A DNA stretch of 33,555 nucleotides from Gemmatimonadota bacterium (GTDB lineage Bacteria > Gemmatimonadota > Gemmatimonadetes > Gemmatimonadales > GWC2-71-9). Location of the stretch: the NCBI GenBank assembly GCA_003221895.1, contig QHUJ01000127.1, positions 1-33,555 of the forward strand, read 5' to 3'. Of the stretch, positions 1 through 33,555 are shown piece after piece. The notes beneath the pieces were generated by a model. The model made no database searches. It saw only the letters and a program-made list of their open reading frames with translations, and was not told the DNA's origin. Within the stretch, counting starts at the first letter, position 1; every line of letters starts with the position of its first letter. A program made the translations under genes and the position numbers.

Positions 1-93
1 TAGCGTGTGCATCGTCAACACCTCTGGTCCGCCAAAGCGGTCGATTGCGATCGCTCTCATTCTTTCCGGGACCGTGCGTGAGACCTGAGCCAT
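1..93 (-). CDS. MDR-family (quinone oxidoreductase / zinc-type alcohol dehydrogenase) N-terminus, partial
   Basis: The reverse strand reads MRAIAIDRFGGPEVLTMHTL from an ATG at 60-58 to the window edge. This is the characteristic first beta-hairpin of medium-chain dehydrogenase/reductase proteins of the quinone oxidoreductase type, which use NAD(P)H and often continue with a PxPxPGxGEV motif. Only 20 to 31 residues are present, so substrate and cofactor cannot be judged. A second in-frame ATG lies at 93-91. The inner ATG has GGAAAG just upstream; the outer one has a weak GTGGGG. Family homologues usually begin close to MRAI, so the inner start is somewhat more likely. The rest of the gene lies to the left of the window. 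Confidence 0.6.
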   Translation of the reverse strand, partial: MAQVSRTVPERMRAIAIDRFGGPEVLTMHTL

Positions 94-272
94 GCCCCAC
101 TTTAAGCCCGCTGGAGTCCCGCGATCAAGCATGATCTTTCACAACTCTGGAAGAGAGATAGCGACAAGAGATAGGGAGGCAGGGAGGCAGGAGTAATAGG
201 TCCCATCCAACGCTATCTAGGGCGGAAACAGGGCACGATGGGACACAGTTATCGGATTGGTGGGAGGACAAC
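94..272. other. Intergenic stretch without a recognisable gene
   Basis: This 179-base segment is less GC-rich than its surroundings and separates the leftward oxidoreductase from the terminator of the typA unit. It should hold the oxidoreductase promoter, but I see no convincing -35/-10 pair. It contains a small inverted repeat, GATCA-AGCA-TGATC at 123-136, which could be an operator or chance, and a tandem GGGAGGCA pair at 174-189. No open frame with a ribosome binding site was found. Confidence 0.5.
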
Positions 273-296
273 AAAAAAGCCCGCCAAGAGGCGGCC
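273..296 (-). terminator. Rho-independent terminator after tRNA-Ile
   Basis: Read on the minus strand, GGCCGCC, a short CTCTT-centred loop and GGCGGGC form a GC-rich hairpin followed directly by six T residues. It lies 23 bases downstream of the tRNA 3' end and is correctly oriented to end a leftward transcript containing typA, the acidic protein gene and the tRNA. Confidence 0.85.
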
Positions 297-318
297 TAAG
301 TTGTTGATTTTATTGGTA

Positions 319-392
<74 letters not shown>

Positions 393-400
393 TCCTTCGG

Positions 401-646
401 CTACTCCCACTCCCTTTTCGGTCCCTTCTTTGGCCGGAACTCGTCGTCTTCCCCCTCGTCGAACTCGTCGTCGAGATCGTCGTAGTCGTCGTCCTCGGCA
501 TCGTCTTCGTCGAGCTCGTCCTCGTCCAGCTCATCATCGAAGTCTTCGTCGAGCTCCTTGTCCTCTTCGAATTCTCCGAACTCCTCGTCGACGTCGTCGC
601 TCCTGCGCTTGAGCGACCAGTTCGTCGACGTCTCGCGGGCCAGCAT
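401..646 (-). CDS. Hyperacidic small protein (81 aa), unknown function
   Basis: I do not recognise a family. A near-consensus ribosome binding site, GGAGGTG, lies 6 bases before the ATG at 646, which argues that this is a real gene despite its low complexity. Residues 1-16 are mixed and slightly basic (ending in LKRR). Residues 17-70 are dominated by Asp and Glu with scattered Phe and Tyr. The last residues (RPKKGPKREWE) are basic. No membrane segment or signal peptide is visible. The composition resembles disordered acidic tails, such as that of the RNA polymerase delta subunit, or nucleic-acid mimics, but this is only resemblance. It starts 54 bases after typA and ends 8 bases before tRNA-Ile, so it probably shares the typA transcript. 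The opposite strand shows Arg- and Ser-rich shadow frames. Confidence 0.75.
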   Translation of the reverse strand: MLARETSTNWSLKRRSDDVDEEFGEFEEDKELDEDFDDELDEDELDEDDAEDDDYDDLDDEFDEGEDDEFRPKKGPKREWE

Positions 647-700
647 TGCCCACCTCCGGCTGAGGTTTCTGTCGAACGCCTGCTCCAGGACCCATTCCGA

Positions 701-2548
701 CTACTCTTCCAGCGCCCGCTTCTCGCTGCGGGCCAGCTTGCGCCGATCCGTGGCGCCCAGTATCCGCTTGCGAAGCCTGAGCGAGGAGGGCGTAACCTCG
801 ATCAGCTCGTCGTCTTCGATGTACTCCAGCGCCAGCTCCAAGGTCATCTGGCGTGGCGGCTCCAAGATAATCATCTCGTCCGACGCCGTGGTCCGCATGT
901 TCGTGAGCTTCTTTTCCTTCGTCGCGTTCACATCCATATCACCCGGCCGCACGTGCTCCGCGATGATCATCCCCTCGTACACCGCGTCGCCCGGCTGTAC
1001 GAACATCGTACCGCGCTCCTGAAGATTGAAGAGGGCAAAGGCCACCACCGCCCCTTCCCGGTCCGCCACCATCACACCCCGGTTCCGGCCCGACAGCGGG
1101 CCGGCCCACAAATCGTACTCGAAAAAGCGGTGGTGGATGATTCCCGTCCCCCGCGTATCCGTCAAGAACTCCGAACGATAGCCCAACAGGCCGCGCGCCG
1201 GGATCTTGAAACGCATCCGCACCATGCCGAGGCCGGGATTCTTCATGTCCAGCATCGTGGCGCGCCGCGGCCCCAGCTTCTCCATGACCACCCCCACGTA
1301 CCCCTCGGGGCAGTCGATCATTAGCTCCTCGTACGGCTCGAGCCGCTCGCCGTTCGGGCCCTCCCGCGGAATGATGCGCGGCCGGCTCACCTGGAACTCG
1401 AACCCTTCGCGCCGCATCGTCTCCATCAGGATGCCGAGATGCAGCTCGCCGCGCCCGGACACGGTGAACGCGTACGGCGTGTCGGTATCCTCGACCCGCA
1501 GTGCGACATTACGCTCCAGCTCGCGGTACAGGCGCTCGCGGAGCTGCCGGCCGGTCACGAACTTGCCCTCGCGGCCCGCCAGCGGCGAGTTGTTGACCAG
1601 CATGTCCACCGAGATCGTCGGCTCTTCGACCGCGATGCCGGCGAGGCGCTCCAAATGATCCGGTGCCGTCACCGTCTTACCGATTTCGACGCCGGCGAGG
1701 CCCGCGACGGCGACAATCTCGCCCGCGCTGGCGGTCTCCAGCTCGGTCCGCTCCAGACCTTCGAACGCGAATAGCTTCACGATCTTGGCCTGCACGAATG
1801 CCCCATCGCCCACAGGACCCGGCTCGCCGATGCCCAGTAACGCCACCGTATCACCGACATGGACTTGGCCGCGCTCGATGCGCCCGATACCGATGCGCCC
1901 CAAATAGGACGAGTAGTCGAGCGTCGAGATCAACATCTGGAACGGACCGGCCTCCGTCGCCTTGGGCGGCGGAATCGTTCCGAGAATCGTGTCGAACAGC
2001 GGCGTCAACGTCGTTCCCGGCTCGTCGAGCTCCAAGGTCGCCGTGCCCAGACGACTCGACGTATAAAGGAAAGGGCAGTTGAACTGCTCCGGCGTCGCCT
2101 CCAGGTCCATCAGCAGCTCGAGCACCTCGTCGTGCACGCGCAGCGGTTCGGCGTCGGGCCGGTCGATCTTGTTGACCAGCACGATCGGCTTCAGACCGAG
2201 CGCGAGCGCCTTGCCCGCGACGAAGCGCGTCTGCGGCATCGGCCCCTCGGCCGCGTCGACCAGGAGCAGAAACCCGTCCACCATTCTCAGGATCCGCTCG
2301 ACTTCTCCGCCGAAATCCGCGTGCCCGGGCGTGTCCACGATATTGATCTTCGTATCACCCCACCGCACCGAAGTGTTCTTCGCCAGGATCGTAATCCCGC
2401 GCTCCCGCTCGAGCGGATTGGAATCCATGATGCGCTCCGCCACCTGCTGATTGGCGCGGAATACACCCGCCTGGCGGAGCATCTGATCCACCAGCGTGGT
2501 TTTCCCATGATCGACGTGGGCGATGATGGCGATGTTGCGTATCTTCAC
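701..2548 (-). CDS. typA: Translational GTPase TypA/BipA
   Basis: This is a ribosome-associated GTPase of the EF-G superfamily, known in other bacteria for roles in ribosome assembly at low temperature and in stress responses. The protein of about 615 residues matches the family length. It shows G1 AHVDHGKTT (residues 10-18), the RGITI switch I region, G3 DTPGHADFGGEVER, G4 NKIDR and G5 TSSRLG, followed by EF-G-like domains and the BipA C-terminal domain (GTMFVQPGDAVYEGMIIAEH). I chose GTG at 2548, giving MKIRNIAIIAHVDHGK, because AAGGA lies 9 bases upstream and family members start here. A longer frame reaching TTG at 2611 would run across the promoter. The downstream acidic protein gene and tRNA-Ile probably share the transcript. 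Confidence 0.96.
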   Translation of the reverse strand: MKIRNIAIIAHVDHGKTTLVDQMLRQAGVFRANQQVAERIMDSNPLERERGITILAKNTSVRWGDTKINIVDTPGHADFGGEVERILRMVDGFLLLVDAAEGPMPQTRFVAGKALALGLKPIVLVNKIDRPDAEPLRVHDEVLELLMDLEATPEQFNCPFLYTSSRLGTATLELDEPGTTLTPLFDTILGTIPPPKATEAGPFQMLISTLDYSSYLGRIGIGRIERGQVHVGDTVALLGIGEPGPVGDGAFVQAKIVKLFAFEGLERTELETASAGEIVAVAGLAGVEIGKTVTAPDHLERLAGIAVEEPTISVDMLVNNSPLAGREGKFVTGRQLRERLYRELERNVALRVEDTDTPYAFTVSGRGELHLGILMETMRREGFEFQVSRPRIIPREGPNGERLEPYEELMIDCPEGYVGVVMEKLGPRRATMLDMKNPGLGMVRMRFKIPARGLLGYRSEFLTDTRGTGIIHHRFFEYDLWAGPLSGRNRGVMVADREGAVVAFALFNLQERGTMFVQPGDAVYEGMIIAEHVRPGDMDVNATKEKKLTNMRTTASDEMIILEPPRQMTLELALEYIEDDELIEVTPSSLRLRKRILGATDRRKLARSEKRALEE

Positions 2549-2586
2549 CGAGTTAAGTCCTTGCTGGTCCCGTAATTGAGGCGCGC

Positions 2587-2615
2587 AGTATAAGAGGGTG
2601 GCAGGGGCCAAACAA
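2587..2615 (-). promoter_or_regulatory. Probable sigma-70-type promoter of typA
   Basis: On the minus strand TTGTTT (2615-2610) and TATACT (2592-2587) are separated by exactly 17 bases. The -10 matches the consensus at five of six positions and the -35 at three of six. Transcription would start near 2580, giving a leader of about 30 bases before the GTG at 2548. It sits in the short gap after the CDF gene, so typA need not depend on upstream transcription. Confidence 0.65.
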
Positions 2616-2626
2616 GGGCGCCCCGT

Positions 2627-3538
2627 TCAATCACAAATCGGTTCCCGCTCCACCTGCACCGTCACATGCTGGATTCCCAGCGCGCGCATCCGATTCTGCA
2701 CCGCCTCGAGCACCGGCTGATTATCGGTCGGATTCTTCACCACGAGGTGCCCGCTCATTGCCACCACGCCGCTCGTCACCGTCCAGAGGTGCAGGTCATG
2801 CACCGACTCAACTCCCGGCACGGAGGCGATGCGCTCGTGCACGTCGGAGAGCGCAATGTGCGCGGGCGTCGCCTCGAGCAGCACGTCGGTGCTCTCCTTC
2901 ACGAGCCGCCACGCGCTGCCGAGCACCAGGACCCCGATGAACACCGAGATCAGCGGATCTGCCACCGTCCAATGAAAAACCAGGACGATAACACCCGCGA
3001 GGAGTGCGCCCACCGAGCCGAGCAGGTCGCTGAGCACGTGCAAGTAGGCGGCCCGCTGATTGAGCGACTTGTCGTGATCGCGGTGCAGGACGAGCGTCGC
3101 ACCGAGATTCGCGACGAACCCGATAAATGCCACGCCGAGGAGCAGCGCACCGTTGACCGCGGGCGGTGCCCGGAAGCGATGCCACGCCTCGATGCCGATG
3201 CCGATCGCGATCGCGAACAGGACCGCGCCGTTCACCAGCGCGGCGAGGATCTCGAGTCGCAGGAATCCGAACGATCGTTCCGGCGTCGCGGGCCGCTGCG
3301 CGATCCAGGCGGCGATCAATGCCAATCCGAGCGCGGCCACGTCGGCGAGCATGTGGGCGGCATCGGCGAGCAGGGCGAGCGAGCCCGCCAGCCATCCGCC
3401 GGCCAGCTCGACCACCATCACGATCGTAGTGATGGTGAGCGCGAGCGTCAGGCGCCGTCGAGTCTCGACGTTGATAGGCGCGCGATAGGTGCAGTGGGCT
3501 TCAGCGGGGAGCACGAGTGTTTCCTCGGTGGGAAACAT
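2627..3538 (-). CDS. Cation diffusion facilitator family metal exporter (CzcD/ZitB-like)
   Basis: This inner-membrane antiporter would exchange divalent metal, most likely Zn, Co or Cd, for protons. The 303-residue protein has about six membrane segments from residue 30 to 215 and a cytoplasmic C-terminal dimerisation domain (VPGVESVHDLHLWTVTSG). Two HxxxD metal-site motifs are visible: HMLAD (H62, D66) in TM2 and HVLSD (H167, D171) in TM5. The His-rich loop between TM4 and TM5 seen in many zinc exporters is reduced to HRDHDK. The ATG at 3538 has no Shine-Dalgarno sequence and lies only 14 bases from the divergent gene, so a shorter protein is possible. The family is certain; the metal cannot be read from sequence. 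Confidence 0.93.
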   Translation of the reverse strand: MFPTEETLVLPAEAHCTYRAPINVETRRRLTLALTITTIVMVVELAGGWLAGSLALLADAAHMLADVAALGLALIAAWIAQRPATPERSFGFLRLEILAALVNGAVLFAIAIGIGIEAWHRFRAPPAVNGALLLGVAFIGFVANLGATLVLHRDHDKSLNQRAAYLHVLSDLLGSVGALLAGVIVLVFHWTVADPLISVFIGVLVLGSAWRLVKESTDVLLEATPAHIALSDVHERIASVPGVESVHDLHLWTVTSGVVAMSGHLVVKNPTDNQPVLEAVQNRMRALGIQHVTVQVEREPICD

Positions 3539-3552
3539 AATAACTTTAGGGC
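3539..3552. promoter_or_regulatory. Very short divergent intergenic gap between CDF and CorC/HlyC genes
   Basis: Only 14 bases separate the two start codons, and neither gene has a Shine-Dalgarno sequence. The gap contains TAACTTTA, which reads as TAACTT rightward (6 bases before the GTG at 3553) and TAAAGT leftward (4 bases before the ATG at 3538). A -10 element in this position would give leaderless or nearly leaderless mRNAs. This is an inference from spacing alone; promoters inside the coding regions are the alternative. Confidence 0.35.
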
Positions 3553-4905
3553 GTGAACGAGCTGGCCATGCGGGTCCTCGCCGTGATCGCGCTTGTAGCG
3601 GCGAACGCGTTCTTCGTCGCCGCGGAATTCGCGCTGGTGGCGTCCCGCCGCACGCGCATCGAGGCGATGATCCGGCGCGGCGACCGCAAAGCGCGCACCG
3701 TCCGCAAGGCGGTGACCGACCTCTATCGCATGTTGTCGGCCACGCAGCTCGGCATCACCCTCACGTCCATCCTGCTGGGCTTCGTCGCCGAAGAGACGGT
3801 GGCACACCTGTTCCGCGACTGGTTCAAAGCGCTCCCGGCCGGGCTCGAATTCCTGACGCGCGGCGGTGTCGCCTCGGTCGTTGCCGTCGGCATGATTTCA
3901 TTTCTGCACGTCGTATTCGGTGAGCTGGTCCCCAAGACCTGGGCGATCACCTACCCGGAAGCAACCAGCCGGTGGGTCGCCACACCCCTCATCCTGTTCT
4001 CCTGGATCACGCGGCCCTTCAACTTCCTGCTGAACGCGAGCGCGCGCCTGGTCCTGGGCGTGATCGGCGTCAGGAGCTCGAACCCCGAGCTCGACCGCGT
4101 TCATTCCCCCGAAGAGTTGCGCATGCTCGTCGAGCAGAGCCGCAAGACCGGCGGACTCGGCGCCGGTGATGCGCGGCTGCTGGAGGGCGTCTTCGAGTTC
4201 AGCGAGAAGAATGCCCGTGAGGTGATGACGCCGCGCACGGCGATCGTCGCGCTGCCGGCCGAGGCTTCGCTCGCCGAGGCCGCAGACCGCGTTGCCGCAG
4301 CGGGGCGCTCGCGCTACCCCGTCACGGGTGAGTCGCTCGACGATGTCGTCGGCATCGTCCACGCCAAAGACATTCTCCGCGGCCTGCTGTCGGGTTCCGA
4401 AGCGCCGGTGCAGGGCATCGCGCGCCCGGCGTTCTTTGTTCCCGGCACACGCGAGGTCGAGGATGTGCTCGCCGACATGAAGCGCCAGAAGGTGCACCTG
4501 GCGATCGTGCTCGACGAATTTGGCGGCACCGCCGGTCTGGTGACGATGGAAGATCTGCTCGAAGAAATCGTCGGTCCAATTTACGACGAGTATGACCAGG
4601 CGCCGCCGACTGCTACGGCTGGCGTGGCGGGCGGCCTGGGATCCGGCGAAGGAGGCGTTCCCATCGTCGCGGGCAGCACGGAGATCGCCGAGGTGAATCG
4701 CCTGCTGCGGCTACAACTGGATGATGCCGATTACACCACGATCGGAGGATTGATCTTCGGACGGTTAGGTCGTCTGCCGAAGGTCGGGGACCGCGTGAAC
4801 CTGCAGGGCGCAACGTTCGAGATTCTGGAGATGGACGGCCGGCGCGTGGGACGAGTGCGCGTGTGGCCGGCAACCGCTACGCAGGTGCCGGAGCCGACCG
4901 GCTAG
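3553..4905 (+). CDS. CNNM/CorC/HlyC-type membrane protein with CBS pair
   Basis: This is a hemolysin C/CorC family membrane protein; family members are linked to magnesium or cobalt efflux. The 450-residue protein has a DUF21 (CNNM) transmembrane domain over about residues 1-190, with FGELVPKTWAI in the conserved family position. Two CBS domains follow (about 205-330: EVMTPRT, GIVHAKD, DEFGGTAGLVTMEDLLEEIVG), which usually bind adenine nucleotides. A C-terminal CorC_HlyC domain (about 355-440) ends the protein. The start is GTG at 3553 with no clear ribosome binding site; an in-frame ATG at 3568 is the alternative. The 3' end overlaps convergent pdxA by 29 bases. Confidence 0.93.
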   Translation: MNELAMRVLAVIALVAANAFFVAAEFALVASRRTRIEAMIRRGDRKARTVRKAVTDLYRMLSATQLGITLTSILLGFVAEETVAHLFRDWFKALPAGLEFLTRGGVASVVAVGMISFLHVVFGELVPKTWAITYPEATSRWVATPLILFSWITRPFNFLLNASARLVLGVIGVRSSNPELDRVHSPEELRMLVEQSRKTGGLGAGDARLLEGVFEFSEKNAREVMTPRTAIVALPAEASLAEAADRVAAAGRSRYPVTGESLDDVVGIVHAKDILRGLLSGSEAPVQGIARPAFFVPGTREVEDVLADMKRQKVHLAIVLDEFGGTAGLVTMEDLLEEIVGPIYDEYDQAPPTATAGVAGGLGSGEGGVPIVAGSTEIAEVNRLLRLQLDDADYTTIGGLIFGRLGRLPKVGDRVNLQGATFEILEMDGRRVGRVRVWPATATQVPEPTG

Positions 4906-5779
4906 CCGGCGCGTCGCGCTTCGCCTCGGCGAGCTGCACCGCCAGCTCGAGGGCCGCGCGCATCGATCCGGCGTCCGCGACGCCCTTTCCCGCGATGTCG
5001 AATGCCGTGCCGTGGTCGGGAGCCGTCCGAATGAACGGGAGACCCAGCGTCACGTTCACACCCGTGCCGAAGCCCGAAACCTTCACCGCCGTCATCCCGA
5101 CGTCGTGATAGGGCGCAAGCACAGCATCGAACTCACCACGCAGCGCTTTGACGAACACGGTGTCGGCGGAAAGCGGGCCCGCTGCGCCGAGCGCCGTCGC
5201 CGCAGGATGCAGTACCCGCTCATCCTCGTCGCCGAACAGGCCGCCCTCACCCGCATGCGGATTGAGCGCGCACACGGCGAGTCGCGGCTCCGCGATACCC
5301 CACCACCGTTGCAGCGCATCCGTCGTGATCCGTCCGGCCTGGACGATCCGTTCGGTGCTGATGGTCGAGACCACGTCCCGCAGGGGCAGATGCGTCGTCA
5401 CCAGCACGACGCGCAGCCGTCCTGTCGCGAGCATCATGGCGACGGGCACGTCCCCGGCGAGGTGTGCCAGGAATTCCGTGACACCGGGATATTGGTAACC
5501 GGCAGTATGCAGCGCCTGCTTGTGAACGGGCCCCGTGACGATGGCATCGACCTGACCGGCCAGCGCCTGACGCGCGGCCGCTTCGATCGACTGCGCGGCG
5601 GCGCGTCCCGCCTCCAACTCGCTCCGCTCACCGTCGTCGTCCCAGCCGCCCACGATCTGCACTTCCGCATTGAGCGGCTGCCGCATCGCCTTGCGAACAA
5701 CCTCCGGTCCGATGCCGCGCGCATCACCGACGACAACCGCAAGGCGAGGCCGCGCCGGCAGCGGGCGAAGAGGCGCCAT
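4877..5779 (-). CDS. pdxA: 4-hydroxythreonine-4-phosphate dehydrogenase PdxA
   Basis: PdxA oxidises 4-phosphohydroxy-L-threonine with NAD in the DXP-dependent pyridoxal phosphate pathway. Family motifs are present: GDARGIGPE (GDPAGIGPE in most), VDAIVTGPVHKQALH, TTHLPL, NPHAGEGG, APYHDVGM (usually YHDQG) and the ending TAPDHGTAFDIAG. The three metal-binding histidines of the family are kept (in TTH, YHD and DHGT). At 300 residues it is about 30 shorter than E. coli PdxA. The loss falls after the first helix, where the usual strand and loop are compressed into a few residues before a Glu/Arg-rich segment. The start lies 2 bases after the surA stop, repeating the surA-pdxA order known from Enterobacteria. 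The end overlaps the convergent CorC/HlyC gene. Confidence 0.93.
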   Translation of the reverse strand: MAPLRPLPARPRLAVVVGDARGIGPEVVRKAMRQPLNAEVQIVGGWDDDGERSELEAGRAAAQSIEAAARQALAGQVDAIVTGPVHKQALHTAGYQYPGVTEFLAHLAGDVPVAMMLATGRLRVVLVTTHLPLRDVVSTISTERIVQAGRITTDALQRWWGIAEPRLAVCALNPHAGEGGLFGDEDERVLHPAATALGAAGPLSADTVFVKALRGEFDAVLAPYHDVGMTAVKVSGFGTGVNVTLGLPFIRTAPDHGTAFDIAGKGVADAGSMRAALELAVQLAEAKRDAPASRSAPAPA

Positions 5780-5781
5780 GC

Positions 5782-7077
5782 TCAGAGCCTGATGTCGATG
5801 TAGGTCTGGCGCTTCAGCTGATCGATGAAATGGCGAATCGCCAGCTGGTCGCCGAGCGTCTGACGGATGTTGAGCTTGACATCGTCGTACGAGAGCTCGC
5901 CCTCGGGATGGCGCGAGGTGACGTCGAGCACGACGAATTTCGGGTGCGGGCTATCCGCGCCGAGGGTGATCACCGGCTTGAGTCCCAGCGTCGTATCGCC
6001 GGCGACCACCTGCTGATATTCCGGCGGCAGCTTATCGAAGGGCGCGTCTTCCACGATCTTCTGCTCCTGCGGGTCGGCACGCCCCTTCGCGAGTGCATCG
6101 AACGATGCGCTGCCCTTAACGAGCGCAGCGTGCACGGAGTCGGCGAGACGATGCGCGATGCTGATCTGGGCGGCGGTGATCTCCGGGACGATCAGGATAT
6201 GACGCCCGAGCACCTCGGCCGGCTGCGTCCGCTCGATGTTGATGATGTGGAAGCCGAATGCCGTCTCGACGGGCTCCGAGATCTCGCCCGGCCGCATATG
6301 GAACGCCCAGTCCTCGAACTCCTTCACCATCACACCACGGCGGAACCACCCCAGCTCTCCGCCCTGCGCAGCCGATGCACTGTCACCCGAGAAGCGCTTG
6401 GCGGCCGTCGCGAAATCCCCGCCGTGGCGCAGCTGCACGACCAATGACTCGGCTAGCTGCAAGGCGCGGACTCTCGATGCCGAGTCGGGCATGGGGCGGA
6501 CCACGATTTGCCGGAATCCGATCGTCGCCGGCCGGCGCGGCTGCTGGGCTCTGTTCTGCTCCCAGAACTCACGCATCTGCGCATCCGTCGGCGGAATCGG
6601 CTTCAGCTTCCCCTTCTGCCGCTGCGCTTCGATCAACCGCTGTGCATAGAGCTGCCGCCGCTGCTCGTCGGCGAGCCAGCGGCGCCATTCCTCCACCGAA
6701 CCGAAGTGCGCCTGCTTGATCTGCTCGCGGAAGTCGACCTCGGACGGGAACTGCTTCCGGACGTTCTGGTACGTCTGCTCCACCTGATCGAGTACTTCCT
6801 GGTCGGTGATCTTGATCGCCGTGTCGCGCTGCGCCTGCTGCACGAGCAGCTCCAGCTCGATCAGGTGGTCGAGGATCTGATGACGCATCAGCATGCGGCC
6901 CGCGGAGTCCGGCGGCAGCGGCTGCCCCTGCGCCTGGGCCTGGACCATCTCCTCCTCGACCTGCGACGCCAGAATCGGCCGCGTGCCGACGATCGCCACG
7001 ATGCGATCGATCGGCTGCTGCGCGCCCGCCGCCGATACCAGCGTGAACCCCGCGATTACGGCGAGCAGCATCTTCAT
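5782..7077 (-). CDS. surA: SurA-like periplasmic chaperone / peptidyl-prolyl isomerase
   Basis: SurA escorts unfolded outer-membrane proteins across the periplasm. The 431-residue protein has a signal peptide (MKMLLAVIAGFTLVSAAGAQ) and a SurA N-terminal helical domain (about 25-160, beginning DRIVAIVGTRPILASQVEEE). A well-preserved parvulin domain follows at about 180-280 (GGELGWFRRG, VETAFGFHII). A second, much degraded parvulin-like domain occupies about 285-390, and a C-terminal helix resembles that of SurA. The ATG overlaps the stop codon of the upstream lipoprotein gene (ATGA), so translation is probably coupled. pdxA follows after 2 bases. Confidence 0.92.
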   Translation of the reverse strand: MKMLLAVIAGFTLVSAAGAQQPIDRIVAIVGTRPILASQVEEEMVQAQAQGQPLPPDSAGRMLMRHQILDHLIELELLVQQAQRDTAIKITDQEVLDQVEQTYQNVRKQFPSEVDFREQIKQAHFGSVEEWRRWLADEQRRQLYAQRLIEAQRQKGKLKPIPPTDAQMREFWEQNRAQQPRRPATIGFRQIVVRPMPDSASRVRALQLAESLVVQLRHGGDFATAAKRFSGDSASAAQGGELGWFRRGVMVKEFEDWAFHMRPGEISEPVETAFGFHIINIERTQPAEVLGRHILIVPEITAAQISIAHRLADSVHAALVKGSASFDALAKGRADPQEQKIVEDAPFDKLPPEYQQVVAGDTTLGLKPVITLGADSPHPKFVVLDVTSRHPEGELSYDDVKLNIRQTLGDQLAIRHFIDQLKRQTYIDIRL

Positions 7078-8525
7078 CGTGGCGGCCGCCGGGTGGTGTC
7101 GATCGGCGCGGGTCCGGGTGCCGGGGCGATCCGGGGCGCCGCGCCAACGCCCGCGCGGGTGGAATCACCCCGCAGCTGTTGGGCGCGCTCCACTGCGCGC
7201 CGCACGCCGGCCTCGTCCACGCTCCAGTCCGCGTGCTCGCGCAGCGTTTGGCCGAGGAAGGGCGGCACCGGGAAGAACCGGGCGCGGCCCTGCACCACGC
7301 GATCCATGTATTCGTTCACTCGCCCCATGGCGAAGTTGACGCGGTCGTGCGGGCCGTTCCCCACCGAATCGCGCAGCACTTCCGGCGACAGGCTGAGAAT
7401 CGAGCCGAGCAGCGTAAGCGCGGAGTCGTGCTCCGTGCGAATCTGCTGCAGATCTTCGGGCGTGAGCGTGACCTTGGCGGAGTCGGCCTGCTTGACGAGC
7501 AGCTCGCGCTGCGTGATCGCCTTGAGGAACTGTTTGATTTGCTCGTCGGTGGCCTGTGGCAGCGCCTGCACGACCGACGGGTCCATCGCGCCCACCCAGC
7601 GCACGAGGTCGCGCACCCGGACAGAGCCGCCGCGGTAGTTGACCAGGGTCCTGCCGCTCGTGCGCGAGGCGTCGATGTCCTGCATCGCCGCCCGCACGTA
7701 CGCGGGTGCGCGGCTCACCGGCTCGATGCGCCGCTTGATCGTCAGACTGTCGAGGTACACGGAATCGCCGTGGAACTGCAGACGCTCCTCGATGCCGGTG
7801 CGGAATGAATCCCGCACTTCAGCGAGGGGCGGCCGGCGAATGATGTGATAGCCGAAGGGGCTCTTGATGACCGTGCTCACCCCGCCGGGAGCAAGCTGCC
7901 ACGCGGCGTCTTCAAATGCCGCAACGAACTGGCCGTGACCGGAGAGGCCGAGCGACCCACCCTGAGTCTTCGATCCGGGATCGTCCGAGTAGCGGCTCGC
8001 CAACTGAGCGAATCGCGCGCCCGCCGATCGGGCCTGCGGCAGCAGCTGCTCAGCCTGACGGCGCTTTTGCGCGTCGACGTTCGGGGCGGCGCTCGGCGGC
8101 ACTTGAAAGAGAATGTGCTGAAAGATGCGCATCGCCCCGGCTTCGTACGCCGAATCGACCTGCTTATCGCTGAAGTCGGTCGCCGCGTTCAGCTTGTCGT
8201 GGAAGTGCTCCCACTTGAGCTGCGACACCACGGGCCACATCGCCGAGAGCATCGTCGCGGAATCGTTCAGGTTCTGGCCGGCGGCCAGCGCCTGCGCAAA
8301 GAGCGAGTAGTCGACCCAGATGTGGGACAGCCGGCTGAACGCCATGGGATCGAGCGGGACCTGTTTCCCGCTGCTCGCCCATGTCGCCATTCGCTCCACA
8401 CTCAGCGTCTGGTCGTTGGCGCGCGCGACGACATCGGCGCGCGGCGTGAAGGCATCCCGCAGGCTGTTGCATCCCAGCAGCACCAGGGGCGTCAGCACCA
8501 ACGACACCAGACTCAAACGTCGCAT
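7074..8525 (-). CDS. Parvulin-type peptidyl-prolyl isomerase lipoprotein (PrsA/SurA-like)
   Basis: The 483-residue protein starts with a signal peptide and lipobox LLGC (Cys19), so it should be lipid-anchored in the envelope. A SurA/PrsA-like N-terminal helical region is followed by one parvulin domain at about residues 133-235 (FQHILFQVP, GGSLGLSGHGQFVAAFEDAAW, SPFGYHIIRRP). A long C-terminal helical part (about 240-440) and a Pro/Arg-rich disordered tail come last. GAGG lies 6 bases before the ATG, in the 20-base gap after mfd. It directly precedes surA in a start/stop overlap, so two different parvulins, one anchored and one soluble, are made from the same message. The specific clients are unknown. 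Confidence 0.88.
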   Translation of the reverse strand: MRRLSLVSLVLTPLVLLGCNSLRDAFTPRADVVARANDQTLSVERMATWASSGKQVPLDPMAFSRLSHIWVDYSLFAQALAAGQNLNDSATMLSAMWPVVSQLKWEHFHDKLNAATDFSDKQVDSAYEAGAMRIFQHILFQVPPSAAPNVDAQKRRQAEQLLPQARSAGARFAQLASRYSDDPGSKTQGGSLGLSGHGQFVAAFEDAAWQLAPGGVSTVIKSPFGYHIIRRPPLAEVRDSFRTGIEERLQFHGDSVYLDSLTIKRRIEPVSRAPAYVRAAMQDIDASRTSGRTLVNYRGGSVRVRDLVRWVGAMDPSVVQALPQATDEQIKQFLKAITQRELLVKQADSAKVTLTPEDLQQIRTEHDSALTLLGSILSLSPEVLRDSVGNGPHDRVNFAMGRVNEYMDRVVQGRARFFPVPPFLGQTLREHADWSVDEAGVRRAVERAQQLRGDSTRAGVGAAPRIAPAPGPAPIDTTRRPPR

Positions 8526-8545
8526 CCGCTTTCCTCTTTCCTTAA

Positions 8546-11500
8546 TTAAGCGTGGTGATCCCGCAGAACGGCCGTGAGCGCCCGGACCAGACCGGGGCCG
8601 ATCGATTCTCCGCCCAGCCGGCGGAGCCTGAGGGAGAGCGGCACCGCGCGCCGCACCTCCGCTTCGAACTGGACGGCCTCGAGGGCCACCTGCAGTCCGG
8701 CCAGCCGCGGCGCCGCATCGCGCCGGAACGTCAGCCGCGCTTCGTCTCCCTTGATGAGGACCGTTTCCAACCCCGCCCGCGCGCCCAGCGCGCGTAGTTC
8801 GGCAACGAGTAGCAAACGCTCGGCATCCGGGGGAAGAGGTCCAAATCGATCGCGCAGCTCCTCGCGAACGGTTTGAATCTCACATCCTTGCTCCGCCCGC
8901 GCCAGCCGCCGATACAAATCGAGCTTCGCGTCGTCATCCGGCACGTAATCATCGGGGAGGTGCGCCGGAGCATCCAGCGTGACGTCCGGCGGCGCCCACT
9001 CTTCCCGCTTCGCCCCTCCCCCTTCGCCGCTTTTCAGCGAGCGCACCGCCTCTTCCAGCCAGCGGAGATACATGTCGAAGCCGACGGCCTGGACGTGCCC
9101 CGACTGCTCACCTCCCAGCAGATTTCCGGCGCCCCGCAGCTCGAGATCACGCAGCGCGATGCGATACCCCGATCCCAGATCAGTATGATGCTCGAGTACC
9201 TGCAAACGTTCCTCCGCCTGTGCATCAACCAGGTCGGGAACGAGGAGATAGCAGAACGCGCGGCGGTGGCTGCGCCCCACGCGCCCCCGCAGCTGGTAGA
9301 GCTGCGCCAGGCCAAAGCGGTCGGCCCGATCGACGATCATCGTGTTGGCGTTCGGGACGTCGAGCCCCGATTCGACGATCATCGTCGACACGAGGACGTC
9401 CACGTCACCCCGCACGAATCGCCCCATCACGGCCTCGAGGTCCTGTTCGCGCATCTGTCCGTGCGCAACAGCCAGGCGCGCGCGCGGCGCCAGCGCCTGA
9501 ACGCGCGCGGCGATCGTCTCGATGGTCTCGATACGATTGTGGACGAAATAGACCTGCCCCCCACGGTCCAGCTCCCGCGCGATCGCCTCCTCCAGCAACG
9601 CGTCGTCCCAGGGCTCGACAAACGTGAGCACCGGCGACCGGTCCTTGGGCGCCGTCTCGAGGAGCGCGAGATCGCGGAGCCCCGCGAGCGAGAGATGCAG
9701 CGTGCGTGGGATGGGCGTCGCGGTCAACGTCAGCACGTCGACGCTGAGCTTGAGCGTCTTCAACCGCTCCTTGTGCCGCACCCCGAAGCGGTGCTCCTCA
9801 TCGACGATCAGCAAGCCGAGATCCTTGAACGTGACGTCGGGAGACAGCAGCCGGTGCGTGCCGATCACGATGTCGACCTCACCCTGCGCGATCCGTTGCA
9901 CCAGGGCGGCCGTGTCTTTGGGGCTGCGAAACCGTGACAGCACCTCGATCCGGACGGGATAGTCGGCGAGGCGCTCGCGAAACGTGCGGCCGTGCTGCTC
10001 CGCGAGAATCGTCGTGGGCACGAGCACGACGACTTGCTTGCCCGCCTGCACCGCCTTGAACGCGGCGCGTACCGCGACTTCCGTCTTGCCATATCCCACA
10101 TCGCCGACGAGCAGACGGTCCATCGGGCGCGGGCGCTCCATGTCACGCTTCACCTCATCGGACGCGCGCCGCTGGTCCGGCGTGTCTTCATAGAGGAACG
10201 CAGATTCCAGCTCGCGCTGCCACGGTGTATCCGTTGGGAATGCAAACCCCACCGCCAGCTGTCTCCGCGCATACAGATCGAGCAGCTCCGCAGCCATGGC
10301 GCGGATCGCGGCGCGGGTCTTGTCGCGCTGGCGCTGCCACGTCTTCGCGCCCAGCCGGTGCAAGCGAGGCGGCGGCGCGTCACCATCGCCGTCTTTGGCG
10401 GCCGTGCGATACGGCTCCAGCTGATCGATGCGGTACAGCGGCACATTCAGGCGAGCGCCGCCTTCGTACTCGACCACCGCGACGTCGAGGGTCTCGCCTT
10501 CCGCACCGACCGCGATCGTCTGCAGTCCGCGGTAAATGCCGATCCCGTGCTCGAGATGCACCACATAACCGCCGGGCGTGAGCGGCCGCGACGCCGCGGT
10601 CGAGACCGCCGTGCGATAGCGGCGCGGCCGCCGCAGCCGCCTGGCTCGGCGGAAGATCTCGTGGTCGGTGAGGACTCGCTGCGCCGGCATGATGAATCCG
10701 CCATCGAGTGCCCCGACGGCGAGCGTGGCCTGATCGGTGCCCAGCAGCTCCTCGAGCCGCTCCAGCTGCCCCTCGTTGTCGCAGAGAATGACAGTGGGTG
10801 GTGGATTCGCGACGATTTGCCGCAACCGCTTCAGATCGCGGTCGATGTGCTCGGGCGGCGCCAGTGGAAAGCGCCGCTCGAGCTCGGCGTCCGATAATGC
10901 GAGCCGGCCGAGCCGGGCGAGCGCGGATCGCCACGTCTCCGGATCGATCAGCAACTCATCGCGCGGCGGTGGCTCCTCACCCATGCGGCGCGCGACCTCG
11001 AGATGGTGCGCCGCATCCTGCCAGGCACGCTCCACCTCGCGCTCCACCGCCGACTCCTGATCCACCACGACCAGCGTGTCGGAGGGCAGCAGCTCGAGCA
11101 AATTGCTGCGCTGCGAATCCCCATTGACCGTGACTTGCTCGGATTTCACGGGAAGCACCGTGACCCGGTCCAGCGCGTCACCTGAGCGCTGGGTGTCCAG
11201 ATCGAAGCTGCGGACCGAGACGATTGCATCCCCCCACCACTCGATGCGCGCCGGCGATGCCATCCCGAACCCGTACACATCCAGAATGCCGCCACGGACG
11301 CTGTACTGGGCGACCTCGGTCACGGTGGGAACGCGGGCGTATCCCATCGCATCGAGCCGCTGCGTTGTCTCGGTAAGTCCCCGTTCCTCCTTGGACACCG
11401 CGAGTAGCAGCCGGGACTGGGCGAGCGCTGCCGGTACCGCAGTGCGCTCCGCGCTGGCACGCGCCGTGGTGACCACGACGCGTACGGCTCCCCGCCCCCC

Positions 11501-11842
11501 CGCGCGTAGCAGCGCCTCCAGCGTCTCGATTCGCTCACCGGCCAGCTCGTAGTGTGGCTCTTCTGCGCCGAGCGATTCGCGCTGGGGATACAGCGCGGGA
11601 GCGTCGGACCCGAGCAGCGTCTGCAAGTCGGCGAGCCAGCGCTCGCCATCCGCGGGCGTCGGAGCGACGACGGCGAACAGCCGCTGCGGCAGCCGTCGCA
11701 CGAGCGTCGCGACGAGCACCGCCGCACTCGAACCGGGCAGCCCGCCGACGCCCGCGCGCTTGCCGGCAGCCGGGAGCTGTTCCAGCAGCGCCCGCGTGGC
11801 GGGAAGTTCGTCGAACCTGTCCAGCAGAAAATCGAGGGGCAT
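8546..11842 (-). CDS. mfd: Transcription-repair coupling factor Mfd
   Basis: Mfd pushes stalled RNA polymerase off damaged DNA and recruits UvrA. The 1098-residue protein is slightly short for the family (about 1150). It has the UvrB-like N-terminal domains 1-3 (including YPQRESLGAEEPHYE), then a CarD-like RNA polymerase interaction domain (GGYVVHLEHGIGIYRGL, around 430-450). The SF2 translocase follows, with Walker A GDVGYGKTE (about 580), DEEHRFG (about 680), LTATPIPRTL and QLYQLRGRVGRS. The C-terminal D7 domain is present. The ATG overlaps the stop of the upstream BatA-like gene by one base (TAATG), so expression is coupled to a membrane-protein gene. Confidence 0.97.
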   Translation of the reverse strand: MPLDFLLDRFDELPATRALLEQLPAAGKRAGVGGLPGSSAAVLVATLVRRLPQRLFAVVAPTPADGERWLADLQTLLGSDAPALYPQRESLGAEEPHYELAGERIETLEALLRAGGRGAVRVVVTTARASAERTAVPAALAQSRLLLAVSKEERGLTETTQRLDAMGYARVPTVTEVAQYSVRGGILDVYGFGMASPARIEWWGDAIVSVRSFDLDTQRSGDALDRVTVLPVKSEQVTVNGDSQRSNLLELLPSDTLVVVDQESAVEREVERAWQDAAHHLEVARRMGEEPPPRDELLIDPETWRSALARLGRLALSDAELERRFPLAPPEHIDRDLKRLRQIVANPPPTVILCDNEGQLERLEELLGTDQATLAVGALDGGFIMPAQRVLTDHEIFRRARRLRRPRRYRTAVSTAASRPLTPGGYVVHLEHGIGIYRGLQTIAVGAEGETLDVAVVEYEGGARLNVPLYRIDQLEPYRTAAKDGDGDAPPPRLHRLGAKTWQRQRDKTRAAIRAMAAELLDLYARRQLAVGFAFPTDTPWQRELESAFLYEDTPDQRRASDEVKRDMERPRPMDRLLVGDVGYGKTEVAVRAAFKAVQAGKQVVVLVPTTILAEQHGRTFRERLADYPVRIEVLSRFRSPKDTAALVQRIAQGEVDIVIGTHRLLSPDVTFKDLGLLIVDEEHRFGVRHKERLKTLKLSVDVLTLTATPIPRTLHLSLAGLRDLALLETAPKDRSPVLTFVEPWDDALLEEAIARELDRGGQVYFVHNRIETIETIAARVQALAPRARLAVAHGQMREQDLEAVMGRFVRGDVDVLVSTMIVESGLDVPNANTMIVDRADRFGLAQLYQLRGRVGRSHRRAFCYLLVPDLVDAQAEERLQVLEHHTDLGSGYRIALRDLELRGAGNLLGGEQSGHVQAVGFDMYLRWLEEAVRSLKSGEGGGAKREEWAPPDVTLDAPAHLPDDYVPDDDAKLDLYRRLARAEQGCEIQTVREELRDRFGPLPPDAERLLLVAELRALGARAGLETVLIKGDEARLTFRRDAAPRLAGLQVALEAVQFEAEVRRAVPLSLRLRRLGGESIGPGLVRALTAVLRDHHA

Positions 11843-13572
11843 TAGTGCGTGCGGGTGGCTACTCCCAGCTCGGTGGCGGCCAACAACAGCGCGAGGACGA
11901 GTAGAAATCCGCTGCCTTCGGCCCGTCGGGTGCCGGAGAAGAGTTCAGCGGCGAATCCGGCATCGCTGAGCACTTCGGTGCGATCCCGACCACCCAGTGC
12001 GGTAGCTGCGAGAGCAGCGGGCGCCGGAGTTAGATCGGATTCTCGTGGGTCGGGACCGAACACGGTCGCACCAATCGTGTCTCCTCCGCGCACGCTGAAC
12101 TCCACGCGCGGTGCGCCTTCCGCGGCAGCGACGTCCGCCTCACCGCGGACAATCCGATTCACCAGCGCATCCACGAACGGCACGAATCCCGGCGCCGCCG
12201 GTAAAGCGGTCCAGGTCGTGTCGAGCCGGCTTCCCAGCAGCACGATGTTCCCCGTTCGCACGATCCATGGATCTCCATTGACGGTCGCGAGGACTTGATC
12301 TCCCCCCCCCTCGAGGCGGTATCGTCGCGTCACTTCTACGCCCTCGATAACGGGGATGTTCGGCGCCGCAATGGGCCCCGGCGTTCCCGTCTGACCCCAC
12401 CGCAACGGAACACCGCGCGCCGCGAGCGCTCGATTCGCCTGCCCGACCAGCGCGGGATCTGCGGGAGGCTGTGTAATGGTCTGCACGCCCGACAGCGGTT
12501 CGCCGCCGGTAAAGACGACGTCAGGTCCACTCGTCACACGCTTGCCGTCGCGCAGCACCGCCAGAGCCGCCGCCAGAAACTCCCCCGCTCCCGGGGTCGC
12601 GGTCACTCGCGCCGGTGGTGCGACCCGCCATGCGAACGGCCGGCGGTCGTCGGCGCGCAGCTCGTCAGGCTCGAGCGCGGCTTCGCCCACCCACCAGCCC
12701 GCCGGAAGTGATTGCGCCGGCAACGCGACCGTCACCGCCGAGCCCGGCGTGGCCAACCCGCGCGCGGCGATTTCCGCGCGATCGCGACGGCCAACGCCGA
12801 TTCTGATGGTCACCGGAACCGGTTGCAAGGCCGCATCCGCCGTGCCCGAGAGATCGACCACCGCCGCTCCCTCGGTCACGCGCACGTCTGCGATGCCGCG
12901 GTTGGGGACCGCTCGTCCCGGTTCGAGTGCCAGCACGCGGACGCCGCCCGGCACGTCCGCTCGACCATCCGCCAGCGCCGTGCGTTGCAGGTCGCTCAGC
13001 ACCTGCACCTCGCGTCCCGCAAGCGGCTGCGCATTGACCAGACGCGCGGCGCGCTCGACGGCCTGTACGAGATCCAGCCGCAGCCAGCCGGTCGCGACGC
13101 TGTCCACGCTGGCGAGTAGCGCTTCACGAGTCCCGCCGCGGAGCACTCCATCCGCCAACATCAGCCAGACACGATCGGCAGATGTGGTACGACCGATCGA
13201 GCCGCGCGCGACGACCCGCAAGCGATCGAGCACCAGTCGCCCATCCACGACCGCACCGGAAGACGGGGAGTTATCGAGTATGACGACGATGGCCGTCGGC
13301 TCGTGCGCCCCCCCCCCACCGCCCGACTCCTTCATCCGTACGAGTGGTCGCGCGGCCGCCAGGACGATCACGACGATCAGCGTGGTCCGCAGAATAAGTA
13401 GGAGAAGATGGCGCAGCTTCAGGCGCCGCGCGCTCTCGCGCTCTGCCACCGTCAGATACCGCACCGCGGGAAACTCGAGCTCCGGCGGAACTCGACGCTG
13501 CAGCAGATGGAGCAGCGCCGGAATCGCCGCCGCGGCGAGTCCCAGCAATGCCAGCGGATTGACGAATGTCAC
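11842..13572 (-). CDS. BatA-like membrane protein with degenerate von Willebrand A domain
   Basis: The 576-residue protein begins with the BatA (aerotolerance regulator N-terminal) membrane domain, MTFVNPLALLGLAAAAIP, with LLHLLQRRVPPELEFPAVRYL and a second membrane segment near residues 55-75. A vWA-like region follows with DNSPSS in the MIDAS position, where DxSxS is usual. Extracytoplasmic beta-rich domains and a C-terminal membrane helix complete it. Such proteins pair with MoxR ATPases and DUF58 proteins; the DUF58 partner is next door, but no MoxR ATPase is in the window. I start it at GTG 13572 because this overlaps the DUF58 stop (GTGA); a longer frame to 13659 lies inside that gene. 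It contains two long C runs (9 and 10 bases). Confidence 0.85.
   Translation of the reverse strand: MTFVNPLALLGLAAAAIPALLHLLQRRVPPELEFPAVRYLTVAERESARRLKLRHLLLLILRTTLIVVIVLAAARPLVRMKESGGGGGAHEPTAIVVILDNSPSSGAVVDGRLVLDRLRVVARGSIGRTTSADRVWLMLADGVLRGGTREALLASVDSVATGWLRLDLVQAVERAARLVNAQPLAGREVQVLSDLQRTALADGRADVPGGVRVLALEPGRAVPNRGIADVRVTEGAAVVDLSGTADAALQPVPVTIRIGVGRRDRAEIAARGLATPGSAVTVALPAQSLPAGWWVGEAALEPDELRADDRRPFAWRVAPPARVTATPGAGEFLAAALAVLRDGKRVTSGPDVVFTGGEPLSGVQTITQPPADPALVGQANRALAARGVPLRWGQTGTPGPIAAPNIPVIEGVEVTRRYRLEGGGDQVLATVNGDPWIVRTGNIVLLGSRLDTTWTALPAAPGFVPFVDALVNRIVRGEADVAAAEGAPRVEFSVRGGDTIGATVFGPDPRESDLTPAPAALAATALGGRDRTEVLSDAGFAAELFSGTRRAEGSGFLLVLALLLAATELGVATRTH
12302..12310. repeat. 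C9 homopolymer inside the BatA-like gene
   Basis: Nine consecutive C residues encode part of a Gly-Gly-Gly stretch on the minus strand (LEGGGDQ). Runs of this length are prone to slippage in replication and sequencing. Confidence 0.95.
13308..13317. repeat. C10 homopolymer inside the BatA-like gene
   Basis: Ten consecutive C residues encode the Gly5 stretch in MKESGGGGGAHEP on the minus strand, just after the second membrane segment and before the vWA-like domain. A one-base change would truncate the protein after the membrane anchor. Confidence 0.95.
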
Positions 13573-14447
13573 GTCAGCAGGCGCAAGGCCATGCCGAACG
13601 GCAGGTCGGTCTGCACATGGTGGTACGCAATGCCGTGCCGGCGGCACGCCGTTCTCCATGCGGCGATCTCGCGGCGCACGGTATCCGCATACGCGCGCGC
13701 GAGCTCGCGTGGCCGCACGACGACGCTCACCGCTGACTCAGGATCGCGAAATCGCACTTCGGGAGGGCCGCCGAGCTCGACCTCCGCCGGATCCATGAGA
13801 TGGAAGACGATCACCTGATGACCGCGGTGCCGCAGATAGCGTAGCGCGGCCAGCGCGAGCTCGCGGTCGAACAACAGATCAGATAGCAGAACGACCATCC
13901 CCCGCCGCGTGAGCAACGCCGTCAATCGCTGCAGTGCGGCATGAGCCGCCGTACCCAAGCCATCGGGGGTGTCGAGCAACCCTCGCACGATGCGGGTCCA
14001 TTGACCGGCCTTCACGCGCGGGGGAATGACTTGACGCACCTGCTCGTCGAACGTCACGAGGCCGGTCGCATCTCGCTGGCGCAGCAAGATGAGCGCGAGG
14101 GCCGCCGCCAGCCGGTCGGCGTAGGCGCGTTTGGTGAGACGCTCGGCGTTCCCGCGCCACGCCATCGACCGACTCGCGTCGACGAGAATCATAGCGCGCA
14201 GATTGGTTTCCTCCTCGAACTGCTTCACAAACAGGCGGTCGGATCGGGCGAGGATTCGCCAATCGAGATAGCGCAGCTCGTCGCCGGGCTGGTAGGCCCG
14301 ATGCTCGGTGAATTCGACGGAGAAACCGCGGAATGGCGAACGGTGCACGCCCGCCAGGAATCCCTCCACCACACCCTCGGCGACGATCTCGATGCCACCC
14401 AGGCGAGCCACTTCTGCGGGGTCCAGCAGATCTAGCCGCGGCGCCAT
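13569..14447 (-). CDS. DUF58 domain protein (vWA-like)
   Basis: The 292-residue cytoplasmic protein shows the DUF58 signature (FRGFSVEFTEHRAYQPGDE, then RYLDWRILARSDRLFVKQFE) and a vWA fold with a MIDAS-like DASRSM motif at about residues 88-93. DUF58 proteins accompany MoxR-type AAA ATPases and BatA-type membrane proteins in putative chaperone or metal-insertion systems; no exact reaction is known. AAGGA lies 6 bases before the ATG at 14447. It is the first gene of the six-gene leftward unit ending at pdxA, and its stop overlaps the next start (GTGA). Confidence 0.92.
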   Translation of the reverse strand: MAPRLDLLDPAEVARLGGIEIVAEGVVEGFLAGVHRSPFRGFSVEFTEHRAYQPGDELRYLDWRILARSDRLFVKQFEEETNLRAMILVDASRSMAWRGNAERLTKRAYADRLAAALALILLRQRDATGLVTFDEQVRQVIPPRVKAGQWTRIVRGLLDTPDGLGTAAHAALQRLTALLTRRGMVVLLSDLLFDRELALAALRYLRHRGHQVIVFHLMDPAEVELGGPPEVRFRDPESAVSVVVRPRELARAYADTVRREIAAWRTACRRHGIAYHHVQTDLPFGMALRLLT

Positions 14448-14484
14448 GAAGTGTCCTTACCTGGGGACAGAAGCAATTGGCTGT

Positions 14485-14514
14485 TTGACCGGCAAGTCAT
14501 TATACCAATATAAT
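14485..14514 (+). promoter_or_regulatory. Rightward promoter of the DUF4384 gene
   Basis: TTGACC (14485-14490) and a perfect TATAAT (14509-14514) are separated by 18 bases. Transcription would start near 14521, about 50 bases before the ATG at 14572. It overlaps the leftward promoter. Confidence 0.75.
14499..14507 (-). promoter_or_regulatory. Leftward extended -10 promoter of the DUF58-mfd-surA-pdxA unit
   Basis: The minus strand reads TGGTATAAT, a perfect -10 with the TGn extension. No good -35 is visible, as is common for extended -10 promoters. Transcription would start near 14492, about 45 bases before the ATG at 14447. Confidence 0.65.
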
Positions 14515-14571
14515 TTAGGTCGATTTTAGCCTTGGCACAGTCTCTGCCTAACGGCGGGCCGGGAGGCACCT

Positions 14572-15912
14572 ATGCTTACACATATCGCGCTACTCGGTCT
14601 TGCTCTGGTACCGGCTCCAACCCACCGGTACTCCACTGTTTACCGACCCCGTATCGAGCTGTCCACGGACCGCGGCGATAACGCCGTCTATACCCGCGGC
14701 GAGCGTGTCCGGGTGTACTTCCAACTCGATCAGGACGCCTACGTCACCATCTTCCGTGTGGATACCGATGGTCGTGTCCGCGTTCTGTTTCCTCGTGAAC
14801 CGTGGGACGACAACTTCGCCCGCGGCGGCAGGCAATTCGAGGTCGACGGCCGCCAGCTGAGCAGCGAAGCCTTTTCGATCGATGATTATCCGGGCGTCGG
14901 CTATCTGTTTGCCGTCGCGTCCGCTGATCCCTTCAAGTACGATGACATAGCGACCAATGAGCACTGGGACTATCGCGTGATCGCGGACGGCCGCGTCCGC
15001 GGCGATCCCTACGTCGCGATGACCGATCTGGCGCAGCGCATTGAGCCAGAAGGTTACGTCGATTGGGATTATGACGTCGTGTCGTATAATGTCGAGCGGC
15101 ATTATGACTATCCGCGGTTCTTGTGCTATGACTGCCACTCGTACGTCAGCTACTCGTACTGGGACCCCTACTACACGTCGTGCGTGCGCTTCCGGATGTA
15201 CGTGTACGACGATCCCTGGTACTACCCATATCGCTACTATGGCGGCGATCGCGTCGTCTTCGTGCGGCCCTATCGCCCCCAGCCACGCTTCATCTTTAAG
15301 GACTGGGGCAACAGCCGGCCGAACCGCGAGGCGTTCGTCACTCGCGAGCGCGAGCGGCCGGTCAACGACAACACGCGCCGGGGCGTCACCGGACGCGACC
15401 TCGGCGGCGCCGGGATCATTCCTCCGCCTGTCGTACGCGGTGGCGACAACGGCAACCGCCGGGGCAGCGACTTCCGCGGCCGCGACGTGAAGAATGGCGG
15501 CAGCGGTAGTACTCGCGATAACGAGCCCGGCCGCGGCCAAGACCGCCCTGATCGTCGGGATAATCTGAACAACGGAGATCGGCCGGAGCGCCGCGACCGG
15601 ACCGATGATGCGAACCGGCTGGAGCAGCCACGCATTCAGCCGACCGTCCGCAGTGATGATCAGCGGAGGATCGAACCCCGTGTGGTAGAGCCGCGACGGG
15701 ACGACACTCGCCGCGACCAGCCGCAGCGCGTCGAGCCGCAAGCGGAGCCCCGGAAGGAGGAGCCTCGCCGCGAGGAGCCTCGCCGCGCAGAGCCACGCAA
15801 CGAGCAGCCGCGGAATCAACCGCGAGCGGAGCCTCGGAGGGAGTCGCCGCCTCCGCCTCCGCCTCCACCACCTGCTCGCAACGAGCCTGAGGTACGGCGC
15901 CGCAAACCCTGA
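14572..15912 (+). CDS. DUF4384 domain protein with Tyr-rich middle and Arg/Pro-rich tail
   Basis: The 446-residue protein starts with a signal-like hydrophobic segment (residues 1-15) and has GGGAGG 5 bases before the ATG. Residues about 25-115 match the DUF4384 pattern (YTRGERVRVYFQLDQDAYVT, VLFPREPWDDN), a beta-sandwich found in envelope and surface-associated proteins. Residues about 150-235 are extremely rich in Tyr, Asp and Trp and carry CYDC plus another Cys. From about residue 245 the chain is low-complexity Arg/Asp/Glu/Pro/Asn, with (EEPRR)-type repeats and a run of nine prolines. The function is unknown; export to the envelope is likely. A strong promoter precedes it and a hairpin follows. 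Confidence 0.8.
   Translation: MLTHIALLGLALVPAPTHRYSTVYRPRIELSTDRGDNAVYTRGERVRVYFQLDQDAYVTIFRVDTDGRVRVLFPREPWDDNFARGGRQFEVDGRQLSSEAFSIDDYPGVGYLFAVASADPFKYDDIATNEHWDYRVIADGRVRGDPYVAMTDLAQRIEPEGYVDWDYDVVSYNVERHYDYPRFLCYDCHSYVSYSYWDPYYTSCVRFRMYVYDDPWYYPYRYYGGDRVVFVRPYRPQPRFIFKDWGNSRPNREAFVTRERERPVNDNTRRGVTGRDLGGAGIIPPPVVRGGDNGNRRGSDFRGRDVKNGGSGSTRDNEPGRGQDRPDRRDNLNNGDRPERRDRTDDANRLEQPRIQPTVRSDDQRRIEPRVVEPRRDDTRRDQPQRVEPQAEPRKEEPRREEPRRAEPRNEQPRNQPRAEPRRESPPPPPPPPPARNEPEVRRRKP
15757..15798 (+). repeat. 15-base tandem repeats encoding EEPRR
   Basis: Two exact copies of GAGGAGCCTCGCCGC (15757-15771, 15772-15786) are followed by a decayed third copy, all in frame. They encode EEPRR-EEPRR-AEPR in the disordered tail of the DUF4384 protein. 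Nearby, a (CCGCCT)3 microsatellite at 15847-15864 encodes part of the proline run. Confidence 0.9.
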
Positions 15913-15930
15913 ACTTCAGACTCAAGCCGG

Positions 15931-15966
15931 ACGCGCCCGATCGTAGTCCCAGACGGTCGGGCGCGT
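15931..15966 (+). terminator. Hairpin after the DUF4384 gene, probable terminator
   Basis: ACGCGCCCGA and TCGGGCGCGT form a perfect 10-bp stem around a 16-base loop, 19 bases after the stop codon. The following sequence has only short T runs, so it is a weak intrinsic terminator or an mRNA-stabilising hairpin. Confidence 0.55.
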
Positions 15967-16001
15967 TAGCTTTCGGTCCCTTTCCCTTGCCTGGGGTAAC
16001 C

Positions 16002-17543
16002 GTGCGTCGTTCGCATCGCCTCCTCCTCTCCGTCGCGTTGTCCCTGCCTTTGCCGACTGTGATCGCGGCTCAAACGTCCCCGAACGCGGTCGTGCAGAAG
16101 GCGGTGCAGACCATTACGACCGCAGACATCCGGCGGCGCATCGGGATCATCGCGGACGACTCGATGCGCGGGCGTGACACGCCCAGCCCGGAGCTCGACG
16201 AGGTCGCAGCCTATATCGCTCATGAGTATCGAGGTTTCGGGCTGAAGCCGGCCGGCGACAGCGGGCGCTTCGAACAGCGCTATTCGCTGGATCGCGTGCA
16301 GATTGTGGCCGAGAGCTCGGTCGTGCTCGTGCATGGCGGCGGTGATGCCTCGCTGACGTACGGCACGGACTTCGTCTTCGGCGACAATCAGTTCGAGAAC
16401 GGGGATTACGCCGGCGAGCTCGTGCTTGTCTCCGGAGCGGTGGGGGGCGCCTTGCCCGCAGACACGGCCGCGCTGGCGGGCAAGATGATCATTCTGGCGA
16501 CCGGCCCCCGCAACCGCGGCGAGCGGCAACGCGTCATCGGCTGGAAGCCGGCGGGAATCGTGCTGGCGAGCCCGGCGTCCGATTCCATCTGGTCTCAGTT
16601 CGTCACCAGGACCACACGTGCCGGGCTACGTGATCCCAGCCGGCCGGTCAGTTCACCCCTGCTGATCGCGGTGCGCGTTGCGACGCTCCAGCAGCTGGTC
16701 ACGCGGCTCGGCGCCGATTTCGCTGGGGCGCAATCGGGCAGCACGTTCACGGTGAAATCCTTAGGCGGCGCCCAGCTACACGTCCACGCGCGCATTCAGT
16801 CCGTGGAGCGCAACTCCGCGCCCAATGTCGTCGCAGTCCTCGAAGGCAGTGACCCGCAGCTCAAGAACGAGTACATCGTCTTCAGCGCCCACATGGACCA
16901 CATCGGCGTCGCGGGCCCCCGGGGGAGCGGCGGCTGTCGCGCGCAGGGTGCGGACTCGATTTGCAACGGCGCCGATGACGACGGCTCGGGGACAGTCGCG
17001 GTGGTCGCGCTGGCGGAAGCGTTCGCGCGGCTCAATCCACGCCCGAAGCGCTCGCTCATTTTCCTTAACGTGAGCGGCGAGGAGAAAGGGCTGTGGGGAA
17101 GCGCGTACTTCGCGGAGCATCCGCCGGTGCCGGTGCAAAACATCGTCGCCGATCTCAACATCGATATGATCGGTCGCAACTGGAAAGACACCATCGTGGC
17201 AATCGGGAAGGAGCATTCGGACCTGGGCGCCACGCTGAATCGGGTTGCGGCGGCGCATCCCGAGCTCAACATGCATGCCATCGATGACATCTGGCCCCAG
17301 GAGAACTTCTACTTCCGGTCCGATCACTACAACTTCGCGCGCAAAGGTGTGCCGATTCTCTTCTTCTTCAGCGGCACGCACGACGATTACCACCGTCCCG
17401 GAGACTCGCCGGACAAGATCGACGCCGAGAAGGAGTCGCGCATTGCCCGACTAGTATTCTATCTTGGTCTTGACGTAGCCAATGCGGCGGCGCGCCCCAA
17501 ATGGAATCCGGACAGCTACAAGCAGATCGTGACGAGCCAGTGA
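16002..17543 (+). CDS. Secreted M28-family zinc metallopeptidase
   Basis: The 513-residue protein has a signal peptide (MRRSHRLLLSVALSLPLPTV, then IAAQ) and is probably periplasmic or secreted. An inserted PA-like segment (about residues 100-230) precedes the M28 catalytic domain. Metal and catalytic positions are visible: AHMDH (His297), NGADDDGSG, SGEEKGLWGS, NIDMIGR and THDDYHRPGD. M28 enzymes of this type are aminopeptidases or dipeptidases using two zinc ions. I prefer GTG at 16002, preceded by GGGG and giving a clean signal peptide; TTG at 15987 would add five residues. It ends 20 bases before the response regulator gene. Confidence 0.92.
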   Translation: MRRSHRLLLSVALSLPLPTVIAAQTSPNAVVQKAVQTITTADIRRRIGIIADDSMRGRDTPSPELDEVAAYIAHEYRGFGLKPAGDSGRFEQRYSLDRVQIVAESSVVLVHGGGDASLTYGTDFVFGDNQFENGDYAGELVLVSGAVGGALPADTAALAGKMIILATGPRNRGERQRVIGWKPAGIVLASPASDSIWSQFVTRTTRAGLRDPSRPVSSPLLIAVRVATLQQLVTRLGADFAGAQSGSTFTVKSLGGAQLHVHARIQSVERNSAPNVVAVLEGSDPQLKNEYIVFSAHMDHIGVAGPRGSGGCRAQGADSICNGADDDGSGTVAVVALAEAFARLNPRPKRSLIFLNVSGEEKGLWGSAYFAEHPPVPVQNIVADLNIDMIGRNWKDTIVAIGKEHSDLGATLNRVAAAHPELNMHAIDDIWPQENFYFRSDHYNFARKGVPILFFFSGTHDDYHRPGDSPDKIDAEKESRIARLVFYLGLDVANAAARPKWNPDSYKQIVTSQ

Positions 17544-17563
17544 GGCTCTAAAAAGGTGCTCCC

Positions 17564-18241
17564 GTGCGGGTGCTGGTCGTAGAAGACGACCCGGAGCTCG
17601 CCGGTTTGCTGCGTGACGGGTTGCGCGAGCACCGCATCGATCCCACTCTAGCGGCGAGCTTCTCCGTCGGACGCGAGCAGGCGCTCGCGGGCGACTACGA
17701 CGTCGTGATTCTCGATGTGCGGCTGCCCGGCGGGACAGGGTTCGAGCTCTGCGCGGATCTGCGGCGCAGCGGCGTCACCGTGCCGGTTCTCATGCTCACC
17801 GCGCTCGATGCGGTCGACGATCGCGTGCGCGGTCTTGCGGTCGGCGCTGACGATTATCTCACCAAACCATTTGCATTCCGCGAGCTGGTGGCCCGGCTCC
17901 AGGCGCTGGCGCGCCGCCGCGCGCTCGCCCTCGCGCCGGAGCGCGTCCGTCTGGAGGATCTCGAGGTCGATGTCGCCTCGCGTCAGGTCCGTCGCTCGGG
18001 TCGCGCCATCAATCTGACCGCCAAGGAATTCGCGCTGCTCGAGTTGTTGCTGCGCCATCCCGGGCAGGTGATCGACCGCAGCTCGATCACCGCACATGTC
18101 TGGGACAACAATCACGATCCATTCGCCAACGTGCTCGAAGTCCTGGTGCGGCGGCTCCGCAGCAAAATCGATGACGGCTTCGAGCCAAAGCTCATTCACA
18201 CCATTCGAGGCGCCGGGTACCGAATCGGACCAGGGACATGA
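17564..18241 (+). CDS. OmpR/PhoB-family response regulator
   Basis: This 225-residue two-component regulator has a receiver domain (about 1-115) with the acidic pocket EDD (7-9), phospho-acceptor Asp51 in ILDVRLPGGTG, Thr79 and Lys101 (TKPF). A winged-helix DNA-binding domain follows (about 128-222, NLTAKEFALLELLLRHPGQV and a VLVRRLRSKID recognition region). AAAGGTG precedes the GTG start. The stop overlaps the kinase start (ATGA), so the pair is co-translated. Its likely target is the direct-repeat site just before tolC. Confidence 0.95.
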   Translation: MRVLVVEDDPELAGLLRDGLREHRIDPTLAASFSVGREQALAGDYDVVILDVRLPGGTGFELCADLRRSGVTVPVLMLTALDAVDDRVRGLAVGADDYLTKPFAFRELVARLQALARRRALALAPERVRLEDLEVDVASRQVRRSGRAINLTAKEFALLELLLRHPGQVIDRSSITAHVWDNNHDPFANVLEVLVRRLRSKIDDGFEPKLIHTIRGAGYRIGPGT

Positions 18242-19488
18242 CTCTCGCCCGCTTGCGCGTGCGCCTCACGTTGTGGTACGCCGCGACGTTCGTCCTCATC
18301 CTGCTCGTGCTCGGCGCCGGCATCTTCGGGGCGATCGGCGTACAGGTGTCGAGACGGCTCGACATCTCATTGGCGGCGGCGACGGCAGCAATCACGCGCG
18401 CCACGAGTGACTGGGAGGCCGAGCGAGCGGCCGGCCAGACTGCCGACGCTGTCGAGGAGCTGCGGATCCCCGACCGCGATCTGTACCTGTTCCATGCCGA
18501 TGGCCGGCCGATTACACCTCCGCAAGCCGATGCCTGGATAACAGCCGCGGCGCTCGCGGCCAGCCGCACCGGCCGATTCAATGCGGCGCGCGCCGTGAGG
18601 GGCAATCGGGAGCAGCGACTCCACGGCGAGCGGTTCGTCGCGCCGTCCGGCACGCCGTATGTGGCGGTGGCGGCGGCGGAGCGGCCGAGCATCGCCGACC
18701 AATACGCCTGGCTGATCGGAACATTCGTCGCGGTGGCACTGGTGGGCCTGGTACTCGTCGCCGTGGGCGGATTCCTGCTGGCGCGCCAGTCGACGATCCC
18801 GGTGGAGCAGTCGATGGAGCAGATGCGCCGTTTCATGGCTGACGCCGCGCACGAGCTCCGCACGCCGGTCACGATTCTCCGCACCCGGACTGAAGTCGCG
18901 CTGGGGCAGCCACGCGATGCCGCGAGAGACGCGGCGGCTTTTCAGGCGATCGAGCGTGAAGCCGAGCGGTTGGGAGGAATCGTCGGCGACCTGCTGACCC
19001 TGGCGCGTGCGGACGCCGGCGAGCGGAAAGTCGTGCGCGGAGCGCTGTATCTGGACGATGTCGCGTCCCAGGCGGTTGCCGCCGCGCGGGCGCTGGCGGA
19101 GCGCAAGGGCGTGTCGCTAGTCGTCGGCTTGTTCGAGGAGTCGCGGATCCTCGGGGATGCGGATTTGGTGGAGCGACTTGTGCTCATCGTGCTTGATAAC
19201 GCGATCAAGTACACGCCGCCCGGCGGGAACGTCCGGCTCGACGTTACAGCTCGCGACGGCCGGCGGTCCGTGGTCGTGTCCGACAGCGGCATCGGGATTC
19301 CGGCCGATCAGCTGCCGCGGATCTTCGAGCGGTTCTATCGGGGCGACAACGCGCGTAGCCAATCGGAGGGCGCCGGACTTGGCCTGCCGATCGCGCGCTG
19401 GATCGCGGATCTGCACGGCGCCAGAATCACCGTCTCATCCGACACGACCGGCACGCGCGTTCAGATCGATTTCCCTGCCGCAGTGTAA
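18238..19488 (+). CDS. Sensor histidine kinase lacking a recognisable HAMP domain
   Basis: The 416-residue membrane kinase has TM1 at about 12-35, a periplasmic domain of about 120 residues and TM2 at about 160-182. HisKA carries the phospho-acceptor His205 in DAAHELRTPV, followed by a GHKL ATPase domain: N box VLDNAIKYTPPGG, G1 DSGIGIP, F box FERFYRGD, G2 GAGLGLPIA. Only about 20 residues (LLARQSTIPVEQSMEQMRRF) link TM2 to HisKA, too short for a standard HAMP domain of about 50. The cognate regulator is encoded immediately upstream; the signal is unknown. The stop codon overlaps the first copy of the operator repeat. Confidence 0.94.
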   Translation: MTLARLRVRLTLWYAATFVLILLVLGAGIFGAIGVQVSRRLDISLAAATAAITRATSDWEAERAAGQTADAVEELRIPDRDLYLFHADGRPITPPQADAWITAAALAASRTGRFNAARAVRGNREQRLHGERFVAPSGTPYVAVAAAERPSIADQYAWLIGTFVAVALVGLVLVAVGGFLLARQSTIPVEQSMEQMRRFMADAAHELRTPVTILRTRTEVALGQPRDAARDAAAFQAIEREAERLGGIVGDLLTLARADAGERKVVRGALYLDDVASQAVAAARALAERKGVSLVVGLFEESRILGDADLVERLVLIVLDNAIKYTPPGGNVRLDVTARDGRRSVVVSDSGIGIPADQLPRIFERFYRGDNARSQSEGAGLGLPIARWIADLHGARITVSSDTTGTRVQIDFPAAV

Positions 19489-19516
19489 GGTTGCCGTAAG
19501 GTTCGACTTTTAGGTT
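19485..19516 (+). promoter_or_regulatory. Direct-repeat operator and promoter upstream of the tolC-RND operon
   Basis: GTAAGGTT occurs at 19485-19492 and again at 19496-19503, an 11-base period typical of sites bound by tandem OmpR/PhoB-type regulators and similar in layout to the PmrA box. TAGGTT at 19511-19516 is a candidate -10; its -35 position would fall on the repeats, as in activator-dependent promoters. The ATG at 19524 is then at or near the transcription start. The adjacent response regulator is the obvious binder; this is inference. Confidence 0.65.
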
Positions 19517-19523
19517 TCTCACC

Positions 19524-20720
19524 ATGCGAGATGCCGTGTCCCTTCTTTTCATCGTAGCCCCGGTTCTGCTGTGCGCACAGCAGCCAGTGAGCCGCGCCGA
19601 CGCGGTCGCTGCCGCGCTCGCGCGCGGCGCACGAATCGCCGTGGGCCGGGCGGACACGACCGCCGCTCTGGGCGGCGTGCGAACCGCTCGCGCGTTTCCC
19701 AACCCGACGTTCTCCGGCAGTTACACGAAGGACCCGCCGAACTATCATGCGCTGGCCGATTTGCCGCTCGATATGCCGTGGCTGCGATCGCCGCGGATCG
19801 GCGCCGCGGAGGCCGCGCGCGATGCCGCTCGTTACCAGTTTGCGTTCGAGCGGGCCGCGATTCGGTTCGATGTCGACACCACCTACACGCGGAGCCTTGC
19901 CACTGCCCTTCATGCGCGCCTGTCACGCCGTACCGCGGAGGATGCAGACAGCCTGCTCAAGATCGCCGAGCTGCGGCGCGACGTGGGGGATGTCAGTGAG
20001 CTCGATGTGCGCCTTGCCGCAGTCAATGCCGGGCAGCTCGCGAACACTGCACTCGATGATTCGCTCGCGGCTTTGAGCGTGCTTCTGTCGCTGCAACTCC
20101 AGATGGGACTGACGGGCGATGCGCCGGTGATCACGTTGCAGGACTCGCTCGTTCCGCCCCCCGATTCCATCGCGCCGCCAAAGCCCGGTGACCTGCTGCC
20201 CGTTGCCGCGGCCGCGGCGTCGCTGCGGTCCGCCGAACGGACCGTGACGTTCACGCGCGCGAGCCGCTTTGCGCCCAGCATCGCGGTGGGCTTCGACAAG
20301 GTCGATCCGAGCAGCCCGACGCCCGATCAGCTGCTGCCGGTAATCGGATTCTCGTTGCCCGTGCCCCTGTTCAATTGGAGTCGCGGCGACATCACGCGCG
20401 CGACTGCCGAGCGCGATCGGGCCCGCGCGGAGCTCGATCTGACGCGCCGGGAAACCGCTGCCGCGCTCGCGCGGGCGCGCCGTGAACTGGCGGCCGCGCG
20501 CGATCGCCTGCGCCGCTCGGCAGCCCTCGTGGCCAGCGCCGATCGCGTCGCGGCCATGGCGCTCCAAGCCTACGGGGAAGGCGCGGTCGCGCTCGCGAAT
20601 GTGCTCGAAGCACACCGCAACGCACGCGAGATCCTGGCGCGCTACATCGATGATCTCGCGGCAGCCGACGCCGCGGCGCGCACGCTGCGTTGGCTGACGA
20701 CCGGTGCGAACGAGCCATGA
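19524..20720 (+). CDS. TolC-family outer membrane efflux protein
   Basis: This is the outer-membrane channel of a tripartite pump. The 398-residue protein has a signal peptide ending in CAQ, then two repeats of the OEP coiled-coil fold with long Ala/Arg/Leu-rich helices (about 90-215 and 275-390). TAxAFPNPTFSGSYT-like and FSLPVPLFNWSRGDI segments correspond to the strand regions of CzcC/TolC-type proteins. No lipid-anchor Cys is convincing. No clear Shine-Dalgarno precedes the ATG at 19524. Its stop overlaps the adaptor start (ATGA). Confidence 0.92.
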   Translation: MRDAVSLLFIVAPVLLCAQQPVSRADAVAAALARGARIAVGRADTTAALGGVRTARAFPNPTFSGSYTKDPPNYHALADLPLDMPWLRSPRIGAAEAARDAARYQFAFERAAIRFDVDTTYTRSLATALHARLSRRTAEDADSLLKIAELRRDVGDVSELDVRLAAVNAGQLANTALDDSLAALSVLLSLQLQMGLTGDAPVITLQDSLVPPPDSIAPPKPGDLLPVAAAAASLRSAERTVTFTRASRFAPSIAVGFDKVDPSSPTPDQLLPVIGFSLPVPLFNWSRGDITRATAERDRARAELDLTRRETAAALARARRELAAARDRLRRSAALVASADRVAAMALQAYGEGAVALANVLEAHRNAREILARYIDDLAAADAAARTLRWLTTGANEP

Positions 20721-21763
20721 CTCGATATTCGCGAGCCGTGTTTGCTGTGGTGATCGCCGCGGCCTGCAAAGGCGGGGCCAAACAGGAAGCCGCAGAGGCG
20801 ACTGCGGTGGGGGTAGGGACGGCAGTCGCCGCTCGGGAGGCGTTCCCGCAAACGATCAATGCGATTGGGACGATCGGCGCGCGGCCGGGACGCTACGCCG
20901 CGCTCGCTCCCCCGGGCCCGACGCGTGTCGCACGCATCTTTGTGGTGGCCGGCCAGCGTGTGGCCAGGGGCGACTCGCTCATCGAGTTCGAGCGCGCACC
21001 ATTCGATGCCGCGGCGCAAAGCGCGGAGGCGACGTTGGCGAATGCCGAGCACGCCACCGCCCGCGCCCAACGCCTCGTCCAGGCCGGCATTCTACCTCAG
21101 AAGGATGCCGACCAGGCCGCCGCCGACCTCGCCGCCGCGCAGGCGGCCGCCGTTACCGCACGGCGGGCGCAAGAGCTCGCCACGCTCCGCGCACCGCTCG
21201 CGGGGGTGGTCACGCGCATGAGCGCCGTGATGGGCGCGTCCGTCGATGCGACCCAGACTCTCGTCGAGGTAGCCGATCCCACCGCCCTCGACGTGCTCTT
21301 CAACGTTTCGCCGGCCGAGGCTGCGCGCATTCACGCCGGTGACACGCTCTCTCTGAAAAGCGGTGAAGGCGCCGGCGCCGAGGATCTCGGTTCCGCCGAC
21401 ATCACAAGCGTGGCAGGTGCCGTCGACTCCGCATCACGCGCCGTTGCCGTGCGCGCCCGCGTGGCCCGGACCTCTCCGGCGCGAGCGCTCCGCATCGGTG
21501 AATCGGTGTCCGGACATATCGTGACGGGCGTGCACGCGAACTCGGTCACCATTCCGATCGAGGCGCTGGTGCCCGAAGGTGAGGGATTCCGCGTCTATGT
21601 CGTCGACACGGCCGGCATCGCGCACGCGCGTCCGGTCACTGTGGGGGCGCGCAGCGAGAACCGGGCGGAGATCACGAGCGGCCTCGAGGCGGGCGAGACC
21701 GTCGTGACGACGGGCGCCTACGGCGTCACCGACAGCGTGAAGGTGCGCGCGTCCAAGCCGTGA
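20717..21763 (+). CDS. RND efflux periplasmic adaptor subunit (membrane fusion protein)
   Basis: The 348-residue adaptor joins the RND pump to TolC. It has an N-terminal signal segment with a possible but weak lipobox (AAAC, Cys16). A lipoyl/barrel-sandwich half follows (ARIFVVAGQRVARGDSLIEF), then a short alpha-hairpin (about 95-160), the second lipoyl half (LRAPLAGVVTRMSAVMGASV), a beta-barrel and a membrane-proximal domain ending ITSGLEAGETVVTTGAYGV. I start it at ATG 20717, which overlaps the tolC stop; the longer frame from 20690 lies within tolC. The next start overlaps its stop (GTGA). Confidence 0.93.
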   Translation: MTRYSRAVFAVVIAAACKGGAKQEAAEATAVGVGTAVAAREAFPQTINAIGTIGARPGRYAALAPPGPTRVARIFVVAGQRVARGDSLIEFERAPFDAAAQSAEATLANAEHATARAQRLVQAGILPQKDADQAAADLAAAQAAAVTARRAQELATLRAPLAGVVTRMSAVMGASVDATQTLVEVADPTALDVLFNVSPAEAARIHAGDTLSLKSGEGAGAEDLGSADITSVAGAVDSASRAVAVRARVARTSPARALRIGESVSGHIVTGVHANSVTIPIEALVPEGEGFRVYVVDTAGIAHARPVTVGARSENRAEITSGLEAGETVVTTGAYGVTDSVKVRASKP

Positions 21764-24700
21764 GCCTCTTCGATATCCTCAGCCGCCAGCGACGCGTCGT
21801 CTACCTCGTCTTGGGCGTGTTGAGCGTGGCCGGCGTCTGGGCCGCGCTGCGATTGCCGTCGGCGATCTATCCGGAGCTCCAGTTCTCCCGCATCACGATC
21901 GTCGCGGAGGGCTCCACGCTCGGCGCTCGGCAGATCGTGTTCAGTGTAACGCGTCCGCTCGAGGAAGCCGTCAGTATCGTGCCCGGCGTGACGCGGGTGC
22001 GATCCCACACGATTCGCGGTGCCACCGAGATCTCGATCACGTTTGCACCGGGCTCCAACATGGATCGGGCGTTGCAGCTGGTGCGGGCGCGAGTGAATCA
22101 GGTGCAGGGCTCGCTGCCACCGGACCTCGACATCGAAGTCGAGCAGCTGACGCCATCGCTGTTTCCCGTCCTGTCGTACAACGTCGAAGGCGGTGAGCCC
22201 GCGCGGCTCTACGATCTCGCGCGCTACGACATCAAGCCGCTGATCTCCAGGGTTCCAGGCGTGGGCCGCGTGGACGTGCAGGGGTCCGACGTCCGGGAGC
22301 TGGAAGTGATCGCGGATCCCGCGCGGCTCGCCGCGCACGGGCTCACCTACAGCGACCTCGGCGACGCGATTCGCCGGGCCGTGACGGTCCAAGCCGTGGG
22401 CCGTGTGGCGCAAGACTACCGCCAGTACCTGATCGTGACCGACCAGGAGGCACACGCCGCCGAGGACATCGGCAGCGTGGTTGTGCGCGGCGGCCTGCAC
22501 GTCCGCGACGTCGCGACGATCCAGCTGGGTACCGAAGATCACGTGCGGATCATCGCCGGCGACGGCAAGCCCGCGGCGCTCATCAACATCACTCGCCAGC
22601 TTGGTGGCAACACGCTCGCGGTTGCCGACAGCGTCGCCCGCATCATGCGGGCCATCGCGCCAACGCTTCCGCCGGGCGTGCATCTCAAGCCCATCTACGA
22701 CCAGGCCCAGCTGGTGCGCGAAGCCGTCAGATCCGTGCGTGACGCGATGCTGATCGGCGCGGCGCTCGCCGTCATCGTGCTGTTGCTGTTTTTAAGGCAC
22801 GGCCGGATCACCGCGATCAGCGCCACGTCGATCCCGCTGACACTCGCCCTCACCGTCTTCGTGATGCGCCTGCTCGGCCAGACCTTCAACCTGATGACGC
22901 TCGGGGCGATGGCGATCGCGATTGGCCTGGTGATCGACGACGCAGTCGTGATCACCGAAAACATCGCGCGGCATCTGCGGCTGACCGGTGACCGCACAAC
23001 AGCCATCCGCGTGGCGGTGCAGGAATTGATCTGGCCGGTCACGACATCGACCCTCACCACGGTCGTGGTGTTCTTGCCGCTTGGCCTGCTGCAAGGCGTC
23101 GTGGGGCAGTTCTTCGCCGCGCTGGCGACCACGCTCACGGTCGCGGTGCTCATCTCGCTGCTGCTCGCACTCACGATCATCCCGCTGCTGGCCGAGCAGT
23201 TCGTTACGGCACATGAAGTCGAGCCCAGCCAGCGAGGACCGCTGGCGCGCGCCCAGGCGACGCTCGACGCGCTGAGCCCACGCTACGAGTCCGCGCTCAG
23301 CTCCGTGCTGAGCCACACGCGGCGCATCGTGTTCGCGGCCCTGGCGCTCGTGGCCCTGGGAATCGTGCTGTGGCGGCTTGTCGGCACCGGCTTCCTTCCC
23401 GAAATGGACGAGGGCGCGTTCGTGCTCGATTACTTCACGCCCGGCGGCACGGCGCTGGTGGAGACCGATCGCGAAGTTCACATCGCCGAACGCATTCTTG
23501 CCGCCACGCCGGAAATCGAAGGCACGTCGCGGCGCACCGGTGCGGAACTCGGGCTGTTCGCCACGTCGCAAAACACCGGGGACATCGTCGCGCGGCTCAA
23601 GCCGCCCGGCCGGCGAGCGCGGGACATCTTTGCAGTGATGGATGACGTCCGGGATCAGATCAACACGGCGGTTCCGCGGCTGCACATCGAGTTTGTCCAG
23701 ATTCTTTCCGACGTCATCAACGACCTCGCGGGTGCCGCGAAGCCCGTGGAAATCAAGCTGTTCGGGGAACGGCTGGATTCGCTCGAGGCCTACGCGCGAC
23801 GGCTGGAGCCCGCGCTCGACAGCGTCGCTGGGCTCGCGGATCTCTACAACGGCGTGAGCGAGCCCTCGCCCGAGCTGTTGATGCGAGTGAACCAGGCAGA
23901 AGCCAATCGCCTGGGACTGACGCCGGAAGACGTCGGCGATGCGCTGAGCGCGGCACTCCTGGGTAGTCGGGCCGGCGACATTCGCAGCGGGGATCGGCCC
24001 GTCGCCGTGCGAGTACGGGCGCCTGACTCAGTGCGCTTCGATCCCCTGCGGCTGCGCGAATTGCCGATCGGCCCAGGCGGCACACCGCTCGGGAGCCTCG
24101 CGTCATTCACACCCGCCGAGTCGCGGATGAATCTCGAGCGCGAGAACCAGCAGCAGATGATCGCGATCACCGCGGAGTTGAGCGGCCGCTCGCTCGGCGG
24201 CGTGATGCGCGATGTGCGGCGGGCGCTCGCCGAGCACGCGGCGCCCACCGGGATTCGAGTCGCGCTCGGCGGCCAGTATGAGAGCCAGCAGGAGGCCTTC
24301 CGCGCGCTGTTGCTGGTTCTGGTCCTCGCGGTCGTCAGCGTGTGCGCGGTGATGGTCGTGCAGTTCGAGTCGTTCGTCGAGCCGTTGGTCGTGCTGCTGG
24401 TCGCCCCGGTGTCATTCGTCGGCGCGCTCCTGCTGTTGCTCCTCACGGGAACTGCCCTCAACGTCGCCTCGTTCATGGGGCTGATTCTGCTGGTGGGACT
24501 CATCGTCAAGAACGGCATCATCCTGCTGGACTTCACACGCTTGCAGATGCGTAAAGAACGTGTAACGCTCGACGTGGCAATCCGGACTGCCGCGAGGGTG
24601 CGTCTCCGCCCGATCCTGATGACGACCCTCTGCACCCTGTTCGGGCTCCTGCCGCTCGCGCTGGGAATCGGGGCGGGAAGCGAACTCCAACGGCCTCTCG

Positions 24701-24804
24701 CGCTGGCCGTGATCGGAGGATTAATGCTTTCGACCCCGATCACCCTGTTCGCTGTGCCGACACTGTTGGTCGCGATCCGGGGGCGGGATTTCAAGCTGCA
24801 GTGA
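21760..24804 (+). CDS. RND efflux transporter permease subunit
   Basis: The 1014-residue inner-membrane proton antiporter has the 12-TM, two-large-loop AcrB/CzcA layout. TM4 carries GLVIDDAVVITENIARHL with the DD proton-relay pair as in drug-type pumps; metal-type pumps usually have DGAVVMVEN here. TM10 carries LVGLIVKNGIILLDF with the conserved Lys. It starts at GTG 21760 within the adaptor stop. Together with tolC and the adaptor it forms a complete tripartite pump, probably controlled by the two-component pair upstream. The substrate is not predictable; export of organic compounds is more likely than of metals. Confidence 0.95.
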   Translation: MSLFDILSRQRRVVYLVLGVLSVAGVWAALRLPSAIYPELQFSRITIVAEGSTLGARQIVFSVTRPLEEAVSIVPGVTRVRSHTIRGATEISITFAPGSNMDRALQLVRARVNQVQGSLPPDLDIEVEQLTPSLFPVLSYNVEGGEPARLYDLARYDIKPLISRVPGVGRVDVQGSDVRELEVIADPARLAAHGLTYSDLGDAIRRAVTVQAVGRVAQDYRQYLIVTDQEAHAAEDIGSVVVRGGLHVRDVATIQLGTEDHVRIIAGDGKPAALINITRQLGGNTLAVADSVARIMRAIAPTLPPGVHLKPIYDQAQLVREAVRSVRDAMLIGAALAVIVLLLFLRHGRITAISATSIPLTLALTVFVMRLLGQTFNLMTLGAMAIAIGLVIDDAVVITENIARHLRLTGDRTTAIRVAVQELIWPVTTSTLTTVVVFLPLGLLQGVVGQFFAALATTLTVAVLISLLLALTIIPLLAEQFVTAHEVEPSQRGPLARAQATLDALSPRYESALSSVLSHTRRIVFAALALVALGIVLWRLVGTGFLPEMDEGAFVLDYFTPGGTALVETDREVHIAERILAATPEIEGTSRRTGAELGLFATSQNTGDIVARLKPPGRRARDIFAVMDDVRDQINTAVPRLHIEFVQILSDVINDLAGAAKPVEIKLFGERLDSLEAYARRLEPALDSVAGLADLYNGVSEPSPELLMRVNQAEANRLGLTPEDVGDALSAALLGSRAGDIRSGDRPVAVRVRAPDSVRFDPLRLRELPIGPGGTPLGSLASFTPAESRMNLERENQQQMIAITAELSGRSLGGVMRDVRRALAEHAAPTGIRVALGGQYESQQEAFRALLLVLVLAVVSVCAVMVVQFESFVEPLVVLLVAPVSFVGALLLLLLTGTALNVASFMGLILLVGLIVKNGIILLDFTRLQMRKERVTLDVAIRTAARVRLRPILMTTLCTLFGLLPLALGIGAGSELQRPLALAVIGGLMLSTPITLFAVPTLLVAIRGRDFKLQ

Positions 24805-24871
24805 CCATCCCGGGAGTGCCGTGGTCTCAAATGGCGACACGAATCACTACCTCATTCTCGGAGTTTGTACC

Positions 24872-25216
24872 ATGCGTCTGCTCAGCACCATCACCCTCAT
24901 TGCCGGACTGGCCTTGGTGGGCACCGCCAACCTCTCGGCTCAGGCCCCCATGCGCCAAGTTCCCGACAGCCTCGTCGGGAAGGCCAAGGTCAGTGAAGAC
25001 TCGGCTCGCGCGATCGCTCTGAAGCGCGTCCCGGGGACCGTCGAAGGCGTCAAGTTGTACAGCAAGAATGGCAAGCTGGATTGGGTATTCGGCATCAAGC
25101 CCAACGGCAAGAGCACCACGGAGAGGGTCACGATCAGCGCTGCGACCGGCCATGTCGTGTCCGTTTCGTCAGGCTCGTCGTCGTCTACAAAGCATTCAAC
25201 AACGCCGCATTCGTAG
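24872..25216 (+). CDS. Small secreted PepSY-domain protein
   Basis: The 114-residue protein has a signal peptide (MRLLSTITLIAGLALVGTAN, then LSAQ) and a single PepSY-like domain (about 40-95: VSEDSARAIALKRVPGTVEG, then LDWVFGIKPNG and ISAATGHVVSV), ending in a Ser/Thr-rich tail. PepSY domains are thought to bind and inhibit peptidases or act as envelope sensors. GGAG 8 bases upstream supports ATG 24872 over the longer frame from 24821. It lies 67 bases after the RND gene and may be part of the efflux response. Its 3' end overlaps convergent rho by 32 bases. Confidence 0.82.
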   Translation: MRLLSTITLIAGLALVGTANLSAQAPMRQVPDSLVGKAKVSEDSARAIALKRVPGTVEGVKLYSKNGKLDWVFGIKPNGKSTTERVTISAATGHVVSVSSGSSSSTKHSTTPHS

Positions 25217-26252
25217 CAGCGCGTTTCATCTGCTGTAGTAGCGATTGCATCGCCTGCTCCGGCGGCAGCCCCACCAGGGCCCGCCGGAGCTTTTGTTTCG
25301 CCTCAACGGTCTTGGCATCGGCGAGCAGCTCTTCGCGTCGCGTGCCGCTCGCCGCGATGTCCACGGCCGGGTAGATGCGCCGGTCCGCCAGATCGCGCGT
25401 CAGTCGCAGCTCCGCGTTACCCGTCCCTTTGAACTCCTCGAAGATGATGTCGTCCATCCGGCTCTCGGTCTCGACGAGCGCCGTCGCGATCACGGTGAGC
25501 GATCCGCCGCTGGGGGGGGGCACCGCGCGCGCCGCGCCGAACAGCGCCTTCGGCTTCGCCAGCGCATTGGCGTCGAGCCCGCCCGACATCGTGCGACCAC
25601 TCCCTCGACCCGTCGTGTTGTGCGAGCGGGCGAGGCGCGTCAGGGAGTCGAGCACGATCACGACGTCACGCTGCAGCTCGACCTGGCGGCGGGCATGATC
25701 GAACACCATCTCCGCCGCGGCGACGTGGCGCTCGTGGGGCAGGTCGAAGCTCGATGCGATCACCTCTCCCCTGCCCCAATCCACCATCTCGGTGACTTCT
25801 TCGGGACGCTCATCGACCAGCAGAATCAGCAGCGACGCCTGCGGGTGGTTTTCCGCGACCGCTTCAGCGATCGCCTGCAGCATCATCGTCTTTCCGGCTT
25901 TGGGCGGTGAGACGATCAGTGCGCGCTGGCCAAACCCAAAGGGACAAATGAGATCGACGACGCGTTGCGTCTCGGCGGTGCGCGGGCTCGACGCGCGCGC
26001 CGTCTCGAGCGTGAGCGGCCGGCTCGGATGGACCGCGCCGAGTGACGCGAAGTCGGGACGGCCGTCGAGCTGGGCGGCGGGCAGTCCGTTGACGGTGGTG
26101 ACCCGGCCGTTCTCGAGCGTGAGGAGATCGCCGCGACGCAAGCCGGGCATCCGGACCGGCGGATCGCCCTTTGCCGGGAGATAGCTGTTCGCCGCGAGGC
26201 GGAGCGCGCCGCCTTTCGGTGAGGGGTCAAACCATCCGGTTATTGCTGGCAT
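25185..26252 (-). CDS. rho: Transcription termination factor Rho, short atypical form
   Basis: Rho is the hexameric RNA helicase that ends transcription. The ATPase core is complete: PPKAGKTMM (P-loop), VDERPEEVTEM, VIVLDSLTRLARSHN, GGLDANAL (Q loop) and FEEFKGTGNAELRLTRDLAD (R loop). The protein is only 355 residues (E. coli 419): the N-terminal helical domain is missing and the cold-shock-like domain is shrunken, with PKGGALRL where GFGFLR is expected. Only 55 bases separate it from divergent lepA, so no hidden N-terminus fits. The ATG has no Shine-Dalgarno. A C9 run encodes Pro-Pro-Pro in an insertion before GGSLTVIATAL. It could be a second, specialised Rho. Confidence 0.9.
   Translation of the reverse strand: MPAITGWFDPSPKGGALRLAANSYLPAKGDPPVRMPGLRRGDLLTLENGRVTTVNGLPAAQLDGRPDFASLGAVHPSRPLTLETARASSPRTAETQRVVDLICPFGFGQRALIVSPPKAGKTMMLQAIAEAVAENHPQASLLILLVDERPEEVTEMVDWGRGEVIASSFDLPHERHVAAAEMVFDHARRQVELQRDVVIVLDSLTRLARSHNTTGRGSGRTMSGGLDANALAKPKALFGAARAVPPPSGGSLTVIATALVETESRMDDIIFEEFKGTGNAELRLTRDLADRRIYPAVDIAASGTRREELLADAKTVEAKQKLRRALVGLPPEQAMQSLLQQMKRAATNAALLNAL
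25512..25520. repeat. G9 homopolymer inside rho
   Basis: Nine G residues on the plus strand encode Pro-Pro-Pro of VPPPSGGS in Rho. Compared with E. coli Rho (VEEGGS) this is a small insertion, so the run occupies a tolerant loop, but a frameshift would remove the R loop. Confidence 0.95.
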
Positions 26253-26292
26253 GTCAGGAGAGGTAGAAGAAAGATAACGAAAAACTCGTGAC

Positions 26293-26298
26293 TATATT
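26293..26298 (+). promoter_or_regulatory. Candidate -10 element of lepA
   Basis: TATATT lies 9 bases before the lepA ATG at 26308, with no Shine-Dalgarno between. Transcription starting 7 bases downstream would give an almost leaderless mRNA. No matching -35 is seen at the expected distance. Confidence 0.4.
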
Positions 26299-26307
26299 TA
26301 GCCCCGC

Positions 26308-28107
26308 ATGCGACAGGATCACATCCGCAACTTCTGCATCGTGGCCCACATCGACCACGGCAAATCTACTCTTGCCGACCGGCTGATCGAGCTCACGGGC
26401 ACGCTCGACAAGCGGCTGATGCGCGACCAGGTCCTGGACACCATGGATCTGGAGCGCGAGCGCGGTATCACGATCAAGCTGAACGCGGTGCGGATGAGTT
26501 ATCACGCCAAAGACGGCCAATTATACGAGCTGAACCTCATCGATACGCCCGGGCACGTCGACTTTACCTACGAGGTGTCGCGGTCCCTGGTTGCCTGCGA
26601 AGGCGCCATTCTGGTCGTGGACGCGTCCCAGGGCATTCAGGCGCAAACCCTGTCCAATCTACTGCTCGCCATGGATGCGGGACTGGAAATCATACCCGTC
26701 CTGAACAAGATCGATCTGCCGGGGGCCGAGCCGGACAAGCGCGCCCACGAAATCCACGACCTGATCGGCACCAAACCCGAAGAAATCCTCAGGATCTCGG
26801 CCAAAGAGGGCCGTGGTGTGCCGGAGCTGCTCCAAGCCGTGGTGCAGCGTGTACCGCCGCCGCGCGGCGATCACGACGCCCCCCTGCGCGCCCTCATCTT
26901 CGACTCCTACTACGACCGTTATCGGGGCGCGATCCCCTCGATTCGGGTGGTCGATGGCGTGATCAAGCCCGGGATGAAGATCGCCTTCGGCGCCCATCGG
27001 GACGACGTGTACGAAGTCGATGAAGTTGGCTATCTGCAGCTCGGGCACAAGCCTGCCGAACAGCTCGAGGCCGGTGAGGTGGGGTACTTCGTGGCCAACG
27101 TCCGCGGCGTGCGCGAAACCCGGCCCGGCGACTCGGTGCTCGATGCCGAGCATCGCGAGGTGCCACTGCTGCCCGGCTACCGCGACATCCAGTCGATGGT
27201 GTTTGCGGGTCTCTACCCTACCAATGCTGAGCAGTACGAGGAGCTGCGAGACGCACTCGCAAAGCTGCAGCTGAACGACGCTTCCCTGCATTACGAGCCT
27301 GAGACATCGGTCGCGTTGGGATTCGGTTTCCGCTGCGGCTTCCTTGGCCTCCTGCACATGGAGATCGTGCGGGAGCGGCTGGAGCGGGAGTTCGATCTCG
27401 ATCTGATCAGCACTGTCCCGAACGTCGAATACCACGTCTACAAGACCGACGGCAAGATGGAGCTGGTCGAGAATCCGAGCCTGTTGCCGCACGGCTCCGA
27501 GGTCGACCGCGTCGAGGAGCCGTACGTCAAGGCGAGAGTCTTCGCGCCATCCGATTACATCGGCGGTATCATGAAGCTGGGCCAGGAGAGGCGCGGGGTG
27601 TACCGCGGCATGCAATACCTCGACCCCACGCGCGTGGAATTCGACTGGGAGTTTCCGCTCGCCGAGATCATTCTCGATTTCTACGACAAGCTGAAGACGA
27701 TCTCGCGCGGCTACGCCTCGCTCGACTACGAGTTTCTGGCGTACCGTCCCGGCGAGCTCGTCAAGCTCGATATGGTGTTGAACGGGGAGGCGGTGGACGC
27801 ATTCAGCGTTATTATCCATCGGGACAAGGCGTACGAGTGGGGCCGCAAGATCGCAGAGAAACTCAAGGACCTGATTCCGCGCCAACTGTTCGAGGTCGTG
27901 ATTCAGGCGGCGATCGGGACCAAGGTCATCGCGCGCGAATCCATTCGGCCGCTGCGCAAGAACGTAACGGCCAAGTGCTACGGCGGCGACGTCACCCGGA
28001 AGCGCAAGCTGCTCGAGAAGCAGCGCGAAGGAAAGAAGCGGATGAAACAGGTGGGAACCGTAGAGATCCCTCAGGAAGCGTTTCTCGCAGTGCTGCAGGT
28101 CGAATAG
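26308..28107 (+). CDS. lepA: Elongation factor 4 (LepA)
   Basis: LepA is a ribosome-bound GTPase that affects initiation and back-translocation. At 599 residues it has the family length. Motifs are AHIDHGKST (13-21), [33 protein letters not shown], then EF-G-like domains and the LepA-specific C-terminal domain ([20 protein letters not shown], then [16 protein letters not shown], ending FLAVLQVE). No ribosome binding site is visible. The S9 peptidase gene follows after 8 bases, with its own strong ribosome binding site overlapping the lepA stop. Confidence 0.98.
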
Positions 28108-28115
28108 GAGGCCGT

Positions 28116-30251
28116 ATGCGCATCGCCATCCTCGCCACCCTGACCGTGTCGGCACTATCCCGCCCAGCGCTCGCGCAATTCACGCTGGAGCAGGCTCGTT
28201 CTTACCCGTACCCCACCGAGCTGACCGCGGCGCCGAGCGGCAGCCGGATCGCATGGGCTTTCAACGAGCAGGGGCGGCGCAACCTCTACGTCGCCGAAGG
28301 GCCGACATTCGCCGCGCGGCAGCTGACTCAATACGACCGTGATGACGGGCAAGAGCTGACCAGCGTCGCGGTGTCCGCCAACGGCCGCTGGGTGGTGTAC
28401 GTGCGCGGCGGCGATCACGGCTCGAATTGGGACGACGCGCTGCCGGTCAACGTCGGCTCGAATCCCGTGCCTCCGAAAGTACAGATCTTCAGCGCACCGT
28501 TCGAGGGCGGAGACCCGAAACCGATCGGCGACGGCGATGAACCCGTCGTGTCCCCACGGAGCGATGTCGTCGCGTTCGTCAAAGGCGGCCAAATCTGGAC
28601 CGCACCGATCGACGGGTCAGCCCCGGCCAAGCAGCTGTTCAGCGTGCGCGGCGAGGCCAGCGATCCGCGCTGGTCCCCCGATGGTTCCCGGCTCGCGTTC
28701 GTGGCGGATCGAACCGACCACGCGTTCATCGGCGTCTTCACGAACGACAGCACGGCAGTCACGTGGCTCGCCCCGGCGTTCGCGCGCGACCGCTCTCCTC
28801 GCTGGTCGCCCGACGGACGGCGCATCGCATTTGTGCGGCTGCCCGGTGCCGGTGGAGCACCGGACTCCCTGTTGCCGCCGCGGGTCAACCCGTGGGAAAT
28901 CTGGACCGCCGACGCGACGACCGGAGCCGCGCAGAGATTGTGGAAGTCACGCGAGACGCTCGTCGGTTCTGTGCCCACGACGGATGGAGGAACGAACCTC
29001 GCCTGGGCGGCGTCCGATCGCGTGGTGTTCCTTTCGTATCAGGATGGCTGGCCGCATCTCTACTCCGTTCCGGCAGCCGGCGGGGCAGCACTCCTGCTGA
29101 CCCCCGGCCGGTACATGGCCGAGCACATTGCTCTCAGTGCCGATCGCCGCTGGCTGCTGTTCGCGGGCAATACCGGAGCGGACTCGCTCGACATCGATCG
29201 GCGTCACATCGTCCGCGTCCCGGTGGATCGCGCCGCGCCGGAGGTCATGACCCCAGGCAGCGGCCTGGAGTGGAATCCCGCGATTACCGGCGACGGCGGG
29301 ACACTCGTATTCATCAGTGCAACGCCGCAGCGTCCGCCACTGCCGGCCGCGATGCCGTTCACCCCTCGTGCCGCCGTCCGCACACTCGGCGCGGACCGTA
29401 TTCCCAGCGACTTTCCGACCGGCCTGGTCACGCCGCGCCAGGTTGTGTTCCGCTCGGCCGACGGACTGACGATTCATGGTCAACTGTTCGAGCCCAAAGG
29501 CGGGAAGAGCCGCAAGCCGGCCGTCGTCTACGTGCACGGCGGGCCGCCGCGGCAGATGTTGCTGGGCTGGCACTACTCGGACTATTACTCGAACGCGTAC
29601 GCGCTCAATCAGTACCTCGCGAGTCGCGGCTTCGTCGTCTTGTCGGTGAACTATCGGCTCGGCATCGGTTACGGATACGACTTTCACCAACCGCCGAATG
29701 CCGGCGCGCGGGGAGCCGCGGAGTATCGCGACATTCAGGCCGCGGCCGCCTACCTGCGCTCGCTGCCACAGGTGGACGCCGGTCGGATCGGTATCTACGG
29801 TGGTTCGTACGGGGGCTATTTGACCGCATTGGCGCTGGCCCGCAATTCGGATGTGTTCGCAGCAGGCGTCGACATTCACGGCGTACACGATTGGAGCACC
29901 TACTCGCGAGCGTTCGAGCGCCAACGCTACGAGCAGTCTCCTGATGCGGATACGGCGCTCGCTACTGCGTGGCGCTCATCACCGGTCTCCTCCGTCGGCA
30001 GCTGGAAGTCTCCGGTGCTCTTGATCCATGGCGATGACGATCGCAACGTCCGGTTCTCACAGAGCACCGACCTCGTCCGGCGGCTCGCCGCGGCCGGCGT
30101 CCGATTCGAGACACTGGTGATCCCGGACGACACACATCATTTCCTGCGTCATGCAAACATCGTTACGGTCGACAACGCCACCGCGGGCTTTTTGGAGCGG
30201 CAGCTGCAGCCGGGGACCACGACCGATACCCGGGCGACCGGCCATCAATAG
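28116..30251 (+). CDS. Secreted S9-family prolyl oligopeptidase-like serine peptidase
   Basis: The 711-residue protein has a signal peptide (MRIAILATLTVSALSRPALA), an N-terminal beta-propeller with PD40/TolB-like blades (repeated DPRWSPDGSRLAF, SPRWSPDGRRIAF) and a C-terminal alpha/beta-hydrolase. Catalytic residues are Ser564 in GGSYGGY, Asp642 in HGDDDRNV and His674 in DDTHHFLR. HGGPP marks the oxyanion region. Such enzymes are dipeptidyl or acylaminoacyl peptidases acting on short peptides. AGGAGG 4 bases before ATG 28116 fixes the start; the longer frame from 27837 lies inside lepA. Confidence 0.94.
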   Translation: MRIAILATLTVSALSRPALAQFTLEQARSYPYPTELTAAPSGSRIAWAFNEQGRRNLYVAEGPTFAARQLTQYDRDDGQELTSVAVSANGRWVVYVRGGDHGSNWDDALPVNVGSNPVPPKVQIFSAPFEGGDPKPIGDGDEPVVSPRSDVVAFVKGGQIWTAPIDGSAPAKQLFSVRGEASDPRWSPDGSRLAFVADRTDHAFIGVFTNDSTAVTWLAPAFARDRSPRWSPDGRRIAFVRLPGAGGAPDSLLPPRVNPWEIWTADATTGAAQRLWKSRETLVGSVPTTDGGTNLAWAASDRVVFLSYQDGWPHLYSVPAAGGAALLLTPGRYMAEHIALSADRRWLLFAGNTGADSLDIDRRHIVRVPVDRAAPEVMTPGSGLEWNPAITGDGGTLVFISATPQRPPLPAAMPFTPRAAVRTLGADRIPSDFPTGLVTPRQVVFRSADGLTIHGQLFEPKGGKSRKPAVVYVHGGPPRQMLLGWHYSDYYSNAYALNQYLASRGFVVLSVNYRLGIGYGYDFHQPPNAGARGAAEYRDIQAAAAYLRSLPQVDAGRIGIYGGSYGGYLTALALARNSDVFAAGVDIHGVHDWSTYSRAFERQRYEQSPDADTALATAWRSSPVSSVGSWKSPVLLIHGDDDRNVRFSQSTDLVRRLAAAGVRFETLVIPDDTHHFLRHANIVTVDNATAGFLERQLQPGTTTDTRATGHQ

Positions 30252-30259
30252 GAGCCATT

Positions 30260-31111
30260 GTGTCGGGAAGCGTGAATAGACAGACCGCCATGCTGATGAT
30301 CGCGGCAGCCGCCTGCACGGGCTGCCGTCCCGTACTCAACTACCCGAGCGCGCTGGGCCCGCGGTACGTCGGCGTGGCGCCCGCGCGGCCGGCCTCAGCA
30401 CCCGGGCCGCACGCGTTGCGCGTCGTGACCTACAACGTGCAGTTCGGCAGGCACATCGATCGCGCGATCAACGTGCTGTCGACTCGCGCGCCATTGCCGG
30501 GGGCGGACATCATCGTCCTCCAGGAGATGGACGCTGAGGGTACGCGCCGCATCGCCGAGGCGCTGGGCATGTCGTGGATCTACTATCCTGCCGTCGTTCA
30601 TCCCAAGGCGGCGCGGCAGGACTTCGGAAACGCCGTCCTGTCCCGTTGGCCGATTGTCGCGGACGAAAAACTGATGCTGCCGCACATCGCGGGGCAGCGG
30701 CATGCCCAGCGCATCGCCACCGCTGCCACCGTGCTCGTCGACACGATCAAGGTTCGTGTCTACAGCGCGCACCTCGGCACCCCCAGCGACATCCGGCCCT
30801 CCAAGCGGCGCGATCAGGCGGACATGATCATCGCCGATGCCGCCGCATATCCGTTCGTCATCGTCGCCGGTGACATGAACAATCACGGTATCGGGAAAGA
30901 GTTCGTCGCGGGTGGCTATCAATGGCCCACCGAGCACAACAGATTCACGACGACCGTGTTCAATTGGGACCACATTTTCCTGAAGGGTTTCAGCGTCGCG
31001 ACGCCCGGTCGTGCGAAGGTGACAGGAGTAGTGAGGGATACGCTTGGCACAAGCGATCACGACCCCGTGTGGGCCGTGGCGCAGCTTGCCATCGACCCGC
31101 TGCACCACTAA
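30260..31111 (+). CDS. Endonuclease/exonuclease/phosphatase-family protein, exported
   Basis: The 283-residue protein has a hydrophobic N-terminus (MLMIAAAACTGCRP) that looks like a lipoprotein or secretion signal. The EEP fold follows: TYNVQFG, VLQEMD (metal-binding Glu), GNAVLSRWPI, YSAHLGTP, VAGDMNN, WDHIF and the final TSDHDPV with the catalytic His. This superfamily hydrolyses phosphodiesters in nucleic acids, phosphoinositides or sphingomyelin, so the substrate is open. GTG at 30260 has GGAG 5 bases upstream. It follows the S9 gene by 8 bases, making lepA-S9-EEP a likely unit. Confidence 0.88.
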   Translation: MSGSVNRQTAMLMIAAAACTGCRPVLNYPSALGPRYVGVAPARPASAPGPHALRVVTYNVQFGRHIDRAINVLSTRAPLPGADIIVLQEMDAEGTRRIAEALGMSWIYYPAVVHPKAARQDFGNAVLSRWPIVADEKLMLPHIAGQRHAQRIATAATVLVDTIKVRVYSAHLGTPSDIRPSKRRDQADMIIADAAAYPFVIVAGDMNNHGIGKEFVAGGYQWPTEHNRFTTTVFNWDHIFLKGFSVATPGRAKVTGVVRDTLGTSDHDPVWAVAQLAIDPLHH

Positions 31112-31184
31112 TCCTCGGCGAGAGACACCGGATTCGTCGCTAGACGCCGCTCCGTCGCACTCCTATCCACGACGACCCGGCGTA

Positions 31185-31201
31185 GTGCAAATTCCTTGCA
31201 C
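31185..31201. repeat. Inverted repeat GTGCAA-N5-TTGCAC before the heptosyltransferase gene
   Basis: A perfect 6-bp inverted repeat with a 5-base centre lies in the 128-base gap after the EEP gene, 38 bases before the preferred GTG start. It could be an operator or a small mRNA hairpin. No convincing promoter or terminator was found in this gap. Confidence 0.4.
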
Positions 31202-31239
31202 GCATGGTTCCCCTCGCTGTCCGCGCTCAGGACGCTCGC

Positions 31240-32226
31240 GTGCTTGTGATCCAGACCGCCTTCCTGGGCGACGTCGTGTTGACCACTCCGCTCCTCGCCG
31301 CGCTCGCAACGCAACATGGTCCTGTGGATGTCGTCACCACACCGGTCGCGGCACCCCTGCTCGAAACGCATGACGCGGTCAGGCAGGTGATCCCCTACGA
31401 CAAGCGTGGCGCCGATCGCGGTTGGTCAGGCGTACGGAGGCTGGCCGGGCGACTCAGAACCCAGCGGTACGAGCGCGCCTATCTCCCGCACCGCTCGCTC
31501 CGTACGGCCGCGCTGGCATGGCGAGCCCGCATCCCCGCGCGGATCGGGTTTTCCGGTGGATGGTCGTTCCTCTATACGGACGCACGGCCGAAGCCCCGAA
31601 CGGGGCACGAAAGCGATCGACTCCTGGCCCTCGCGGAGGGGCCGCCCGGTGCCTATCCTCCCCACCTGCGGCCAACGGCCGAGGATGAGCAGGCGGCCGC
31701 CGCGCTCCTCGACGGCACCTTTGTGGCGCTCGCGCCGGGGTCCATCTGGGGCAGCAAGCGGTGGCCGTATTACGCGGCGCTGGCGGCCACGCTCGCGAAG
31801 CACGTCGCGATTGCGGTTGTCGGTGGACGTGATGACGTCGAGCTGGGCAACGAGATTGTCGCCGCGGTCGGGCGCTCGGGAGGGCGGGCAGTCAACGCGT
31901 GCGGGCGGTTGACGCTCAGACAATCGGCGGCGTTCATTGGGCGCGCTGTCCTCCTGGTGACGAACGACAGCGCGCCATTACATCTGGCGACCGCGATGCG
32001 CACGCCGATCGTCGCGCTGTTTGGACCGACGGTAACGGAATTCGGATTCGGCCCGGTGCGGCCTGGCGACGTCGCGTTAGGGACTGAAGGATTGCTGTGC
32101 CGGCCGTGTTCGCCCCATGGACCATTGCAGTGCCCGTTGGGACATCATCGCTGCATGCGTGACCTCAGCGTCGAGGCCGTGATCGCAGCAATCGAGGAGA
32201 TCGGTGCGCTACGTCGTCGGAGTTGA
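31240..32226 (+). CDS. Heptosyltransferase / GT9-family glycosyltransferase
   Basis: This enzyme family (WaaF/WaaC, GT9) transfers ADP-heptose to the lipopolysaccharide core at the inner membrane. Visible motifs: the N-terminal LVIQTAFLGDVVLTTPLL with the catalytic Asp, LAPGSIWGSKRWP (donor-binding region), VVGGRDDVELG and TNDSAPLHLATAMRTPIVAL, ending with a Cys-rich segment typical of WaaF (CRPCSPHG...CPLGHHRCM). I prefer GTG 31240 (AGGA 7 bases upstream; family N-termini start here); ATG 31204 would add 12 residues and has no ribosome binding site. Its end overlaps glk by 23 bases. Confidence 0.88.
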   Translation: MLVIQTAFLGDVVLTTPLLAALATQHGPVDVVTTPVAAPLLETHDAVRQVIPYDKRGADRGWSGVRRLAGRLRTQRYERAYLPHRSLRTAALAWRARIPARIGFSGGWSFLYTDARPKPRTGHESDRLLALAEGPPGAYPPHLRPTAEDEQAAAALLDGTFVALAPGSIWGSKRWPYYAALAATLAKHVAIAVVGGRDDVELGNEIVAAVGRSGGRAVNACGRLTLRQSAAFIGRAVLLVTNDSAPLHLATAMRTPIVALFGPTVTEFGFGPVRPGDVALGTEGLLCRPCSPHGPLQCPLGHHRCMRDLSVEAVIAAIEEIGALRRRS

Positions 32227-33199
32227 TGTCGGTGGAACGAACCTGGTCGCCGGAGTCGTCGCCGAGGACGGCTCCGAGATCCACGGTGTCGTCTCCGAAC
32301 CGACCTTGGCCGGGCAGGGCGCGGATCAGGTGATCGCGCGCATCGTCAAGCTTACCAAGGCATCGATCAGGGAATCCGGAAAGAAGGTCGAGGGTGTCGG
32401 GATCGGCTCACCCGGTCCGCTGAACACCAAGACCGGCGTCGTCCTGCTCACCCCCAATCTCGGCTGGACCAACATGCCGCTGCGGGACCGGGTGGGCGAG
32501 GGACTCGGCCTCCCGGCGACGCTCGACAACGACGCCAACTGCGCCATCTACGGCGAATGGTGGCGCGGCGCCGCGCAGGGCGCGAAGTACGTCATCGGGC
32601 TCACGCTGGGGACCGGTATCGGCGGCGGCATCGTCATCGACGGTGAGATCTACCATGGCGTCACCGACGTCGCGGGGGAGTTCGGGCACGTCTCGATCGA
32701 CGCGAACGGCCGGCACTGCAAATGCGGGAACTACGGCTGCATCGAAGCCTACGCGTCCGGCCCGGCGATCGCGACGCGCGCGATCGAAGGCATCGAGTCC
32801 GGCACCGAGACGTCGCTCGGGCAATACGTCAACGGCGATCTCACCAAGATCACCGCACAGATCGTCTATGAGGCCGCGAACGATGGTGACGAATGGGCGC
32901 TCGAGGTCGTGCGCGAAACCGCGTCCCTGCTCGGCGCCGCCGTAGCGAGCTTCCTCAACATCTTCAATCCCGAAGTCGTCGTCATCTGCGGTGGTGTCAC
33001 CCAGGCTGGAGACCGGCTGTTCAATCCCCTCCGCTGGGAAGTGAAGCGACGCGCGTTCAAGCCGGCGTGGGAAGCCTGTCGCATCGTGCCGGGCACCCTT
33101 CCCGGCACCGCCGGTGTGTTTGGCGCCGCCGCCGTCTTCATCCAGAAGCACTGGGGGCTCGGTGGCCGGGGGGGGCAGGGGGGGGAGGGAAAGCGCTGA
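32204..33199 (+). CDS. glk: ROK-family glucokinase
   Basis: This kinase phosphorylates glucose (or a related sugar) with ATP. The 331-residue protein has the N-terminal phosphate loop VGVDVGGTNLVAGVV, catalytic Asp110 in DNDANCA, LTLGTGIGGGIV, and the ROK zinc site: His162 in GEFGHVSID with Cys172, Cys174 and Cys179 in CKCGNYGC. GAGGAGA precedes the GTG at 32204 inside the glycosyltransferase gene. The last 12 residues (GGRGGQGGEGKR) are a low-complexity tail encoded by two G8 runs, beyond the normal end of ROK proteins. The stop codon overlaps the apparent CTG start of the next gene. Confidence 0.94.
   Translation: MRYVVGVDVGGTNLVAGVVAEDGSEIHGVVSEPTLAGQGADQVIARIVKLTKASIRESGKKVEGVGIGSPGPLNTKTGVVLLTPNLGWTNMPLRDRVGEGLGLPATLDNDANCAIYGEWWRGAAQGAKYVIGLTLGTGIGGGIVIDGEIYHGVTDVAGEFGHVSIDANGRHCKCGNYGCIEAYASGPAIATRAIEGIESGTETSLGQYVNGDLTKITAQIVYEAANDGDEWALEVVRETASLLGAAVASFLNIFNPEVVVICGGVTQAGDRLFNPLRWEVKRRAFKPAWEACRIVPGTLPGTAGVFGAAAVFIQKHWGLGGRGGQGGEGKR
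33168..33185. repeat. G8-CA-G8 double homopolymer at the glk 3' end
   Basis: Two runs of eight G (33168-33175 and 33178-33185) are separated by CA, inside the last codons of glk and directly before the ribosome binding site of the next gene. One inserted G, or a -1 ribosomal slip, would bring glk into frame with the downstream kinase. Confidence 0.95.
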
Positions 33200-33555
33200 A
33201 GCGCGTCGGCGTCATCGGGTCGATGGTGTGGGACACGATCTATGGTCGCGATCCCGCGCAGCCGGCGGTCCAGGAGTGGGGCGGCATCTCCTACGCGCTC
33301 TCCGCGCTGGATGCCTCGCTACCGGATGACTGGGAGCTCGTGCCGCTCATCAAAGTGGGCCGCGATCTCGCCACGAAAGCGAATGAATTCATTCGCACGC
33401 TCCACCACGTGCCACCCGTCGCCCGGTTTGTGGAAGTCCCCGAGCCCAACAACCGCGTGACGCTCCGCTATGAATCGGCGGAGCGGCGCTGCGAGCAGAT
33501 GAGCGGCGGCGTCTCCCCCTGGACCTGGCCGGAGCTGGGTCCGCTGATTCGCGAC
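33196..33555 (+). CDS. PfkB/ribokinase-family sugar kinase, N-terminal part, apparent CTG start
   Basis: The frame from 33196 to the window end reads 120 codons without a stop. It begins [L/M]KRVGVIGSMVWDTIYGRDP and continues WGGISYALSALDASLPDDWE, then VPLIKVGRDLATKANEFI. This is the first beta-strand, GG substrate-binding motif and lid region of PfkB-type carbohydrate kinases. No ATG, GTG or TTG precedes the first strand in frame; the codon at the expected position is CTG (33196), overlapping the glk stop as CTGA, with GGAGG 7 bases upstream. ATG at 33223 would delete the first strand. The sugar substrate is unknown and the C-terminal half is outside the window. Confidence 0.8.
   Translation, partial: MKRVGVIGSMVWDTIYGRDPAQPAVQEWGGISYALSALDASLPDDWELVPLIKVGRDLATKANEFIRTLHHVPPVARFVEVPEPNNRVTLRYESAERRCEQMSGGVSPWTWPELGPLIRD

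Follow-up and report, generated by a model that had tools for sequence, protein, structure and literature searches.

A comparison of the glk-kinase junction among relatives gives good support for a rare start codon at an overlapping gene pair. The PfkB-type sugar kinase gene that closes the window appears to begin at a CTG, position 33196, which overlaps the stop codon of the preceding glucokinase-like gene (glk). Very probably this CTG is read by the ordinary initiator tRNA as ribosomes re-initiate after glk, with a Shine-Dalgarno sequence within the glk end and with a G-rich insertion that came later. The window is the whole stretch of 33,555 nucleotides that was analysed, and closes contig C107 in a 3.7 Mb genome (250 contigs, 97% complete, 3% contamination). 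The close named relatives are Gemmatimonadota (Gemmatimonadetes) metagenome assemblies; many of their sample names contain soil-like depths, which suggests soil as the source of the host bacterium and its relatives.

The gene row codes, in order, for a heptosyltransferase-like protein, a ROK glucokinase-like protein, the PfkB-type kinase, a HATPase-domain protein, a 142-aa protein, a Cys/Met-metabolism PLP enzyme and FtsE/FtsX-like ORFs, the last two being named from reading of the sequence. The glycosyltransferase family 9 gene is apparently the upstream member of the same operon as glk. ATGA or GTGA overlaps also occur at several junctions farther downstream in the gene row. The glk product belongs to the ROK family (PF00480) and scores below the cut-off of the TIGR00744 ROK glucokinase subfamily (244.6 vs 260.35 bits). 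The contig end cuts the kinase gene, and the full protein of 307 aa is carried by contig C172, the start of which overlaps the last 824 nt of the window with 98% identity (804/824). A short third contig with the same region, C137, is about 77% identical to the window and looks like a congeneric contaminant.

The PF00294 profile places the C172 kinase in the PfkB/ribokinase family (E 1.8e-14, 54.2 bits vs a gathering score of 25.8), and no NCBIfam equivalog cut-off was reached in the profile search. The AlphaFold model of a congener orthologue (L036) has a mean pLDDT of 92.6, and its top PDB matches are ribokinases with a TM of about 0.7. Family-wide, the kinase neighbours glk; 95 of the 102 genomes of the family have it.

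Table 1. Features of the glk-kinase region (positions in the window).
Feature	Position	Strand	Remarks
Glycosyltransferase family 9 gene, heptosyltransferase II-like	31204..32226	+	PF01075 E 2.5e-30; TIGR02195 155.6 bits vs cut-off 134.6
ROK-family glucokinase-like gene glk	32204..33199	+	GTG start, TGA stop 33197-33199; PF00480 E 2.7e-69
In-frame insertion of 33 nt (11 codons) with G8-CA-G8	33160..33192	+	33-nt gap in BLASTN vs C137; junction table
First G8 run	33168..33175	+	C172 haplotype: GAGGGGGG (G6 after an A)
Second G8 run	33178..33185	+	Equal length in both haplotypes
Putative Shine-Dalgarno core GGAGG	33184..33188	+	Ends 7 nt before CTG; predicted pairing -11.8 kcal/mol
Proposed CTG start codon of kinase	33196..33198	+	Overlaps glk TGA 33197-33199 as CTGA; CTGA in all ten genus sequences
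PfkB/ribokinase-fold sugar kinase, first 120 codons	33196..33555	+	Cut by contig end; PF00294 on C172 copy
First internal in-frame ATG, codon 10	33223..33225	+	Rejected as start

The junction reads G8, CA, G8, then AGGGAAAGCG and the CTG. The preliminary description of this DNA was exact on these points: the kinase frame has no ATG, GTG or TTG where the first strand begins, the CTG overlaps the glk stop (CTGA) 7 bases after GGAGG, two G8 runs stand just upstream, and the kinase frame is -1 relative to glk. The closest canonical in-frame starts in the window are a GTG 129 nt upstream of the CTG and an ATG at +27 downstream. In the window, C172, C137 and the congener G005, the CTG occupies the homologous start position and has no canonical rival close by, as no canonical in-frame start lies between -87 and +27 (exclusive). 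A TTG stands in frame at -12 in five congeners, where it is incidental to a His-Trp codon pair (CAT TGG), and locus L025 has a TTG at -3 and a GTG at -12 in the kinase frame, so that the CTG is not the sole option there.

Among 120 distinct loci the homologous site reads GTGA in 36, CTGA in 11, ATGA in 6 and TTGA in 3. An NTGA stop-start overlap, conserved as in coupled pairs, is therefore found in 56 of the 120, while most of the other loci are from distant relatives with the kinase start a few bases off or another arrangement, and were not analysed singly. These four overlaps support the earlier proposal of rare CTG initiation coupled to glk. CTGA is present in every congener having the kinase gene (ten sequences, 8 other genomes), and in most near genera a canonical start codon occupies the very position of the CTG. 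The eleventh CTGA locus (L030 of genome G023) comes from a different genus in the same family. The gene tree requires two changes to CTG, one at the root of the window's genus (99/85 support) and another in L030. That the site acquired the CTG start two or more times is well backed by the sequences compared. When the conservation of the CTG was set against neutral-like four-fold sites, selection for keeping it was not significant; because 3 of 22 four-fold C sites are equally unchanged in all nine lineages, its persistence is no strong sign of selection.

To judge from the relatives, the G runs are a recent species-level insertion in the glk tail and are not needed for the CTG start, because congeners keep CTGA without the insertion. 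The insertion was found only in two haplotypes of one species, which differ by a G to A change in the first run and are equal in total length, and is absent from all other relatives; eight of the ten CTGA sequences of the genus have no G run of any kind. In the relatives without it, glk ends in HWGLR or similar and the CTGA is kept. The preliminary description had named relatives with an ordinary ATG or GTG and no G runs as counter-evidence to its reading, and on this the relatives are divided: genera other than this one do have GTG without runs, but the congeners have CTG without runs. The Shine-Dalgarno-like sequence of the relatives is the TGGGG of Trp-Gly codons, with a predicted pairing of about -5 to -9 kcal/mol, and the insertion brings this to -11.8 kcal/mol, all of these energies assuming a generic anti-Shine-Dalgarno sequence. 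The insertion would thus have displaced the old TGGGG site and supplied a stronger one, and the earlier suggestion that the G run provides a strong ribosome-binding site is borne out, as a prediction, in this species. A pair of G8 runs as close as this did not occur once when the window was Markov-shuffled 300 times. Individual G/C runs at least 8 long are not rare in the window (5 vs 0.96 expected under the Markov model); further runs are C9 at 12302-12310, C10 at 13308-13317 and G9 at 25512-25520. In the sampled genomes (the host and a congener) such runs reach about 1.7-2 times the Markov expectation, and a lone G run consequently says little.

It is unlikely that the insertion, besides the CTG start, adjusts translation of the kinase by folding into an RNA G-quadruplex. 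ViennaRNA predicts -47.6 kcal/mol with G-quadruplexes vs -22.2 kcal/mol without them, but this prediction is species-specific, the ribosomes translating glk would unfold such a fold, and the CTG start would not be replaced by it.

Three features together argue that the CTG is the start codon: the canonical starts at the homologous position, the conservation of codons 2-9, and a predicted first strand that begins at residue 2. Among congeners the differences in codons 2-9 are mainly at third positions (29, 0, 124) and are synonymous in 115 vs 23 cases, whereas the 12 codons upstream of the CTG in the same frame give (152, 39, 42) and 24 vs 150; these counts are pairwise and thus dependent on one another. 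Codons 2-9 evolve as coding sequence and the upstream 12 do not, which indicates that the coding frame switches at the CTG. As read from the CTG, the kinase N-terminus would be Met-KRVGVIGSMVWDTIYGR. Across 31 full-length relatives, residues K2, L4, G5, V6 and G8 vary little or not at all, and in the L036 model strand 1 comprises residues 2-16. The same evidence makes it very unlikely that translation of the kinase begins at the internal ATG (33223) with the CTG unused. All ten congeneric sequences do carry this ATG as codon 10, and a gene caller confined to ATG, GTG and TTG would pick it or the upstream GTG. A start there, however, would delete the near-invariant KRLGVIG and half of strand 1; the frame is constrained from codon 2, and most near genera start canonically at the CTG position.

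The preliminary description had also offered the G runs as a slip site yielding a glucokinase-PfkB fusion, with run length as a possible tuner or switch of the second kinase. Under this reading, slippage of the right sense, in the DNA or by the RNA polymerase or the ribosome, would join glk and the kinase. The frame arithmetic of the preliminary description holds: one extra G in run 2 fuses the proteins (638 aa), so that a G9 (or G6) gives an open fusion of 638-637 aa with a Gly-rich linker, a -1 ribosomal slip gets to the same kinase frame, and G8 gives separate proteins. The fusion itself was seen neither among the relatives nor in the two haplotypes. No other relative has the runs, and all of them keep the two genes separate; the two haplotypes are equal in total length, run 1 being interrupted by an A in one of them; and the excess of G/C runs in the sampled genomes makes a run by itself weak evidence. 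There is therefore scant reason to credit slippage, and the proposed role of run length as a switch finds no support in the haplotypes or the other relatives. A combined reading for this species is likewise hardly probable, namely that the inserted poly-G tract serves as a contingency locus or slip site and yields a minority of bifunctional glucokinase-PfkB fusion, in addition to a CTG start common to the genus that fixes the kinase ratio through re-initiation. That faulty assembly or sequencing of the G runs hides a canonical start or a fusion is extremely unlikely: homopolymers are error-prone and the window closes a contig in a metagenome-like assembly (3% contamination), but congeners without any run have CTGA, the insertion of 33 nt is a multiple of three, and the second contig (C172) has the same length at this site.

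Under initiation at the CTG, ribosomes ending glk at the overlapping TGA would re-initiate at the CTG through the 4-nt CTGA overlap, assisted by the Shine-Dalgarno sequence within the glk end. The CTG would be decoded by the ordinary initiator tRNA. The initiator tRNA of the genome is ordinary in appearance, with the usual CGGGCTCATAACCCG stem-loop, and the tRNA search found no copy with a CAG anticodon. Against initiation at the CTG stands that CUG is a poor start codon in E. coli (PMC11497404). The initiation, its coupling to glk and the setting of the ratio form one proposal, in which the weak CTG codon may set a modest kinase-to-glucokinase ratio.

A second CTGA start appears to exist in the same genome (L190:18625), where an amidohydrolase gene follows a 3-hydroxyacyl-CoA dehydrogenase gene, both named from reading of the sequence. 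The junction is TTGA in the congeners G008 and G005 and CTGA in G019 and G085, of two other genera. No canonical start is present from -90 to below +60 in the host genome and G019 (below +48 in G085), and the HIH motif of the amidohydrolase, at residues 8-10, leaves no room for a later start. A scan of about 1.1 Mb of two congeners for more CTGA starts gave few candidates, no more than the NTAA/NTAG decoys once filtered, and the amidohydrolase pair alone was backed by relatives. For a possible CTGA start of a secreted-looking protein on contig C172 (L195:15881), the relatives are too divergent to confirm it.

A literature search turned up nothing relevant on Gemmatimonadetes start codons. Annotated bacterial CTG starts are very rare, 20 of about 85,000 as quoted in passages of PMC11983097, and in a survey of close relatives, of 5,080 starts that were ancestrally GUG one had changed to CUG (PMC5622118). 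A genus-wide CTG at an overlapping pair, with GTG, ATG and TTG orthologues, offers a natural series for asking whether coupling relaxes the choice of start codon. A gene caller restricted to ATG, GTG and TTG would misplace the kinase start.

With the Ribokinase/PfkB family sugar kinases the protein has the fold and the GDPTGCGD-type motif in common, at an identity of only about 15-20% to the solved members. The G runs resemble those of poly-G phase-variable genes, for example in Campylobacter (PMC6321876), in standing near a reading-frame boundary; unlike these, the glk run is unconserved and has no length variation between the two haplotypes. A close parallel for the codon itself is the bacterial rep gene of the FIB plasmid, which naturally starts at CTG, works with a good GGAGG site and is often misannotated at a downstream codon, according to passages of PMC11983097. 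For rep, mutation and N-terminal sequencing proved the CTG, while the kinase CTG is supported by sequence comparison; rep is a plasmid gene that those passages do not describe as a stop-start overlap, whereas the kinase CTG overlaps the glk stop. The glk-kinase junction has the stop-start geometry and the operon setting of the 4-nt overlaps at which termination-reinitiation is reported, but those reports name ATGA and GTGA (PMC6728339, PMC10666635), and the start proposed here is CTG.
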